Position numbers and translations under genes: made by a program | Part shown: piece after piece, positions 1 through 64,000 of the stretch | Layout: every line of letters begins with the position of its first letter | How positions within the stretch are numbered: the stretch's first letter is position 1 | Notes under the pieces: generated by a model | Told to the model about the DNA's origin: nothing | Database searches by the model: none | Seen by the model: the letters and a program-made list of their open reading frames with translations, nothing else | NCBI RefSeq assembly: GCF_907164905.1 | Contig: NZ_CAJRAF010000002.1 | Coordinates: 1,612,001 to 1,676,000 of the forward strand | Reading direction: 5' to 3' | DNA length: 64,000 nt | Origin: Dyadobacter sp. CECT 9275 | GTDB lineage: Bacteria; Bacteroidota; Bacteroidia; Cytophagales; Spirosomataceae

Positions 1-549
1 GAAAGCCGAATTCCGTAACTGTACGCCTGTTACCGAAACGTTTTCGCATCCGGCAAACCAGAGCAGATAAGGCCTGTTTTTATAACGGTCTGGTTTCTTC
101 AGGGTAGTGGTCACAAATGCAGCACCTTGTCCATCGATGGTACCCTTACCCTCTATGGCCACGTTTTTCTGATTTTTACAAAAAATCAGCGCCTGTTTCG
201 CCCAGTCTTCTCCATAAAATCGGAGACCCGAATCCTGATAGGGATAAAACTTTGCGGCAGGCTGCCCCAGCAGGACAGCGTTGACGGACAGATGGAGGGT
301 AACATTGCTTTTTAAGTTGAGTGTGCCCGTCAGATAGGTTCCCTGGGGAATATACACGGTTCCGCCTGTGATGGTACAGGAGTCTATTGCCTTCTGAATG
401 AACAGGGTATTGTCCGTAATACCATCCCCTACTGCACCGGAATGACGAATATCATACTGTTGTGCTTTCAGGTTTCCGTTGGCCAGAAATTGAAATGCCA
501 GTAGTATTGCCAATCCAAATACATCATATTTTTTACCAAATCTACACAT
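1..549 (-). CDS. Glycoside hydrolase family 28 (polygalacturonase-like), 3' end outside window
   Basis: The frame stays open for 183 codons from the ATG at 547-549 to the window edge, so only the N-terminal part is present. Residues 1-25 form a signal peptide ending in a run like LAFQFLANG. Then come GDGITDNT, a GGTVYIPQGTYLTG stretch and IEGKGTIDGQG, the repeating turns that open a right-handed beta-helix of GH28 or pectin-lyase type. The visible end (CENVSVTGVQLRNS) matches the position just before the catalytic region, which lies outside, so activity cannot be judged. The family hydrolyses pectic or rhamnogalacturonan backbones outside the cytoplasm. It starts 35 bases after the isomerase-like gene, so it is probably the last visible member of that operon. 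An ATG at 557-559 is followed by a stop after four codons and was not used. Confidence 0.85.
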   Translation of the reverse strand, partial: MCRFGKKYDVFGLAILLAFQFLANGNLKAQQYDIRHSGAVGDGITDNTLFIQKAIDSCTITGGTVYIPQGTYLTGTLNLKSNVTLHLSVNAVLLGQPAAKFYPYQDSGLRFYGEDWAKQALIFCKNQKNVAIEGKGTIDGQGAAFVTTTLKKPDRYKNRPYLLWFAGCENVSVTGVQLRNSAF

Positions 550-584
550 TGATTTCCATTCTGATTCGTTCATAAATTCTTAAC

Positions 585-1493
585 CTAAGCAACCTGCTGC
601 CGGAGCCACCGTGCTGTTTCCTTATATGCCGCCTCCAGATCATCGATCTCCGTTTCGGCCCCGCCTACGTCAACGGCAAGTTTTCCGTTAAAGCCCACTT
701 CCCGCAATACAGAAAAGAATACCTCCCAATTAATATTGCCGGAGCCCGGGGGAAGGTGTCCGGCCCTTTGACCGGTGTTGTCCGAAATATGAATATATTT
801 AATTCTGCTCTTTAACCTGATCAAACTGAGTGGCAGATTTTCCCGCATCAGAAACTGATTGGAAGTATCCAGATTAAACATCAGGTTTGGTGCTGCTACG
901 GCTTCGGCAAAAAGCAAAAATGAATCGGTAGAAGGAGTCAGGCAGCCTTCACAGGGATGAAGATGGTAATCCAGGCCGTATTTGGCAGCCAGCGCACAGG
1001 CAGCACGGTATCTGCCCGTCAATTTTCCCCAATAGTCTTCCCATTGAGATGCCGGTAAGGGAAGGAGACTGCTAACCTCGGTGCCACTGTAATGCCGCAT
1101 CACAGGCATGTTGGCCGGGTATTGCAGGGGCAAAAGCGGGCCGTTGTCGAGTACCCCCTCGGTTCCGAAAAATCGTGCTGTCTCGCAGCCCATTTCAAAC
1201 AATTCGAGGCATTCGGCCTCTTCTGCCGCATCCAGCTCCGCCCCCAATTGCGGAAGGACGATACACAGGACGGGCACCGAACAACCCTGTGCTTCGAGCG
1301 ATTCCTTGATAACCACCTTATGTTTGAAAAGATATTCGATATTCTTTTTTCCTATGCCTTCCAGTTCGATGGAAGAAAACCCGAGTTCGGCCATTTCCTG
1401 GATATGCCCCACAGTATCCTCAATCGGCGGAGGGTACCCATACCGTGAAATGATATACAGGTATGCACAGGATATGTCAATAGGGTTATTCAT
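585..1493 (-). CDS. Sugar phosphate isomerase/epimerase-like TIM barrel protein
   Basis: The 302-residue protein has the look of the xylose isomerase-like TIM barrel (AP endonuclease 2 superfamily). An early ELGFSSIELEG strand, YHLHPCEG near the middle, FNLDTSNQF and KYIHISDN carry the usual metal-binding Glu, His and Asp positions, followed by a VDVGG strand near the C-terminus. Members act in the cytoplasm on keto or inositol sugars; the substrate here is unknown. I start at the ATG at 1491-1493. A further ATG 45 bases upstream would translate through a perfect palindromic operator, so it is unlikely to be the start. It lies between the secreted toroid-like protein and GH28, which suggests that it processes a sugar released by those enzymes. 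Confidence 0.8.
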   Translation of the reverse strand: MNNPIDISCAYLYIISRYGYPPPIEDTVGHIQEMAELGFSSIELEGIGKKNIEYLFKHKVVIKESLEAQGCSVPVLCIVLPQLGAELDAAEEAECLELFEMGCETARFFGTEGVLDNGPLLPLQYPANMPVMRHYSGTEVSSLLPLPASQWEDYWGKLTGRYRAACALAAKYGLDYHLHPCEGCLTPSTDSFLLFAEAVAAPNLMFNLDTSNQFLMRENLPLSLIRLKSRIKYIHISDNTGQRAGHLPPGSGNINWEVFFSVLREVGFNGKLAVDVGGAETEIDDLEAAYKETARWLRQQVA

Positions 1494-1510
1494 GTTTTTT
1501 TCTAAAAAAT

Positions 1511-1530
1511 TTTCGTGCACGTGCACGAAA
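1511..1530. promoter_or_regulatory. LacI-type operator, copy 1 (perfect 20-bp palindrome)
   Basis: TTTCGTGCACGTGCACGAAA is a perfect 20-bp palindrome lying 17 bases upstream of the isomerase-like start codon. It has the central CG and dyad expected of LacI-family operators and shares the 12-bp core GTGCACGTGCAC with two other sites nearby. The LacI-family regulator at 3721-4794 is the obvious ligand (inference). Confidence 0.8.
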
Positions 1531-1600
1531 CTATTCAAAATAAAATGTGCCTGACTTTACCACTGGCTTTCCTGGAGTAATTATTAGGAGTGATGAACAA

Positions 1601-1616
1601 TCGTGCACGTGCACAA
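1601..1616. promoter_or_regulatory. LacI-type operator, copy 2
   Basis: The core GTGCACGTGCAC is at 1603-1614. Its centre lies 88 bp from that of copy 1, a spacing that would permit looping by a dimer pair. The region between the two copies should hold the promoter of the isomerase-like gene; a TATTTTG-like -7 element reads leftwards near 1541-1547. Confidence 0.75.
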
Positions 1617-1790
1617 AATTAGACTAAAAATTATATGAACCAAATTATTTATTGTCTTTTTCAGAACAATTTGCATAAAACACCTTCACAACCGAAATAA
1701 GGCAATGATTCATTTAGTAATTTTTAAAAGGCAATGTTTGCAAAAAAAACAAGCCAGGAACACTTTCCGGCGCGGTATTCCGGGAAATTA

Positions 1791-3674
1791 TTACTTCAGC
1801 GCAATACGGTAAGTTACCGTTTGTGTGAAACCCTTTTTAGGCGGGGCAATTTCGATCTCCACCGGGAACGCCCTGATGGCCGGATAGGGCGTCCAGTAAT
1901 GATCCGCGTCCCTGCCGGTAATAATCCTGGCATCTCCCTCCATGGTTGTAAACACAAAATGTTTCTTGCCCCCTTGAAGCGTAACTATCCTGTCATTTAT
2001 CAAGCTTACTTTCATTCCCGGCTGCATCACAAAAGGCTCGGTAATGACCACCGTTGGAAAAGCATCGTGGTAAGTAAGTACCACTTTCTTTTCCACAAAG
2101 TCATCGGCAAAAGTGTAGGTAAGCGCATAGGCAACTCCGCCATTGATCCAGTCCCGGTTCTTCAGTTCTCCATGAGCTTGCACACGAAAACTGCCGTTGT
2201 CCAAAGTTGCCGTGGCCAAACGGGCATCGGATTCAAACAAATTGGTGAAGTATCCCAATGAATCGCGGTAGGCGATCTGAGGCGACAGACATTTTACGCC
2301 GGGGGCTTCTGGAAAGCTCATTGGCTCCGGGCGAGAATACTCCGTTACACTCGACACCTGCAAGGCACCATGCCCTTCCACCCAAAGGTACGACAGGGTT
2401 CCTCCATTGGGCCGGAACATATATTTGCTTTTTGAACCTGCTTTTTGGTCCTTGTAGCGGTAGCCGGTGACGGTTGCCATGAAGTTCTTTGTCCGCACCT
2501 GCACAACATCCAGGTTATCAAAATGCCTGATCCACCCCCACTGTTCCGTCGGTAATGGCTGATAGGGCCTGACATCCTTTTTCTCAAACTGATAAGCCAT
2601 CGCCAGGTTTTTTGCTTTGGTAAAAGTCGGATATATGCAGGGCTGCGTTTCAAAGACACGGGCGTGGTGTGGCCCGTAACCCACCAGGCCGCCGGGCAGG
2701 ATATTGGACCTCAAAAAAAGCAGGTTCTTGTAGGACGCACTGGCATAACGCTGATCTTCATCCGCATAAAGCGCAAACAATGCCTGGCACCCATCCGAAG
2801 TTGCACCACCATACATGGTCCACTTATTGGACCGGATACCCCACGAATTATCCATGGACCCATCCGGATAAATAAAACTGAGATGTGTTTTTAATGCATC
2901 CCGTACCCGGTTGCTCACCAGCGTATCGCCTGTTGTTTTGGCGTAGAGTCCCAGCCCCCATAGCGACATTTCCATTTCGTACCCAAGGTCAATACCCAGC
3001 TTAGCGCCCACTCCCCTTCCGCCCTCTCCATTGATAAACCCCTTTTCATCCATTTTTGAAACTGTCCGGCGGGCCAGTTCCCGGGCACGTGTGAGATAGC
3101 GTTCTGTTCCTGTCAGCCGGTGCGCTTTGGCAAGCGTGACGGTAGTTGTTGCTACGTAGTTTATGCTCGCAAATTCGGGCTTCATTACCTTGTAAAGATA
3201 GTCCGCTGCTTTGACCATTGCTGTGTTCCATGAGGTTTTCTCGTGTTCCGTAAGTTCACCGGAAATGGCATCGTATGCCAGCAATAACATCAGCAGCTGG
3301 TCGGTGGTGGTTCCGGTCCATTCTTCGGGCGTTTCTTTCCAGCTTCCGTCGGGTTGCTGCTGGCTGATCAGCCAGGATGCCGCATTCCGCGCTGCTTTCA
3401 AATAGCGCTGTTCGCCCGTAATCATGTAGGAAACCGCAAAAGGGTATACTGCCTCTGCGGCCCTTGTATGCAGCACATGGCAACTTTTACAGACCAAGGC
3501 ACCGCAGTTGGCCGGTTCCTTCTCATCTGTCTGCAAAGCCAACAGTGTCCCCGAAAGTTGTAACAACGTGGCGGCATACTCCTTCTTCATGGATAAGGCC
3601 TGCGACAAAGCATGGCTGCCAAGGCATATAAACACTGGCAGCAAAAAAAGACAACGATGTTTGATCTGAAACAT
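1791..3674 (-). CDS. Secreted (alpha/alpha)-toroid-like protein, putative polysaccharide lyase or hydrolase
   Basis: This is a 627-residue secreted protein with a signal peptide (residues 1-26, ending LSQA). The first ~380 residues show repeated helical pairs with Trp, Tyr and Gly-rich turns, such as RYLKAARNAASWL, QQPDGSWKE and GYEMEMSLWGLGLYAKTTGD. This is the pattern of an alpha/alpha toroid as in heparinase- or GH88/GH105-type enzymes. The last ~230 residues look beta-rich (FADDFVEKKVVLTYHD), as in the C-terminal sheet domains of such lyases. I cannot assign a family or catalytic residues. I start at 3672-3674 because it gives a signal peptide; an earlier ATG at 3758 would translate the operator at 3681-3697 and overlap the regulator gene. 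Its position between LacI and GH28 supports a role in cell-surface polysaccharide breakdown. Confidence 0.65.
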   Translation of the reverse strand: MFQIKHRCLFLLPVFICLGSHALSQALSMKKEYAATLLQLSGTLLALQTDEKEPANCGALVCKSCHVLHTRAAEAVYPFAVSYMITGEQRYLKAARNAASWLISQQQPDGSWKETPEEWTGTTTDQLLMLLLAYDAISGELTEHEKTSWNTAMVKAADYLYKVMKPEFASINYVATTTVTLAKAHRLTGTERYLTRARELARRTVSKMDEKGFINGEGGRGVGAKLGIDLGYEMEMSLWGLGLYAKTTGDTLVSNRVRDALKTHLSFIYPDGSMDNSWGIRSNKWTMYGGATSDGCQALFALYADEDQRYASASYKNLLFLRSNILPGGLVGYGPHHARVFETQPCIYPTFTKAKNLAMAYQFEKKDVRPYQPLPTEQWGWIRHFDNLDVVQVRTKNFMATVTGYRYKDQKAGSKSKYMFRPNGGTLSYLWVEGHGALQVSSVTEYSRPEPMSFPEAPGVKCLSPQIAYRDSLGYFTNLFESDARLATATLDNGSFRVQAHGELKNRDWINGGVAYALTYTFADDFVEKKVVLTYHDAFPTVVITEPFVMQPGMKVSLINDRIVTLQGGKKHFVFTTMEGDARIITGRDADHYWTPYPAIRAFPVEIEIAPPKKGFTQTVTYRIALK

Positions 3675-3680
3675 ATGAAA

Positions 3681-3697
3681 TTGTGCACGTGCACGAA
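3681..3697. promoter_or_regulatory. LacI-type operator, copy 3
   Basis: TTGTGCACGTGCACGAA has its 12-bp core at 3683-3694. It sits between the end of the LacI-type gene (3721) and the start of the toroid-like gene (3674), where it could control an internal promoter. A TATCTTTA -7-like element is read leftwards just upstream. Confidence 0.78.
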
Positions 3698-3720
3698 AGA
3701 TGAAACTTAAAGATATGTTC

Positions 3721-4794
3721 TTAATTTCTATAATATCTGTAATTGGCGCTGGTAACAATGTCTATCGGAATGAGATAGTCTTCCTGTACGGTTGCAGAGA
3801 ATATCAGATACTGAAAAAGTGACATCACACCGCGGTACCCCTGCTCCTGTGGTTTCTCGCACAATAGGAAGTCAATAATCCCCCTTTTGAGATAGTCCAG
3901 ATTTTTGTCGAGATAATCGTATCCAATGAGCACGATATCACTTCTTTCAATAGATTCCAGCCATTCTGCCACCAGCGACACCCTCGAATTCGTTACATAG
4001 ATAATACCAATTTGCGGATGTTCCTCCAGCAGTCCCGTGAGCCTGCCGGCTACGGCAGCATAACCGGTATCCCGCATATTGAGGTGCACGAGCTGCTCCT
4101 CAGAAAGTTTTTCTCTGAAGTAGGCCATAAACCCGTCTTCTTTCCGCAGAATAGCCACGTTGTTTTCGATCTCCCGGGCAATGTTGACGATCATGGCTTT
4201 CTGCCCCGGTTTCAGGCAATAATGAACCAGTTGTCCGGAAAGGTACCCGCTATCAAAAAGCTCCGGCCCTATATAACAAAGCCGTTGCTGTTCGGGGATA
4301 TCCGAGTTCATCAGAACGCAGGGAATTTTTTTCCTTTTACAGAATTTCATCAGCGCTATAGACTCTTTCTCAAACGTGGGGGTGATCAGCACGCCATCAG
4401 GAGCATTTTCCATAATCCGGTCCACCTGTTCCGCAAAAACAGATTGAACATTCTGGTCAAAAAAGTAATATTCCACCTGCACGCCATACTGCCTGATCTC
4501 CAGATCCGCTTTATTGATACCTTCGAGCGGAGCCTTCCAATACTCCGTTTCCTCCGAAATGTCGGGCAACAAAACTGCCACCCGAAGAGTACCTCTGGAT
4601 GTCAGCGCAAGCCTTCTGGCGAGTACGTTTGGCTGATAATTAAGTTCCTGGATAATTGCGTTAACTCGGTTCCTGGTTTTTACCGCCACTCCGGCTCTGT
4701 TGTTGATCACCCGGTCCACGGTCCCGAGCGAAACGTTGGCCCGTCTCGCAATTTCCTTGACTCCGATCAATGCGTTATCTTCTTTTCCTTCCAC
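3721..4794 (-). CDS. LacI/GalR-family transcriptional regulator
   Basis: The 357-residue regulator has full length for the family. Residues 10-60 form the helix-turn-helix and hinge (GVKEIARRANVSLGTVDRVIN, then NYQPNVLARRL). The rest is a periplasmic-binding-protein-like sensor domain (VAVLLPDISEETEYWKAPLEGI onwards). It should bind palindromic operators with a central CG as a dimer and release them on a sugar ligand. Three matching palindromes lie at 1511, 1601 and 3681, all within its own cluster, so local control of the polysaccharide genes is likely. None lies directly at its own promoter, so autoregulation is not evident. It reads in the same direction as the genes it presumably controls. 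Confidence 0.92.
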   Translation of the reverse strand: MEGKEDNALIGVKEIARRANVSLGTVDRVINNRAGVAVKTRNRVNAIIQELNYQPNVLARRLALTSRGTLRVAVLLPDISEETEYWKAPLEGINKADLEIRQYGVQVEYYFFDQNVQSVFAEQVDRIMENAPDGVLITPTFEKESIALMKFCKRKKIPCVLMNSDIPEQQRLCYIGPELFDSGYLSGQLVHYCLKPGQKAMIVNIAREIENNVAILRKEDGFMAYFREKLSEEQLVHLNMRDTGYAAVAGRLTGLLEEHPQIGIIYVTNSRVSLVAEWLESIERSDIVLIGYDYLDKNLDYLKRGIIDFLLCEKPQEQGYRGVMSLFQYLIFSATVQEDYLIPIDIVTSANYRYYRN

Positions 4795-4819
4795 AAGAAT
4801 TAAATCGTTGAATACCCAC

Positions 4820-4827
4820 CAAATATA
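4820..4827 (-). promoter_or_regulatory. Bacteroidota-type -7 element for the LacI gene
   Basis: Read leftwards this is TATATTTG, an exact match to the TAnnTTTG consensus, 26 bases before the start codon at 4794. No clear TTG -33 element was found at the expected distance. Confidence 0.45.
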
Positions 4828-5013
4828 AACAATCGTCTGCTAATTTGTGATTTCGTCCTTTACCACTACCGAAACTTACCGACGGCTGCTACCAGATAAC
4901 GGCAGCCCGGCCCTTCTCATGGATGGTAAATTCCCTAAACGCCTTTTACCGCTGATTTTCCATTGATAATAGAACGTTAATACAGGTATCTCTCAGGGTT
5001 CATACTGGCAGGC

Positions 5014-5021
5014 TAATTTTG
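5014..5021 (+). promoter_or_regulatory. Bacteroidota-type -7 element for the EEP hydrolase gene
   Basis: TAATTTTG matches TAnnTTTG and lies 20 bases before the ATG at 5041, giving a short leader. The -33 region is imprecise (GGTTC about 17 bases upstream). Confidence 0.5.
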
Positions 5022-5040
5022 AGAAACCAAACCTTAAATT

Positions 5041-6024
5041 ATGATCTGGAAGTCTATCACCAGAAAAAGATTTCTAAACCTGGCAGCCTTGGCCTCACTC
5101 GCATTTTTCTCCTCCGGATTTGACCCCGGCAAGATACCTGAAAGATCTCTCAGCTTTCGTCTTCAATCCCCCGGGGCACTACCGGATACCACTGCTGGTG
5201 CATTTTCGGTACTCACCTACAACATTGCCGGTTTACCGGAAATGATTTCCAGCGCAACTACCAGACGTGCTCCCAGTATTGCAGCTATCGGAAGGAAACT
5301 GAATGCGTTTGATGTCGTTAATGTTCAGGAGGATTTCAACTATAATCGGTATCTGTACAATGGAGGAAATGCTCACCCTTTTCGAACACAAACCAAAGGG
5401 AGTGTTCTGTTTGGCGACGGGTTGAATACCTTATCGAGGTACCCCGTACACCATGTCAGAAGAATATCCTGGAATGATTGTACCGGAGCCGACTGCCTGA
5501 CGCCCAAAGGTTTCACTTATTCCCGCCTGGAAATTGCCCGAAATGTATTTGTAGATCTGTATAATGTCCACGCGAACGCCTATAACCATCTGGCGGCTGC
5601 GGCAGCCCGGCGCAGCAATATGAACCAGCTTTCCGACTTTATCAGAAAAAACTCAAGAGGCCAGGCCGTGATCGTCATGGGCGATTTGAATGCCCATTAT
5701 AGTTACTCTTACGACAACGTTCATCAATTACTGGCAAACAATCACCTAACAGATGCCTGGGTGATGCTGGTGAATCATGACCATTTACCGCAACCGGTTC
5801 AGAAACTTCCGGAGAGTCAGATACTGCGAATGAACAGCCGGTCGGAATCCATAGATAAAATCCTGTACCGCAGTAATGACCGGATACAGCTGAATATCTC
5901 CGAATACAATCTTAATAATCAATTATTTAATGACAAAAACGGAACGCCGCTATCCGATCATCACCCGGTTAGTCTCCGGTTTTCCTGGAAGTTACAGGAT
6001 AAAAAACTGCTGGCCGCTTATTGA
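5041..6024 (+). CDS. Secreted endonuclease/exonuclease/phosphatase-family hydrolase
   Basis: The 327-residue protein has an N-terminal signal or membrane segment (about residues 9-26) and then the full set of EEP-fold motifs. These are TYNIAG with Asn61, NVQEDF with Glu97, the LYNVHAN strand with His177, VMGDLNAHY with Asp215 and Asn217, SIDKILY with Asp272, and LSDHHPV with Asp306 and His307. These are the metal and catalytic residues of DNase I, sphingomyelinase and inositol phosphatase relatives, so it is very likely an active Mg-dependent phosphodiesterase acting outside the cytoplasm. The substrate (nucleic acid, phospholipid or phosphosugar) cannot be told from sequence. The single Cys pair in NDCTGADC could form a disulfide. 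It has its own promoter-like element and stands alone. Confidence 0.85.
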   Translation: MIWKSITRKRFLNLAALASLAFFSSGFDPGKIPERSLSFRLQSPGALPDTTAGAFSVLTYNIAGLPEMISSATTRRAPSIAAIGRKLNAFDVVNVQEDFNYNRYLYNGGNAHPFRTQTKGSVLFGDGLNTLSRYPVHHVRRISWNDCTGADCLTPKGFTYSRLEIARNVFVDLYNVHANAYNHLAAAAARRSNMNQLSDFIRKNSRGQAVIVMGDLNAHYSYSYDNVHQLLANNHLTDAWVMLVNHDHLPQPVQKLPESQILRMNSRSESIDKILYRSNDRIQLNISEYNLNNQLFNDKNGTPLSDHHPVSLRFSWKLQDKKLLAAY

Positions 6025-6116
6025 TTTTATGGCGCTCTCTGCCTGCCGGACAAAGCCAGCCTGGTACCATTCGGTTTAACGGCGGCCTGGATATTTAAAC
6101 AGATCCCATACGTATT

Positions 6117-8492
6117 TCAGTCCGCTCTGAGCGTCTTGGCCGGATTGGTCATGGCGGTGCGGTATGCCTGAACTCCTATGGTGATCAGACCTATCAGGGT
6201 CAAACTGGTAAGACATTTAACAAAAACGGCGGGGCCCAGAGGCACATGATAAGTAAAGATCCGAAGGAAAAGCCCTCCCAAAAAATAACCAAGCGGCATG
6301 GCTATGGCAGAGGCAATCAATATCAGTTTCACAAAACCGGACGACAAAAGGAACATAATTTGGGCAACGCTGGCACCCATTACCTTCCGAACACCTACTT
6401 CCTTGGTGCGTTTTTCGGTAGTATAACTTACCATGCCCAGCAAACCCATTCCCGCTATCATAAAAACAATAAATACAATTACACCGGTAAAACGTTGATC
6501 TCCTCCTTCTGCATAATCCTCATAAAGCTGCTCCTCGTACCACGAATACACAAATGACTCCCGGGGATGTAATCTTTTCCATATCTTACCCAAAGCTGCT
6601 TCTATGCTTTTGTTATCAGCCCCGTCTGCAACCATTAGTGACAAAACTTTAATTTCCCTGGGATCATAGGCAAAGACCAGCGGTGCCACAGGCAGCTCAT
6701 ACCGCATGAAGCAAAAATTCCGGACCACGCCCGCCACCTGAACCTCCGTTTCGTTGAGCCGAATGGTTTGCCCTACAAGCTCTGCGGGATTATTGTATCC
6801 GAGGACCTTTGATGCACGTTCGTTAATGACTACAAAATGCCCCGTTGTATCACCGGACGTTTCGGGCAGATTTCCGCCTGCAATAAATTTCAACTTCATA
6901 TTGTCGATAAAATTGGCGTCGGCTGCATAAATATAGGTGTCCTGTGGTACCAACTTTTGTCCTTTTTCCCCAATGTTACTGATTTTGGCCTGCCCCGCCC
7001 CTTCGCTCAGCGTAGCCGATGCCACACCCACTTTCCTGACATCTGCCAGTTCTGCTATTTCCGTGACTAAAATCCTGAAATCGGTGGGTGTTACCGGGAT
7101 ATTAAAAATCCCCTTTCTGTTAAAATTTTCATTGTCGGTAGCCATGTAGTCAAACTGGCTGTTTGAGATACCGGTGAAGGTCATAAAAACAAGCGCTACC
7201 ACGAACTGGATAACCACCAGTGATTTACGAAAACCGATTTTTCCTACACCGGAAGGTGCCATCTCCCCTTTGATAATCTGCGCAGGTTCGTAGGACGACA
7301 GGATTCTTGCCGGCAACAGACCCGCCAGGATACCTGTAAACAGAGTAAAAGCAATGAAAATCAACCACATAACCACGGTATTTTCCACCTCATAATGAAG
7401 CCAGCGTACATGCACATAGGATTGGAAAAGTTCGAGACCGAAATATCCTACACCCAGTGAAAGAAACGCAATGACAATCGTCTCGACCAGAAACTGTGAA
7501 ATCAGCTGCCAGCGTTTGGCACCGGCAACCTTCCGTACGCCTACCTCCCGCCCGCGGCTTAACGAGCGCGTCAACGTCAGGTTCACGTAATTAAAGCCTG
7601 CCAGCAAAATGACAATCAATGGAACAAGCCAACTAACGCCTATTTTCCATATTGGCTCTACATACGGATTATCACGCAAGCCCTCCCTGTCCAAAGGAAT
7701 ATCCTCCAGTAGCTGGCTTCTGAATGATTGGCTTTTTACATCTTTAAATTGAATACTCCTGTTGCTTTCCATCGCGACCTTCCTTAACATCTGATTCAAT
7801 GCGGCCTGTCCGGTACCTTTTGTCACCAGTACAAATGTGTAGGTATTATAGTCCTGCCAATTTTGCGCCGTAGCATTTTTGTCGAATTCCTGATAGGTAG
7901 ACATGGAAACCACGAGGTCGGACTGTAAATGACTGGTAAACGGTTCGATTGAAGCAAAAACACCTGAAACCGTGAAAATGCCGAGATCAGCATGTACGAG
8001 TGTCTGGCCCACAGGATCCGCTTCTCCAAAAAAACGCTCCGCCATTTCGGGAGATAGTACCACAGTACGCGGTTCAAGGCAGGGTTTGCCGCTCGCCAGC
8101 TTAAATCCAAAAATGTCAAAATACGACGGATCGACATACATTCCATTCACCCGAAGGGTTTTAATACCGTTTTTCATATTTCCTCCAAAGTTGCGTATTA
8201 CCCTGGCCGAGTTTTCAATAATACTTTGCTCGCCGGAGAGCTTTTCCGCTAGTGGCATGGGCGATGAAGCCAGTGCATACACTGAATGATCCTTCGCGGT
8301 GGCGTCTGTGATGATCCGGTAGGTACGGTCGGGATAGGGATGAAAAGAATCTTTTTCAAAAGTACTTTGTACCTGCATTAGCTGGAGGAAGCAAAACCCC
8401 ATTGCCAGGCCCAGCCCCAGTATGTTAATGAGTGAAAAAAGCCTGTGTTTCCAAAGATTTCTTACCGCGATTTTGAAGTAGTTCTGAAACAT
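6117..8492 (-). CDS. ABC transporter permease, MacB/FtsX type
   Basis: The 791-residue integral membrane protein has the duplicated layout of Bacteroidota FtsX-type permeases. A first transmembrane helix near residues 20-40 is followed by a MacB-like periplasmic domain and three helices. Next come a middle helix, a second periplasmic domain and three C-terminal helices with the signature EVGVRKVMGASVAQI. The first copy has REVGVRKVAGAKRWQL. I start at the ATG at 8490-8492, giving MFQNYFKIAVRNLWKH, the usual opening of this family; an upstream ATG adds 25 residues without homologous appearance. The cognate ATPase is not in the window. Such proteins export peptides or lipids, or transmit force to cell-wall enzymes; the substrate here is unknown. 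A paralogue lies at 50066. Confidence 0.88.
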   Translation of the reverse strand: MFQNYFKIAVRNLWKHRLFSLINILGLGLAMGFCFLQLMQVQSTFEKDSFHPYPDRTYRIITDATAKDHSVYALASSPMPLAEKLSGEQSIIENSARVIRNFGGNMKNGIKTLRVNGMYVDPSYFDIFGFKLASGKPCLEPRTVVLSPEMAERFFGEADPVGQTLVHADLGIFTVSGVFASIEPFTSHLQSDLVVSMSTYQEFDKNATAQNWQDYNTYTFVLVTKGTGQAALNQMLRKVAMESNRSIQFKDVKSQSFRSQLLEDIPLDREGLRDNPYVEPIWKIGVSWLVPLIVILLAGFNYVNLTLTRSLSRGREVGVRKVAGAKRWQLISQFLVETIVIAFLSLGVGYFGLELFQSYVHVRWLHYEVENTVVMWLIFIAFTLFTGILAGLLPARILSSYEPAQIIKGEMAPSGVGKIGFRKSLVVIQFVVALVFMTFTGISNSQFDYMATDNENFNRKGIFNIPVTPTDFRILVTEIAELADVRKVGVASATLSEGAGQAKISNIGEKGQKLVPQDTYIYAADANFIDNMKLKFIAGGNLPETSGDTTGHFVVINERASKVLGYNNPAELVGQTIRLNETEVQVAGVVRNFCFMRYELPVAPLVFAYDPREIKVLSLMVADGADNKSIEAALGKIWKRLHPRESFVYSWYEEQLYEDYAEGGDQRFTGVIVFIVFMIAGMGLLGMVSYTTEKRTKEVGVRKVMGASVAQIMFLLSSGFVKLILIASAIAMPLGYFLGGLFLRIFTYHVPLGPAVFVKCLTSLTLIGLITIGVQAYRTAMTNPAKTLRAD

Positions 8493-8582
8493 AAAATTCG
8501 ATGTATCTGCCGTGTTGACAGTTGTCGTTAAAAGAACCGTTCCATATTTATAACATTTGAAAATCAAATAGTTAATCCATGA

Positions 8583-8882
8583 CTACTGTTCAAATTCGTA
8601 CATATCGCGCGGACGATCGGCCGTTTTTTACATCAACTAAAAACACTTTGCTCCGTTTGCCGCTCTTTTCCTGTAACGGCCGGGCAGGTAGCACTGGCAT
8701 GGGTAATGAGCCAGGGTGGCGGTAAACTGAACGGCAAAGAGATCATTGCAGCAGATCCGGAAGCTCTGGAATCACTGATAAAGACCTATCAGGAAACTGA
8801 GCAACAACAAAGGCAGCTCCTGCAAGAATGGCGGGTCCATAACAGTCTCACAGACTTAACTGAGACTAAACATCGAATCTGA
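8583..8882 (+). pseudogene. Gene scar: open frame with aldo/keto reductase-like motif, no proper start
   Basis: A rightward frame is open from 8583 to the stop at 8880-8882 but has no ATG until 8706. It encodes TAGQVALAWVMSQG, similar to the late helix of aldo/keto reductases (AQVALAWVLAQG). A hydrophilic helical tail rich in Gln and Glu (EALESLIKTYQETEQQQ) follows and ends inside the 3' end of the convergent AT-rich gene. It reads as the leftover 3' part of a gene cut by the insertion next door. The first 120 bases hold nothing else I can recognise. Confidence 0.35.
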
Positions 8883-10650
8883 AATCAAAATCTGGAAAGA
8901 TTTCATCTTGTGAATGTTTGAAGTCTATGGGAGGTAATCCACTGCCAACTATAAAGTTATTTACAAACATGGTAAACGATATTCTATTCTTATTGTATTC
9001 TTGTTTAGTCAAATAGTTACCGATATAAGTATCCAATAGATCTTTCAATTTTAATCTTTTCATCTTGATATAGTATCTCAAAATAATTATCGTGTCAATC
9101 GTTATAATTACTAACGGCCTAACTCTTCTATATCTTAAACGATTTCCATTTGACCTTGATTCTAACTCTTGCTCAAACCATTGATTGACGATATAGTTAA
9201 AACCGTACGAGCTATATGACTCCTCCGGTACAATAGCTATTGGATAAATTTTTATGGAATTACATGAGTTAATTTGATCAAAATCTAATTTATTCGAAAA
9301 TATAAGGTCAATATTATTAATAATTTGCCTAATCACTCCATCCTTTTTATTTTCTTCATCATAAATAAATCTAGTCTTCAAATATGGCTCTACTTTTTCA
9401 TAATTAAATGAATATTTAATGGAGTTTTTAATAAGATTGTTTTTAACCTCGAAGACATAGATATTCTGCCAGTCTCGAATATAGTAATCTGGTTCCCCTT
9501 TTAATTCGCTTTTCAATCTCGCACTCTTTATATCTTCTCCTGATAGTTTAATCGCTTTATTCAAAATGATATCGTACAATACCTTGCTTGCCAAATATCG
9601 TTCAAAAAAATGCTCCCCAAAATGCCCCATAAAATCATTTAGCATTGTCATTTTCCTTTCTTTATATATCTTAAACAAATCAAAAAATATTCCAATGTAA
9701 AGCTTGTCGAATAAAAACTTATCATGTATAAGGTGAAATACATTCGGCTCCAATTCAATAATAGGACTATTTCTAATTGAAAGAAAATCATCATCGTCCG
9801 TTATCTTTGTTAACAAAAACATGTTAACAAATTTATATAATTTAGGAAACTTTATAGGATCAATAGTAAACAACGCTAGGCCCACAATTTTATCTCGATT
9901 GGCGGTCTGATCAAAGATGAATACGAGTTTACCTAAATAATCGGATACAGAATTCAGCCCTCTTTCCATAAGATACTCCTTCAAAAGCTCTCTTGTATTA
10001 GGAGTTGATAGCAAATATGAAAATAGATATTTGGATTTGGTGTATTGTGCAATATAGTTAAAAATAGGAGAGAATTTTGTAATATCCGACTCCATAAGGG
10101 ATCCGAGAAAAGATGTGAGAAGGGATATGTCATTCGGCCACCATTTTTCTAATGACATTCTGCAAATGGCCTCCTTTGAAGCAAATATTTCATTTATGGA
10201 AAGATAACATTTCAAAACATTTATATTTGATTTCTCAATATATTCAATATCATCTAATTTGTATTCGAATTCACTTTGCTTACTAGCTATTTCAAAAAAT
10301 TTAAAATTTGATAGGGGATAAACTATTACAATCTTTGTATTAAATTTGATAGACTTGTCACGTAGTATTTTTTTCCATATCAAGTATGATTTATCTTTGT
10401 ATTCACTAAAATATTTATCTAAAAAATCCTCAGATGATTCAATGTGTGAATGATGGTTAAAATTATTTATGAATAGGATAGCGTACCTCAAAAGAATGCT
10501 CCTTGGTATATTTTTAATATATTCTTCTGGCTTGAAACTTTCATCCGGAAAAATATCCGATCGTAAAAAAAATACACTATTATGAAACACAATATTTTTT
10601 TGACCATTACTTACTCTATTTTTTTTATTTCTACTAGTAGATCTTTTCAT
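8866..10650 (-). CDS. Uncharacterised protein with C-terminal PD-(D/E)XK nuclease domain (possible defence effector)
   Basis: The 594-residue protein is encoded in DNA far richer in A and T than its neighbours. Residues 1-340 are mostly helical with no recognised fold. Residues 344-445 carry a full PD-(D/E)XK set: FGEHFFERYL (Glu346 or Glu350), GEPDYY with Asp388, VFEVKNN with Glu401 and Lys403, and IRQIINNIDLI with Gln442. This is the motif order of Mrr/NERD-like restriction nucleases, so DNA or RNA cleavage is predicted. The last ~100 residues include a beta-rich IITIDTIIILRYY stretch. The 116-residue gene upstream reads the same way and probably forms an operon with it. Composition, isolation and a nearby phage remnant suggest acquired defence DNA; this is inference. 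Confidence 0.6.
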   Translation of the reverse strand: MKRSTSRNKKNRVSNGQKNIVFHNSVFFLRSDIFPDESFKPEEYIKNIPRSILLRYAILFINNFNHHSHIESSEDFLDKYFSEYKDKSYLIWKKILRDKSIKFNTKIVIVYPLSNFKFFEIASKQSEFEYKLDDIEYIEKSNINVLKCYLSINEIFASKEAICRMSLEKWWPNDISLLTSFLGSLMESDITKFSPIFNYIAQYTKSKYLFSYLLSTPNTRELLKEYLMERGLNSVSDYLGKLVFIFDQTANRDKIVGLALFTIDPIKFPKLYKFVNMFLLTKITDDDDFLSIRNSPIIELEPNVFHLIHDKFLFDKLYIGIFFDLFKIYKERKMTMLNDFMGHFGEHFFERYLASKVLYDIILNKAIKLSGEDIKSARLKSELKGEPDYYIRDWQNIYVFEVKNNLIKNSIKYSFNYEKVEPYLKTRFIYDEENKKDGVIRQIINNIDLIFSNKLDFDQINSCNSIKIYPIAIVPEESYSSYGFNYIVNQWFEQELESRSNGNRLRYRRVRPLVIITIDTIIILRYYIKMKRLKLKDLLDTYIGNYLTKQEYNKNRISFTMFVNNFIVGSGLPPIDFKHSQDEIFPDFDFRFDV

Positions 10651-10735
10651 TTTAGAATTATTAAATATTTATAAAATAATTATACATGATAATATTTTCC
10701 TTATCAAAAATGCAAAATCGGTTACAAATAAAAAT

Positions 10736-11086
10736 CTATTTATCAATCAATTTTAAATATTGTTGATACTCGTAACCAGTCATATCTGATATTTTTTTGG
10801 ACATCAGTATGTGCTTCCAACCAGGATCCAGTCTCGACAGCTCTTGATTAAGTACAAAATTGATTTCTGGAAGAAAATTTTTTATCGCAGAAATTAAATC
10901 TATTCTCGATCCTTTAAGTAATACATATGGTAATGCATATTTTACAAGTAAATCCTCAAGTAAGGATCTGTAACTCGTTATACTATTCTCTCCGAGACGG
11001 TCGGATTCCGTATCGACTTCATTCACAAACTTTTTGAGCCTTTGAAGGCGTCCTTCTTCTCCACGGTTATCGTAAGGTATTCTCAT
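10736..11086 (-). CDS. Small hypothetical protein, putative partner of the nuclease
   Basis: The 116-residue soluble protein is not recognised. It is charged and mostly helical (LQRLKKFVNEVDTESDRLG near the start, MTGYEYQQYLKLIDK at the end), with no Cys cluster or membrane segment. It lies 85 bases upstream of the AT-rich nuclease gene, in the same direction and with similarly low GC, so the two were probably acquired together. Its position before a large effector would suit an antitoxin, sensor or immunity role, but nothing in the sequence proves that. The start at 11084-11086 gives MRIPYDNRGEEGR. Confidence 0.5.
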   Translation of the reverse strand: MRIPYDNRGEEGRLQRLKKFVNEVDTESDRLGENSITSYRSLLEDLLVKYALPYVLLKGSRIDLISAIKNFLPEINFVLNQELSRLDPGWKHILMSKKISDMTGYEYQQYLKLIDK

Positions 11087-11257
11087 ATTAATTCAGTTTG
11101 TCTTCTTTTAGAGTATTCATACATGAAAATTGTAACTCACTATCAAGCTTTGTCTGAAAGTAGTTTAGAAAGAAACCTACTGATTAGAAACTTCTTCTCC
11201 GCAAAAAATCATGGTTTTCCTTGATATGTCAGCATAAATAGATCTAGGCCTTAATGG

Positions 11258-11277
11258 CCTGCTGAAATTTCAGCAGG
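11258..11277. repeat. Perfect 20-bp palindrome
   Basis: CCTGCTGAAATTTCAGCAGG is its own reverse complement. It lies just behind a shorter dyad (GGCC TTAAT GGCC at 11247-11259), in the 269 bases between the small partner gene and the Rha remnant. No T-run follows on either strand, so it is more like a protein-binding or recombination site than a terminator. The rest of this gap shows only a possible 22-codon frame at 11287. Confidence 0.6.
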
Positions 11278-11355
11278 GGTATCGTCATGCCAATTGAAAA
11301 GAGTTCAGCCATGCAGCACTTGAAATTCGACCCTGATTGTAAGTTGGTTACTTAA

Positions 11356-11676
11356 TTAAGGAACTTCATAGAGGACATCTGTGGATAGTCTGGCCTGCTT
11401 TGTAGCAAGCATCAATGCTTCGGCAAAAGTCTGCGGGAGTTGGTTTTCTGGCTCTTCCCAGCGACGATTTACCTGGATCCTAAGTTCGATATTGTACCCG
11501 GTCATCAGGTCCATAGTCTGCATTTTGGCGAGCGTCATTTCCCTGAATTCTCTACTCTGTTCATTTACGAAAAGGGATGATCCAATTTTTGATAGTCCTA
11601 ACCTGTCGTAATTTTCGTTGAGAATGTCACAATCTCTCAGCACATGGGAATGTTGTTTTCCAGTCAACTGAGCAAT
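11356..11676 (-). pseudogene. Remnant of phage regulatory protein, Rha family
   Basis: The frame reads IAQLTGKQHSHVLRDCDILN, then MTLAKMQTMDLMTGYNIELR and VNRRWEEPE. These are typical Rha-domain motifs (target helix TGKxH..V.RD, then the KMQTMDLMTGY block). An in-frame stop (TAA at 11677-11679) interrupts the domain just before IAQL, leaving only a TTG as start. The frame ends after FAEALMLATKQA, where Rha proteins usually continue for another 50-100 residues. I read this as a gene truncated at both ends. Rha proteins are phage or prophage regulators, so this supports an old mobile element here. Confidence 0.6.
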
Positions 11677-11792
11677 TTATTTCTTCGATAATATGAGGCA
11701 TAATGGATATGTTTACGGAGGATATTACGGTCAACCGTATAAGTAATTATGTGCCCAAATCTCCTTTTTGAAGCACCCTCAACTTTATCACT

Positions 11793-12509
11793 ATGATACC
11801 AATCCCCCTAGAAAATCAAAGAAAAGGTGTTATCGGCCTTTTTATATGGCTCTTACTCTTCTTTCTTGTCTTAATATTGATCGCAGTTAGAAGAAATGAA
11901 TGGGATGCAGTTGCAGGTTTATCCGGGGCCGCTATTGCTGTTATCCCCGCTATTATGGCCTATGATACCATTTTCCAGGCAAGAATCGAAAAGCTCCCTC
12001 AGCTGGATATCATCATTGATATAACAAGTAGATATTCTTTATTCCAGCTTGTAATTGTCAATAATGGGGGATCAGCGGCTTATAATATCAATCTTACCTG
12101 GCTCGATAAAGAGCAAGGTTCAGGGAGGCCTTTACCAATTCCCTTTAATTTATTTGGACAACCAATTTCATTTAGCAAAGATGAGCGGTATAATGTTATC
12201 CGGCTTCTTTCAAAAGGCCAGTCACATCACACAGTTATCGATGGATATTATCCATTCTATGAAAGATACCCGGAGGAAGCATTTTTCATGGCAAAACTCA
12301 GCTATTCGGAGGACGTAGCAGGAAATAGCAAAATGGAAATCATCATTCCTGTATCCTTGGATGAATTCAGATCGACTCTGGATTATCATACTGAATCTTC
12401 AAAGACCAACTACGAGCTGCAACAGTTACCAAAAAAATTGGATAAGATTAAAAGTGCCTTGGACAATATCACCTGCAAGTTGGATACAGGACGGAAAAAG
12501 AATTTGTAG
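11793..12509 (+). CDS. Membrane-anchored hypothetical protein
   Basis: The 238-residue protein begins with two transmembrane helices (about residues 13-31 and 38-56). A soluble domain follows, rich in beta strands (LDIIIDITSRYSLFQLVIVNNGGSAAYNINLTWLD, like an immunoglobulin-type sheet). The tail is a Lys-rich amphipathic helix (LQQLPKKLDKIKSALDNI). I do not recognise the family. This is the common layout of bacterial proteins with two helices followed by a beta sandwich, sometimes found in accessory regions. It stands alone between a phage remnant and a hairpin cluster, and its GC content is lower than that of core genes in the window. Confidence 0.6.
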   Translation: MIPIPLENQRKGVIGLFIWLLLFFLVLILIAVRRNEWDAVAGLSGAAIAVIPAIMAYDTIFQARIEKLPQLDIIIDITSRYSLFQLVIVNNGGSAAYNINLTWLDKEQGSGRPLPIPFNLFGQPISFSKDERYNVIRLLSKGQSHHTVIDGYYPFYERYPEEAFFMAKLSYSEDVAGNSKMEIIIPVSLDEFRSTLDYHTESSKTNYELQQLPKKLDKIKSALDNITCKLDTGRKKNL

Positions 12510-12532
12510 ATGATAACTTTCGATATGATATA

Positions 12533-12670
12533 GCGGTTTACAGTTTAAACCGCAGTTTAAATTAAACTGGCTGCGAACTCGTTTAGAGGTTTAAGTTTAA
12601 TACCTCATTTAGGGGGGTTAAACTAAACCGATTTTTAAACCGGTAGTTAATACCCGAAATCCGGGTATTA
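12533..12670. repeat. Cluster of hairpins built on TTTAAAC-type words
   Basis: Three clean inverted repeats occur in 138 bases: GCGGTTTA/TAAACCGC (12533-12553), CAGTTTA/TAAACTG (12553-12569), and TAATACCCG/CGGGTATTA (12648-12670). Further copies of GGTTTAA, TTAAACC and AATACC lie in between. The first may end the upstream transcript; the whole cluster precedes the DUF805 genes by about 110 bases. Confidence 0.55.
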
Positions 12671-12782
12671 GTCAGTGAAAGACAGCGGGGCATCCACTCA
12701 GCAGGTTAGTTCGATTAAAGTGCGTTGTAATTTTGCTACACTTGGTTACATTGCACTATTAAAAAACCTCTTATATCAGATT

Positions 12783-13106
12783 ATGTTCAAAAAACCATTC
12801 TCCTTTGACGGGCGCATTGGGCGCACTGAATATTGCCTTTCATACTTTGGATACTTTGCAATCCTAGTCGTTCTGGGAGCCACTTTCCCGAACACTGACA
12901 TGGCCAACCTTTTACAACTTATCCTGTTAATACCGTTGATCTGGTTTCTTTTGGCCCAAGGAGCAAAACGATGTCATGACAGAGGTAATTTTGGAGGGTT
13001 CCAAATAATTCCTTTCTATCTCCTCTGGATGATGTTTGCGCCAGGCGATCCGGGAGAAAACGAGTATGGGCCAAGCCCGAAGCAGCCGGCAGAGCAACGA
13101 GTTTGA
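12783..13106 (+). CDS. DUF805 family membrane protein, copy 1
   Basis: The 107-residue protein has the DUF805 signature: FSFDGRIGRTEYCLSYFGY at the N-terminus, two to three membrane helices, and AQGAKRCHDRGNFGGFQIIPFYLL followed by PGDPGENEYGPSP at the end. The FxGRxxRxEY and KRxHDxG motifs are intact. The family is inner-membrane and of unknown biochemical role. I use the ATG at 12783 because the motif begins right after it; a longer frame from 12675 adds unrelated residues. A second copy follows after 35 bases, so the pair is a tandem duplication. Confidence 0.85.
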   Translation: MFKKPFSFDGRIGRTEYCLSYFGYFAILVVLGATFPNTDMANLLQLILLIPLIWFLLAQGAKRCHDRGNFGGFQIIPFYLLWMMFAPGDPGENEYGPSPKQPAEQRV

Positions 13107-13141
13107 ATTACATGTCAGTTGTGTAACCTCCTTATCAAATC

Positions 13142-13453
13142 ATGTCCGAAAACCCCTTCTCATTCGACGGCCGTATCAGGCGTACCGAATATTGTCTTTC
13201 TTACATTGGGTACTATGTGATCCAATTTACATTACAGTACCTCCTTATTGATGTTGAAATGGGAGTTCTCATCCTGGCCGCTTGCTTTATCCCCCTTGTT
13301 TGGTTTAGCCTTGCGCAGGGTGCAAAAAGATGTCACGACATAGGCAATAGCGGATGGTTCCAACTGATCCCTCTATACTTTCTTTGGATGATGTTCGCTC
13401 CGGGCCATCCGGGTAGAAATAAATACGGGCCAAGCCCTAAGCAGCCGACTTGA
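13142..13453 (+). CDS. DUF805 family membrane protein, copy 2
   Basis: The 103-residue paralogue of the preceding gene begins FSFDGRIRRTEYCLSYIGY and ends KRCHDIGNSGWFQLIPLYFLWMM with the same GPSPKQP tail. The tails and motif blocks are nearly identical while the central helices differ, as expected if helix sequence drifts more freely. The two genes probably share a transcript. The biochemical role of DUF805 proteins is not established. Confidence 0.85.
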   Translation: MSENPFSFDGRIRRTEYCLSYIGYYVIQFTLQYLLIDVEMGVLILAACFIPLVWFSLAQGAKRCHDIGNSGWFQLIPLYFLWMMFAPGHPGRNKYGPSPKQPT

Positions 13454-13653
13454 AATTAACTAGCTTAACCTTACTGCTTTACTGTCCCGCTCCTTTATAC
13501 AGGGAGATCCCTTCCCAGATTAAGCAGCCATACCAGTCAAGCAAAACCCTTTAAATTATTTTAGAAAAGGATGCAGGAGGACCTTAAAACACTGCTTAAC
13601 CGTCTGATGATTTATGCAAACATGCCGACGAACCCGGAGTGGCCAGAAACAAA

Positions 13654-13685
13654 AAACCCAGGGTGTTTAAGTACATCCTGGGTTT
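13654..13685 (-). terminator. Intrinsic terminator after tRNA-Ala
   Basis: AAACCCAGG/CCTGGGTTT forms a 9-bp stem with a 14-base loop. On the minus strand it is followed by a T-rich run (complement of 13648-13656), directly downstream of the leftward tRNA. Confidence 0.75.
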
Positions 13686-13730
13686 AATTGAGTGTAAATT
13701 TCATAACTTACTGATTTACATCTGTACTGG

Positions 13731-13804
<74 letters not shown>

Positions 13805-13945
13805 GGCTTGTTGGGAGTGCAAAGATGTTCTGCAGAATTTATATTAACAAACATAATCCAAGATTTTTGTTTTCAGTACGCAAACGGTATCGGAAATTCC
13901 AAGCATTCGGGATGGTCATACTCCCGAATGCTTACCTGAAATACC

Positions 13946-14125
13946 CTAACCTCGCCCGCCTCCTCCAAAGGCTTTGGCAACTCCCCAAATGATCAGTACG
14001 ATCACTCCGAGTACCAGAATAATGCCGGTCCACATGCCGCCTTTAAATATGGCTCCAACCAGTTCGCAACTGGTAAGTGTGAATGTAAGAAGCGTAATTA
14101 TAATGAGGTTGATTATCGGTTTCAT
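13946..14125 (-). CDS. Small membrane lipoprotein-like protein
   Basis: The frame encodes 59 residues from the ATG at 14123-14125 to the stop at 13946-13948. It starts MKPIINLIIITLLTFTLTSCE, a signal with a lipobox Cys near residue 20, then FKGGMWTGIILVLGVIVLIIWGV, a membrane helix, and ends FGGGGRG. Short proteins of exactly this layout are widespread in Cytophagales and are often mislabelled as phosphatidate cytidylyltransferase because of chance similarity. They are far too short for that enzyme. The function is unknown; inner-membrane location is likely. Confidence 0.7.
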   Translation of the reverse strand: MKPIINLIIITLLTFTLTSCELVGAIFKGGMWTGIILVLGVIVLIIWGVAKAFGGGGRG

Positions 14126-14183
14126 AACAATGATGGGTTTTAATGATGAAATACATTCTTAAAAAACCATTCCTGTTACAAAC

Positions 14184-14720
14184 TCAGCCGATATACCCAG
14201 ACTCTGCATCAACTGGAATGAGCCTGTGAATGTCATTTTGAAGCAGTAATTCGAACAATTTGACGGTGGCTGCTGCATCTCCGTGCGCCCTGTGCCTGTT
14301 TTCAAGCGAAATCCGCAGACTTTCGCACAGATTCCCGAGACTGTATGACTTAAATCCGGGGAATATTTTCCTGCTCAGCTGAACGGTACACAGCAGATCC
14401 CGTTGAAAATACTCATCAACTGCCTGAAATTCGCGTTTTATAAAGCCATAGTCAAACCGGGCATTGTGTGCAACAAACCAGGCATCCCTGGTAAGACGCC
14501 GGACTGAATCCTGCACTTCTGCAAATGTAGGCGAATCCTGCACCATCAGGTTGTCAATCCCGGTAAGCCGGGTAATAAACGGTGGGATATATATTTCCGG
14601 ATTAATCAGTGTGTGAAAAAAATCCACTACCTCCCGTCCATCGTGGCGAAATATGGCTATTTCAGTAATCCGGGCAGCGCCCCCTCCACCTGTCGTCTCT
14701 ATATCAACTATTGCATACAT
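14184..14720 (-). CDS. DnaQ-like DEDDh 3'-5' exonuclease
   Basis: The 178-residue protein is a bare exonuclease domain of the DNA polymerase III epsilon type. It has MYAIVDIETTGGG (Asp6, Glu8), AHNARFDYGF (Asp90) and HRAHGDA (His143, Asp148), the full DEDDh set for two-metal 3'-5' cleavage. I start at the ATG at 14718-14720, as it opens directly on the first catalytic strand; a longer frame to 14903 runs through the neighbouring terminator and the tonB-like gene. No GIY-YIG or helicase domain follows, so it may be a proofreading-like or repair exonuclease that works alone or with a polymerase encoded elsewhere. Confidence 0.88.
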   Translation of the reverse strand: MYAIVDIETTGGGGAARITEIAIFRHDGREVVDFFHTLINPEIYIPPFITRLTGIDNLMVQDSPTFAEVQDSVRRLTRDAWFVAHNARFDYGFIKREFQAVDEYFQRDLLCTVQLSRKIFPGFKSYSLGNLCESLRISLENRHRAHGDAAATVKLFELLLQNDIHRLIPVDAESGYIG

Positions 14721-14766
14721 CGGCCACCTGCCAATTTTAATATCAGAATTTTTCTTACAAAGGTAT

Positions 14767-14796
14767 AAAAAAAGTTCCCCGCTTACTGCAGGGAAC
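14767..14796 (-). terminator. Intrinsic terminator of the TonB-type gene
   Basis: On the minus strand GTTCCC...GGGAAC forms a stem followed by seven T (complement of 14767-14773). It sits between the TonB-family gene, ending at 14825, and the exonuclease start. Confidence 0.7.
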
Positions 14797-14824
14797 TTCC
14801 ATAACCTATGCGTTGGAGCAATTA

Positions 14825-15853
14825 TTACTGATCCAGCTGAAACGAGATGGGCATGGTGAATTTCACTTTTACAGGACGGCCTCCCTGTTTGCCGGGATTC
14901 CATTTAGGCATAAGCTTAATCACCCTCAGCGCTTCTTCATCACATCCGAAACCGATTCCTTTTATCGTACCCACGTTCTCAATTTGCCCATCAGCACCTA
15001 CGGTGAATGTCACGAATACCTTTCCCTGAATACCTGCACTTGAAGCCTTTTGCGGATATCTTAGATTTTTCTGAAGGAAGGATGCCATAGCGCTCATACC
15101 TCCCATAAACTCCGGGTTTTGCTCAACGTGAATAAAGACCTCGTCCTTTGCCGGCAATACTTCCGTAATATTAGCCTTGCTTTCTCCAATCGACGACACC
15201 GGTGGAGCTATAATTTCAGTGGCACCTTCCCCTTCCACCGTTTCTTGCCCGGGCTGCGCTTTGCTAAGATCTTCAATCACCGGAGGCACGCTTTCTGTGA
15301 TCACCTTTTCATCCTGGACCACTTCCGGCACCGTGTACTTAACCGTATTTGGAATCTCTTTTGGTGGCGGCGGCGGAGTTTTCGGCTCAAAAAAGGCATC
15401 AGGCTTAATATCCACTTTCTCCAGCTTGATCTCAAATCTGATATCCGAATCCTTGGGTTCAGGCGTAAGCCGGGCATAGAGATTGGGCAGCATCACCATC
15501 AAAAGAAACAACGTAACTCCCAGGATCATAGATCTTTGTACTGTTTGACTATACCCTTTCCTGAGCGCGTAGGCTCCGTAAAGTTTATTACGTCCTTCAA
15601 AAACGATGTCATTTAAAGAGTTTTCCATGGCTAACAGATGTTTATGTTCAACATTCAAAAAACGAAGGGTTTTTGAGTCTGCCGCTGAAATAATGCCTTC
15701 ATAAGCTTTCTCAAAGGAGTCCCCCTCCCAAAGTCGTTCTTCGGTTTCACAGGCTAAATGATCCAGTATCTCATTGTACAATTCCGGATCTACGTGATTA
15801 TCCTGCAAGTACTTGCTAAAAAGATCTATTCGATTTTTATGAAGACGTATCAT
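14825..15853 (-). CDS. TonB-family energy transducer with N-terminal PadR-associated helical domain
   Basis: The 342-residue protein has three parts. Residues 1-70 are a helical domain (FSKYLQDNHVDPELYNEILDHL, EGDSFEKAYEG) resembling the HAAS or permease-prefix domains that pair with PadR regulators. A single membrane helix lies near residues 107-128, followed by a Pro-rich span (KTPPPPPKEIP). Residues 255-342 are a TonB C-terminal domain with GKVFVTFTVGADGQI and a YP motif (NLRYPQKA). TonB proteins carry proton-motive energy to outer-membrane receptors; four receptors lie in this window, but pairing is unknown. It lies 36 bases after the PadR gene and is surely in its operon. The N-terminal fusion is unusual for TonB. 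Confidence 0.85.
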   Translation of the reverse strand: MIRLHKNRIDLFSKYLQDNHVDPELYNEILDHLACETEERLWEGDSFEKAYEGIISAADSKTLRFLNVEHKHLLAMENSLNDIVFEGRNKLYGAYALRKGYSQTVQRSMILGVTLFLLMVMLPNLYARLTPEPKDSDIRFEIKLEKVDIKPDAFFEPKTPPPPPKEIPNTVKYTVPEVVQDEKVITESVPPVIEDLSKAQPGQETVEGEGATEIIAPPVSSIGESKANITEVLPAKDEVFIHVEQNPEFMGGMSAMASFLQKNLRYPQKASSAGIQGKVFVTFTVGADGQIENVGTIKGIGFGCDEEALRVIKLMPKWNPGKQGGRPVKVKFTMPISFQLDQ

Positions 15854-15889
15854 GATAGGTGAAGTATTAAATGTTAGCCACTAGCACTC

Positions 15890-16243
15890 CTAGTCTGTTG
15901 CGAGGCTCCTGGGCGCCAGCAATAGTTTGATAGCCTCCACAAACCTTTCCAGGTCATTTGTCTTGGCACGCGCAACCTCATTACCCGGGCTGGTGAGCGA
16001 GTAGTACTTTCTTAACCGTCCATCCACCTCCACCGACTCGGTGATCAGCAATCCTTCCTGTTCCAGTTTATGGAGTACAGGATATAATGCTCCGAAAGTC
16101 AATGCTATGGCTCCGCCCGTACGGTCCTTCACTTCCTGTGTAATTTCATACCCATACATCCTGTCATGCTCGGCTAGTAAATTCAGCACTATCGTTTTGA
16201 GCGTACCCCTCACATATTCGTTACTCGTTGTGTTATTTTCCAT
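15890..16243 (-). CDS. PadR-family transcriptional regulator
   Basis: The 117-residue protein matches the compact PadR family: GTLKTIVLNLLAEHDRMYGYEITQEVKDRTGG, then LTFGALYPVLHKLEQEGLLI (recognition helix), a VDGRLRKYYSLT wing, and a C-terminal dimer helix. PadR proteins repress target genes and usually their own operon. The following gene is the TonB-type protein with a PadR-associated domain, which should be co-transcribed. I use the ATG at 16241-16243, since an ATG seven codons upstream lies only one base downstream of the palindrome that overlaps the promoter. Confidence 0.88.
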   Translation of the reverse strand: MENNTTSNEYVRGTLKTIVLNLLAEHDRMYGYEITQEVKDRTGGAIALTFGALYPVLHKLEQEGLLITESVEVDGRLRKYYSLTSPGNEVARAKTNDLERFVEAIKLLLAPRSLATD

Positions 16244-16261
16244 ATCATTTAATTTCTTGTA

Positions 16262-16288
16262 CAAATATATATAAGTTTTTTATATATA
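16262..16288 (-). promoter_or_regulatory. PadR-operon promoter overlapping an AT-only dyad
   Basis: TATATATA-N7-TATATATA (16266-16288) overlaps a leftward TATATTTG -7 element (16262-16269), 19 bases before the PadR start. PadR-type factors bind symmetric AT-rich dyads, so this is a likely autoregulatory operator. Confidence 0.55.
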
Positions 16289-16321
16289 CAAATTTTCTCA
16301 GAAAAAATAAGGGATTTGCTG

Positions 16322-16792
16322 CTATACTTCCGCCAGCGGGATAGACCTGTTGATTCTTTCCTCCAGTGAGATAAAGGTTTCTGTACGCTGGATACCACTC
16401 ACTTTCTGAATTTTATCGTGCAGGATTTCCCGTAGATGCCCGGTATCCCGACAAACGATTTTGGTAAAAATACTGTAAATACCTGTTGTATAATGAATAT
16501 TGACGACTTCCGGGATTTTTTCGAGTTCTACCGCGACCTGCTCATATAATGAACTTTTGTCCAGGTAAATTCCCAGAAAAGCACTGATATCCCAACCAAG
16601 CTTAGCCGGATCGATAACAAGCTGAGAACCCTTTACAATTCCCATCTGTTCCAGTTTTTTCATTCGGACGTGGACCGTCCCGCCGGAAACAAAAACTCTC
16701 TTTCCTATCTCTGTATAAGGCAATGCCGCATTTTCAATTAACAGAGACAGAATCCTTAGATCAGTACTATCAATATCTGAATATTTTTGCAT
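16322..16792 (-). CDS. Lrp/AsnC-family transcriptional regulator
   Basis: The 156-residue protein has a full AsnC-type layout. The N-terminal helix-turn-helix is DSTDLRILSLLIENAALPYTEIGKRVFVSGGTVHVRMKKLEQMGIV. A RAM-type sensor domain follows, with WDISAFLGIYLD and TGIYSIFTKIVCRD, ending in a strand pair ETFISLEERINRSIPL. Such proteins form octamers and respond to amino acids. It is the first gene left of the tRNA-like locus, and the 170-base AT-rich gap to its right probably holds its promoter. Targets cannot be told from sequence. Confidence 0.9.
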   Translation of the reverse strand: MQKYSDIDSTDLRILSLLIENAALPYTEIGKRVFVSGGTVHVRMKKLEQMGIVKGSQLVIDPAKLGWDISAFLGIYLDKSSLYEQVAVELEKIPEVVNIHYTTGIYSIFTKIVCRDTGHLREILHDKIQKVSGIQRTETFISLEERINRSIPLAEV

Positions 16793-16923
16793 AAAACGTC
16801 AAATGTTTGAATTTTTCATAACAATATAGCTCAAATAATAGATGTATTGTAAATTTTTCGAATTTTTTATGAAAAAATTTTATATTTAAATTCTTTACTT
16901 TTAGCTTTGCACTATCAAAATAC

Positions 16924-16943
16924 GTACAATAATGCTATTGTAC
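16924..16943. promoter_or_regulatory. Inverted repeat upstream of the tRNA-like locus
   Basis: GTACAATA-ATGC-TATTGTAC is an 8-bp perfect dyad with a 4-base spacer, 17 bases before the predicted RNA 5' end. It may bind a regulator, possibly the adjacent Lrp-type protein (inference). Confidence 0.45.
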
Positions 16944-16960
16944 TACTTTTTGATTCTCAT

Positions 16961-17120
16961 TGTAGGGTGATGAAATTGGCAGCCATGCCCTCCTGTCTCG
17001 GGGGTGGTGAATCAGGGATAAACGCGGCATAATGCCGGCTTAGGCCGACTGGGGTGGACCACCAACAGTATTTGTACCGTAGCTAACCGCACCGTGGGTG
17101 GTTCGAATCCCCCTCCTACA
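16961..17120 (+). ncRNA. tRNA-like structured RNA with a ~90-nt insertion in the variable region
   Basis: The ends pair as a full 7-bp acceptor stem: TGTAGGG (16961-16967) with TCCTACA (17114-17120). The 5' part reads TGATGAAATTGGCAGCCATG, a D-arm close to that of type II (Leu/Ser) tRNAs with the GG pair. Then comes an anticodon-like arm, CCCTC-CTGTCTC-GGGGG (16988-17004). The 3' part has a T-arm GGTGG-TTCGAAT-CCCCC (17097-17113; four of five pairs). Between the two lie about 92 bases holding several hairpins: GGTGGT/ACCACC (17003-17063, alternative to the anticodon arm) enclosing CGGCA/TGCCG, then ACAGTA/TACCGT. The apparent anticodon GTC does not match the Leu/Ser-like body. It may be an unusual RNA, a disrupted tRNA or an intron-bearing tRNA. 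No CCA is encoded. Confidence 0.6.
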
Positions 17121-17196
17121 GCAAAAAAAACTTGACAAGCGATTATTTTCGTAGTAGTTTTATTTGGTTTTTAGTTTGTTGATGAAGTGTAATTTG

Positions 17197-17231
17197 ACAC
17201 GCGGGTTCATTTTGAAACCTGCGTGTTTTTC
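17197..17231 (+). terminator. Intrinsic terminator downstream of the tRNA-like RNA
   Basis: ACACGCGGGTT/AACCTGCGTGT forms an 11-bp stem with one G-T pair, followed by TTTTTCTTT. No coding gene precedes it on the plus strand, so it fits best as the 3' end of the transcript that carries the tRNA-like RNA. Confidence 0.75.
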
Positions 17232-17292
17232 TTTATATGGCTCAAAGTCCTGTAAATCAAGAATCTAGACTTAACACAGGAGTTTTTTTTAA

Positions 17293-17385
17293 CTTGCTGC
17301 CGGTACAGCAAAGGATGAAGGCATTCATGTACCCGTTTTCTCTGTACCTGAAGTATCGGATGTTTTTGCGGATAAAGTTAGTTAA
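17293..17385 (+). pseudogene. Short coding remnant
   Basis: A 30-codon frame (AAGTAKDEGIHVPVFSVPEV and on to VFADKVS, then stop) follows immediately after an in-frame stop and has no start codon. It reads as natural protein sequence, probably the 3' end of a lost gene. Family not recognised. Confidence 0.3.
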
Positions 17386-17404
17386 CCAGGCATATTGTAG
17401 CTGA

Positions 17405-17869
17405 ATGTATATCTACCTGCTATTTTTCCACTCTCTGTTCAGATGGCTGGTTTTGGCAGGCCTGGTGTATGCAGTTTATAAAGGTTTCAAGGGGTGGATG
17501 CAAAAAGGTACGTTTACCAAAACAGACGATACCGTCAGGCATGTAACGGCCACAATCTCCCATATCCAGCTTACCATTGGATACGTCCTCTATTTCAACA
17601 GCCCGGTGATTGCTTATTTCCGTTCCGACTACTCCGAAGCAAGTAAACATTTTGAATTCATGTTCTTTGGCATGATTCACATCCTGCTGATGACCATTGC
17701 GGTTTTCGTGATCAGTATCGGCTCGTCGGTTACCAAGAGGCTTGCAACCAACGAAGAAAAGTTCAGAACGATGGCCATTTGGTATGCAGTAGCCCTCCTT
17801 ATCATTTTCTGTGCCATTCCTTGGCCCTTTTCACCTCTCGCCAACCGCCCCTATATCAGACCATTTTAA
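17405..17869 (+). CDS. Four-helix membrane protein (cytochrome b-like, unassigned)
   Basis: The 154-residue protein has four predicted membrane helices, near residues 5-25, 50-67, 85-105 and 122-142. His residues lie in or near three of them (FFHSLFRW, SHIQLTIGY, GMIHILLMT). The layout is common in Bacteroidota, where such genes are sometimes called cytochrome b561-like, but I see no firm haem-binding pattern. It has no obvious operon partner: the tRNA-like locus is upstream and a convergent outer-membrane protein gene downstream. Confidence 0.7.
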   Translation: MYIYLLFFHSLFRWLVLAGLVYAVYKGFKGWMQKGTFTKTDDTVRHVTATISHIQLTIGYVLYFNSPVIAYFRSDYSEASKHFEFMFFGMIHILLMTIAVFVISIGSSVTKRLATNEEKFRTMAIWYAVALLIIFCAIPWPFSPLANRPYIRPF

Positions 17870-17915
17870 GGTTGGCATATTTTAATGCGGAACAGGCAGT
17901 TTTTCCTACATTTTT

Positions 17916-18839
17916 TTATTTTTTCCTTTTGAACTTTGGCGGCTGTACGTATAACTCTACTGTAGCTGTCAGGCCAGATGTTTTCACAGGCGAAGCTCCC
18001 TCTACGAGTTTGTTGGTAAGATTGGTACGATATCCGCCAAAAACCTCGAAGCCAGCGTAATTCCCCAGCCTGCGGTTGTAAGACAAGCCAAGGTCAACAT
18101 CTACCCTCCGGCAAACGCCGGGGTCTGTGGCGGACACCTGCCTGAGATAATAGGTGCGGGTAACAGCCTCGCCTTTCAGGTAAATAATGTCGGAAGGAGA
18201 AAGATTTCTGCGGAAGGAAATTCGCTGGGGAAGAATCATTTCCAGACCTGCATTTTCTGAAAAATTGTAGTTAAAAAGCAACACCGGCAACACCGTGAGC
18301 TTAAAACTCCGGTTAACCATCACACCAGCTCCAATTTCCTTATCAGGAGAAAGCCTTTTCAGAAATGCGGAAGAAAAGGTATAGTTAAAAGGTATCTGCC
18401 TGGCGGTTAGTTCGCCGAAATTGCCGCTTTTACTGATGTGTGATGTTAAAACAAGCCAGGAGCTGCTGTCCAGCTTCACGAGCGATCTCAGGTCGAGCCC
18501 AAAAGAGCGTAATTTCCAGTCAGACATGTGGCTGATCGGATTTTCACCGCTGCTTTTCATCTCCCATTGCTCGGTACGGTAATGCGGCCCGAGTATTACC
18601 GAAACCTTTTCTTTATGAATTACCGGTAACCAGGCTCTGAAAAAATACTCCTCCTGTGTGAAAGTCTTGGTTCCTGCTCCCGGGAAACGATATACTTTGC
18701 CAGGGGCATGTGTATGTCTGATCGTGAGCCATTTGGACGGCGCCATACCGGCAAGACCTGGCTTAAGGGACTGACAACAAACTTTAAGGCTTAAGCACGA
18801 TAATAAAACAATAAATGCTTCCTGGGCACGAAACTGCAT
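17916..18839 (-). CDS. Outer-membrane beta-barrel protein (DUF6268-like)
   Basis: The 307-residue protein has a signal peptide (about residues 1-22, ending VCCQS). Alternating amphipathic strands then run to the C-terminus, such as EEYFFRAWLPVIHKEKVSVILGPHYRTEQW, LLFNYNFSENAGLEMILPQRISFRR and GFEVFGGYRTNLTNK. This is typical of small outer-membrane barrels of the DUF6268 kind. The C-terminus ends in basic residues after PPKFKRKK rather than in an aromatic, slightly unusual for a barrel. It converges with the four-helix protein gene. Function unknown. Confidence 0.65.
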   Translation of the reverse strand: MQFRAQEAFIVLLSCLSLKVCCQSLKPGLAGMAPSKWLTIRHTHAPGKVYRFPGAGTKTFTQEEYFFRAWLPVIHKEKVSVILGPHYRTEQWEMKSSGENPISHMSDWKLRSFGLDLRSLVKLDSSSWLVLTSHISKSGNFGELTARQIPFNYTFSSAFLKRLSPDKEIGAGVMVNRSFKLTVLPVLLFNYNFSENAGLEMILPQRISFRRNLSPSDIIYLKGEAVTRTYYLRQVSATDPGVCRRVDVDLGLSYNRRLGNYAGFEVFGGYRTNLTNKLVEGASPVKTSGLTATVELYVQPPKFKRKK

Positions 18840-19329
18840 AAATTCTGTTCAAATATTTTTAAAGAACCAAAAACAACCGGTTAAACCGGACTATTGCACT
18901 TTCAATCCCATTGATATCGGTCGGCCAACGCTATGTCCACGCTGTTCCGCCACATGATCACCAATCCACAGGTGCGTAACGCAAAGCGATTTATTTTAAG
19001 TTCCCACCTCAAGGTAAGCTACTAAACTTTTGATCGATAAGTGATTACAGACACTATACTGCTTAAATACCAAAATTATCCGAAACACTGCTTCAGCTAT
19101 ATCCTTCATTACCCATGCCAATATCAACGCATTTCTGTAAACGTCAATACCCGTTATTTTATTGGATTCATTCACCAGGATACCTCTTTCTAAATCCCAA
19201 AATCCCAGGTTGACCGAAGCAGGCAAGACAGCTTCACCACTGCCGTCAACGATTTCGGCCCATACAACATTTGCCCGGGTACTGGCATAAAGTTTGATAA
19301 CGAATATTCCCCATCCTAAACTACCGGTC
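18840..19329. other. 490-base stretch without a confident gene
   Basis: It holds a 13-base dyad (CCGGTT-A-AACCGG, 18877-18889) and a leftward frame of up to 121 codons (18996-19361) that overlaps the ligase start. The frame has plausible amino-acid use (SNKITGIDVYRNALILAWVMKDIAEAVF) but no recognised motif. Its best start would coincide with the ligase ATG, leaving no room for a promoter. It could be a decayed gene. Confidence 0.3.
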
Positions 19330-20409
19330 ATGAGCTTAGTTAAATATAAAGAAAAACGCACTTTTGATAAAACACCTGAGTCTAAGGCCAGCGAACCGGA
19401 TATAGCGCACCTGTTAAAAAAAGCGCCCAGGCAGAAACAACCAACGTCTTTCTCACCAATGCTTGCAACGCTGACGGATGCACCCTTTGATGATCCCGGC
19501 TGGGAATATGAAGTAAAATGGGATGGCTACCGTGCTGTGGCTTTTATGCATAAAAATGAGGTTGAACTGAAATCACGGAACGACAAATCGTTTAATGAAA
19601 AATTTTATCCGGTATACGAAGCCCTGAAAAACTGGAACATCAACGCAATCGTTGATGGCGAGGTGGTGGTGACGATGAAGAACGGAATCTCCAGTTTCGG
19701 TGCACTGCAGAACTGGAGAAGCGAAGCCGACGGAAACTTATACTATTACGTTTTTGATATTGTCTGGCTGGATGGAAAAGATCTCACCGGATTGCCTCTT
19801 TTTGAAAGAAAAACAATTTTGAAAAGTGTCCTTCCGGCAGAAGGAATAATCCGTAGCGGGTACAGCGTCCAGGCTGACGGAACCGCGTTCTTCGGAGCAG
19901 CGAGAGATTTGGGAATTGAAGGGATCATTGCTAAAAAATCAGATAGCCTGTACCTCCCGGGAGAACGTTCACGGGAGTGGCTTAAAATAAAAGTGAATAA
20001 AAGACAGGAAGTTGTCATCGCGGGATATACCCGCAATGAGGGTTCACCCAAATATTTCAGTTCGTTGTTGCTGGGCGTTTATGAAGGCGGTCAGCTGAAA
20101 TATGTCGGTAAGGTGGGTACAGGTTTTAAAGATAAGCAGCAAAGAGAAATGATCCAGCTCTTCAAACCGCTGGTTATCCAGAAAAGCCCCTTTGAGGAAG
20201 AGCCCGACTACAACAAACCCTCCCGTTTCAGGCCCGATCCGCCGCATGCCAAAGCTACCTGGCTCAAACCCTCGCTGGTTTGTGAGGTAAGTTTTACGGA
20301 GGTAACAGCAGACGGCGTTTTCCGGCATCCGTCATTTGAAGGAATGAGAGAAGACAAAAGCGCTATGGAAGTGGTGCGTGAAACAGCAAAGCCTGTTAAA
20401 AAATCCTGA
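19330..20409 (+). CDS. ligD: ATP-dependent DNA ligase, LigD-type ligase domain
   Basis: The 359-residue protein begins MSLVKYKEKRTFDKTPE, the typical linker of Bacteroidota LigD proteins. It carries the nucleotidyltransferase motif EVKWDGYR with catalytic Lys63, VDGEVVV (motif III), DIVWLDG, EGIIAKK (motif IV) and the OB-fold part ending LVCEVSFTEVT. Adenylation and nick sealing should be intact. The 3'-phosphoesterase and primase-polymerase domains of full LigD are absent, and no Ku gene is in the window, so it may act alone or with split partners elsewhere. The start was chosen at 19330 over an ATG 36 bases upstream because the conserved N-terminus begins there. A small HHH-like gene follows after 21 bases. 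Confidence 0.9.
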   Translation: MSLVKYKEKRTFDKTPESKASEPDIAHLLKKAPRQKQPTSFSPMLATLTDAPFDDPGWEYEVKWDGYRAVAFMHKNEVELKSRNDKSFNEKFYPVYEALKNWNINAIVDGEVVVTMKNGISSFGALQNWRSEADGNLYYYVFDIVWLDGKDLTGLPLFERKTILKSVLPAEGIIRSGYSVQADGTAFFGAARDLGIEGIIAKKSDSLYLPGERSREWLKIKVNKRQEVVIAGYTRNEGSPKYFSSLLLGVYEGGQLKYVGKVGTGFKDKQQREMIQLFKPLVIQKSPFEEEPDYNKPSRFRPDPPHAKATWLKPSLVCEVSFTEVTADGVFRHPSFEGMREDKSAMEVVRETAKPVKKS

Positions 20410-20430
20410 AGAAGAAAACCATCAAGTAAA

Positions 20431-20649
20431 ATGAAAAAGAAAAGCGAACTGACCGGCCAGACCGGAGACCTTCCGGATCATCTGAGTGAACCGGCCAAAC
20501 GTGCGCTGGTTGCGGCAAATCTGACCAGCCTTAAAAAACTGTCAGAGCTCAAGGAAGCCGATGTTACCTTCCTGCACGGAATAGGTCCTGACGCAATAAG
20601 AAAACTACGGACAGCCTTGTCGGCAGTTGATTTATCATTCCGTGATTAA
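20431..20649 (+). CDS. Small helix-hairpin-helix-like protein (RNA polymerase alpha CTD-type)
   Basis: The 72-residue protein reads LPDHLSEPAKRALVAANLTSLKKLSELKEADVTFLHGIGPDAIRKLRTALS. This is the fold pattern of the helix-hairpin-helix domain seen in the alpha C-terminal domain of RNA polymerase and in many DNA-repair proteins, with the glycine turn GIGPDAIRKL. It should bind DNA nonspecifically. It follows the ligase gene by 21 bases in the same direction, so a supporting role in end joining is reasonable inference. Too short for any enzyme. Confidence 0.75.
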   Translation: MKKKSELTGQTGDLPDHLSEPAKRALVAANLTSLKKLSELKEADVTFLHGIGPDAIRKLRTALSAVDLSFRD

Positions 20650-20660
20650 CACGGGGAGTA

Positions 20661-21026
20661 TCAGACCGTCTCGGGCCTGCGCTGTTCCAGAAAAAGCCGG
20701 ATGGTATTGTCCACAAATTCACGTTTTACCACAAACCATTCGTAACTGAAAAAAGTATAAGCCATTTTGGCCTGTTCGTTTTTTTCATCCAGATCAGGTT
20801 CATCGGGATCCGCCAGTACTTCATCCATGACATCCAGCGACCAAAAATCAGGGGCATTTTCCGCATCCTCAAATTTCGATTCCATCATATTGATCACATC
20901 CCCAACCTGTGGAACGATGTCATGCCCGGGCCTGAAGGTTATCCCATTAAATGCCCACAGTACCTGTTCTTCCTGCACCGACAAACCAGCAGGGCTATTG
21001 AAATACAATCGAATATCCGGATTCAT
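20661..21026 (-). CDS. Hypothetical acidic protein
   Basis: The 121-residue protein has no recognised family. It starts MNPDIRLYFNSPAGLSVQEEQVLWAFNGITFRPGHDIVPQVGDVIN and has an acidic middle (DPDEPDLDEKNEQ), then MAYTFFSYEWFVVKREFVDN. No signal peptide or membrane segment is seen. It converges with the HHH-like gene with an 11-base gap and diverges from terC. Codon use is like that of its neighbours, so it is probably real. Confidence 0.6.
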   Translation of the reverse strand: MNPDIRLYFNSPAGLSVQEEQVLWAFNGITFRPGHDIVPQVGDVINMMESKFEDAENAPDFWSLDVMDEVLADPDEPDLDEKNEQAKMAYTFFSYEWFVVKREFVDNTIRLFLEQRRPETV

Positions 21027-21131
21027 TTTTTTTCAATTTAGTAATCGATAAAGATTTCTAGGTGGAATGATATTTTATTTGGATAATTTAACCAACTCAA
21101 CCTATAGGATACTTAACAATTTTCGTTCCAC

Positions 21132-21884
21132 ATGGACTTTGAAATCATCATATCCCTTCTTACCCTGATCGCTCTTGAAGCCGTTTTAGGAATAGATAAC
21201 GTCATTTTTATCTCAATTATCGCAGGAAAATTGCCTGAAGACCAACAAAAAAAGGCTCGTAGATATGGCTTGATCCTGGCGGGGGCCCTAAGAATAGGAC
21301 TGTTACTGCTGATATCGTTCATATTAAAACTGGACAAAGATCTGTTTGAGATCTTCGGCTATGGTTTTTCCGGGAAAGACCTGGTACTGCTTTCGGGAGG
21401 TCTATTTCTGCTTTATAAAAGCTCCAAGGAAATATACCATAAAATGGAAGGCGAGCCGGGGGACCAGAGCAAGAACATCAAAGCCAGCACTTTCACCGAA
21501 GTTATCATTCAGATCCTGATCATGGATATGGTTTTTTCTATTGATTCCATCATCACAGCCATTGGCATGGTCAAGGAGGTATGGGTGATGTATGTTGCGG
21601 TTATTGTAACCGTTGCCATCATGCTTTTTGCGGCGGAGAGCATCAGCGACTTCGTAAACAGGCATCCAGCCTTTAAAATGCTGGCCTTATCCTTCCTCCT
21701 CCTGATCGGATTTTCACTCATGAGTGAAGGCCTGGGCGTTGAAATTCCCAAGGGGTATATTTATTTCTCCATGGCATTCTCCTTACTGGTTGATGTGGTT
21801 CAGATGAAGACAAGCAAATCAGAATCCGTTCCCGTGAAAACGCATGAACACTATACTCCGCGTGATGAAAAGCAGGAAGGATGA
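21132..21884 (+). CDS. TerC-family integral membrane protein
   Basis: The 250-residue protein has about seven membrane helices and the TerC/YjbE signature. ALEAVLGIDNVIFISII contains the conserved LGIDN Asp, and MDMVFSIDSIITAIGM contains the repeat-related FSIDS. Gly-rich FGYGFSGKDLVLLSGGLFLLYKSSKE lies between. The family is tied to tellurite resistance and, in better studied members, to manganese export through the acidic pair. It ends in a hydrophilic tail (SVPVKTHEHYTPRDEKQ). It stands alone and converges with the AlkD-like gene. Confidence 0.9.
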   Translation: MDFEIIISLLTLIALEAVLGIDNVIFISIIAGKLPEDQQKKARRYGLILAGALRIGLLLLISFILKLDKDLFEIFGYGFSGKDLVLLSGGLFLLYKSSKEIYHKMEGEPGDQSKNIKASTFTEVIIQILIMDMVFSIDSIITAIGMVKEVWVMYVAVIVTVAIMLFAAESISDFVNRHPAFKMLALSFLLLIGFSLMSEGLGVEIPKGYIYFSMAFSLLVDVVQMKTSKSESVPVKTHEHYTPRDEKQEG

Positions 21885-21912
21885 GAATGATTGTGCAGTG
21901 CTCTTAACTGAT

Positions 21913-23016
21913 TTACCCGGCCACGATCTCAAAAGTCCTTATCTCCTTCTCTTCCCCGTTAACGATCACCGACAGCTGGTGCTGCCCGGTGTAAAAAACC
22001 TTGGTGGTAATCAGCCTGAAGGATTGTTTCCTTCGGACGGTTACCATTTCATTTGGCGGGTACATTTTCTCACTGATTTTAAACACTTTACGCGAAAGCT
22101 GTCCATTGGCTTTTCTGTAATAAATACCATATTCCAGACGTACGGTCTGCTTGTCGCTGCTCTGGTTGCTGACCTTGAATACAAACTCAACACTTTCCCC
22201 TATTTTCACTTCCGGCGTAAGTATCTCAAGATCGGTTACCGATATATTTTCACTCGTGAGGCCGTAGTGTTTCAGTATTTCGGAATGTCCCTGTTTTAAC
22301 AAGGTACGGCTGCCATGTTTGATGATCGCATCGGTTTCCCTGCTGATCCCCCGCCATTTTTCGGCGAGGGCAATAACAAGGTCCGGATGATCTTTGGCGA
22401 TATCGTTAATGCTATTGGCAACGCTTCGTCTGACAGATTCTGACGGATCCTGTTTGAGATTTTCCAATAGTGGCAACAAGGGCTCGGGATTTTTTTTAAG
22501 TGTCGGCAAAGCCATCGCCCAAGGCAAACGCGGACGGCTGCCTTCGCTTGCCAAACGCCTTACCTGTGAATTTTCATGTTTGGACCAAATAATCATCTGA
22601 TTGATCATCCGGTCACCATATCGGAGTATAAATGGTCTTACTGCAAACTCGCAGCTAATAAACCGGGTAACCATTTCCAGCGCCCTGACGGAAGTGTCAA
22701 AATCTTCCATTCCATAGGTTTCAATGTAATCTGCCAGAAATATGTAGGCCAGGGTATCCTGGCCGGAATTATCTTCACGGAGCTGACCAATGATCTGTCC
22801 GATGGCATCAACAGCTGCGGGATAATCATCAGGAAGAAAGAAGTGAAATACGCGTGTGGTATGTTTCATCCGTTCCTTCCATTCCATGGTTTTAAATTCA
22901 TCCGTAAAGATCATGCTGATGAACTTCTTTTGCTCAAATGAAGGGATGATTTTTGTGATCGTACCTGCCAGTCTTTCGTAGAAGGAAAGGGAATAAATGT
23001 CTTTGATTAGGCTCAC
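21913..23016 (-). CDS. DNA alkylation repair protein, AlkD-like HEAT repeats, with C-terminal beta domain
   Basis: In this 367-residue protein, residues 1-240 form HEAT-like helical repeats of the AlkD/AlkC type. Blocks include FSFYERLAG-like repeats, LAYIFLADYIETYGMEDFDTS, WSKHENSQVRRLASEGSRPRLPW and QDPSESVRRSVANSINDIAKDHPDLV. The VRRLASEGSRPRLPW and SVRRSVANSINDI blocks are typical of the AlkC branch, which removes positively charged alkyl adducts. Residues 265-367 look like an immunoglobulin-type sheet (VEFVFKVSNQSSDKQTVRLEYGIYY), as found in some AlkC relatives. Expected role: cytoplasmic base-excision repair. Confidence 0.85.
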   Translation of the reverse strand: MSLIKDIYSLSFYERLAGTITKIIPSFEQKKFISMIFTDEFKTMEWKERMKHTTRVFHFFLPDDYPAAVDAIGQIIGQLREDNSGQDTLAYIFLADYIETYGMEDFDTSVRALEMVTRFISCEFAVRPFILRYGDRMINQMIIWSKHENSQVRRLASEGSRPRLPWAMALPTLKKNPEPLLPLLENLKQDPSESVRRSVANSINDIAKDHPDLVIALAEKWRGISRETDAIIKHGSRTLLKQGHSEILKHYGLTSENISVTDLEILTPEVKIGESVEFVFKVSNQSSDKQTVRLEYGIYYRKANGQLSRKVFKISEKMYPPNEMVTVRRKQSFRLITTKVFYTGQHQLSVIVNGEEKEIRTFEIVAG

Positions 23017-23104
23017 TATAATGGCTGTTTATTTTTTCAGGTTAATCCAAAAACGCTGATCCCCTGCCAACCAGAAACTACAAATGTAGTGCAAAAATGC
23101 AGCG

Positions 23105-25012
23105 TTATTTTTGCAAAGCTAATAGCTGCTCCTTCAATTTTAAAGCTGTAGCATTACGGGGATCTATCTGAAGCGACCTTGTTATGTATTTACCTGCGGC
23201 GGAAGTATTAGCAAATTTAAGATAACCTGCAGCCAGCTGATTACTGAGTTCCACGCTTGAGCTGTCCTTTTCAAAACTGTTCCTGACCTGAACGAGTTGA
23301 GCAGTAACCGAATGCAGTTCATTGAGACTGAACCGGCTGGGATTATTTGCTGCGGCATATTCAATGTAGGCCAATGCTTCCTTAGGCCTGTCCAGTTTCA
23401 GCAAGGTCACAAACAGCATTCTGGCGCGTTCAAAATTACTCGCTTCTCTGAACGCCTTCATCAGGTATGGAATCGCTTTTTCATCTTCATGCAGTAGCAG
23501 GCAAAGCTTTGCGGCTTTATCGCACAGGCCAGTATCCAGCGGATTGTTCAGGATGAGCGCTTCGGTAACCCTTAAAACGCCGGCAGTATCTCCCTTTCCG
23601 GCATAATGATTCTGCAGGCGGGTCATCGCTTCGGGCCAGGTTATTTGTTTGACCACAACTGCCCCGGCCAATTCCTCCTCTACTGTTTTTACACCCTTTT
23701 CCACGGAGGGCATGGGAATATTAAAAGGCCATCCCTCTTTCAGGATCATGATCTCATAAGTTCCTTTTAACGAATCCAGTTGGGTCAGAGGCATTTGCTT
23801 TCGCAGCTCAGAAAACGAAAGGTTGTTCCCTCCTCTCAACGGGATCAGCTTACTCCTTTGTAACCCTTCGTAAAAAGCCTCGGACAACAACCCATATCCA
23901 TACAAATTGGGATGCACATGTTCCAGCATGGTTTCTTCACCAATTATGCCATGGGGAGCGTATGACTCAAACAAACTTTTGGTATCCACCCAGGTCACAT
24001 TTTTGTACTGTGCTGCAACCTCCTGTATGATTTGGTTCATAGCTTCCGGAGCCCTGAAACGTAAAACATCCAGTTCACGGGCCTGGATATACTCTTTTTT
24101 CGCTTCGGTAAAGTTTCCTTGTTCATACCATTTACCAGCCGCCTGGTAATGAAAATCGGCTGAAACATCTTTGCCTCCTTTCAGGCTGACCAAAGGTTTC
24201 AGATCCTTTTCATTGCTAACCAGATTGCTGATGAGAACCGGAATACGATGGTCGCTCATGAGCTGGCAAAGATCATTGATATTGCTGCTAAACTGTTCAA
24301 TACCAGCCTGATATGACTTTGACCCGTAAGTAATCAGCTGCCCTGCCGCCATTCGTTTCATAAGATTTTCACGCAGGTCTATTTTATTTCCTGAAAACAC
24401 ATCACCAATACCATAGACGGCGGATGAGAGCAATTGCATAAACCTGTAATTGCGAAAATGAATCAGCAGTCTGATCAAAAAGGGAAAACGTCCCAAGCTT
24501 CCGGTTGTTGCGGCTCCCAGGGCACCGTAATATTCATTGTGGCCGGTATAAACAAGTACCGCGTCGGGCTGATAATCCACTATGTTTTTGGCAAAATCAA
24601 GAACCGTGTAGGAATTCACGGCCGTTAGGGAAAGGTTTATCACCTCAAAATCCCTTTCCGGAAACGTATGCATCAACCGGTACTGAAGCCAGCGATGAAA
24701 AGAACCGTTGTACATGTAGGGATACCCCAGCGTAGTGGATTCACCCAATACAAATAAACGGAAAGTGCCTTTTTTCTTGTCACGGGGGAAGGATTCAAAA
24801 TTACCTACGGTAGCATTTTGCTGTCTGGAAAAGTACTTTTCCGAAGTATATCTGTTCATAACCAGATAACCCGGATGCGCAGGATCTTCAACAAAAAGGC
24901 TTAGGTCATGACCATATCCAAACAGCCTTAGGCCACCTTCCAAAATGGCCAGAAGAAAAACCGGGGATAACAGGGCCAGGCTTTTGAATAACAGCAGACG
25001 CTTCTTGTTCAT
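23105..25012 (-). CDS. SGNH/GDSL-type hydrolase with C-terminal TPR-like repeats
   Basis: The 635-residue protein has an N-terminal membrane anchor or signal (KRLLLFKSLALLSPVFLLAILE). An SGNH hydrolase domain follows, with RLFVLGESTTLGYP (block I Ser), VLVYTGHNEYYG (Gly/Asn) and a DKxxxEHVHPN-like end (MLEHVHPNLYGYG, catalytic His). Residues 430-635 contain helical repeats (PYLMKAFREASNFERARMLFVTLLKLDRPKEALAYIEYA, SAAGKYITRSLQIDPRNATALKLK), consistent with TPRs. It follows SusD after 57 bases containing a long hairpin. It may remove ester groups from the glycan or lipid taken up by the SusC/SusD pair (inference). I start at 25012, since this ATG opens directly on the anchor. Confidence 0.75.
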   Translation of the reverse strand: MNKKRLLLFKSLALLSPVFLLAILEGGLRLFGYGHDLSLFVEDPAHPGYLVMNRYTSEKYFSRQQNATVGNFESFPRDKKKGTFRLFVLGESTTLGYPYMYNGSFHRWLQYRLMHTFPERDFEVINLSLTAVNSYTVLDFAKNIVDYQPDAVLVYTGHNEYYGALGAATTGSLGRFPFLIRLLIHFRNYRFMQLLSSAVYGIGDVFSGNKIDLRENLMKRMAAGQLITYGSKSYQAGIEQFSSNINDLCQLMSDHRIPVLISNLVSNEKDLKPLVSLKGGKDVSADFHYQAAGKWYEQGNFTEAKKEYIQARELDVLRFRAPEAMNQIIQEVAAQYKNVTWVDTKSLFESYAPHGIIGEETMLEHVHPNLYGYGLLSEAFYEGLQRSKLIPLRGGNNLSFSELRKQMPLTQLDSLKGTYEIMILKEGWPFNIPMPSVEKGVKTVEEELAGAVVVKQITWPEAMTRLQNHYAGKGDTAGVLRVTEALILNNPLDTGLCDKAAKLCLLLHEDEKAIPYLMKAFREASNFERARMLFVTLLKLDRPKEALAYIEYAAANNPSRFSLNELHSVTAQLVQVRNSFEKDSSSVELSNQLAAGYLKFANTSAAGKYITRSLQIDPRNATALKLKEQLLALQK

Positions 25013-25023
25013 TATCAGCGGAA

Positions 25024-25054
25024 GACTTTCCAAGTCTTGAAGACTTGGAAAGTC
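25024..25054 (-). terminator. Long perfect hairpin after susD
   Basis: GACTTTCCAAGTCT-TGA-AGACTTGGAAAGTC is a perfect 14-bp stem with a 3-base loop between the SusD and SGNH genes. There is no T-run, so it may be a transcript-stabilising or partial stop signal, or a dispersed repeat copy. Confidence 0.6.
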
Positions 25055-25069
25055 TAAGTTTATTTCAGT

Positions 25070-26803
25070 TTAATAACCGGGATTCTGCTTCATATTCACG
25101 TTTGCATTGATTTCATTGATCGGAATCGGCTGTGCATAATCCGTATCATTCCACTGGATGGTACCTCCGCGGATCTTCTGATAATAAGCAGCCTCCTTGT
25201 CTCCGATCTTCCAGCGGCAAACATCAAACCACCAGTTGAATTCACCAAAGAATTCGGCCCATCTTTCATATTTCAGCGGGTCATTTTTCAGGACATTGTC
25301 CGGTGCCTTGGTGAGGTCGGTGAGGCTTTTATAATCCACAGGTGAGGGAGCGTCCACAGGGTAATTGTAAGCACGTCTTTTCACTTTGTTGATATACTCC
25401 AAAGCAGTTGCGTTATCTCCGGAATGCGTCAGGGTTTCGGCATACAGGAGGTATATATCAGCCAGTCGTAACCAAAGGATATTAGATCCGTTTGCTCTGT
25501 TGATTTCCAGTTCCGTTCCTGCCAGGTTGATATATTTCCTGAAACTCCACGCTTCCATACCCAGCTCAGTAATATCCAGATAATGTGATATTGGTTTTTT
25601 AGCACCAGCCACCACCATGGAGTCCACATAAGGCTGCAGGCAGGCCACCCATAACCTTGGATCAACGGTTTTGGCAGATCTGGCGGCTATGGAGTTGTTT
25701 ACATAAGACTTGTCCACATTGCTGATAGACGCGGATGTTGTTCCTGTCGGGAAATAATGCCCCTGGCTAAAACCGAAGCGCTCGATATTTTTGGCATGAG
25801 GGAATACGTTAGACCATGCTGAGGCAATGGGCGTCCCGGTTGCGCCTACATACGAAGGGGAGATCAGGGTACCTATCATAGAGCCCATAGACAGGTCGGT
25901 TGCGCCGGCATAGGTCATGTCTACGTTCAGGTTCAGTTCAAAAAGTGACTCCGAATTAAACTCATTCTGTCCGTTGAACATGGTTTTATAGGTATCAAAC
26001 GGTACGAGCGACTTACCGCTGCTGCTAATAACACCGCTCAGATACGTTTTAGCATTTGCCCAATCCTGCGTGTACACATAAGCTTTCCCTAAAAATCCTT
26101 TTACTGCCCACTCGTTTACCTTGTGCTTTTCAGTTGCGGCGGTCCAGGTTTTTCCGGCGAGCAATGTTTCTGCGGCCTTAAGATCGCTGATAATGAAATC
26201 CCAGTTCTCTTTCACCGTTGCACGAGTTACCTGAGTTTGGGTCAAATCGACCGCTACGTCCGTCACGATGGGCACTCCCATTTTTTCTCCGCCTGCACCA
26301 TTCACGATAAAACTCTCTCCCCAAAAATTTACCAGATAGGAATAATACCAGGCCCTGAGGAACAACGTCTGCCCTTTTATAAGCTGTATATTGGCCAGGT
26401 CTGTTTGAGAAGCTGTTTTACTTACCTGTTCTATCCCATCCAGCAAAGTGTTACAGCGCTGTACACCGCGCCAGAGGTCGGGCCAGATCTGTACCAGAAA
26501 GTTATCACTTGGAAGCGCATTGTTTTGTCCCATCTGTATCCAGTTGGGTGAGCCTTGCCAGCTAAGGTCACAGGTATGATCCCACAGATAGGTACTGTAG
26601 GGGCCCATAGCGCGGCCAAAAATTCCGCCGGCGTGCTGCGTGGCATAAACGCCAGTCAGCAATTGCTCAAGATCGGAAACTGTTTTCGGGTAGCTGCTGG
26701 TAGAAATTGCCAGCGGATTGTCAACATCGACAAAATCATCACTGCAGGAAACCATTCCCAATATCACTGTTGCACAAAGCGACAATTTTAATAATATATT
26801 CAT
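25070..26803 (-). CDS. SusD/RagB-family outer-membrane nutrient-binding lipoprotein
   Basis: The 577-residue lipoprotein has the lipobox VILGMVSCSD (Cys20). It carries SusD hallmarks: an N-terminal helical TPR scaffold (LWRGVQRCNTLLDGIEQV, GQTLFLRAWYYSYLVNFWG), WAVKGFLGKAYVYTQDWANAKTYL in the middle and a C-terminal RLADIYLLYAETLTHSGDNATALEYINKVKRRA. The end is ERWAEFFGEFNWWFDVCRWK...NPGY. SusD proteins cap the SusC barrel from the cell surface and bind the glycan or peptide. The gene follows SusC by 19 bases. The ligand cannot be predicted; no glycoside hydrolase is adjacent, only an SGNH hydrolase. Confidence 0.93.
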   Translation of the reverse strand: MNILLKLSLCATVILGMVSCSDDFVDVDNPLAISTSSYPKTVSDLEQLLTGVYATQHAGGIFGRAMGPYSTYLWDHTCDLSWQGSPNWIQMGQNNALPSDNFLVQIWPDLWRGVQRCNTLLDGIEQVSKTASQTDLANIQLIKGQTLFLRAWYYSYLVNFWGESFIVNGAGGEKMGVPIVTDVAVDLTQTQVTRATVKENWDFIISDLKAAETLLAGKTWTAATEKHKVNEWAVKGFLGKAYVYTQDWANAKTYLSGVISSSGKSLVPFDTYKTMFNGQNEFNSESLFELNLNVDMTYAGATDLSMGSMIGTLISPSYVGATGTPIASAWSNVFPHAKNIERFGFSQGHYFPTGTTSASISNVDKSYVNNSIAARSAKTVDPRLWVACLQPYVDSMVVAGAKKPISHYLDITELGMEAWSFRKYINLAGTELEINRANGSNILWLRLADIYLLYAETLTHSGDNATALEYINKVKRRAYNYPVDAPSPVDYKSLTDLTKAPDNVLKNDPLKYERWAEFFGEFNWWFDVCRWKIGDKEAAYYQKIRGGTIQWNDTDYAQPIPINEINANVNMKQNPGY

Positions 26804-26822
26804 GATCAGAATAATTTTGATT

Positions 26823-29800
26823 TTAGAAACTCAGATTAAGACCCATGGATAACAACATGTTCCGGGGATAGGAAAAGATGGTATCAATTCCCCTGGCTGT
26901 GGTGCCGTTCCGTCCGAGAACCTCAGGGTCAAGTCCTGAGTATTTGGTAAACGTCAGCAGATTTTGCCCCTGCACGTAAACTTTCAGATCCGAAATCTTC
27001 AGAGCGCTGGTAATCTTGTTCGGTATGGTATACCCTATCTGGATATTTCTTAATTTCAGAAAAGACCCATCCTCTACGAAATAATCAGATATACGGCCAT
27101 AGTTAGAATTGGGATCCCGTGCAAATGTGCCTGAAGCGTTCATAACACCTACCCTCGGGCTGCTGGTCAATCCGTTTCCGTTAAAAAACGACGCATTAAA
27201 AATGTCTTTCGTCGTATTGTAGTCTCCGTACAGATATTCGGTATAGTATTTGTTCCCGTTATAAACGTCCACATTTTTAATCCCCTGGAACAGTGCTGTT
27301 AATTCAAGCCCCTTCCAGCCCAGATTGAGCGTGAGTCCGTAGGTAAGCTTGGGCCATGGATTTCCGATAAATACCTTGTCGGCTGTGGTGATCCGGCCAT
27401 CACCATTGGTATCTCTGAATTTCAGGTCACCTGCTGCGGTTCCGGAGTTCTGGAAAAACACACTGGTAGATCCCGCCTGCTGCTGAGCCTTTTCATTCAG
27501 GCTCGCCACCTCTGCATCCGATTGGAAAAGCCCGTCGACCTGGTACCCGAAAAACTGGCTCATAGGGTGCCCAACCTGCGTACGTCCTGCGTTTCCATCC
27601 AGGTCATTACCTGCTGCACCGTCGCTGATCGGATTATTGTTATTGCCATCCAGCTGTTTCACCAGATTTTTATTGAATGAAGCGTTGGCTCCGATTGCAT
27701 AGGTAAATGCTCCTTTTCTTCCGCGGTAATCTACCGCAAGTTCAAGGCCCTTGTTGCTCATCTGACCGATATTGGTAAAGACGGAGGTACTTCCAAAGCC
27801 AGCCGACAAAGCAACCGGAACCTGGTAGATCATCCCCTGAGTCTGACGGCTATACCAGTCAATGGTTATGTTCAGGGCATTTTTAAGCAGCCCGATGTCC
27901 AGTCCAAGATCGGTTTGAAGTACCGATTCCCACTTGATATTCTGATTGGCCAGCTGTGCCGTCAAGGCATATCCTTTTGACCGGCTGCCATCTGGAAGTC
28001 CCTGTGAATTGGTACCGCCCGTTCCGCCGTAGGACGACTGATAGGTATACTGAGGAATATTACTGGTACTGCCAAGTTTACCGTAACTGGCCCTTAGTTT
28101 CAAGTTGGAGATATAGGTAAAATTATCCCGTATGAAAGCCTCTTCGTTGATTTTCCACCCCACCGAAGCCGATGGAAAAATACCCCATTTGTTGCTTGGA
28201 CCAAAACGATCAGAACCATCCCGGCGGATCGTTGCGGTGATGAGGTACTTATTGGAATAGGTATAGTTGATCCTGCCAAACTGAGATAGCAAACGGGTTT
28301 GGGGCAGCTCCGCTCCGCTGGCAACATAACTGGCCGGGTTGGTAGACAATCCAAGGTTATAAGTAACATACGGAAAGCCCTGTGCCTCACCGTGTAACGT
28401 ACTGCGGTCCGACTTATAGGCTTCGTAACCCGCCATCACCTTGAAATCATGCTGCCCGAAAACCTTACTGTAGGTCAGCACCAGGTTGGCCGTAAAATTG
28501 CGCTGGCTGTTGATATCACGACTGAGGAAAGCAATCCGGTTGGCGACGATACCATAGTCAAAAGCTTCATTAAATCTTTGATTTTTTTCACTGAATACTG
28601 ATGCCCCAAAAGTAGAACGAAAGTTAAGACCTGAAATAATCTCCCAGTCGGCATAGAGGTTACCTTCTACAGCGTAGGTCTGGTTCCGGATGTGATTCTG
28701 GTACTCCTGTGCCACCAGATTGGGGCCACCAAAATAACTACCGGTTTTGGCCCATCCGCCGTATTGGTTGCTGGGGTCATAAACGGGAACTACAGGAGCC
28801 GACCGAAATGGAAAAGTGGTAGTCTGCGTTGGATTCACATCCGTCATCCAGGCATAGATGGTTTCACCCACCTTAAATTTCGAATTGATCTTAAAGTCCG
28901 CATTGGAACGCAGGCCATATCTTTTGAAATAATTATCAATGATGGTTCCTCCTTCTTTCTGATAATTGGCAGACAGGTAATAGTTGGTTTTGGCGGTAGC
29001 GCCAGACAGCGACAACGAGTAGCTTTCTTCTTTTCCGTTGGTATAAAGTTGTTTGATCCAGTCATTATCCGGCAGGGTATTAGGATCCCCCCAGCTGTTG
29101 GTTGCCACCCCAAAGGCCGTCTTGGCTTTGTAGTAATCTGCGGTATTCAGCAGGCTATACAGATTTCTCACCTGACGTACGCCGTAATAGGCATTGAAGT
29201 TAATACTCATTTTGTCGAGCGAGGTTCCCCTTTTGGTGGTAACCAGTACAACTCCTCCCGCGGCCTGGGCTCCATAAATGGCCGCGGCGCTGGCATCTTT
29301 CAGAATCTCGATGGATTCTACATCCTGTAAATTGAAATTATTACCTGCAGTCATCCGGATACCATCCACAATGTACAGCGGCGCCATGCCCCCGATAGAC
29401 CCCACACCTCTGATCACAATGTCGGACGACGAACCCGGTGCGCCGTCATTTCGGGTCACCTGCACGCCCGCTGCCCTTCCCTGCAAAGCTTCTGTCACGC
29501 TGCGTACCGGAAGGTTTTTAATATCCTCTGCCTTCACGGAGGATACGGATCCTGTAAGGTCTGACCTTTTCTGGGTACCATACCCCACAACCACTACCTC
29601 TTCCAAGGCTTTGTTATCAACTTTGAGTACAATATTAATGGTACTTCTTCTGGCTACGGTCGTTTCCTGGGAGATATACCCTACAAAAGAAAAAATAAGC
29701 ACCGCATCCGGATCTGTGATGTCAATACTGAACATTCCCTTTTCGTCTGTAGACGTTCCCCTCTGCGTACCTTTCTGAACAATATTCACCCCGGCAAGTA

Positions 29801-30383
29801 CTTCTCCTTTTTCGTCTGTCACCTTGCCCTGCACCGTAATGTCAAACAAAGTTTCGGCATTAATCTTCTGGTGCATTATATTTTTCATGCGCTGCTTCAA
29901 GTCCGGATCAGGGAAATAGGGATAAGGTACTTTCACCTCAGCTTCTTCCCTGGCTTTTTGTTCCGGCACTTTTTTCTTTTTCACAATAATGGTTTTATCC
30001 ACGATGTTGTAAGTCAACGGCTGGCGCGCAAAACAGGCATCCAGCACTTCTCTAAGCGGCGTGTTGCTCACATTGATGTTCACTTTCTCTGCTTTATCCA
30101 GCATTTCCAGGTCACAGATGAAAAGATAGCCGGTCTGTTTACGAACAGACTTAAGTACTTCCAGCAGGGTCGCATCTTTTTTTCGCAAAGAAACCTGTTG
30201 TGCATAGGAGTTATCGGCCATCACCTGTAACGTCCCTATCAGCAGTAATATCGCGGTTATTCTCATGGTCAGGAATACTTTGCCAAGGTCGACTCGTTTA
30301 GCTATGGCATCACAAGTCCGTTTGGAACGGAAAATAATATACGTTCCCAATGGGACAGTTTTGCCCTTGTACACAAATTTCAT
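26823..30383 (-). CDS. SusC/RagA-family TonB-dependent receptor with STN signalling domain
   Basis: The 1186-residue receptor has an N-terminal extension of about 40 residues before the signal helix (MRITAILLLIGTLQVMADNSYAQ), as is usual for this branch. A secretin/TonB N-terminal (STN) domain follows (DATLLEVLKSVRKQTGYLFICDLEML), then a carboxypeptidase-like regulatory domain (VQGKVTDEKGEVLAGVNIVQKGTQ). The TonB box and plug contain EEVVVVGYGTQKRSDLTGSVSSV and IRGVGSIGGMAPLYIVDGI. The C-terminal barrel ends NMLLSMGLNLSF. The STN domain signals through FecR to the ECF sigma factor two genes upstream, completing a substrate-sensing loop. Confidence 0.95.
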   Translation of the reverse strand: MKFVYKGKTVPLGTYIIFRSKRTCDAIAKRVDLGKVFLTMRITAILLLIGTLQVMADNSYAQQVSLRKKDATLLEVLKSVRKQTGYLFICDLEMLDKAEKVNINVSNTPLREVLDACFARQPLTYNIVDKTIIVKKKKVPEQKAREEAEVKVPYPYFPDPDLKQRMKNIMHQKINAETLFDITVQGKVTDEKGEVLAGVNIVQKGTQRGTSTDEKGMFSIDITDPDAVLIFSFVGYISQETTVARRSTINIVLKVDNKALEEVVVVGYGTQKRSDLTGSVSSVKAEDIKNLPVRSVTEALQGRAAGVQVTRNDGAPGSSSDIVIRGVGSIGGMAPLYIVDGIRMTAGNNFNLQDVESIEILKDASAAAIYGAQAAGGVVLVTTKRGTSLDKMSINFNAYYGVRQVRNLYSLLNTADYYKAKTAFGVATNSWGDPNTLPDNDWIKQLYTNGKEESYSLSLSGATAKTNYYLSANYQKEGGTIIDNYFKRYGLRSNADFKINSKFKVGETIYAWMTDVNPTQTTTFPFRSAPVVPVYDPSNQYGGWAKTGSYFGGPNLVAQEYQNHIRNQTYAVEGNLYADWEIISGLNFRSTFGASVFSEKNQRFNEAFDYGIVANRIAFLSRDINSQRNFTANLVLTYSKVFGQHDFKVMAGYEAYKSDRSTLHGEAQGFPYVTYNLGLSTNPASYVASGAELPQTRLLSQFGRINYTYSNKYLITATIRRDGSDRFGPSNKWGIFPSASVGWKINEEAFIRDNFTYISNLKLRASYGKLGSTSNIPQYTYQSSYGGTGGTNSQGLPDGSRSKGYALTAQLANQNIKWESVLQTDLGLDIGLLKNALNITIDWYSRQTQGMIYQVPVALSAGFGSTSVFTNIGQMSNKGLELAVDYRGRKGAFTYAIGANASFNKNLVKQLDGNNNNPISDGAAGNDLDGNAGRTQVGHPMSQFFGYQVDGLFQSDAEVASLNEKAQQQAGSTSVFFQNSGTAAGDLKFRDTNGDGRITTADKVFIGNPWPKLTYGLTLNLGWKGLELTALFQGIKNVDVYNGNKYYTEYLYGDYNTTKDIFNASFFNGNGLTSSPRVGVMNASGTFARDPNSNYGRISDYFVEDGSFLKLRNIQIGYTIPNKITSALKISDLKVYVQGQNLLTFTKYSGLDPEVLGRNGTTARGIDTIFSYPRNMLLSMGLNLSF

Positions 30384-30551
30384 AGTTTTGTATGCTTGAT
30401 TAAGTGAATGTTTTGTTGTCCAATGAATCAGAAGATTAATCAGGTATGGGCCGGGTGCGGTCGCAACGCATCCGGTTTTTATGATTAATCCTGTAAACTG
30501 TCCTCAGGAAGAATTTACGGGTTTCATATATGCAGGTTCTGGTTTAAAAAA

Positions 30552-31802
30552 TTAATCGGTATTCTTTACGGTAATTTTTCTGTCTTCGATCCGGAACTGA
30601 ATGCCTCCTGTTAATTCAAGCATTTTAAGTACCTCGGAGACATTGTTCTTTCTGGAGATGGTTCCGGCAAAAGCTTTCCGTTCCACATTTCCCTCATAAT
30701 GCACGTCCAGATCATACCAGCGCGAAATTTGCCGCATGATCTCCCGGATATTGCCATTAAACTCAAAACGTCCGTCCTTCCAGGCTACCACACTTTCGGT
30801 ATCCACCATTTTTACAGCGATACTGCGTTCAGCCTGCCCTCCCGACACGCTTGCCTGCTGCCCGGGTGAAAGTATTTTTGTTACATTTCCTTTTTCCACT
30901 TTAACTGATCCTTCAAGCAAGGTAGCGTGCATGGCTGGTTCGTCTCCGTATGAGCTTATATTAAAATGTGTACCTAAGACCGTAATTTTCATACATTTTC
31001 CCTTCACATTCCTGTCAATCACCTGGACATGGAAAGGCATTTTCTTATTGGGTTCAATCTCGAAATAAACTTCGCCCGTCATTTCCACATCCCGCCCTGA
31101 ACCACTAAAGACAGTCGGGTACCGCAGGCTAGATCCTGCGTTCAGCCACGCACGGGAGCCATCAGGTAACACCACTTTGTATTGTCCGCCCAGCGGTGTT
31201 TTCAGAATATTGTAGGATACAGCCTGTTGATTCCCTGATAATGCGTTATAGCTGATCTCCCCTCTGGACCGGTCAACTTTGACCCCAGGCTGTCCATGCA
31301 AGCTTCCGTTTGTTACCGTGGTAAGATCAAGTGTTTCTCCGGTTGCCAGTATCAGGCTCGCTCTGTTACCTCCTGCGGCCACATCCTCGCCATACACGCT
31401 TTTCAGCGCAACAACCGGCGCCACTTTTTGTTCCTTATGTCCCAGCCAGCGGTATCCTCCATACACAAGCAGCAAAGCCACCGAAGCGGCAGCAAGTTTT
31501 ACAATCCAGAGCGGCCTGGATTTTGCAGGAAGGATTTCGTCTCCATCATTTAATTTATCAGGGAAACGATCTCCGGCACTTTTTGCGGTTGCGGAGAAAA
31601 TGGAGGTTAGTATATCATCTGCGGTTTCCTGCGACAAGCGGTATTCCGACTGGTCGCTGCGGATCAGCTGATCGATCAGCCCGTTGAGTTGCTCACGGTT
31701 TTCCTCCAGCAACAGCAAGGACATCAGTTCCTCCTGTTCCTCTTGGGTAATATTTTTTTCGCAATACCGAAAAAACAAATCATCCAGGCGTTGGCTTTGC
31801 AT
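30552..31802 (-). CDS. FecR-family anti-sigma factor
   Basis: The 416-residue protein has a cytoplasmic N-terminal part (DLFFRYCEKNITQEEQEELMSLLL) and a single membrane helix near residues 99-116 (PLWIVKLAAASVALLLVYGGYRWLG). The periplasmic FecR core reads VVLPDGSRAWLNAGSSLRYP, MTGEVYFEIEPNKKMPFHV and VLGTHFNISSYGDEPA. The C-terminus carries an STN-contact-like segment (EIMRQISRWYDLDVHYEGNVERKAFAGTISRKNNVSEVLKMLELTGGIQF). It should hold the ECF sigma factor until the SusC STN domain signals. It lies between the sigma and SusC genes. Confidence 0.94.
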   Translation of the reverse strand: MQSQRLDDLFFRYCEKNITQEEQEELMSLLLLEENREQLNGLIDQLIRSDQSEYRLSQETADDILTSIFSATAKSAGDRFPDKLNDGDEILPAKSRPLWIVKLAAASVALLLVYGGYRWLGHKEQKVAPVVALKSVYGEDVAAGGNRASLILATGETLDLTTVTNGSLHGQPGVKVDRSRGEISYNALSGNQQAVSYNILKTPLGGQYKVVLPDGSRAWLNAGSSLRYPTVFSGSGRDVEMTGEVYFEIEPNKKMPFHVQVIDRNVKGKCMKITVLGTHFNISSYGDEPAMHATLLEGSVKVEKGNVTKILSPGQQASVSGGQAERSIAVKMVDTESVVAWKDGRFEFNGNIREIMRQISRWYDLDVHYEGNVERKAFAGTISRKNNVSEVLKMLELTGGIQFRIEDRKITVKNTD

Positions 31803-31903
31803 AAGTATGAATAAGTTAGGACCCGACCTGTATCAGACCTTCACCCATAAAGACTTTCGTCAAAGTTTTTCGGGGGACAATAAGACTAAAAAAAGTTTTA
31901 AAA

Positions 31904-32497
31904 TTAATTAATCAAGAAAAACAGCAGCCAGGAGATAGGATTGTCCAGCCGCAACTTGCTGTATGCACGGATGTGACGTAAGGCTCTGGCCAGATGTGTT
32001 TTAACCGTTTCGGAGGAAATACGCAGCATCTTGGCGATCTCGTCTCTTTTTAATTCCTCCTCTTTGCTCAACAGGTAAATTTGTTTTTGCTGCGCCGGCA
32101 GTAACTCCACCGCCTGCTGTAGTATCTGTTCCATTTCCTGGTTCAGAATACTGTTGTAGGTCGTATTCTCAGCAGACGGCATTTCCAGCTGAAGATCATC
32201 TACCAGCTGCTGCTGGCGTGCCATCCTTTTAAGCGCCGAAAAAACGTGATTGCGGGTCATGATAAACAGGTAATCTTCAAACTCATGAATCCCGGAAAGA
32301 TTTTCCTTTTTCACCCAAAGTTTCAGGAATATATCCTGTACCACTTCCTCTGCCAGAAACACCGATCCGGTGAGCCGAAGCGCAACGGAATAGATCTTAT
32401 CCCGGTAACAATGAAACAGTGCCGCGAAAGACTTTTCGCAACCCGATGCTGACAGCGTCAGCAGCTCCGTTTCATTATGTAACGTATCGATTTTCAA
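31904..32497 (-). CDS. ECF-type RNA polymerase sigma factor
   Basis: The 197-residue sigma-70 factor has region 2 (FAALFHCYRDKIYSVALRLTGSVFLAEEVVQDIFLKLWVK) and region 4 (LLPAQQKQIYLLSKEEELKRDEIAKMLRISSETVKTHLARALRHIRAY). These match the Bacteroidota group that pairs with FecR and SusC. The short C-terminus ends ISWLLFFLIN, a hydrophobic tail seen in this group. It is expected to turn on its own operon and the downstream SusC/SusD genes when the receptor is loaded. It is divergent from the TonB-dependent receptor at 32822. Confidence 0.94.
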   Translation of the reverse strand: MKIDTLHNETELLTLSASGCEKSFAALFHCYRDKIYSVALRLTGSVFLAEEVVQDIFLKLWVKKENLSGIHEFEDYLFIMTRNHVFSALKRMARQQQLVDDLQLEMPSAENTTYNSILNQEMEQILQQAVELLPAQQKQIYLLSKEEELKRDEIAKMLRISSETVKTHLARALRHIRAYSKLRLDNPISWLLFFLIN

Positions 32498-32519
32498 AGG
32501 AATATAAAACTGCTCCGGG

Positions 32520-32527
32520 CAAAGGTA
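32520..32527 (-). promoter_or_regulatory. Bacteroidota-type -7 element for the sigma/FecR unit
   Basis: Read leftwards it is TACCTTTG (TAnnTTTG), 23 bases before the sigma factor start. The -33 region has no clear TTG. Confidence 0.45.
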
Positions 32528-32783
32528 ATAGGTTACGAGTATAAAATATGAAAATACAGCTATAAAATGTCAATATTTCAAAAAATCTGCAAAAATCCGA
32601 GGTTACGAAGACCAAAACAGGACTGATCTTCAACGCGTTATAATAAAGAAAAGCGTGATATGTAAAGTTTTTTACCGCTATTTACCTGCATCTTTCATCA
32701 GCCTGCACATTCAGAATAGGAGCCTCACCGGCTTAAAACCCACATTATTTACTCAGAATTTCACTTTCGGTAAAAGGTATTTT

Positions 32784-32791
32784 TATATTTG
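32784..32791 (+). promoter_or_regulatory. Bacteroidota-type -7 element for the receptor/peroxidase unit
   Basis: TATATTTG exactly matches TAnnTTTG and lies 30 bases before the ATG at 32822. About 230 bases between this and the divergent sigma promoter show no other clear signal. Confidence 0.55.
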
Positions 32792-32821
32792 CGATATATC
32801 CACGTGTACATATCGAAATAG

Positions 32822-34807
32822 ATGAAAAAACTTCTCCCTCTTTTACTGTTTGCCGCCTGCCCTACGGCCTTCGCACAATCACAGCAGGCGGATTCTACCC
32901 AGGTCTTGTCGGCCCGTACCTTCCAGTTAGGAGAAGTAACCATATCGGGCATCTCCGGCAAAGACAGCAGCTCTATCCTCTCCTATCAGCGGATCGAAAA
33001 ATTTAACCGGAACGATCTTTCCAATGCGCTCAACATATTGCCGGGTGTCAGCATCGCCAACGTCGGGCCCCGTAGCGAATCCGTTGTTTATGTGCGCGGT
33101 TTTGACCTTCGCCAAGTGCCGGTTTTCATTGACGGCGTACCGGTTTATGTTCCCTATGACGGTTACGTGGACATGGGGCGTTTCACTACTTTCGACCTGG
33201 CCGAAATCAATGTTTCCAAAGGATTTGCTTCTATCTTATATGGGGCCAATACCATGGGCGGGGCCATTAACCTGGTATCCCGCAAGCCGGTGAACAAATT
33301 TGAAATTAACGGCCGTGCCGGTATTTACAGCGGGGATGGTTACCGATGGAATGTGAATGCGGGTTCCCGGTTCGGCAAATTCTTTTACCAGGCGGGTGCC
33401 TCCCAGCTGAAACAAAAGTCTTTTCCTTTGTCAGCAGATTTCAGACCAAGGAAATACCAGCAAACGGAAGACCGTGAGAATGCATACCGTGACGATCTGA
33501 AGTTCAGTGCGAAAGCAGGATTTACCCCCAATGCAACAGATGAATATGTCATCGGGTATGTCAATCAAAAAGGAGAAAAAGGGAATCCGCCTTATGTGGG
33601 TGACGACTCCAAAATTACTACCCGTTTCTGGAAATGGCCAAAATGGAATAAACAGAGCTTGTACTTTATCTCCAATACGGCCCTGGGAGAAAGAAACAAA
33701 GTTAAAACCAGGTTATACTATGATACCTTCGTAAACCAGCTTTTTAGCTACGACGATACCACCTACACCAAGCAAACGAAGGGTTACGCTTTTCGGAGTT
33801 TTTATGACGACTACACCCTTGGCGGAAATGCGGAGTATGAGTCAAAAGCTTTAACAAATAATATTTTCCGGGTGAACGTCCAGTATAAGCGGGACATTCA
33901 CCGTGAACATGACCTGGGCGAACCCGTCCAGTCTTATGTGGATAACACCCTTTCTCTAGGTTTGGAAAACACGTACCAGATCACCCCTTCCCTGGCCGTT
34001 ATCCCGGGCGTGAGTTACAATATGCGGAACAGTGAAAAGGCACAGGAATACAATGCGACAACAAAGGAAATATCGAATTTTGCTGACAGTAAAAACAATG
34101 CGGTCAATGTCCAGGCCGGCATTTTCTGGGATATTAGTACCAGTCATTCATTACGGGGGTCTGTTGCCCGAAAAACGCGCTTTGCAACCATCAAGGACCG
34201 TTATTCTTACCGTATGGGCCAAGCCATCCCCAATCCCGACCTGGGAGCTGAAGTGGCCGTCAATTATGACCTGAATTATACCGGAAAACTTGCCGGAAAG
34301 GCCAATATCCAGGCCAGCGTATTCAAAAGTGATATTAATGATATCATCCAGCAGGTCGATAACGTACAACCGGGAAGATTCCAGCTACAGAACGCGGGAA
34401 AAGCACATTTCTATGGCGCAGAGGCAGGTCTGGATTACCAGATTACGGAAGGCCTTAAAATCGGCTCCAATTATTCGTATATCAAAAGGAAGAATAAAAC
34501 CAATCCCGCCATTCTTTTCACCAATGTACCGGAACATAAAATTTTCGCTTTCGCCGATTATTCCTTCCTGAAACGTGCCAGCATCATGGCAAGTCTGGAA
34601 CACAACAGCGATCGTTACAGCACGAGTTACGGAACAAAAGCAAAGGCTTACACACTCGTTAATGCCAAAGCCAGCGTAAAAATTTATAAATTTATCTCAG
34701 CGGAAGCAGGCCTCAATAATATCTTTGATACCAACTACACGCTGGTGGAAGGGTTTCCCGAAGCCGGACGCAACTTTTTCATAAACCTGGTTTTTAATCA
34801 CTTTTAA
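32822..34807 (+). CDS. TonB-dependent outer-membrane receptor
   Basis: The 661-residue receptor has a signal peptide (residues 1-18, AFAQ). The plug domain reads FQLGEVTISG as TonB box, then ALNILPGVSIANVGPRSESVVYVRGFDLRQVPVFIDGVPV and GFASILYGANTMGGAINLVSRKP. A 22-strand-type barrel ends GRNFFINLVFNHF. There is no carboxypeptidase-like or STN domain, so it belongs to the simple metal, siderophore or cobalamin type rather than SusC. The three genes after it encode a peroxidase, a molybdopterin-domain protein and a phospholipase C. An intrinsic terminator 43 bases past its stop should limit read-through. Confidence 0.92.
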   Translation: MKKLLPLLLFAACPTAFAQSQQADSTQVLSARTFQLGEVTISGISGKDSSSILSYQRIEKFNRNDLSNALNILPGVSIANVGPRSESVVYVRGFDLRQVPVFIDGVPVYVPYDGYVDMGRFTTFDLAEINVSKGFASILYGANTMGGAINLVSRKPVNKFEINGRAGIYSGDGYRWNVNAGSRFGKFFYQAGASQLKQKSFPLSADFRPRKYQQTEDRENAYRDDLKFSAKAGFTPNATDEYVIGYVNQKGEKGNPPYVGDDSKITTRFWKWPKWNKQSLYFISNTALGERNKVKTRLYYDTFVNQLFSYDDTTYTKQTKGYAFRSFYDDYTLGGNAEYESKALTNNIFRVNVQYKRDIHREHDLGEPVQSYVDNTLSLGLENTYQITPSLAVIPGVSYNMRNSEKAQEYNATTKEISNFADSKNNAVNVQAGIFWDISTSHSLRGSVARKTRFATIKDRYSYRMGQAIPNPDLGAEVAVNYDLNYTGKLAGKANIQASVFKSDINDIIQQVDNVQPGRFQLQNAGKAHFYGAEAGLDYQITEGLKIGSNYSYIKRKNKTNPAILFTNVPEHKIFAFADYSFLKRASIMASLEHNSDRYSTSYGTKAKAYTLVNAKASVKIYKFISAEAGLNNIFDTNYTLVEGFPEAGRNFFINLVFNHF

Positions 34808-34822
34808 AGAAGCGGTACTTCG

Positions 34823-35950
34823 ATGAAAAAAGGTTTCAGAACTCTCTTCAGGAAGCACTCAGGCTGGCTGGCTGGCAGCCTGAGTGCTTCCTTTTTTTTG
34901 TTTTGCAGCCTTACCCAACCCTTCGAAGAAAAACAGGCAGAACCGTACCCTTTACAGTATCCTGCCAATTTCGGCTCAAGGTTCACCATTCCGGCAGGCA
35001 ATCCGCTTACCCGTGAAGGTGTATACCTGGGCAGGCTTCTTTTTTACGAAAAAAAACTATCAGCCGGTAACAAGCTTTCCTGTGAAAGTTGCCACCTGCA
35101 AAAGCTGGCATTTACGGATGGAAAAGCTTTTAGTACGGGAATTGACAACACGCTTACGGCAAGAAGTGCGATGTCACTGGCCAATTTGCTGTGGGTACGC
35201 AATTTCTTCTGGGATGGACGCTCGCCGGGCCTGGAAGAACAGGCCGCTATTCCGCTGACAGACGTTCATGAAATGGGCCAGCCGCTGAGCGAATCTGTCA
35301 GAAAATTAAGTACCACCGCTCCCTATCCTGCGTTGTTCAACAGCGCTTTCGGGACCGGAATCATTACGGAAGATCGGATACTGAAAGCACTTGCGCAGTT
35401 TGAAAGGACGCTGATCTCGGCTGGCTCGGATTACGACAAATATCTGGAAGGTACCTACACTCCCACCGCACAGCAACTGAGAGGTCTGCAGCTTTTTGAA
35501 AACGGACCTGATCCTTCCAGGAATGTCAGAGGTGCCAATTGCGGACACTGCCATGGCGGCCCCAAAACTTTCAAGGAATTGTTCCACAATAACGGACTGG
35601 ATAGCCTGCCACGCGACATAGGCCGGGAAAAATTCACCGGGCAGCCTGCTGACCGGGCCAGGTTCCGCGTACCGACTTTACGAAATATTATGCTTACGGC
35701 CCCGTATATGCACGACGGGCGGTTCACTACCATTGAACAAGTCCTGGACCACTACAGTGAGCATGTTCAGCAGAGTGCAACACTCAGCAGTTTTTTACAG
35801 GACATATCCAATGATGCCGGAGGCAAAACCCTGGCTTTGGCACAAAACGAAAAAAAAGATATTATTGCGTTCCTGTCCATGCTGACGGATTCAGCTTTCA
35901 TTACCAACCCGGCATTTTCCAACCCTCATCCTATTTTAAAACCTCAGTAA
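34823..35950 (+). CDS. Di-haem cytochrome c peroxidase (MauG/CcpA family)
   Basis: The 375-residue protein has a signal peptide (residues 1-30, ASFFLFCSL). Two c-type haem motifs follow, LSCESCH (Cys87, Cys90, His91) and ANCGHCH (Cys240, Cys243, His244), and the family blocks LGRLLFYEKKLS and VPTLRNIMLTAPYMHDGRF. It should reduce hydrogen peroxide or oxidise a protein or small molecule in the periplasm. The gene starts 15 bases after the receptor. Codons 10-26 coincide with a perfect 15-bp hairpin and eight T, a classical terminator, so the signal peptide is encoded by terminator sequence. No later in-frame Met would give a usable start. The next gene follows after one base. Confidence 0.9.
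   Translation: MKKGFRTLFRKHSGWLAGSLSASFFLFCSLTQPFEEKQAEPYPLQYPANFGSRFTIPAGNPLTREGVYLGRLLFYEKKLSAGNKLSCESCHLQKLAFTDGKAFSTGIDNTLTARSAMSLANLLWVRNFFWDGRSPGLEEQAAIPLTDVHEMGQPLSESVRKLSTTAPYPALFNSAFGTGIITEDRILKALAQFERTLISAGSDYDKYLEGTYTPTAQQLRGLQLFENGPDPSRNVRGANCGHCHGGPKTFKELFHNNGLDSLPRDIGREKFTGQPADRARFRVPTLRNIMLTAPYMHDGRFTTIEQVLDHYSEHVQQSATLSSFLQDISNDAGGKTLALAQNEKKDIIAFLSMLTDSAFITNPAFSNPHPILKPQ
34851..34899 (+). terminator. Intrinsic terminator inside the peroxidase signal-peptide codons
   Basis: The perfect stem GGAAGCACTCAGGCT (34851-34865) / AGCCTGAGTGCTTCC (34877-34891) has an 11-base loop of GGCT repeats and is followed by eight T (34892-34899). It lies within the coding frame of the cytochrome c peroxidase (residues 10-26), not between genes. 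Confidence 0.85.
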
Positions 35951-35951
35951 C

Positions 35952-36464
35952 ATGTCTCGCATAAAAGTATTTCTGCCCTCCAAAGTGCTGACCGTTCTCT
36001 CGGTCATTTGTCTGTCACTGCCTGCCCTTGCGCAACAAAAAACAATCCTTACGCTAACCGGTGAAGTGGCTTTAACGCTGAATCTGACGGTCCAGGACCT
36101 GGCCGGGTACTCTCAGGTAACCCAGAAAGTGAAGGACCGAGATGGTAAAGAACATGATTTTAAAGGAGTTGCGCTGATTCAGTTGCTACAAAAAGCGGGA
36201 GTCACCACCGGGAGTAAATTACGTGGCGAGAACCTTACCAAATACCTGCTGATTTCGGCGGCAGACGGCTACGAAGTGTTGTACGCATTGGCCGAAGCAG
36301 ATCCCGAGTTCACCGATGAAGGAATACTGCTTGCCACTGAGAAGGATGGAAAACCACTTCCTAACGGGGAAGGACCATTCAGAATCATAGCGCCCCATGA
36401 TAAAAAACCGGCAAGGTGGATCCGTGAAGTACGTTCTATTAAAGTAGTTTTTGCAAAAAACTAA
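35952..36464 (+). CDS. Exported molybdopterin-binding-domain protein (sulfite oxidase family fold)
   Basis: The 170-residue protein has a signal peptide (LSLPALAQ). A single domain follows, resembling the molybdopterin-binding fold of sulfite oxidase relatives: LTLTGEVALTLNLTVQDLAGY, DGKEHDFKGVALIQLLQKAGV, YLLISAADGYEVLYAL, EGPFRIIAPHDKKPARWIREVRSIKV. It lacks the conserved Cys that ligates molybdenum in true enzymes, so it may be a non-catalytic relative or a binder of another ligand. It starts one base after the peroxidase gene and is surely co-transcribed. Similar exported domains often accompany TonB-dependent receptors in Bacteroidota; the shared role is not known. Confidence 0.75.
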   Translation: MSRIKVFLPSKVLTVLSVICLSLPALAQQKTILTLTGEVALTLNLTVQDLAGYSQVTQKVKDRDGKEHDFKGVALIQLLQKAGVTTGSKLRGENLTKYLLISAADGYEVLYALAEADPEFTDEGILLATEKDGKPLPNGEGPFRIIAPHDKKPARWIREVRSIKVVFAKN

Positions 36465-36614
36465 GGTAGATGCTGTACTGCGAGTACCTGAATTTAAAAA
36501 GCTGCCTGGAATAATGACATAAAATAATCCAGGTTGCGGATATGTCCGCGCCTTTTATTCAAATAATGGCTTACTTTACAGCTTACCTAACCCCCTTAAT
36601 CATCTCTTGCAAAA

Positions 36615-39050
36615 ATGGAAAACAGAAGAGATTTCCTAAAAAAGGCTTCCATATTTACCAGTGCACTTGGCTTGGCAGGCGTGATACCCGATTCCATACA
36701 GCGGGCGTTTGCCATCGATCCCGACAAGGGAACTACTTATCTGGATGCCGAACATATTGTTTTTCTGATGCAGGAAAACCGGTCGTTTGACCATGCGCTC
36801 GGTACCCTCAAAGGAGTACGCGGCTACAACGATCCCCGGGCCATCAGGTTACCCAATCAATATCCCGTCTGGCTCCAAAGCAACAAAAAAGGTGAAACCT
36901 ATGCGCCCTTCCGGTTCAATATCAAAGACACCAAAGCTACCTGGATGAGCGACCTCCCCCATGGCTGGCCAGATCAGGTGGATTCCCTCAACAGGGGTAA
37001 CATGAATGGCTGGCTGGATGCCAAGAGATCCAAGATCAGGGAATATTCCGACATGCCGCTTACAATGGGATACTATACCCGTGAGGACATCCCTTTTTAC
37101 TATAACCTGGCAGATAGTTTCACGGTCTGCGATTATAATTTCTGTTCCTCACTGACGGGCACAAGCCCTAACCGCTGTTTTTTCTGGACGGGCAAAATCA
37201 GGGAAGAGCAGAATGAAAGTTCGCGTCCGCACATTGCCAATGCAGATATCGACGGTTCAGAGCGTTTGTCGTGGAGTACCTTTCCGGAAAGACTTTCCAA
37301 ACATGGGGTCGACTGGCGCATTTATCAGAACGAACTAAGCGTCGGAGTAGGGTTTGAAGGGGAAGAGGGCCGCTGGCTTTCCAATTTCACGGATAACGAC
37401 ATGGAATTTTTCAAACAATACCATGTAAAACGTCATCCTGAACATTTGCCCCACCTCAGAAAAGCCAAGGCTGCATTTGAGAAACAACTGCTGGAAAAAC
37501 CGGATCCAAAAATCCAGGAAAAACTGCATCTTACGATCAAAGAAATTGCCTTTCTGGAAGTCAATACCCTTGACAAGCTAACACCAGAGCAGCGGGACCT
37601 CCATCAAAGGGCTTTTACCGTCAACCGCAACGATCCCGATTACCACAGCCTGGAAACCATTACCTATGATGACAACGGTACCCAACGCTCTGCTCTGATC
37701 CCCAAAGGAGATGTTTTACACCAGTTCAGGGCCGATGTGAACGCCGGAAAGCTGCCGACGGTATCCTGGCTGGTGGCACCTTCCAATTTCTCCGACCACG
37801 CGGGCACGCCCTGGTATGGTGCATGGTATCTTTCGGAAGCCATTGATATTTTAACCAAAAATCCGGAAGTATGGAAGAAAACGATCTTTATCCTGACCTA
37901 CGACGAGAATGATGGTTATTTTGATCATGTGCCTCCATTTGGAGTTCCCAACCCCAAGGATGCCTCAACAGGTATGGTTTCAAAATCGCTGGATATTTCC
38001 TCGGAATATGTGGTGAAAGGACAAACGGCCCGGGAGAGTTCTGTCGGGTTGGGCTTCAGAGTTCCAATGATGGTAGTATCTCCCTGGTCGCGAGGGGGAT
38101 ATGTCAATTCACAGGTTTTTGACCATACCTCGTCCATCCAGTTTTTGGAACATTTTCTGAGCCATAAAACCGGCAGTAAGATTCACGAAGATAACATATC
38201 GTCCTGGCGCAGAAGCGTATGCGGCGACCTCACTTCAGTGTTCAGGCCTTATAACGGAGAAAAAGTAACACACCCCAAAGCCATTGACCGTGTACCTTTT
38301 ATAGAAGGAATACACAAGGCAAAATTTGCCAGGGTACCTGATAATTTCAACCGGCTCGATCAGGATATGATCAAAGCTGTCATGGATAATTCGGATACCA
38401 GCTTTTTGCCCAGACAAGAAAAGGGTATCAAACCCGCCAACCCGATACCGTATGAAGCCTACGCACACGCCGGGTCGGGCGACGATAAACTATTTAATAT
38501 AAATTTTGAAGCTGGAAATCAGTTTTTTGGCAAATCCGCCAGCGGCATTGTCTTTAATGTATATGCCTCCGCAGGCAGAACCTGGGCCTTTACCGTTGCG
38601 GCGGGAGACAACTTTTCGTATTCCTGGCCGCTCGACAGCTTTGAGAGCCAGCAGTATGATCTGAAAGTATACAGTGTAAACGGATTTTACCGACATTATA
38701 CCGGTAATGCCAAGGACCCTAAAATACAGGTTCAGCTATTATACCACCCCGAAAAAAATCGCGGCCAAAAGCCGGGTGGTAATGTATACGTACATATCAA
38801 ACGGATATCGGGTAATGAAACCCTGAAATTCGGTCTGACGGATAATGCCTACGGCAGCAAGCCGGTGGAAGGGGTACTTCCTGCAAAAGTACAGGAAGTG
38901 TTAATTCCACTTAACCTGAAACGCAGTCACAGCTGGTATGACTTCACTCTGGTGACAGAAGGTAACGCCGCTTTTCGCCAACAATACGCTGGTCATGTGG
39001 AACAGGCAAAAGAAAGTTTTACGGATCCGCTGATGGGGGGTGTTTTGTAG
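36615..39050 (+). CDS. Phosphocholine-specific phospholipase C, Tat-exported
   Basis: The 811-residue protein starts MENRRDFLKKASIFTSALGLAG, a Tat signal with the RRDFLK motif. The phosphoesterase domain follows (residues 45-570): EHIVFLMQENRSFDHALGTLKGVRGYNDP, NFCSSLTGTSPNR with the putative nucleophile Thr, FILTYDENDGYFDHVPPF and MVVSPWSRGGYVN. These are the hallmarks of bacterial PLC-N/PlcH-type enzymes that split phosphatidylcholine or sphingomyelin. Two beta domains follow (about 615-810), as in the family. It lies 150 bases after the molybdopterin-domain gene, with a weak hairpin (36505-36533) between, so it may have its own promoter. It could scavenge phosphate or choline from lipids. 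Confidence 0.92.
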   Translation: MENRRDFLKKASIFTSALGLAGVIPDSIQRAFAIDPDKGTTYLDAEHIVFLMQENRSFDHALGTLKGVRGYNDPRAIRLPNQYPVWLQSNKKGETYAPFRFNIKDTKATWMSDLPHGWPDQVDSLNRGNMNGWLDAKRSKIREYSDMPLTMGYYTREDIPFYYNLADSFTVCDYNFCSSLTGTSPNRCFFWTGKIREEQNESSRPHIANADIDGSERLSWSTFPERLSKHGVDWRIYQNELSVGVGFEGEEGRWLSNFTDNDMEFFKQYHVKRHPEHLPHLRKAKAAFEKQLLEKPDPKIQEKLHLTIKEIAFLEVNTLDKLTPEQRDLHQRAFTVNRNDPDYHSLETITYDDNGTQRSALIPKGDVLHQFRADVNAGKLPTVSWLVAPSNFSDHAGTPWYGAWYLSEAIDILTKNPEVWKKTIFILTYDENDGYFDHVPPFGVPNPKDASTGMVSKSLDISSEYVVKGQTARESSVGLGFRVPMMVVSPWSRGGYVNSQVFDHTSSIQFLEHFLSHKTGSKIHEDNISSWRRSVCGDLTSVFRPYNGEKVTHPKAIDRVPFIEGIHKAKFARVPDNFNRLDQDMIKAVMDNSDTSFLPRQEKGIKPANPIPYEAYAHAGSGDDKLFNINFEAGNQFFGKSASGIVFNVYASAGRTWAFTVAAGDNFSYSWPLDSFESQQYDLKVYSVNGFYRHYTGNAKDPKIQVQLLYHPEKNRGQKPGGNVYVHIKRISGNETLKFGLTDNAYGSKPVEGVLPAKVQEVLIPLNLKRSHSWYDFTLVTEGNAAFRQQYAGHVEQAKESFTDPLMGGVL

Positions 39051-39092
39051 ATGGAGGAAGGAGGAGGGGGACAAATGGGAGGAAGGGGTTGG

Positions 39093-39139
39093 GCGTCGTC
39101 TCCAGACGACGTCCGAGTGACATCGGTCTCCAGACCGGT
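39093..39139. repeat. Two adjacent hairpins sharing the loop core GTCTCCAGAC
   Basis: GCGTCGTCT-CC-AGACGACGT (39093-39112) and ATCGGTCT-CC-AGACCGGT (39122-39139) are back-to-back dyads with the same central core but different arms. No T-run follows. They lie between the convergent phospholipase and STN-protein genes. Confidence 0.6.
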
Positions 39140-39149
39140 GGATGTTTTC

Positions 39150-40739
39150 CTAGCGTCGTCCGTAATTCCAGCTCAGACCGCCGCGCCATCCCAGCCAGCC
39201 TTGCACCTGGTGCCCGGTATTGAAATGAAAAAATCCCTTATCAGAAAAAGACTGGTACCCGGCTCGAAATTCCTTTTGCTCCGATTGAAAAACGGAAAAA
39301 GACGGCCCGCCAATTAATGACAGCCGCTTTGCAAGCTTCAGATTAAGCCCTGTATGTAACTGATAGATGGCGGCACACTTATCCCAGTCGCCCAAATAAC
39401 CTTTCTGAAAAGTAATTTCTGTATTCAGACGTAGTGTTGAACTCAGGGCAGATTCATGACCTAAGCCCAAACCGAAGAGAAAGGCTTTTTTTGTACGGTC
39501 CATGGAAGCACCCATATTAAAGATATTGTACAATTTTTTATTTCCTGTTTTCCAGGCAACATTCCATGGCACCATTTCGCTGGCAAAAACAGCGATGGCA
39601 CCACTTCCTTTTTTTACAATATTCAGCAAGCCTACACTGTACCCGGAAGAACTATCGGCCAGATTAACCAAAGCTACCTGAACGCCCCTCAGATTTTTGG
39701 CATAATTAAACAAAAAAGCCAATTGTACTCCTCGGACCGTACCTCCGCTCACATTACCCAATCCGCTCAGTTGTGTCCCGCTAGCATTTCCTTGTGTTAC
39801 GTTACTGATCCCCGCAATTTGAACGCCCTTCATATTTCCCGACACAATATTGAACATGTTGGCCATCTGCAGATACCTCACATCCTTACGGGAAATATTA
39901 AAAAGTCCCGATAGCTCCACCCCGTTCACGCCGGCAGTATAACTGCCATAGACGTTCAGAGAAACCTTGTTGGTAATTTGTGATGCCATTTTTCCATGCG
40001 TGCTCAAACCCGGCGTAAGGCCTACCTGAAAAGGAGAGGTAACAAAAAAGCGGGTAATATTCCGACTTTGCGCTCTGAGGCGCGAAGAAACCAATAATCT
40101 CGCAAGCCAGAATCTACTGTCACTTCCATTTGTGATGGTCAGTGTATCCAGGTCTATCGACTTCTGATGAATGCTGATTTTCATCCCCGCATCAGTTTCG
40201 GAATGCAGTACTACGGAAGTATCAGCATACCCAATCTTACTGATTGTGAGAGTGACTGGAAACTGATGATGACGCAAGCGAAGTTTAAAGGAACCGTCCG
40301 CGTCGGTCAGTGCGGAAATCAAATGCTCCCTGGAATAAACACTGGCATAATCCACGGCTTCCTGCGTTTCACCATCCACCACAACCCCGCTGATGTAAGC
40401 ATATCTCTCCGGCGGAGCCTTTTGGATTATAATATAGTTCCCGGTATCCTTGTAAAGGTATTTTCCCAAAAGCAGCCTGTCCAGCACCTGCCGCACCTGT
40501 GCCGACATGGAAATACTCACGACGCTGTCACCGGGGATAATGTCACTATTATACGAAAAAGCAAACTGCCCCTGCTGCCCGATCAATTTTAAAACCTCTG
40601 CCACCGGCTTAGCTTTAACGGAAACAGTAATGCGCTTGTCGAGCAGTTTTTGTGCGTGGCAATCCGGTACGCAAAAAAAGCAGGTTATCAAAATCATTGC
40701 CCAGAGGATAACGCTGACCGGGCTCGACTTACAATACAT
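39150..40739 (-). CDS. STN and carboxypeptidase-like domain protein with GLxN-type repeats (orphan surface protein)
   Basis: The ~529-residue exported protein has a signal segment (SVILWAMILITCFFCVPDCHA). An STN domain follows (KRITVSVKAKPVAEVLKLIGQQGQFAFSYNSDI), then a carboxypeptidase regulatory-like domain (ISGVVVDGETQEAVDYASVYS). A long run of repeats comes next, each of the form G-x-Q-hydrophobic-x-G-hydrophobic-x-N: GVELSGLFNIS, GVQIAGISNVT, GTQLSGLGNVS, GVQLAFLFNYA, GVQVALVNLAD. The C-terminal strands look like a small barrel. Proteins of this layout occur in Cytophagales, often near FecR/SusC genes, but no partner is adjacent here. An ATG 18 bases upstream (40757) is an alternative start. 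Confidence 0.65.
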   Translation of the reverse strand: MYCKSSPVSVILWAMILITCFFCVPDCHAQKLLDKRITVSVKAKPVAEVLKLIGQQGQFAFSYNSDIIPGDSVVSISMSAQVRQVLDRLLLGKYLYKDTGNYIIIQKAPPERYAYISGVVVDGETQEAVDYASVYSREHLISALTDADGSFKLRLRHHQFPVTLTISKIGYADTSVVLHSETDAGMKISIHQKSIDLDTLTITNGSDSRFWLARLLVSSRLRAQSRNITRFFVTSPFQVGLTPGLSTHGKMASQITNKVSLNVYGSYTAGVNGVELSGLFNISRKDVRYLQMANMFNIVSGNMKGVQIAGISNVTQGNASGTQLSGLGNVSGGTVRGVQLAFLFNYAKNLRGVQVALVNLADSSSGYSVGLLNIVKKGSGAIAVFASEMVPWNVAWKTGNKKLYNIFNMGASMDRTKKAFLFGLGLGHESALSSTLRLNTEITFQKGYLGDWDKCAAIYQLHTGLNLKLAKRLSLIGGPSFSVFQSEQKEFRAGYQSFSDKGFFHFNTGHQVQGWLGWRGGLSWNYGRR

Positions 40740-40968
40740 GTGGCCAGCATTGCACAACGTTAAAATTTCTGTTTGGCGTACAAGGCGCTTCGCACATCAG
40801 ATTTCCATGAATGTTCATCAGAGCATTAATATTATTGGATTCACGACAGGTCAATGACAATACAGATTCTGATTACCCCTATGGGAATAAAAATTACTTT
40901 TAATGTGATGATTTAGTGCCATAAGTTCAAAATGAATCAAAGAATGTCCGATCCGAGCTAATTTTCAT

Positions 40969-41012
40969 AGTACTTTAACCCGACCTTTGACGGCTTATAA
41001 AAGTACTTTAAC
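40969..41012 (+). repeat. 11-bp direct repeat upstream of the propeller lipoprotein
   Basis: AGTACTTTAAC occurs at 40969-40979 and 41002-41012, exactly 33 bp apart (about three helical turns). It lies 22 bases upstream of the start at 41034, with TTGACGG between the copies. Confidence 0.5.
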
Positions 41013-41033
41013 AATTACCAAACTCAACCATTT

Positions 41034-42020
41034 ATGAAAAAAATCGCATCACTCACCGCCATTTTATCCATTTGTATTATACTCGGCATAGTGGCGTGTA
41101 ATGACAAAAAGGATGACCCCATACCCGAGCCTGAGGAATTTACGGTAACCAATTTTGCCGACCAGCTACGTGCACCGATTGGATTTACGCTCGACAATAA
41201 TAACCGCTTATGGGTTACCGAGGCGGGTACCGGCCAGAACGACGGCAGTATTGTAATGATTACCCCAGAAGGCGTCAAAACTACGGTTGCTACCGGCTTC
41301 CCGTCGGTAGTCTCAAACGGTTCCATCGAAGGGATGAGCCATCCGCTTTACAAGGATGGGAAACTCTACGTGCTCCACGGTATCAGCGGTATGTTGTACA
41401 CTGCGGATGTATCCTCCTTCCAACCAGGAAACACTCCTTTGAACCTGAATACGTTTCAAAAGGAAGATATTGGTACATATGTAAGAAGCCAGAATCTTAC
41501 CAATCCGCTCAATTCTAATATATTCGATCTGCTGTTCGGAGCCGACGGGCACTTGTACATCGCAGATGCAGGCGCCAATGCATTGATCAGGCGGGATAAA
41601 TCCAACGGAGCATTGAGTGTATTTGCACGTATTCCGGATCTGGCAACGGGTGTAGAAGCGGTTCCTACCGGAGTTGTTTTCGACGGAGAACGCTTCCTTG
41701 TTTCCGTTCTGGGAGGATTTCCCTTTACACCAGGCAACGCCAAAATCTTCCAGATCAGTACCAGCGGAACCGTAAGTGAATATAAGGGTGGTTTTACTAA
41801 CCTGTCACATCTCACCTTGTCCAAAAACAACAAGCCCATCGTATTACAACTGGGTAATTTTGGTGCAGGTTTTGAGGCATCCACAGGCAGGGTACTCAAT
41901 GAAGACGGAGATGTTTTATTATCCGGCCTTACCATGCCGACAGATATCGTTCGCAGTGCCGACAGGGAGTTTTACCTGTTAAGTTATGCACAGGGTACTA
42001 TCAAAAAACTGAAATACTAA
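41034..42020 (+). CDS. ScyD/ScyE-like beta-propeller lipoprotein
   Basis: The 328-residue protein has a lipoprotein signal (ILGIVACND, Cys22) and an NHL/SMP-30-like propeller. Blocks include FADQLRAPIGFTLDNNNRLWVTEAGTG, GISGMLYTADVSSF, NIFDLLFGADGHLYIADAGANALIRRD and GNAKIFQISTSGTVSEYKGGFTNLSHLTL. This resembles the ScyD/ScyE family, first named in scytonemin clusters but widespread. It is probably periplasmic or surface-held; no enzymatic residues are evident. It stands alone behind a direct-repeat promoter region and ends before a nested hairpin at 42099-42144. Confidence 0.8.
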   Translation: MKKIASLTAILSICIILGIVACNDKKDDPIPEPEEFTVTNFADQLRAPIGFTLDNNNRLWVTEAGTGQNDGSIVMITPEGVKTTVATGFPSVVSNGSIEGMSHPLYKDGKLYVLHGISGMLYTADVSSFQPGNTPLNLNTFQKEDIGTYVRSQNLTNPLNSNIFDLLFGADGHLYIADAGANALIRRDKSNGALSVFARIPDLATGVEAVPTGVVFDGERFLVSVLGGFPFTPGNAKIFQISTSGTVSEYKGGFTNLSHLTLSKNNKPIVLQLGNFGAGFEASTGRVLNEDGDVLLSGLTMPTDIVRSADREFYLLSYAQGTIKKLKY

Positions 42021-42098
42021 CCTGCCATAATACCCTGGTTTTGATTTTCACAATACCCTGAACAGCCATATTGCCATCTGGTTAGGACAAACGCATCC

Positions 42099-42144
42099 GA
42101 TGTTACCGGGGAACCAGACATGCCTGGCTTCCTCCGGTAACATC
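42099..42144 (+). terminator. Nested hairpin after the propeller gene
   Basis: GATGTTACCGG (42099-42109) pairs with CCGGTAACATC (42134-42144), and the 24-base loop holds an inner CCAG/CTGG. There is no T-run, so it may act as a weak terminator or a transcript end-protecting structure. Confidence 0.5.
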
Positions 42145-42689
42145 ATCAACTTACTCCAAAAATAGCATTCCGAGCTTATTGCTTACTCCTGTTGGTCCGT
42201 TGGACCCAGTTCCAAGACTGTGCTGATGTATCATCGGTTGTTTCCGAAAACACAAGCCCCCTTGCTTCAAGATTTCGTTCCTTCTAAGAATAACCAAACT
42301 ACCACGAAGGAAGCCAGATACTGCTTTAACCAGGCAGACTACCTGCTGGCAGCTTCCGTTTTAAATCCAACTTTTAAAAGAAGGCACAGGTATGCGATCC
42401 GCGTTTCAATATTTCATACTGATGCCTGTCCAGACACTTGGCCTAATCCAGTAGTTTTACTTTCGTTAAATACAGCGATGAAAACGGGATATAGGACCTT
42501 TGGGATGAACTTCAAGTACCATGTAATTATTATTTAAAAAAAGTCTAAATAAATTTTGATGCATAAGCATTGCGTTTTACATTTGCATCATCATCAAATA
42601 TTACAAATCAGAGTTACTCACAAATCACTTTTTCTTCCAGTGCATCTGCTTACTGCAAGTCAATCAAGCAGGTTCCATGGACGAATGAT

Positions 42690-42921
42690 TGTTCCTGGAA
42701 GAGAATACCATTTGGGGTTAGGTGACATCGGCTCCGGATCTTCAATCCAGACCGAAATACAACTAAATATCCAATCCTTATGAACGATCATTTTACCGCC
42801 GATTTCTCTGCTGAAAAAGATGGCGTATATAGACTAACGATCAGCAAGTCAGCCAGGGAATTAGGCGGAACAAATGCTTACCAGTTTTAATGCGGGCGCG
42901 ATTGTGAAAGTGGGCAAATAA
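42690..42921 (+). pseudogene. Decayed 3' end of an unidentified gene
   Basis: Pieces of one protein appear in different frames: GSGSSIQTEIQLNIQS (before 42783), then NDHFTADFSAEKDGVYRLTI and SKSARELGGTNAYQF (42780-42890), then AGAIVKVGK followed by stop (42892-42921). This suggests at least two frameshifts. The family is not recognised. The remaining ~670 bases between 42021 and 42690 hold only weak frames (105 and 75 codons) that I do not trust. Confidence 0.4.
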
Positions 42922-43030
42922 TGAATATTAAATATTTGACGATAAACAAATGACAGGTATCCGAGCCATACCTCTGCTGATAAAACTACGCGAATCCATT
43001 CCTGTTTCTTACTTCTTAATTTACACAAAA

Positions 43031-45397
43031 ATGAAACGATTATACTTTTTTACGATGATCATTTTGGCTGTCCTCACAGGTGCATATGCCCAAAACGGGA
43101 GCATAAAAGGCCAGATTTTAACCTCCGACGGACAGCCCGCTGAGTTCGTAACTGTCGGTGTGAAGGAGCTGCAGATTGGCACAATCACCGACAGCAAGGG
43201 TAACTTCCGGATCAAAAAATTACCGTTTGGAAACCATACGCTTTACGTACAGTTGGTCGGCTACGGTGCCATCGAACAGGCCGTCGAAGTGAAAGGTGAA
43301 ACTACAGTGCCAGCCATTTCGCTCAAAGAAAATGCCCAGGTTTTACAGGAGGTTCTGATCAAAGGCAACACCAACCGGTTTGCGCAGAAGGAATCCGAAC
43401 ACATCGCACGTCTGCCGCTCAAAAACATCGAGAACCCGCAGGTGTATAATGTGGTGTCAAAAGAGATCATGCAAGAGCAGATTGTGACGGATTACAAAAG
43501 CGCTTTCAAAAATATTCCCGGTGCTAACTCGGGTATTGCTCATTCCAGCAACGGCCGTTACATGAACGTCACCCGCGGATTCAATCTTGGGAACGCCGCC
43601 CGAAACGGTATCGGCACCTCGTCCGTAGCAGAAATAGATCCGGCAAACCTGGAAAGGATCGAGGCCATCAAAGGGCCGTCGGGAACGCTCTACGGCGCGA
43701 GCCTGTCCACTTTCGGCGGGCTTTACAATAGGGTGACCAAAAAACCTTTTGAAACATTCAAAGGCAATGCTTCCTTCACAACCGGCAGCTGGGACCTGAA
43801 CCGATTTACTGCCGACATCAATACGCCGCTGAACGAAGAAAAAACGGTGCTTTTTAGACTCAACACGGCACTACACAGCGAAAAGAGCTTTCAGGACGCC
43901 GGTTTTTCCAAAACGTATCTGGTCGCACCCACCGTTTCGATCAAGGTAAATGACCGTCTTTCCGTGCTTTTCGATGTTGAATTGTATGGTAGAAAAGGTA
44001 CAAACATTTATGGCAACACGATCGCGTCAACGAAGGTGACTGCGTCGAGTATGGACCAGCTCAAAATCGGTTACAAGCAGTCGTTCACCAACAACTCGAT
44101 CATCGCTTCAACCCGCACCCAGAACATCTATTCACAGGTGAACTACAAAATGAGCAGTCAATGGACTTCGCAGACCAATTTCGGTACAAGCCTCGTTGAA
44201 TTTGAGTTCCCGGCCATGACGCTGAACACCATTACAGACAGCACCGTAACCCGCAACATCTGGGATCAGTTTACCCGCCAGGTGGCCACCCAGATTCAGC
44301 AGAACTTCATTGGTGATTTCAAGATTGGCCGGATGAGAAACCGTGTTGTGGCGGGTATCGATTACAGCTCGGTCAACTTCGACTTCCCTAATACCCGTGG
44401 CGCGGTATACGACACCGTCAATTTTATCAAACCGGGCAAGCGGTACGCGGCCATCAGTATCAATGAGATCAAAAACAAAGTGGCAACGGTGACGACAAAC
44501 AGCGGAAGCACGGGCAAATACAATTACCTAGGCGCCTACGTGTCGGATGTTTTTAACCTGACCGAAAACCTGAACGTAATGCTCAGCCTTCGGCTTGACC
44601 GGTTTGACAATAAGGGCTCATACAGCTACACAACGAACGCCACAACGGGTATCTACAAACAGACGGCATTGTCCCCAAAATTCGGGCTGGTGTATCAGCC
44701 TGTCAAAGAAAAGGTTGCCGTTTTTGCCAACTATATGAATGGTTATCAGTTTGTAGCACCCGTGAATCAGCCCGACGGCAGCGTCTCCAATTTCAAACCG
44801 CAGTTTGCAAATCAGTTGGAAGGCGGCGTGAAGCTGGATGTACTTGAAAACAAAATCAGCACCACGATCAGCTACTATGACATCAAAGTGATCAATCAGG
44901 TGCGGACAGATATGGAACGTGCGCCGGTGAACGGAAACCGTTTCTCGGTTCAGGACGGCAACCAGACCAGCAAGGGACTTGACTTTGAACTGATTGCCAA
45001 TCCGATCAATGGATTAAACGTCGTGGCCGGATATGCATATAATGTATCCAAACTGGTGAAAGCGAATGAAAATGTGAACGGTCGCCGCCCAACCAACTCG
45101 GGTGCCAAAAATACGGCCAACGTGTGGGCCAGCTACCGGGTCACTTCCGGCAGTATCAAAGGATTTGGACTTGGTGCAGGTGTGAACCACAGCGGTGAGC
45201 AATTCGTGATCAACAATACCACCCGTGAATTTACAGTGCCCGCTTACACCGTATTGGACGCAACCGTTTTTTATGATCAGCCAGGGTACCGGTTGGGAAT
45301 TAAACTGGACAACATCAACAACGAAATGTACTGGAACACGTATCTGCAGCCGCAAACGCCAAGGAGAGTATCGGCGAGTTTAACAGTTAAATTCTAG
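43031..45397 (+). CDS. TonB-dependent siderophore receptor with N-terminal regulatory-like domain
   Basis: The 788-residue protein has a signal peptide (MKRLYFFTMIILAVLTGAYAQ). A carboxypeptidase-like beta domain follows (SIKGQILTSDGQPAEFVTVGVKELQIGTITDSKGNFRI). The plug resembles ferric siderophore receptors: NVVSKEIMQEQIVTDYKSAFKNIPG, VTRGFNLGNAARNGIG, NLERIEAIKGPSGTLYGASLSTFGGLYNRVTKKP. The barrel ends RRVSASLTVKF. It is expected to import ferric siderophores of the ferrichrome or hydroxamate kind. The start at 43031 was chosen for the signal peptide; the frame is open 81 bases further upstream. It is followed after 35 bases by a PepSY-type membrane protein, the usual inner-membrane companion. 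Confidence 0.93.
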   Translation: MKRLYFFTMIILAVLTGAYAQNGSIKGQILTSDGQPAEFVTVGVKELQIGTITDSKGNFRIKKLPFGNHTLYVQLVGYGAIEQAVEVKGETTVPAISLKENAQVLQEVLIKGNTNRFAQKESEHIARLPLKNIENPQVYNVVSKEIMQEQIVTDYKSAFKNIPGANSGIAHSSNGRYMNVTRGFNLGNAARNGIGTSSVAEIDPANLERIEAIKGPSGTLYGASLSTFGGLYNRVTKKPFETFKGNASFTTGSWDLNRFTADINTPLNEEKTVLFRLNTALHSEKSFQDAGFSKTYLVAPTVSIKVNDRLSVLFDVELYGRKGTNIYGNTIASTKVTASSMDQLKIGYKQSFTNNSIIASTRTQNIYSQVNYKMSSQWTSQTNFGTSLVEFEFPAMTLNTITDSTVTRNIWDQFTRQVATQIQQNFIGDFKIGRMRNRVVAGIDYSSVNFDFPNTRGAVYDTVNFIKPGKRYAAISINEIKNKVATVTTNSGSTGKYNYLGAYVSDVFNLTENLNVMLSLRLDRFDNKGSYSYTTNATTGIYKQTALSPKFGLVYQPVKEKVAVFANYMNGYQFVAPVNQPDGSVSNFKPQFANQLEGGVKLDVLENKISTTISYYDIKVINQVRTDMERAPVNGNRFSVQDGNQTSKGLDFELIANPINGLNVVAGYAYNVSKLVKANENVNGRRPTNSGAKNTANVWASYRVTSGSIKGFGLGAGVNHSGEQFVINNTTREFTVPAYTVLDATVFYDQPGYRLGIKLDNINNEMYWNTYLQPQTPRRVSASLTVKF

Positions 45398-45432
45398 GGA
45401 AAAATCTGATAACAAACTTTCAACAATATGTT

Positions 45433-46680
45433 ATGACTGCCAAAAAAATCATTGGCCTTCTGCACCTCTGGCTCGGACTAACGTCCGGGCTGGTCGTATT
45501 TATACTGGGCCTCACCGGTTGCATTTACGTTTTTGAGGATGAGATCAGGGAAATTGTATACCACGACAGGCTTTATGTCCAGGCAGAAAATACGCCCAGG
45601 CTCCCGGTGAGTATTTTACTCTCAAATGCGCAGCAACACCTCGGCAAAGGCTACCCGATCACGAACTATCAGATTTCCAATGCCCCCTCTGCAACCGCCC
45701 GCTTTATGGCTTACAAAAGCAACGAGGAGGCGATAAGCTATTTTGGTATCCATGAGTACGCGTACAATGTCTACCTCAATCCTTACAGCGGGAAGGTCGT
45801 TCATATCGAGGACAACAAATTCGAGTTTTTTACCCTTGTGCTCTACCTCCATTATGACCTTTTTTTGGGTAAAATCGGCAAACAAATCGTGGGATGGAGC
45901 ACCGTAATCTTTATCGTGCTGCTTATTTCGGGCCTGGTGTTATGGTGGCCCAAAAACAAGGCAGCCGCCAAACAGCGGTACTGGTTTCAATGGAAAGATT
46001 CCACAAAGTGGAAACGTAAGAACTACGATCTCCACAACATCGTCGGGTTTTATTTCATGTCTGTAACGCTGATCATCGCACTCACGGGCCTGGTTTGGGC
46101 GTTTAAATGGTTCAACGAGACAGTACAGCTCGTTACAAATGCCGGACGGCCATCAAAAAAACTCGAAGCCGTTTTCTCCGACTCTGCTGCTTTTCAACCC
46201 GTCAAAGCCATTGATAAAATATATGCGGACATTCACCGCAGCGTGCCCGGGGCGAAGTCATACTCATTTGTAGTTCCTAAACAAAAGGGCGGCGCTTTCA
46301 TCGCAAACGCACTCTTCGAAGGAACAGACCGGTTCAGGTTTACCACCAAGCAATACGACCAGTATTCCGGAAAGGTACTTCGTAAACGCGGGTTTGCCGA
46401 CAAAGACCGTGGCGAAAAGCTCCGGGCAATGAACTACGACATTCACGTAGGAAGCATACTCGGGCTGCCTGGAAAAATCCTTGCATTCCTTGCAAGCCTC
46501 ACTGCCACGAGTTTGCCCATCACCGGGTTCATTATCTGGTGGGGACGACGGAACAAATCGAAGAAAAAGAACAGCCCGTCAGGGAGAGGTACTGTACAGG
46601 GCAAGAAAGCCACAAAACTTCCGGTGGAAAAGACATCTGTCAATACAAAACACCTGGCAGATCAGCCACGGGCACAATAG
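45433..46680 (+). CDS. PepSY-domain transmembrane protein (siderophore-linked, putative ferric reductase)
   Basis: The 415-residue protein has four membrane helices: GLLHLWLGLTSGLVVFILGLTGCIYVF, then WSTVIFIVLLISGLVLWWPKN, then NIVGFYFMSVTLIIALTGLVWAFKWF and LAFLASLTATSLPITGFIIWWG. PepSY-type periplasmic loops lie between them. Conserved His residues sit at the ends of helices (LLHLWLG, YLHYDLF, YDLHNIVGF, NYDIHVGS), as in proteins thought to bind haem and reduce iron from siderophores. The pairing with the receptor just upstream strongly supports iron uptake. The tail is basic (KSKKKNSPSGRG). The gene ends before a small dyad at 46793-46826. Confidence 0.9.
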   Translation: MTAKKIIGLLHLWLGLTSGLVVFILGLTGCIYVFEDEIREIVYHDRLYVQAENTPRLPVSILLSNAQQHLGKGYPITNYQISNAPSATARFMAYKSNEEAISYFGIHEYAYNVYLNPYSGKVVHIEDNKFEFFTLVLYLHYDLFLGKIGKQIVGWSTVIFIVLLISGLVLWWPKNKAAAKQRYWFQWKDSTKWKRKNYDLHNIVGFYFMSVTLIIALTGLVWAFKWFNETVQLVTNAGRPSKKLEAVFSDSAAFQPVKAIDKIYADIHRSVPGAKSYSFVVPKQKGGAFIANALFEGTDRFRFTTKQYDQYSGKVLRKRGFADKDRGEKLRAMNYDIHVGSILGLPGKILAFLASLTATSLPITGFIIWWGRRNKSKKKNSPSGRGTVQGKKATKLPVEKTSVNTKHLADQPRAQ

Positions 46681-46792
46681 CACCTGTTTGCCAACAGCCC
46701 ACTCCATTATAAAAATGACAGACCAGCTATCAAAAAATTACCTTGCCATTGGACCCGCATTGCTTTTCCTTTGCGTTACCAACAGTTAATGA

Positions 46793-46826
46793 GACCGGGA
46801 AATCCACAAGCCTGGCCTCCCCGGTC
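46793..46826 (+). terminator. Dyad at the end of the receptor/PepSY unit
   Basis: GACCGGG (46793-46799) pairs with CCCGGTC (46820-46826). The surrounding bases (AAGCCTGGCCTCC, then CACATCATG) resemble the hairpin region at 42115-42145. There is no T-run. Confidence 0.45.
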
Positions 46827-46840
46827 ACATCATGCATTAT

Positions 46841-47767
46841 CTACCTCGTTGGCGGCGGGGTCCGCAGCTCATGGCTTGACCATTTACCGCGTGGATTAAC
46901 CCCGAAAGCCTTGGTAGATCCCCGTACGCCTTTGTCGCCGCTGTAGTAATAGAGGGGCCAGCCGTGCAGGCAGACTTGTTTTTTGCCATTAACATTGATC
47001 GTCGAGAGTCCCTTTAGATTTACAAACCCTCCTCGCTCCATGGTCTGTGTAATCGGGCCCTGAAGTTCATAAATGGGAAAAAGATTTTTTGTATCCGTAG
47101 CGGTAAAATTGTTCTTCTCAAAAGAGTCCAGATTGTGCCGGTACAGCGTCCTGCCAAAAGCATCCGTCAAGGTCAGCGTTTCTATATCACCAGGGCCTCT
47201 TCCATATTGCCTGCCATCCTCACCAACCGGAACCTGGTATCCGAAAAGCAGGTTGTAGTCTGGTTTCGCCACCTGAACGGTTTTGAGATAGCTCCGGTTG
47301 TAGCTCACATTCCCTGGTAATTCCGGCACACCCGGGCCGGGATAAGTGTCGGCACCGGCTGAATTACCCAAAGGTGCATAGTGCAGGGGCCACCCTTTGT
47401 AGGTGGTAATGTTCTTGCCCGACCTTGTTTTCGTAGTACCAAAATCAGATAGTTTTAAGCTTGCGGGCAAATCTGCGGCCACGAGCTTTTCAAAAAAAGC
47501 GGGGTGTTCTACTTCTTCGTAAATCGCCACAGGACTCACATCTCCAGCATCGAAATACAGCGTCCGCCTGTCTTTATCGGCCATGTATACGCCCAAAGTC
47601 GGATGGATCAGCAGCTGAATTTTTGTAGTGGCGGCAGTACGCAGGTTGGCATTTTGTGTATCGTTGCTGATGGTACTGCTATCCTGTACCTCGCGATTTT
47701 CGCAACCCGTCAGAAATATTGCCGAAGAAAATACCGCGCACAACGCACGGATCATTAGATTTTTCAT
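46841..47767 (-). CDS. Lipoprotein with secreted-repeat domain (COG4315 type)
   Basis: The 308-residue lipoprotein has the lipobox SAIFLTGCEN (Cys22). The rest contains tandem copies of the secreted-repeat module: GVYMADKDRRTLYFDAGD with TTYKGWPLHYAPLG, then LTDAFGRTLYRHNLDSFEKNN with VCLHGWPLYYYSGDKGVRG. The LxDxxGRTLYxxxxD and GWPLYYY motifs define this family, whose function is unknown although it has been linked to redox or haem-binding surface proteins. It converges with the siderophore receptor/PepSY unit. The 190 bases to its right, up to the gamma-glutamyltransferase end, show no gene. Confidence 0.8.
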   Translation of the reverse strand: MKNLMIRALCAVFSSAIFLTGCENREVQDSSTISNDTQNANLRTAATTKIQLLIHPTLGVYMADKDRRTLYFDAGDVSPVAIYEEVEHPAFFEKLVAADLPASLKLSDFGTTKTRSGKNITTYKGWPLHYAPLGNSAGADTYPGPGVPELPGNVSYNRSYLKTVQVAKPDYNLLFGYQVPVGEDGRQYGRGPGDIETLTLTDAFGRTLYRHNLDSFEKNNFTATDTKNLFPIYELQGPITQTMERGGFVNLKGLSTINVNGKKQVCLHGWPLYYYSGDKGVRGSTKAFGVNPRGKWSSHELRTPPPTR

Positions 47768-47957
47768 CTTGATAATTGTTTAGTTTGGATTGATGAATGG
47801 CTTGCTTCGAGAAGTTTACGTAGGAAAGTCCTCAACGGTTGCGTGGATATTCAGATATTGTGCTCAACCAACCAACGGGATGCTCGGCGCGCTGCGGGTA
47901 TGCTTTCCACAAAAAACAGACCCGCACGATCTGCTATCTGTTTCCCATAAGTTTTGA

Positions 47958-49703
47958 TCAATACCCTGCCGCCTGGCCGTCCTTTCTCATTTCAGAAGCT
48001 CCGTGGTATACCCGCCGGGTACTGTCCTGCATAATGGCCTGGTATCCCCCGAAAAAATCCTTATCGATAAGATGGTGTCCCCGGCTTTGCAGCTCACTTC
48101 TGGCTTCTGCGGATATCCCGCTTTCCAACGCAACGTGCCCCCCGTCGGTCATTCGGGTACCTGTTGGCTCACTGCTTCCCGAATGGCTGAAACGGGCAGC
48201 ATCCCCTGCTTCCTGCACGTTCATCCCAAAATCAATGATGTTACAAAGTATCTGTAAATGCCCCTGAGGCTGCATGGCTCCTCCCATGACGCCAAAACTC
48301 AGAAAGGGTCTGTTATTTTTCAGAACAAACCCAGGGATAATGGTATTGAACGGACGCTTTCCGGGAGCGTAAACATTAGCATGCCCCGGTGTCATACTGA
48401 AACTCGTACCCCTGTTTTGAAAAACGAATCCAAGCCCGTCGGGTACCATACCACTTCCGAATTCCAGCATATTACTTTGGATCAGCGACACCATATTGCC
48501 ATCATCATCAGCAACGGTAAGATAGACGGTATCCCCTTCTTTCAGCACCGACTGGCTGGTATCGAACTTTCTCGAAGCCTGTTTCGGGTCGATGAGCCGC
48601 CGCCTTTCGGATGCATATTCTTTTGATAACAGCCGGGCTAAAGGTATCCTTGCAAACTCAGGATCTGCATAATAACGCGCCCGGTCTTCAAACGCGAGTT
48701 TTTTTGCTTCAATCAGCAGGTGCAGATATTCCGCACTGTTATGTTTCATTTTTTGAAGGTCATATCCCTCCACAATATTCAGCACCTGAAGTACAGCAAT
48801 CCCCTGTCCGTTCGGTGGCAGTTCATACACGTCATAACCCCTGTAATTCACCGAAACCGGGTCCACCCACGTACTTTTATGGGCAATGAGGTCTGCCTTA
48901 CGTAAAGGTATCCCAGTCCTTCGCGCATAGCTGTCAATCCGGTCTGCTATCTCTCCTTTGTAAAAAGCATCACGTCCGCTTTTTGCAATTCTTTCGTAAG
49001 TATTGGCCAGGTCCGGATTCCTGAAAATATCTCCTTCTCCGGGTGCTGCTCCATTGATCAGGAATGTATTTCTAAAGTTTTCAAACTCGCCAATCACCGG
49101 CTGTTGTTCCCTGAGCCGGTTGTATGCATGGTTCCATGAGAAAGCGATCACCTCCGGCACGGGCGCGCCCTCCCTTGCATATTTTATTCCCGGAGAAAGT
49201 ATCTCAGCCATTCTGAGTTTTCCGAAACGTTTGTGCAATTCGAACCAGCCGTCCACAGTACCCGGAACAGAAATGGAAAGAGGCCCATACAGCGGAATCT
49301 GTGAGTTCCCTTTCAGCAACTCCCTCAGTTTTTCATAACTCTGCCCTTCAGCAGATCTCCCGCTGGCATTTAACCCATACAATTTCTTGTCCCGGGCCGA
49401 CCAGACGATGGCAAATAAATCACCGCCGATCCCCGAATTATTCGGCTCCAAAACCCCTAACACGGCATTGGCCGCAATGGCAGCGTCTACTGCCGAACCA
49501 CCCTTTTTCAGTATGTCCAGCCCCGCCTGCGTGGCCAGCGGATGACTTGTTGCCACCATACCCCTGGCTGCCAGAACCGGGCTTCTTGACTCAACATTAG
49601 AACCACTGATACGGTCTCCCCTCCCTGTCTGCCCCTGCGCTACACTGTAACTTATCAGTACCAACAGGAGCCCGGCAAAGGCAGATAAATAGCTGTTTTT
49701 CAT
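47958..49703 (-). CDS. ggt: Gamma-glutamyltransferase
   Basis: The 581-residue protein has a signal peptide (MKNSYLSAFAGLLLVLISYSVAQGQ). It has the Ntn-hydrolase features of the family: GMVATSHPLATQAGLDILKKGGSAVDAAIAANAVLGVLEPNNSGIGGD near the N-terminus and GDTVYLTVADDDGNMVSLIQSN with the predicted nucleophile Thr392. The oxyanion and binding part is PGKRPFNTIIPGFVLKNN, FGVMGGAMQPQGHLQ. Cleavage before Thr392 would make the two subunits. After the Thr, VY replaces the TH common in other bacteria. The enzyme splits glutathione and gamma-glutamyl amides in the periplasm. An ATG 15 bases upstream (49718) is also possible. Confidence 0.92.
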   Translation of the reverse strand: MKNSYLSAFAGLLLVLISYSVAQGQTGRGDRISGSNVESRSPVLAARGMVATSHPLATQAGLDILKKGGSAVDAAIAANAVLGVLEPNNSGIGGDLFAIVWSARDKKLYGLNASGRSAEGQSYEKLRELLKGNSQIPLYGPLSISVPGTVDGWFELHKRFGKLRMAEILSPGIKYAREGAPVPEVIAFSWNHAYNRLREQQPVIGEFENFRNTFLINGAAPGEGDIFRNPDLANTYERIAKSGRDAFYKGEIADRIDSYARRTGIPLRKADLIAHKSTWVDPVSVNYRGYDVYELPPNGQGIAVLQVLNIVEGYDLQKMKHNSAEYLHLLIEAKKLAFEDRARYYADPEFARIPLARLLSKEYASERRRLIDPKQASRKFDTSQSVLKEGDTVYLTVADDDGNMVSLIQSNMLEFGSGMVPDGLGFVFQNRGTSFSMTPGHANVYAPGKRPFNTIIPGFVLKNNRPFLSFGVMGGAMQPQGHLQILCNIIDFGMNVQEAGDAARFSHSGSSEPTGTRMTDGGHVALESGISAEARSELQSRGHHLIDKDFFGGYQAIMQDSTRRVYHGASEMRKDGQAAGY

Positions 49704-50065
49704 TTCTACGAATTTCATTTACTTACTGACCTTCAAAGGCAAGGACAGACGAATGTTCAATATACCTCCATGCAGCATAAAATTTCTGAATAATTTTCTG
49801 GTTAACAGCTTAACAGGTACCTCAAATGGAACCGGGCAAGATTAACGTTAGGAGAAGTGGAGAATAAAATTCCTCCACCATGCGGACAGATAATTGCCTG
49901 AGCGGTTACGGGAAAGAATACCTGGATGTTCAATACCGGACAATATCCCGTACGGTTCCGAACAAAATCTTCAAAAAAATTATTCTAAATATTTGATTAA
50001 AAGACAGTTAAGAAAATGGCACAACAATTGAACAGAGGCTCGGTACCACTTTTCCTATCATCATT
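49704..50065. other. 362-base intergenic region between divergent genes
   Basis: Apart from the sigma54-like site at 50017-50031 it holds a short dyad (TGGAG/CTCCA around 49857-49880) and a TGCCTTTG motif read leftwards near 49736-49743 that may serve the gamma-glutamyltransferase gene. No coding sequence was seen. Confidence 0.4.
50017..50031 (+). promoter_or_regulatory. Sigma54-like promoter upstream of the FtsX-type permease
   Basis: TGGCACAACAATTGA has the -24 TGGCAC block, a 5-base spacer and TTGA in place of the usual TTGC at -12. It lies 35 bases before the start at 50066. A match to the sigma54 consensus with one deviation. Confidence 0.45.
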
Positions 50066-52501
50066 ATGTTCCGAAATTACCTTAAACTCGCCTGGCGGCA
50101 TTTGATTAAACAAAAAATGTACACCTTCATTAAGATCGGAGGTTTTGCTATCGGAATTGCGGCATGTTTTCTGATTGCTTTGTTTATCAGCGATGAACTC
50201 AGTTATGATCAGGATATTCCTGATAAGGAGCGCATTTTCAGAGTACTCAATGAAGGAGAGTTTGATGGCAAAAGGATCAAATGGGTACACATGTCAGCCC
50301 CTTATGCAAAGGTACTTAAGGACGACTATCCCGAAGTAGAAAAGGCAGGCCGGCTTCTGAACAGCGAGTTGTTCGGAGCAGGGCCCAATCAGATCAGAAG
50401 TGCCGACAAACTGCAAAATGTATACGAAGAGCGTTTCGCCTATGTGGATCAGGAGCTTCTGGAAATATGGGGCTTAAAAATGATAGCCGGTGACCCTGAA
50501 CATGCTTTGGACGAGCCCAACAGCCTGGTGATTACCAGGTCCAAAGCCGATAAATTTTTCCCCGGCGAAAATGCCCTGGGCAAGATCATGATCATGAACA
50601 ATGACTTAACCAAGCCCCGGAAAATTACCGGAGTAATTGAAGATTTCCCACAGAATTTTCACACAAGTTTTGACTTTCTGATGACCATGGCAGGAGTGGT
50701 TTTTTATGATGGAGAGCAAACCAACTGGCTGGCCACCAACTACCATACCTATATCCGGATCAGGAAAGGAACCGACATCGCTAAATTCCAGTCGAAACTT
50801 ACTGCCATTACAAAGAAGTATTTTATCCCCCAGATGAAGGCAACCGGCCAGCAGGTAGATGAAGCCAAAATGATGGCCCAGCTTACCTATGTGTTACAAC
50901 CCATTTCGGAAATCCATCTGGCCTCCGAGGTTTATGACGGTTTGAGCCATGGGGATATGAGGTTTGTATGGCTTTTTGGAAGTGTGGCTGGTTTTATCCT
51001 GATACTGGCCTGTATCAATTTCATCAATCTTTCTACAGCCAAATCGGCCAACAGGGCGGTAGAGGTAGGCCTCCGAAAAACGGTAGGCTCCGAAAGGAGC
51101 AGCCTGATCCATCAGTTCCTGACAGAATCCTGGCTCATCAGTTTTATTTCTATTTCATTCGGACTTGTTCTGGCGGCTATATTACTACCCTTCTTCAACA
51201 CCTTAGCCGACAAATCGCTGATTTTTCCTGCCACTGCCTGGTGGCTGGCCCCTATGCTCCTGATCAGTTCTGTCATTATCGGTGTGCTGGCGGGGCTCTA
51301 CCCTGCATTTTATTTATCGGGATTCCGGCCTATCAATGTTCTGAAGGGGCAGCTCAGCAAAGGCAGCAAAGGTGCAGGGCTCCGCAGCGGACTTGTGGTT
51401 TTTCAGTTCACCACTTCCATTATACTGATCATCGGCACGTTCGTGATTTATCGGCAGGTAAATTATATCCTCAATGCCAAGGTAGGTTTTGATAAAGACC
51501 AGGTTATTCTTATTCACGGGACCAACACATTGGATAAAAATATCGGTGTTTTCAAGGATGAGATTAAAAAATTACCGCAGGTTGTAAATGCCACCGTGAG
51601 TGATTATCTGCCTATCAGAGGAACCAAACGTAACGGAAACGGCTTCTGGCAATTTGGCAGGACAAAGGAAACGGCTTCGGTACCAGGGCAATTCTGGCTC
51701 ACGGATTACGACTATATCCAAACACTGGGAATAAAACTCTTGGATGGCCGGAATTTTTCCAGAGACCGCGCCACCGACGCAAATGCTGTGATTATCAGCC
51801 AGAAACTTGCAAAGGATCTCAATCTCAAAAATCCGGTTGGCAAACATATAACCAACTGGTCTAACAGTGGCAATGATCTGGAAATTATTGGGGTTGTAGA
51901 AAATTTTCACTTCGAATCGCTGAAAGACAACATCCAGGGGCTCTGCATGCAATTAGGTAATAGCCCCGGCATTGTGTCGGTCAAGGTCAATACCTCGGAC
52001 ATGAAGGGTACACTAAGATCCATAACCCGCGTTTGGAATACGCTATCCCCCAATCAACCCATCAGGTACACTTTTATGGACCAGAGCTTTGCGCAGATGT
52101 ATGGTGACGTAAACCGTATGGGATTGATTTTCAGCAGCTTTTCAGTACTGGCCATTATCGTGGCATGTATGGGATTATTTGCACTCTCGGCATTCATGGT
52201 TGAGCAGCGTAGTAAAGAAATCAGCATAAGGAAAGTCCTGGGAGCCTCCGTGCAGAGTATTCTTTCGTTACTTACCCGCAACTTCCTGATGCTTGTTCTG
52301 ATCTCGGCCATGATAGCGTCACCAATCGGATGGTACCTGATGAAAAAATGGTTACAGGATTATCAATATAAAATAGAAATCACCTGGGATATTTTTGTCC
52401 TCGCCGGAATCCTGGCTGCGGCCGTGGCCATTTTAACGATTAGCTATCAGGCCATCAGAGCGGCCCTGGTTGATCCAGCCAAGGGCCTGAAGGGCGAATA
52501 G
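50066..52501 (+). CDS. ABC transporter permease, MacB/FtsX type (second copy)
   Basis: The 811-residue membrane protein has the same architecture as the gene at 6117. An N-terminal helix after MFRNYLKLAWRHLIKQK, a MacB-like periplasmic domain (ELSYDQDIPDKERIFRVL onward) and three helices come first, with ANRAVEVGLRKTVGSERSSLIHQFLTES between helices. A second periplasmic domain and three C-terminal helices follow, with EISIRKVLGASVQSILSLLTRNFLMLVL. The two EVGxRK-type loops contact the ATPase, whose gene is not here. It may export antimicrobial peptides or participate in envelope stress; the substrate is unknown. A sigma54-like promoter precedes it, and a strong bidirectional terminator follows at 52550-52586. 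Confidence 0.9.
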   Translation: MFRNYLKLAWRHLIKQKMYTFIKIGGFAIGIAACFLIALFISDELSYDQDIPDKERIFRVLNEGEFDGKRIKWVHMSAPYAKVLKDDYPEVEKAGRLLNSELFGAGPNQIRSADKLQNVYEERFAYVDQELLEIWGLKMIAGDPEHALDEPNSLVITRSKADKFFPGENALGKIMIMNNDLTKPRKITGVIEDFPQNFHTSFDFLMTMAGVVFYDGEQTNWLATNYHTYIRIRKGTDIAKFQSKLTAITKKYFIPQMKATGQQVDEAKMMAQLTYVLQPISEIHLASEVYDGLSHGDMRFVWLFGSVAGFILILACINFINLSTAKSANRAVEVGLRKTVGSERSSLIHQFLTESWLISFISISFGLVLAAILLPFFNTLADKSLIFPATAWWLAPMLLISSVIIGVLAGLYPAFYLSGFRPINVLKGQLSKGSKGAGLRSGLVVFQFTTSIILIIGTFVIYRQVNYILNAKVGFDKDQVILIHGTNTLDKNIGVFKDEIKKLPQVVNATVSDYLPIRGTKRNGNGFWQFGRTKETASVPGQFWLTDYDYIQTLGIKLLDGRNFSRDRATDANAVIISQKLAKDLNLKNPVGKHITNWSNSGNDLEIIGVVENFHFESLKDNIQGLCMQLGNSPGIVSVKVNTSDMKGTLRSITRVWNTLSPNQPIRYTFMDQSFAQMYGDVNRMGLIFSSFSVLAIIVACMGLFALSAFMVEQRSKEISIRKVLGASVQSILSLLTRNFLMLVLISAMIASPIGWYLMKKWLQDYQYKIEITWDIFVLAGILAAAVAILTISYQAIRAALVDPAKGLKGE

Positions 52502-52549
52502 GTGCCTGCCTGGCAAGCCTATTCTGGCACAATGGTGACCCCTCAAACG

Positions 52550-52586
52550 AAAAAACAGTAGCAAGCCAACCCTGCTACTGTTTTTT
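52550..52586. terminator. Bidirectional intrinsic terminator
   Basis: AAAAAACAGTAGCA (52550-52563) pairs perfectly with TGCTACTGTTTTTT (52573-52586), 14 bp with a 9-base loop and T-runs on both strands. It separates the convergent permease (ending 52501) and TonB-dependent receptor (ending 52650) genes. Confidence 0.9.
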
Positions 52587-52649
52587 AATAAACTTCATTT
52601 ATTCAGAGGATTACCATCCGTATTTCCGTTAATAATCCTACCTTTTTGA

Positions 52650-55214
52650 TTAGTAGGTAAATCTTACGGTAACACCGTAGGTACGCTGGTCTCCCACTAT
52701 ACCTGCATATTGCCCGTAACTTCCGGGAGCGGCCAGCAGCTGCTCATAATAATTCTTATTGAAAATATTTCTTCCCCAGAAAAAGAACGAAAGACCGTTA
52801 GACGCTCTGAAACCAGCCCGTGCATTTGTGAGTCCGTAGCCTCCAATATTCAGATACTGAGAAGGAGAAGGGCTGGATGAAAACTCAGACCGCAGAAATT
52901 CGTCAATGCCAACGAAGTAATTACCCTTCAGGCCAAGGAAAGTTCCTTTGGTAACCGCTTCTCCGCCTACCGAGCCAGACCATTTGGAAATACCGGGCAG
53001 TCTGCCGCCCGAGATATCCTTAAAGGCCTGCGCCCCTCCTACCTCTTCCAACGGTACGGGCGCATTGGTAAAGCGCACGTACTTCCCATCGGTATAAGCT
53101 ACGGCAGCATTCAGAGTAAGGTTCTTGAAACGCACATTACCGTCCAGTTCTACTCCCTGTACCCGCACTTTCTCAGCATTGGCCAGGTATCCGCGGTTTA
53201 CGCCCGGTTCAGGTGTCTGCACCTGTGTCTGATAATCTTTGATATCGGAACGGTAAAAAGTTAGGTTCAATACCGAATTGCCCGATGGCTTGGTTTTGAT
53301 ACCAAACTCCTTATGATCAACATATTCGGGTTTTACATTTGCCAGGTCTATCAGCACTTGACCGTTCGCGGTGGGCAGCCCGCCCACATTTACACCAATG
53401 GGCTTATAACCAATAGAATAGGTAGCATAGGCATTGACTTTACCACTTGCCTTATATTGTACAGACAGCTGTCCCGAAAAATTCCCTTTGGCATAATCCG
53501 TGTTGAAAGCCTGGTTGGTGTATACACCATTTTTCAGTGCGATCAACGCTGCATCTGTGGTTTGTAATCCGCCATAGGTCTCTCTTTTGTAATCCACTAC
53601 CTTCTTGTCATAATTGTAGCGCACACCCGGTAAAATATGCAGCTTGTCAAGCACTACCCAGTCGGCCTGTGCAAAAACAGCCAAACTGGTGCTCTTGATT
53701 TCGTTCGTGGTGCGGATACCATAGTTATCGAACAAACCAGGAGTTTTCCATAAAGCGCTTGTTGAGCTTTGCGCAAACCGCCACTGTGCAGATCCCGCTT
53801 CCTCGGTCTGTACGGGGTCGGAAGTCAGATCCTGCCAAAGACCAAATACACCTACCACCCCACTCAGTTTGGGGGATACTTTGCCCGAATAACGGATTTC
53901 CTGAGACCACTGATCATGCTTGGAGTTCCCCGAGGAAATTGTAAACACTGGTAATCCAATATAATCCCTGTCATTCAGGGGCGTCCATTTCCAGTAACGC
54001 CATGCCGAGGTACTGGTCAGTGTTCCGTTTCCTATTTTTATATCCGCATTAACGGACACGCCGCCCAGCTGATTGTCAGCCTTGGAAGGTGTATCCAGGT
54101 CCAGCTTACGTTCAAAGGCACTTTTGTAGGGAAGCGTATATCCCAAATCGGCAATAATGGCATTAAACTGACGGTAAGCAGCTCTTTTCGTAGGAACCAC
54201 TCCCGCCACGGGCCATCCATAACCGGTGGGTTTCTGATCCGAAACATCTCCGATCACGGTTATATTTACATTTTCGGTCGGTGTGTAAAGTATTTGTCCT
54301 CTTACACCAATGTTATTGATATCGTTAATCGGTAATTGCGTGTGAACATTGAAAAACGTACCGTTACGCTGTGTACCGGTGAAGGAAACACGCGCTGCCA
54401 GCTTTTTACTCAAAGGGCCTGTGACAGAAGCCTTTGCCTGAACAAAACCCAGGTTACCATAACTTACTTCGAAATTTCCGCCCGGAGTAAAACTGGCATT
54501 GCGCGTAGTAATGTTAAAGGCACCAGCCGTTGTATTTTTACCAAAAAGGGTTCCCTGCGGTCCTCTCAAAACTTCAACACGTTCTATATCGATAAAATCC
54601 AGCGCTGTGGCAGCAGGGCGGGCATAGTATACCCCATCCACGTAGAAACCGACGCCCGGGTCCACCCCATCATTGGTTAATCCATAGGTTGATCCCAGCC
54701 CGCGGATATTTAACGTTGTATTCCGTGCATTGGAGGCATATAGCTGTACTGTTGGTACCAGTTCTTTCAGACGGTTCACATTAAACGCGCCAGCGTCTTC
54801 TGCTCTGGTTCCGCCGATCACCGAAATGGGGATAGGTACTTCCTGTGCCGATTCCTGACGGCGACGTGACGAAATGACGACGTCTTCCAGCTGTGTATTG
54901 TTAACCGCAAGCCTTATTTCAACCTTGCTCTCGTTGATCAGAACCTCCTTTTTCAGGTATCCGACGTATGAAACGATCAGTGTGAAAGGCAATTTCTGGC
55001 CTGTAATCAGGCTGAATTCGCCGTTTGCATCCGTGGAGGCTCCATTGGTAGTACCCTTAATGGAAACGGTTGCCCCTACCAGCGCTTCCTCCGTACCGGC
55101 ATCCAGTACCTTTCCGGAAATTGTTGCATTGACAATGGTATTATCCTGGGCGGATACGAACAGAGGGAAAAGAATGGCTGCAAAGAGGAAGAATGATCCT
55201 AAAATTTGTCTCAT
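52650..55214 (-). CDS. TonB-dependent receptor with carboxypeptidase-like regulatory domain, no SusD partner
   Basis: The 854-residue receptor has a signal peptide (FLFAAILFPLFVSAQ). A carboxypeptidase regulatory-like domain follows (ATISGKVLDAGTEEALVGATVSIKG), then the TonB box LEDVVISSRRRQESAQEVP. The plug has NVNRLKELVPTVQLYASNARNTTLNIRGLGS, FYVDGVYYARPAATALDFIDIERVEVLRGPQGTLFGKNTTAGAFNITTR. The barrel ends DQRTYGVTVRFTY. The LRGPQGTLFGKNTTAGA block is typical of FyuA/CirA-type receptors common in Alphaproteobacteria and Cytophagales, whose substrates range from metals to plant compounds. It stands alone, so its ligand cannot be inferred. Confidence 0.92.
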   Translation of the reverse strand: MRQILGSFFLFAAILFPLFVSAQDNTIVNATISGKVLDAGTEEALVGATVSIKGTTNGASTDANGEFSLITGQKLPFTLIVSYVGYLKKEVLINESKVEIRLAVNNTQLEDVVISSRRRQESAQEVPIPISVIGGTRAEDAGAFNVNRLKELVPTVQLYASNARNTTLNIRGLGSTYGLTNDGVDPGVGFYVDGVYYARPAATALDFIDIERVEVLRGPQGTLFGKNTTAGAFNITTRNASFTPGGNFEVSYGNLGFVQAKASVTGPLSKKLAARVSFTGTQRNGTFFNVHTQLPINDINNIGVRGQILYTPTENVNITVIGDVSDQKPTGYGWPVAGVVPTKRAAYRQFNAIIADLGYTLPYKSAFERKLDLDTPSKADNQLGGVSVNADIKIGNGTLTSTSAWRYWKWTPLNDRDYIGLPVFTISSGNSKHDQWSQEIRYSGKVSPKLSGVVGVFGLWQDLTSDPVQTEEAGSAQWRFAQSSTSALWKTPGLFDNYGIRTTNEIKSTSLAVFAQADWVVLDKLHILPGVRYNYDKKVVDYKRETYGGLQTTDAALIALKNGVYTNQAFNTDYAKGNFSGQLSVQYKASGKVNAYATYSIGYKPIGVNVGGLPTANGQVLIDLANVKPEYVDHKEFGIKTKPSGNSVLNLTFYRSDIKDYQTQVQTPEPGVNRGYLANAEKVRVQGVELDGNVRFKNLTLNAAVAYTDGKYVRFTNAPVPLEEVGGAQAFKDISGGRLPGISKWSGSVGGEAVTKGTFLGLKGNYFVGIDEFLRSEFSSSPSPSQYLNIGGYGLTNARAGFRASNGLSFFFWGRNIFNKNYYEQLLAAPGSYGQYAGIVGDQRTYGVTVRFTY

Positions 55215-55633
55215 GCTAATGAATAGAGAATATCTATGGTTGGTGAATTATTTATGGACACTAATCGAAGCGTTTTCCTGCTGCCCGGGATGGCTGACAG
55301 CATGTATCCGGACGGCTTCGTTCTTTAACAATAGATGTCCGCCAACATTGCGTGTTTTTTGACAGGAAAATTGATTTCATCGGATGAGCTTTTATAAATG
55401 AATTACAAATGTATAGATTAAATATAGTATATAGACTTTATAGGGTAATAAATTTTAAAACACCGTAATGGAAAAAGGCATTAGCACCTGATATTCAAAT
55501 TATTATCGCATTAAAAAAATTACCCCGGGCGACTGTCATCTCCTGCTACTGACTTGAATCTATGTGAATTTCCCAACGGTCCGGTCGTTATGCAGTGGCG
55601 GCAGACCTGCCTGTGAACGACAGGAAAAAAGGG
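55215..55633. other. 419-base region: long leader of the receptor gene
   Basis: Read leftwards, the best promoter element is at 55406-55413, leaving a leader of about 190 bases before the receptor start. The remainder (55414-55633) is AT-rich with no gene-like frame. No known riboswitch was recognised. Confidence 0.35.
55406..55413 (-). promoter_or_regulatory. Bacteroidota-type -7 element for the receptor at 52650
   Basis: Read leftwards it is TACATTTG (TAnnTTTG). It lies 190 bases from the start codon; no TTG -33 element is obvious. Confidence 0.35.
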
Positions 55634-56056
55634 TCATTCGGGAACCCAGTCAACCGGCATAGCAGCCCATTCCGTATTGCACATGATCATAAAATGATGA
55701 CCGGATGCGGGTAAAATATCCGGATTGTCGGTACGATTTACCAGAGAGAGATAAGGCCTTAGCCTGGAAAACATGACGTAGCTTAATCGTTTTGTCCAGA
55801 GTTCCTGAAAGGAGCCGCAGAAAGGCATTTCCGCAGTCCGCTCGCAAAAAACGGGCATAGCCGAAATGGCATATTTGCCTGAACGGACCACCTGCTTGGT
55901 ATCTTTTTTCACAAGATTAAAATAAACCTCAATGCCATATCCATCAAAACCAAAAAAATTATCGTCACTTATTGAAATGATCCTAAAATCATACTGAAAA
56001 TTTATATACATATTGCTGAGGGTATTATATCTTTGATACAAATATTGTTGCGTCAA
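55634..56056 (-). CDS. Hypothetical protein
   Basis: The frame of up to 140 residues is not recognised. From the inner Met at residue 16 it reads MYINFQYDFRIISISDDNFFGFDGYGIEVYFNLVKKDTKQVV, beta-rich, then a Cys-containing segment (PVFCERTAEMPFCGSF), and it ends HHFMIMCNTEWAAMPVDWVPE. No signal peptide or membrane segment is seen. Codon use is plausible but it has no operon partner. It may be a real orphan gene or part of one. Confidence 0.45.
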   Translation of the reverse strand: MTQQYLYQRYNTLSNMYINFQYDFRIISISDDNFFGFDGYGIEVYFNLVKKDTKQVVRSGKYAISAMPVFCERTAEMPFCGSFQELWTKRLSYVMFSRLRPYLSLVNRTDNPDILPASGHHFMIMCNTEWAAMPVDWVPE

Positions 56057-56237
56057 ATATATAAAACTAATTCTACAAGTAGGGGTATTAATATTATTTT
56101 TTTAGAGGCTTACATGCCGCCGCCACTTAAGATTCCCGCAGAACACTTTCCGTAAAGGTAAGGTTGATGATAGATTTGGTCAAACAATCAGAAACTAATG
56201 AACCAGGAACAAACTTAATTGTACCTTGCCGCAGACT

Positions 56238-56987
56238 TCATTTTAACTGAGACATCACAAAAGCCTTCCTCTGTCTTGAAATAGGAATTTTCTTAATTGT
56301 ATTTTCTATGATAAGATATCCGGTGTCTTCATTAAGAATACTTCTGATATGATTTTTATTAACCAGGTGAGACTGATGGCAGCGGATAAACCCATAGGGA
56401 GCCAGTAATTCTTCATATTCATAGATCGGCCTGGAAATGACGTGCATGGTCCCGTCACGAAGAAAAAAAATGCTGTAATTATTGGAAGACTCGCACCTTA
56501 GAATGTCATTAACCACTACAAGGTAGGTTTCTTTTTGAGTAGGCAGTGCAATTCGCTGACCAGGATCTTTCGTAGGTTTGTCAAGTAAGTGAAGTAGGTT
56601 TTCCAGCCTGAGGTTATGCTTTTTTTGACGAACGGCTTTTGCTATCTTTTCCACAGCAGATTTCAGTTCCGGAATACTGACGGGTTTAAGTAAATAGTCG
56701 AGCGCTGAAAACTTGATGGCCATAATCCCGTAGGCATCATAGGCAGTCACAAAAACTACTTCAAAAGGGTATTCACGGAGTGATTTTAACAATTCAAATC
56801 CGTTTTGTCCTGGCATGTGGATATCCAGAAACAAGACGTCCGGCCGGAAGTGCAAAAGATATTCCCGCGCCTGGCCTGCCTGGGTGGCAGTAGCCACAAC
56901 TTCAATCTCCGGACAGTGGCTTGCCAGCAGTGCGGACAGGTTTTTTATATTATTCTGCTCGTCGTCAACAATTATAGCTCGAATCAT
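56238..56987 (-). CDS. LytTR-family response regulator
   Basis: The 249-residue protein has a receiver domain (IIVDDEQNN with acidic pair Asp8-Asp9, phospho-acceptor Asp55 in VLFLDIHMPGQNG, VTAYDAYG and LLKPVS with the conserved Lys). A LytTR DNA-binding domain follows (residues 145-248: NDILRCESSNNYSIFFLRDG, FIRCHQSHLVNKNHIRSI, IPISRQRKAFV). It should be phosphorylated by the kinase encoded just upstream, whose gene overlaps it by four bases (ATGA), and bind direct repeats upstream of target genes. It is the last gene of the TlpA/kinase/regulator operon. Confidence 0.94.
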   Translation of the reverse strand: MIRAIIVDDEQNNIKNLSALLASHCPEIEVVATATQAGQAREYLLHFRPDVLFLDIHMPGQNGFELLKSLREYPFEVVFVTAYDAYGIMAIKFSALDYLLKPVSIPELKSAVEKIAKAVRQKKHNLRLENLLHLLDKPTKDPGQRIALPTQKETYLVVVNDILRCESSNNYSIFFLRDGTMHVISRPIYEYEELLAPYGFIRCHQSHLVNKNHIRSILNEDTGYLIIENTIKKIPISRQRKAFVMSQLK

Positions 56988-58567
56988 GAGATGTCAATCC
57001 AGTGATGAAACAGGATGGTTACTTCCGTGCCTATCCGGTTATTAACGAAAAATTCAATCTTTTTCTCTCCAAGCAGCCCGTTTATTGCCAAAATTCTTTC
57101 CCGCGTCAGCCTGAGCCCATACCCTGTAACAGAGGAATGATCAAACCCTTTACCATTATCCTTTATCACAACGATCAGCTTATCGGTTTCCTGAATGAAA
57201 TTGACCGACAGAAGTCCATTTTCGCCTAATTCACTGATGCCGTGTTTGATCGCATTTTCCAGCAGCGGCTGTAGTAACAGGGTAGGTATGTTTGTTTCAG
57301 ACGGATTAAGATTAGGAGACAGGCTTATTTCAAAGTGAAATCTGAACCTCAGTTGTTCCAATCCGATATAAGTTTGCATCATCTGTATCTCGCGGTCCAA
57401 TGTGTTAAATGCGTGCTGGTCTCTTTCCAGGGTTTTTCGCAAAAGCAGGCTGAATTCCCTTAGGTAATGATTGGCCTCATCAATACGCCCTGTATTGATA
57501 AGGCCCTGGATAGAACTTAACGCATTAAAAGTAAAATGAGGGTTCAACTGCGACTGTACCATGCGCAGGTGTTGTTCCGTTTCCGTTTGTTCTTGCCGGG
57601 AAATGCGTGCCCTTCTGCGTTGCCTGATCAAAACAAATAAGACAGAAACAGAGAAAATCAGCACGCCGGCCAGGAAATAAAACAAATTTGAACGGTACCA
57701 ATATGGCTGAATGTCCAGGAAATAGACCCTAACCGTTTCCGGCTGAAACTCGTCATACAACTTTAATACATACTGAGTACCTGCGGCCAATCCGGGAATG
57801 ATGATACGACCGGCCCCTGTATAATGAAGCGTATCCCCCGTTTTTAAATTTGCCAGATCATATCTTACCGAGGAATCCGTCAACCTTGGGCTCCCAGACA
57901 GCATAAAACGCGTTTGTCTGTCTGGTAACAAGAGCAGTTTATACTGTTTGTCCAACACTATTTTAGTGTCAGCATATTTATTGCCAGCATACTTCGCTCT
58001 CGCCTGCTGTACGAATGCATGAATCCGAGGCTCCGTTTTAACCCTTTTGATATAATATCTCCTCACCAGCGAATCCGTTTTGTAATCCAGGAAATCCAGA
58101 AAAAAGAAATCATTTACTTTTAGAAAACTGTATACTACCATTTCATGATCACTCAAAATCACTTTGCGATTCGTCGTGGCGACTCGATCAGCAGGTGGAA
58201 TGTATGTTTGTCCGCTTATTGGAGTTTGGGTGTAAAATAATCTTGCATAGAGTTTACGATACTTATAATGGTTCAAATAGAGGGTATTCTCTCGATTACC
58301 TTCGGAGAACGACAGTGAACTGCCGTAAGGAGAATCCGTGGTTTGTATGGTTATCCAGCTTCCTGACAGGTATACCGGTACTACTTTTTCTACCGGACAA
58401 CTCCCGATATCATCCACAAATCTTCTGTCGCGCATCTGTTTGATCAAAAGCCCTTGTCCTTCAATGCGTACCGGAGCTTTCCCAAAAACCGTAATGCGCT
58501 GAGCAAATCCCGGAATTTTAAAAATAAGAAGAACACATACTGCCAGTACCGTCGGTTTAACGATCAT
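56984..58567 (-). CDS. Sensor histidine kinase (LytS/His_kinase family)
   Basis: The 527-residue protein begins with a signal-like segment (MIVKPTVLAVCVLLIFKIPGFAQ). A long extracytoplasmic sensor of about 260 residues with beta-rich character follows, then one membrane helix (residues 294-314). The kinase core has MVQSQLNPHFTFNALSSIQGLI with phospho-acceptor His344, NTLDREIQMMQTYIGLEQLRF, LLLQPLLENAIKHGI (N box) and VIKDNGKGFDHSSVTGYGLRLTRERI (G boxes). It forms a two-component system with the LytTR regulator. The TlpA-like gene ends 21 bases before it, so sensing may relate to thiol state or envelope redox (inference). Confidence 0.93.
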   Translation of the reverse strand: MIVKPTVLAVCVLLIFKIPGFAQRITVFGKAPVRIEGQGLLIKQMRDRRFVDDIGSCPVEKVVPVYLSGSWITIQTTDSPYGSSLSFSEGNRENTLYLNHYKYRKLYARLFYTQTPISGQTYIPPADRVATTNRKVILSDHEMVVYSFLKVNDFFFLDFLDYKTDSLVRRYYIKRVKTEPRIHAFVQQARAKYAGNKYADTKIVLDKQYKLLLLPDRQTRFMLSGSPRLTDSSVRYDLANLKTGDTLHYTGAGRIIIPGLAAGTQYVLKLYDEFQPETVRVYFLDIQPYWYRSNLFYFLAGVLIFSVSVLFVLIRQRRRARISRQEQTETEQHLRMVQSQLNPHFTFNALSSIQGLINTGRIDEANHYLREFSLLLRKTLERDQHAFNTLDREIQMMQTYIGLEQLRFRFHFEISLSPNLNPSETNIPTLLLQPLLENAIKHGISELGENGLLSVNFIQETDKLIVVIKDNGKGFDHSSVTGYGLRLTRERILAINGLLGEKKIEFFVNNRIGTEVTILFHHWIDIS

Positions 58568-58588
58568 ATAATTAACTGACTCCTCATT

Positions 58589-60079
58589 TTAGTTTTTCAG
58601 ACAACTTTCAATCAAACGCTCCAGTTTGTCTCCATCATCGGGAGAAGGTGCCTGGAAATCAAAGATTTTTCCTTTACCATCAATAATAACAAATTTGGGG
58701 ATCGCATTGGTAAAATAGTTGGCAGCCGTTTTCCCATCGGCATCAAAAAGCTGCAACCAGCCAGGCTTATCCTTTTCCAGCGCCCTGAGCCAGACACTTT
58801 TTTTGTCTCTTACCGCAATACTAACAAAAGATATACGATCGTCCGTTTTGTATTTTGAATGCAGGCTCTCCAGAAACGGGGTCTGCTGCCTGCAGGGACC
58901 ACACCAGCTTGCCCAAAAATCAAGTAGGACAATTTTGTTCCTGAAATGGTTCAGGTCATATTTTTTGCCGGTCGGGTCGGCAAGAGAGAACATTGGAGCG
59001 GGATCATTTTTTTTTAATCCAGCCAGCTCACTTTCCTTTGTAAGAATTGCTCTCCTCAATGTTTCGTAAAGCCGTTTATTCTTGAAATCATTCAGATACA
59101 CCATCGTAACCTGTGTTCGCTCCCGAAATTTTTCATAGGAATTTACTGAGGCTACCAGATTGAGGTTCACAAATTTGTAAAGAACATAATCTTTACAATC
59201 GTCTTTAAAAACGCTGTTAATTTTATCCAGATTGATCTCATACCTACCCTTTGAAGTGTCGGCGGAAAGCTTTTCGTCATATTTAACGAGATAAAAAAGA
59301 TACGAGAACGAGAAACCCATGAGATTCCTGTACGCAGGTGAAGCCAGGTATTGAGGGTCCGAGATATTTTTAAGCATGTGCTCGTCGAAGTTGGCCGTTA
59401 CATATCGGTTTACCTCAGCGGCAGATAAATAATCAAGCATACTGTGAGCCCTCTGTATCAGAATATCCAGCCGGTCGAAGGCCATATCATTATAAACTAA
59501 TCTGCTGAAGTAGCCATAGTGGGTATCGTCGCTGTCGCGATAAATTTGATTATAAATATGGTATAGCGAATCCGTGCCTTTACGTATCTTCTGATACCAT
59601 TCATCAAAATTGTAATTACCCGAAGGCCTGTTTTTCTGGCGATAATGAATCATCCGGGTATAAAAATTGTTCGCGGCAGCTCCTTTTCCTGAAAATACAA
59701 GTGGTTTGCGCATTCCACCGGCGCTTTGCACATCCATCCTCAGGGAAAGGCTGTAATCCGGGGCCAACAGTAACGGTATCGGGAGATCTTCATCCCCACC
59801 GGGCACAGCCAATAGGGCGATTCCCGGGAAAGAAACAAGACTGTCAGGAATTGAAAATTCACCGTTGCTGACTGATATATTATACAACAGGTCCTCGCCG
59901 GATGCACTGGTAAGCCACAGTTTCACAGATCTTCCTGAGAAATTATCCAATTTACCAGCCAATATCATACCATTATTTTCTGCACAACCGCCGCTTTGCA
60001 GCAGGTGGTACGCAAATGTGTTATGAGCTATTGCATGCAGTGCCAAAAGCTGTATCAATATCAAGAAAACTGTTTTCAT
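58589..60079 (-). CDS. TlpA-type thioredoxin-fold protein with DUF4369-like N-terminus
   Basis: The 496-residue exported protein has a signal peptide (MKTVFLILIQLLALHAIAHNTFA). The N-terminal beta domain (about residues 35-130: MILAGKLDNFSGRSVKLWLTSASGE) resembles DUF4369 domains that precede TlpA modules in Bacteroidota. A long helical middle follows. The C-terminal thioredoxin fold reads KIVLLDFWASWCGPCRQQTPFLESLHSKY with the redox pair Cys393/Cys396 and ends in AIPKFVIIDGKGKI with the cis-Pro. It should reduce periplasmic disulfides. It is the first gene of an operon with a histidine kinase and LytTR regulator, an uncommon pairing. I start at 60079, the ATG that opens on the signal peptide. 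Confidence 0.88.
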   Translation of the reverse strand: MKTVFLILIQLLALHAIAHNTFAYHLLQSGGCAENNGMILAGKLDNFSGRSVKLWLTSASGEDLLYNISVSNGEFSIPDSLVSFPGIALLAVPGGDEDLPIPLLLAPDYSLSLRMDVQSAGGMRKPLVFSGKGAAANNFYTRMIHYRQKNRPSGNYNFDEWYQKIRKGTDSLYHIYNQIYRDSDDTHYGYFSRLVYNDMAFDRLDILIQRAHSMLDYLSAAEVNRYVTANFDEHMLKNISDPQYLASPAYRNLMGFSFSYLFYLVKYDEKLSADTSKGRYEINLDKINSVFKDDCKDYVLYKFVNLNLVASVNSYEKFRERTQVTMVYLNDFKNKRLYETLRRAILTKESELAGLKKNDPAPMFSLADPTGKKYDLNHFRNKIVLLDFWASWCGPCRQQTPFLESLHSKYKTDDRISFVSIAVRDKKSVWLRALEKDKPGWLQLFDADGKTAANYFTNAIPKFVIIDGKGKIFDFQAPSPDDGDKLERLIESCLKN

Positions 60080-60569
60080 GGTGGGTTCTGTCCGGTTTAT
60101 GTGGTTAATCAGAAATAAAACTAGCTGCATCCAAACCTTTTTACCAGCTCAAATGTGTAAACCATGTCTTTGGATGTGAATCCGGCATCAACCCAAAGCC
60201 GATCAAATTCACCAGGTTTATTCATATAATATTATTTCTACAAAAAATTTGTAGAAATAATTTGTACATTAATAGCCAAAACTCTAATTTTGTAACCAGT
60301 TAAAACAATAGCCTATTGTAAAATAGATCGTAATCCCTTTCATTCCTGGCCAGAGCATCTCACAGTTGCGACTGATGATAGTTGTGGGCCCGCGCGCCAT
60401 CCTCTCCCTTTACTGATTCCCTCAGATATCATTCCTGAACCAGCTACGATAATAAAATCCTGATCCATTCACACAGAAACTTTAATCGCATAAGCGGCGA
60501 GCTTTCCTGAAAACATACTCACTTATTCATCCAAACAACGCTAATTAAAACCACGTAGGTACAACCACT
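60080..60569. other. 490-base intergenic region between divergent units
   Basis: It holds the perfect inverted repeat at 60231-60261 and otherwise shows no gene-like frame. Promoters for the TlpA operon (leftwards) and the DUF1800 gene (rightwards) must lie here, but no convincing TAnnTTTG element was found near either start. Confidence 0.35.
60231..60261. promoter_or_regulatory. Perfect 14-bp inverted repeat, possible operator
   Basis: ATTATTTCTACAAA-AAA-TTTGTAGAAATAAT is a perfect dyad with a 3-base spacer, about 150 bases upstream of the TlpA start. It is AT-rich with TTTCTACAAA arms, like a protein-binding site; a T-run terminator is not evident. Confidence 0.5.
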
Positions 60570-62207
60570 ATGGCATACTTAGATACTTACGCCACACCGC
60601 TAACAGCGGGAACCGCGGCGCATTTATTAAGAAGGGCTACTTTTGGGCCCACCCAGCAGGAAATAACCGCTTTTACCGGTAAGACCGCCACGCAGGCTGT
60701 AGATCTTTTGATCAGCAATGCTTCCTACCGCGCCTCTCCGGCGGCGCCGGTGGAAATGGAGACCGGCCGCAGCGATTCGGGCCAACCATTTTTAAACAAA
60801 CCCTTTACAGACACCCGGGCATCGGTATACAGTACCTACATTCAGTACTGGTGGATCGGATTAATGGCCGAACAGAACGGCTACCCGTCGGTTCTGGAAA
60901 AAATTACGGCATTCTGGCAGAATCATTTTGTTACAGCTATTTCATCTGTGGAAGATTACCGCTTTACCGACAGGTATCTCCGGTTTTTGCGGGCAAATGC
61001 CCTTGGAAATTTCAGAGATATGACTGTGGGCATCACCAAAGACCCTGCCATGCTGATCTATCAAAACGGTAATGAAAACACCAAGGAGCAGCCTAATGAA
61101 AATTACGGCAGAGAGCTACAGGAATTGTTCACGGTGGGCCAGAAAGATTTTGCGGGCAACCATAATTATACCGAGCAGGATGTAAAAGCCGCGGCACAGG
61201 TACTTACCGGCTGGCAAGCCACCAACAGGCTTAAGGTTGGCTCCACTTCTTTTGAAACAATTTTCACCGCCGAAAGGCACGATACGACCAACAAGGTTTT
61301 TTCTTCCAAATACAATAATACCACCATAACCGGCAGGAGCGGCGCAACCGCAGGAGACGCCGAACTGACGGATTTGGTCAACATGCTCCTGAGCCATCCG
61401 GAAACCCCTAAATTTATCTGTCGCAAACTTTACCGCTGGTATGTTAACCCCAATGTGACCCAGGAAATTGAAGATCAGGTAATTATTCCTCTTGCCAATC
61501 TTTTTTCAAGCCCGTCCAACAACTTCGCCATTGCTCCGGTGTTAAGAAAGCTGCTGACCAGTAATGTTTTTTTCGACTCCTCCAACATTGGAGCTATCGT
61601 GAAAGCACCTTCCGAATTCATCATAGGTACCATCCGGCTCTTCTCTCAGCCCGTTCCGGATATCACCACCGAGTATGGCCCATTCCGGATCATGATGAAT
61701 TTCATGAATAACAGTATGATTAATCTTCAGCTCAATTTTTTAAACCAGCCTTCCGTTTTTGGCTCTCTTCCCTATTACCAGACCGGCTACTCCAGAAACT
61801 GGATCAATGGGACCACGCTGGGCTTACGCGGCTATCGGACCGACTCTCTGATTTATCCTTCACTAGAGATAAAGCCCGGGTACCTTTTGCAGATAGATGT
61901 CCTGAAAATACTCACTGCCCTCCAGCCCAATTTCTCCGATGTAGCCAATACGGCGGCCATCAGCTGTGAGCAGGTACTGGCCGAGTTTTCAAAGAATATG
62001 TACACCCATGAATTACCGCAGACTCAGAAAGATTTCCTGATTGATAAAATAATGATGATGAACAGTAGCCCCAGAACGACCTGGGTCAGAGAATGGGATG
62101 CTTACCGGACCTTCCCCACCGATACTGCCAAACAGAATATCATTTTATGGCGGACCAGAACCCTGATGAAACACATGTTGAGAATGGCTGAATATCAATT
62201 ATTTTAA
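60570..62207 (+). CDS. DUF1800 domain protein
   Basis: The 545-residue protein has the family signature from the start (TAGTAAHLLRRATFGPTQQEI). Long helical blocks follow (LEKITAFWQNHFVTAIS, FRDMTVGITKDPAMLIYQNGNENTKEQPNENYGRELQELFTVGQ, YTEQDVKAAAQVLTGW, FICRKLYRWYVNPNV). DUF1800 proteins occur beside DUF1501 proteins throughout Bacteroidota, Planctomycetota and Proteobacteria, and the pair is thought to act outside the cytoplasm. The biochemical role is unknown. No signal peptide is obvious here. The DUF1501 gene follows after 11 bases. Confidence 0.92.
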   Translation: MAYLDTYATPLTAGTAAHLLRRATFGPTQQEITAFTGKTATQAVDLLISNASYRASPAAPVEMETGRSDSGQPFLNKPFTDTRASVYSTYIQYWWIGLMAEQNGYPSVLEKITAFWQNHFVTAISSVEDYRFTDRYLRFLRANALGNFRDMTVGITKDPAMLIYQNGNENTKEQPNENYGRELQELFTVGQKDFAGNHNYTEQDVKAAAQVLTGWQATNRLKVGSTSFETIFTAERHDTTNKVFSSKYNNTTITGRSGATAGDAELTDLVNMLLSHPETPKFICRKLYRWYVNPNVTQEIEDQVIIPLANLFSSPSNNFAIAPVLRKLLTSNVFFDSSNIGAIVKAPSEFIIGTIRLFSQPVPDITTEYGPFRIMMNFMNNSMINLQLNFLNQPSVFGSLPYYQTGYSRNWINGTTLGLRGYRTDSLIYPSLEIKPGYLLQIDVLKILTALQPNFSDVANTAAISCEQVLAEFSKNMYTHELPQTQKDFLIDKIMMMNSSPRTTWVREWDAYRTFPTDTAKQNIILWRTRTLMKHMLRMAEYQLF

Positions 62208-62218
62208 TTTTTTGGGGT

Positions 62219-63748
62219 ATGAAAAGAAGAGATTTCATAAGAGCCGCATCAACAGCCATGATACCGGTACTGCTGGATGGCTTCGGCGTCAGGTCGCTGG
62301 CCCAAAGCTCTGCTTTGGTACAGTCCTTAACAAAAACTGCAGCGCTGAACAACGACCGGATCCTGGTCATTATATATTTAGGTGGAGGTAATGATGGCCT
62401 TAATACCGTTATTCCACTGGAGTATTTTTCAGCTTATCATTCCTTACGGACCAACATTGCCATTCCGGAGGATAAAGTACTGACCCTGTCAGGAAATCCT
62501 GAAACTGGATTTCACCCTGCCATGACCGGTATGCGCGATCTGTACAACGAAGGAAAGCTGTCGATCATCAATGCCGTGTCCTACCCCAACCCTGACCAGT
62601 CCCATTACCGCTCTACCGATATATGGATGACAGGGGTTGACGCAACGCAGTATGCTTCTTCAGGCTGGGCTGGCCGCTATCTTTATGACCGGTTTCCCGG
62701 TTATCCTCAGCAATATCCCAACAGTGAGATGGAGGATCCCCTGGCGGTACAAATTGGCAATATCAGCACAACAACCCTGCTGGGTACAAGAGAGTCGATG
62801 GGAATCACCCTACAGGATCCCAATGCCTTTTATCAACTTATAGGAACGCCCAATACCTCTTCGGACCATAGCTTGCCCTGCTGCGAAGCTGGCGAATTAA
62901 TTTCTTATATCCGGCAACAGCAGGTTTTAGCCGTAGGTTACGCCTCGGAAATCAAGGCAGCCGCAGACGCAGGAAGAAATTTAGCCGCCTATCCGGACAG
63001 TTCTATGAAGAACGAATTGGCTGAACAGTTAAAAATAGTGGCCAGGCTGATTCACGGAGGATTAAAATCAAAAATCTATTATGTTGAACTGGGGGGGTTT
63101 GATACCCATTCGGGGCAAATAGGATCATCTTCGGTTGAGGGTATCCATGCACAACTCCTCAAAAAATTATCAGATGCCATAGCCGCTTTTCAGAATGACC
63201 TGCAACTGCAGGGAACCGAAGACAAAGTACTGGGGATGACCTTTTCTGATTTTGGCCGCCGTGCTACTTCAAACGCTTCAAAAGGTACTGATCATGGAAT
63301 AGGTGCGCCCATGTTTGTATTCGGAACGGGTATGAAAAGGCAATTGGTAGGTACCAATCCGGACCTGATTAACGGATTGCTTCCTGTTGCACCTCCGTCG
63401 TGGGACGACAACCGGGACATTAAAATGCAAATAGATTTCCGCAGAGTTTATGCTGATATTCTGAACGATTGGTTTGGCAATTCCGGCCCGAAAACGGATC
63501 AGGTACTTTTCAGGAATTTCAGGACTATTTCACTCTTTTCCGAAGTTGTTCAAACCCTGTCATCGGGATCCTGGCCCAACCCGGAAATCTGGTCTCACGG
63601 ACGGGTACCTACGTCCAAAGATATTGTGCAGATCAATGCGGGGCATGTTGTGGAGGTAGGACAGAATATTACAGCAAAAAATGTAAAGGTCCTTGCAGGT
63701 GGGGAATTGAAGTTTCTGGGAGATTACAGCGTCAACATTACCGGCTGA
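62219..63748 (+). CDS. DUF1501 domain protein with Tat signal and C-terminal beta extension
   Basis: The 509-residue protein starts MKRRDFIRAASTAMIPVLLDGFG, a Tat-type signal. The DUF1501 body (sulfatase-like fold) shows RILVIIYLGGGNDGLNTVIP, NPDQSHYRSTDIWMTG, GGFDTHSG and TFSDFGRRATSNASKGTDHGIGAPMFVFG. The metal or catalytic residues of related arylsulfatases are only partly kept. The last ~50 residues (GRVPTSKDIVQINAGHVVEV and on to LAGGELKFLGDYSVNITG) form a beta-rich module resembling G8-type or cell-surface repeat strands, unusual for this family. The gene lies in an operon with DUF1800. Confidence 0.9.
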   Translation: MKRRDFIRAASTAMIPVLLDGFGVRSLAQSSALVQSLTKTAALNNDRILVIIYLGGGNDGLNTVIPLEYFSAYHSLRTNIAIPEDKVLTLSGNPETGFHPAMTGMRDLYNEGKLSIINAVSYPNPDQSHYRSTDIWMTGVDATQYASSGWAGRYLYDRFPGYPQQYPNSEMEDPLAVQIGNISTTTLLGTRESMGITLQDPNAFYQLIGTPNTSSDHSLPCCEAGELISYIRQQQVLAVGYASEIKAAADAGRNLAAYPDSSMKNELAEQLKIVARLIHGGLKSKIYYVELGGFDTHSGQIGSSSVEGIHAQLLKKLSDAIAAFQNDLQLQGTEDKVLGMTFSDFGRRATSNASKGTDHGIGAPMFVFGTGMKRQLVGTNPDLINGLLPVAPPSWDDNRDIKMQIDFRRVYADILNDWFGNSGPKTDQVLFRNFRTISLFSEVVQTLSSGSWPNPEIWSHGRVPTSKDIVQINAGHVVEVGQNITAKNVKVLAGGELKFLGDYSVNITG

Positions 63749-63860
63749 ATAATTCATGACAACCATTACGACAATCCGGTTTCAGGAAAACAAAGCACTA
63801 CCCCTGAAAGAAAACGCTGGTCTGAAAGTGATCCTTAATTCGGTTAAAACTTATTCCATA

Positions 63861-64000
63861 ATGCAATTCTTAAAGCGGTTGATCAGCCTCAATCTGATCC
63901 TCTTTTACTCACAGATTTGTCCTGCGCAACAAAACGGGATTATAAAAACAGACAGATCCTCGCCCCAGGGTATTGTGAGTTTTTCAGGATCCAGTGCACT
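63861..64000 (+). CDS. Start of an exported protein, cut by the window edge
   Basis: The frame from the ATG at 63861 encodes a signal peptide (MQFLKRLISLNLILFYSQ, ending CPAQ) and then GIIKTDRSSPQGIVSFSGSS before the window ends. An in-frame ATG at 63756 would add 35 residues with no signal character, so 63861 is preferred. It follows the DUF1501 gene by 112 bases in the same direction and may belong to the same unit. Too little is visible to name a family. Confidence 0.6.
   Translation, partial: MQFLKRLISLNLILFYSQICPAQQNGIIKTDRSSPQGIVSFSGSSA

Follow-up and report, generated by a model that had tools for sequence, protein, structure and literature searches.

To our knowledge, every tRNA on which amino acids are known to be synthesised also takes part in decoding. 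The closest described system is the synthesis of asparagine on tRNA-Asn in Deinococcus, Thermus and Bdellovibrio, in which, as far as the accessible part of the source goes, asparagine is carried by the ordinary, decoding tRNA-Asn and a non-discriminating AspRS is required (PMC4206432). The same part of that paper reports this chemistry for Bdellovibrio and lists some Bacteroidetes among the clades that have AsnRS, GlnRS and GatCAB but lack an asparagine synthetase. In the window, i.e. the whole stretch of 64,000 nucleotides of Dyadobacter sp. CECT 9275 that was analysed, lies a tRNA-like RNA gene for which we propose the same chemistry and the same partners, and which likewise has U1-A72; it differs in being a separate carrier, whose loop is of the aspartate type and hardly ever has A37 and whose variable arm is giant. 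Compared with the chemistry in the accessible part of PMC4206432, the separate carrier RNA would be the new point. This conserved, oversized tRNA probably reads no codons and carries aspartate during its conversion to asparagine.

With bacterial tRNA-Asp, the RNA has G34 U35 C36, C38, G73 and G2-C71 in common, but it is unlike it in its Leu-like class-II body, in U1-A72, in almost never having A37 and in its length of 77-211 nt. The class-II body is common to bacterial tRNA-Leu, from which the RNA differs in the anticodon loop, in G73 and in a variable region of up to more than 100 nt. Like tmRNA, it is tRNA-like with a large insert, and tmRNA genes occur on some of the same phage contigs (L231, L273, L286, L287 and L288 carry their own); unlike tmRNA, it has an anticodon arm. 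A tmRNA-like tag RNA was rejected in view of the covarying anticodon arm, members down to 77 nt and no ARAGORN tmRNA call. In E. coli, asnC is divergent from an asparagine-making gene, as proposed here, the product being AsnA there and an RNA here. Among the titles and abstracts retrieved from an open-licence library, no description of the RNA family was recognised, and the accessible part of the GapMind paper gave nothing relevant on asparagine gaps.

The RNA gene and its family

The gene lies on the forward strand at 16961..17122, from the acceptor stem to G73 C74, and is matched over the whole of the covariance model R1 with 138.8 bits; homologues support it as well. The first-pass annotation had placed a tRNA-like RNA with a structured insertion at 16961..17120; the start holds, whereas the end is better set at 17121-17122, the positions of the discriminator G73 and of C74, both also present in the genus's ordinary tRNA-Asp genes. 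The acceptor stem, described at first as perfect, does have 7 bp, of which six are Watson-Crick pairs and one is a G.U: its 5' strand TGTAGGG (16961..16967, +) faces TCCTACA (17114-17120), so that U1 pairs with A72 at 17120. T8 G9 follow, and then a class-II D-arm (16970..16986, +) that reads, as annotated, as type II-like with GG; it has a 3-bp stem and an 11-nt loop with G18 G19, a layout and loop length that we take to be Leu-like. The anticodon arm CCCTC-CTGTCTC-GGGGG (16988..17004, +), earlier called anticodon-like, consists of a covarying 5-bp stem and a 7-nt loop, CTGTCTC, with GTC at positions 34-36 (G34 U35 C36), U37 and C38.

Between this arm and the T-stem lie about 91 nt, close to the 92 extra bases counted originally, and most of them form the giant variable arm (17006..17093, +; ~88 nt), whose base GGTG/CACC is paired and covaries. 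Within this arm, an internal loop GATAAA..GCTAAC recurs, and the apical part is variable in length and bears the motif GGGGTGGACCAC. The T-arm GGG(T)GG-TTCGAAT-CCCCC (17096..17113, +) has the TTCGAAT that the annotation gave it, with the correction that its stem carries one bulged T. ARAGORN made no call, tRNA or tmRNA, at the place of the RNA in the window, and Rfam, RF00005 included, made none at the RNA, its two matches with E<=1 lying nearby upstream and far below the gathering scores. Single-sequence folding gave a z of +0.89, 162 of 200 shuffles folding at least as well, and the minimum-energy fold is other than the cloverleaf. Since the folding energy is unremarkable and neither ARAGORN nor Rfam makes a call, one sequence alone cannot carry the claim, and its support beyond chance is comparative.

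Homologues with compensatory changes, part of the evidence on which the first-pass reading was to stand or fall, were found. A DNA search returned one match per genome in 37 of 37 genomes of the genus, its own included (91-100% identity, 160 nt), and matches in 12 of 22 genomes of the order, G039 and G058 having tandem copies. Further multiple copies were noticed in G482 (L369, L379), with three similar copies in tandem and a fourth elsewhere, and in G218 (L081, L082, L083, L092), with four scattered ones. When 14 representatives were aligned with MAFFT, pairing held in 95.2% of the cells, and both sides had changed in 14 of 27 pairs; neither value was reached in any of 500 shuffles, and slid controls were 51.5-62.7% paired. 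Model-fitted alignments gave 96.2% paired cells and 16 of 27 doubly changed pairs for 31 distinct bacterial sequences, and 96.4% paired cells for 61 distinct rows of the viral set, five of which lie outside the family; the raw viral covariation counts include L240 and four ordinary tRNAs. Compensatory changes back each tRNA helix as well as the base of the variable arm, which elsewhere reads GGGG/CCCC, GGAG/CTCC, GAGG/CCTC, GAAG/CTTC and others. On this comparison, the window RNA is confirmed as a conserved tRNA-like gene with a structured variable arm. An anti-Shine-Dalgarno role for the CCTCC in the anticodon stem was rejected, as the stem varies with compensation (CCCGC/GCGGG, CCTCC/GGAGG).

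The covariance model sets the family apart: matches uncut by a contig end score 82-150 bits, bar G047 and G441 (73-74), and the next matches, mostly of about 85 nt, reach at most 63 bits. Distinct full-length members of the first sets measure 77 to 211 nt, and the bulged (longer) 5' strand of the T-stem is found in 17 of 147 distinct bacterial sequences; from this set, ten matches were removed, four of them to ordinary tRNAs and six truncated, and the 134-nt phage tRNA L240 was left in the viral counts. The gene L240 (9979-10112), from a phage contig, is tRNA-Leu-like; its anticodon arm is disrupted, perhaps through an intron or insertion. Four weak R1 matches on phage contigs are tRNA-Leu genes according to ARAGORN. 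The 77-nt relative (G047), which is without the variable arm, is a tRNA-Asp(atc) for ARAGORN and its sole call on ten loci. In some members (L376:1201-1365, L378:1125-1257, L380:1165-1327, L382:1162-1307 and L218:897-1056), the D-loop is enlarged to at least 20 nt; the insertion habit thus goes beyond the variable arm.

Identity elements and the AsnC neighbour

Loop counts refer to those 84 distinct full-length members that came from the DNA similarity search or the model scan (sets A2, A5); the named-genome and viral sets (A3, A4) were left out because their fetch pattern fixes part of the anticodon loop. U1-A72, G2-C71 and C74 occur in 84/84 and G73 in 83/84, U35-C36-N-C38 in 82/84 and G34 in 78/84, a few members having A or C at position 34. 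Position 37 is U in 70, C in 6, G in 6 and A in 1 of the 83 readable loops; L385 is without most of the loop, and the loop of L386 has diverged. In the viral set (55 distinct), the ends are U-A in 51, A-U in 3 and A-A in 1, one of the A-U cases being the unrelated tRNA L240.

A purine is expected at position 37, beside the anticodon, in tRNA-Asp; the RNA has G or A there in 7 of the 83 readable loops. Ordinary tRNA-Asp genes have G1-C72, A37 and the loop CTGTCAC in 13 of 13 cases (11 Dyadobacter loci, 2 phage contigs), and such genes lie alongside the RNA in the phage loci L264 and L273. Among seven ordinary tRNA-Asn genes, two have U1-A72 and five have G1, four of the latter on viral contigs and the fifth in a Saprospiraceae MAG with a match to the RNA pattern. 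The accessible part of PMC9976931 gives G73, G34, U35, C36 and C38 as the aspartate identity set, with G1-C72 as important in bacterial tRNA-Asp, and that of PMC4206432 states that bacterial GatCAB recognises U1-A72. The full aspartate set G34 U35 C36 C38 G73 is found in the window RNA, together with U1-A72 in place of the G1-C72 of bacterial tRNA-Asp (84/84); the RNA thus joins an Asp anticodon loop and a GatCAB-type end in a Leu-like body. That the GTC anticodon misfits a Leu/Ser-like body had been recognised from the outset, and this misfit is the key to the RNA.

On the opposite strand (16322..16792, -), divergent from the RNA, a Lrp/AsnC regulator of the AsnC type with 156 aa is encoded (PF01037). 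Its best NCBIfam family is NF008384 AsnC with 156.7 bits, below the cut-off of 227, and AsnC is likewise the best family in 10 of 10 neighbours tested (140-179 bits); over 145 aa, the protein is 43% identical to E. coli AsnC. By these scores, the window regulator is AsnC-like, short of formal membership in NF008384. Predicted ORFs were grouped into single-linkage clusters; on this count, 73 of 118 bacterial loci, or 73 of 115 distinct places (three places occur twice among the 118 loci), have an AsnC/Lrp protein upstream, which is divergent in every case and 122-253 bp away. At model-found loci of newly drawn genomes, an AsnC-like protein is upstream and divergent in 19 of 28, one of the 19 being only 38% identical to the window protein and one cut by the contig end. 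Adjacent AsnC is absent at 42 of the 115 places and at 9 of the 28 model-found loci, and no viral locus has a neighbour of the AsnC cluster within 5 kb (0 of the 73 loci with such a neighbour). AsnC is the sole widespread bacterial neighbour cluster (73 loci), the next bacterial clusters spanning 13. Near an AsnC-RNA locus, proteins assigned by eye as SufC-like (L031:56-808) and SufB-like (L158:3365-4807) were seen; each belongs to a cluster found at 13 loci, and other ABC ATPases may be mixed into one of the two clusters.

In the window, 168 bp separate the asnC-like gene and the RNA, and the divergent pair asnC and asnA of E. coli K-12 has a gap of 151 bp. In G110, which is without the RNA, asnC is divergent from asnB, 122 bp apart, this asnB scoring 491 bits, just under the model cut-off; asnB lies beside AsnC at 1 of 30 AsnC-family loci (including paralogues and two genomes with the RNA, G050 and G053). 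The -7 consensus of Bacteroidota promoters is TAnnTTTG. It is matched by TAGCTTTG at 16902..16909 (+), and 107 of 180 distinct bacterial upstream regions contain it at a distance of 15-80 nt, against a mean of 9.3 and a maximum of 18 in 200 mononucleotide-shuffle sets; in viral upstream regions, it is present in 6 of 63. The dyad noted upstream in the first pass is a 20-nt palindrome in the leader, GTACAATAATGCTATTGTAC (16924..16943, +). Its sequence varies within the genus, several other leaders of which bear different inverted repeats, and it was rejected as a conserved AsnC operator because it is unconserved. The terminator noted downstream appears, by eye, as a terminator-like hairpin with a T-run at 17197..17235 (+), about 75 bases downstream. 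Between the RNA and this hairpin, the conserved stretch TTATTTGGTTTTTAGTTTGTTGATGAAGTG was observed at 17159-17192; its 18-nt core recurs in 18 of 183 distinct bacterial downstream regions. Upstream of AsnC in the RNA-less G056, a different short element followed by a terminator-like hairpin remains, as judged by eye. The intergenic stretches of seven genomes, otherwise viewed by eye, held no ARAGORN gene.

Partner genes, proposed function and rival explanations

Co-occurrence was followed in 66 genomes taken from the DNA search and the phylum draw, 36 with the RNA and 30 without, GatCAB being represented by GatB; nine calls of absence were made by DNA similarity only (G037, G038, G042, G043, G046, G048, G051, G056, G057), and G047 with its 77-nt form counts as RNA-less here and as RNA-bearing in the class draw. 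AsnRS is present in 66 of 66 genomes, and a missing AsnRS was rejected as an explanation on that count. GatB is found in 36/36 genomes with the RNA as against 8/30 without, all eight of which have no GlnRS; among the 49 genomes with both GlnRS and AsnRS, it is found in 28/28 with the RNA and 0/21 without (Fisher 3e-14, ignoring kinship). The class draw gives GatB in 45/45 RNA-bearing genomes (27/27 newly drawn) against 185/247 overall (hypergeometric 5e-7, ignoring kinship). E. coli-type AsnB behaves inversely: over its cut-off, it occurs in 0/36 genomes with the RNA and 16/30 without, a 17th (G110) falling just under, and in the class draw in 0/45 against 28/202, or 29/247 overall counting G110 (hypergeometric 0.002, ignoring kinship). 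Within families, RNA and GatB are jointly missing in some members and jointly present in others (f22, f23), and f75 has members with both, with neither and with GatB only; such co-transitions are few. Two members of f23, G075 and G171, are without RNA, GatB, AsnA and E. coli-type AsnB and are possibly asparagine auxotrophs; G171 has one AsnB-family match over the cut-off, G075 none.

AsnA occurs in 3/36 genomes with the RNA and 5/30 without, and an AsnB-family match (TIGR01536) over the cut-off, with function unassigned, in 30/36 with it, so that another asparagine route may exist there. Six RNA-bearing genomes (G000, G001, G013, G246, G041, G206) have neither AsnA nor an AsnB-family match over the cut-off, and hence no recognised route to asparagine, although four of them have weaker paralogue matches. 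In the genome of the window, AsnRS, GlnRS and GatB are present, AsnA is absent, and there is no AsnB-family match over the cut-off and three weaker ones. Eleven RNA-less genomes, G110 included, are also without AsnA or E. coli-type AsnB over the cut-off; six of these have GatB.

Three observations, namely the co-occurrence with GatB, the inverse occurrence of AsnB and an AsnC gene in divergent position, speak for a part in asparagine synthesis. We propose, with a probability of roughly 0.7, that the RNA is a tRNA dedicated to tRNA-dependent asparagine synthesis, in the following manner: The RNA would be transcribed from its own promoter, divergently from the asnC-like gene, the product of which probably regulates it by asparagine supply. 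AspRS would recognise G34 U35 C36 C38 and G73 and attach aspartate, and GatCAB, recognising the U1-A72 end, may then amidate the aspartate to asparagine. Release, by hydrolysis or by a putative hydrolase, would make the asparagine available to AsnRS and to metabolism. As an Asn-charged GUC tRNA would put asparagine at aspartate codons, the RNA must be kept off decoding, presumably by base 37, which is almost never A, by the giant variable arm and by the T-stem bulge of some lineages. The more far-reaching form of the proposal, in which the RNA has left the genetic code, serves solely as a carrier for AspRS and GatCAB and replaces an asparagine synthetase at the asnC locus, its arm excluding it from decoding or docking the enzymes, we hold to be rather probable, if less so. 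Against the proposal count that the RNA has U1-A72 although bacterial tRNA-Asp is said, in the accessible part of PMC9976931, to need G1-C72, and that only 2 of 7 ordinary tRNA-Asn genes show U1-A72. The RNA would be redundant if the host AspRS also charges tRNA-Asn.

Alternatively, the RNA could be a sensor, its charging or amidation state informing AsnC or mRNAs of the Asp/Asn or nitrogen status, and no bulk source of asparagine. The divergent AsnC, the recurrent internal loop and apical motif of the variable arm and the AsnA or AsnB-family genes in many RNA-bearing genomes would fit such a role; the viral loci, however, have no AsnC-cluster neighbour, the six genomes above have no recognised asparagine route, and the variable arm can be short or absent, which makes this reading unlikely. 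Of the first-pass suggestion of a new class of tRNA-like regulatory RNA, the new class is supported; regulation is possible, and the evidence points to asparagine synthesis. Slightly less credible still is a real, if odd, tRNA-Asp that decodes: an additional isoacceptor, with a large variable arm, which bacteria and phages alike would maintain for codon supply. An ordinary tRNA-Asp with A37 and G1-C72 already exists in the genus and in two phage loci, A37 occurs in 1 of 83 readable loops, position 34 is A or C in a few, and the dependence on GatB, the exclusion of AsnB and the AsnC synteny would be left unexplained, even if the GTC loop, G73, the ARAGORN call on the 77-nt relative and the phage copies among many tRNA genes agree with decoding.

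Charged-tRNA donors for non-ribosomal reactions exist, and the apparently non-decoding body would suit a donor that transfers Asp or Asn to a lipid, peptide or protein; since no member of a transferase family was recognised among the recurrent neighbours, most smaller clusters having remained unnamed, and the anticorrelation with AsnB points to asparagine itself, we regard this as improbable. That the RNA is a chance resemblance or, as the first pass also considered, a decayed tRNA has next to no probability, its poor single-sequence folding energy and the silence of ARAGORN and Rfam standing against conservation across the class and in phages, compensatory changes and a promoter motif in more than half of the bacterial upstream regions.

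Distribution and biological meaning

By the covariance model, the RNA is present in 45 of 247 genomes of an even draw of the class, including the low scorers G047 and G441, and in a phylum draw of 247 genomes all listed matches above 63 bits fall in the class of the window. At least 120 named genome records match the loop pattern, and 80 of the 80 scanned match the model, two being cut by the DNA end; among the matches listed are Dyadobacter, Spirosoma, Hymenobacter, Cyclobacterium, Algoriphagus, Chitinophaga, Pedobacter, Mucilaginibacter and Saprospiraceae. The pattern is also matched by 91 viral stretches, of which 80 were scanned with the model: 79 reached at least 82 bits, and one, cut by the contig end, 52 bits. 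A 636-kb uncultured phage matches as well (67.5% identity, E 6e-6); the plasmids searched gave no match to the RNA. One protein cluster is represented within 5 kb in 39 viral loci, and the member examined is a terminase large subunit (PHROGs), which indicates that real phage genomes are behind many of these loci at least. Some phage copies sit among many other tRNA genes; on L273, 19 ARAGORN tRNA calls were seen besides the tmRNA. A phage integration-site remnant was rejected, as the RNA is whole and covarying.

The RNA family escapes ARAGORN and Rfam at the window locus. If the proposed dedication to asparagine synthesis is true, the RNA would be a purely metabolic carrier tRNA, in which amino acid synthesis is separated from translation. 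It would explain why GatCAB is retained in Bacteroidota that have both GlnRS and AsnRS, and it would show by what route asparagine can be made in genomes that have no recognised asparagine synthetase. The phages would gain a metabolic gene of 150 nt, copies of which plausibly keep asparagine flowing during infection, and a tRNA serving metabolism only would be common to many environmental bacteria and their viruses.
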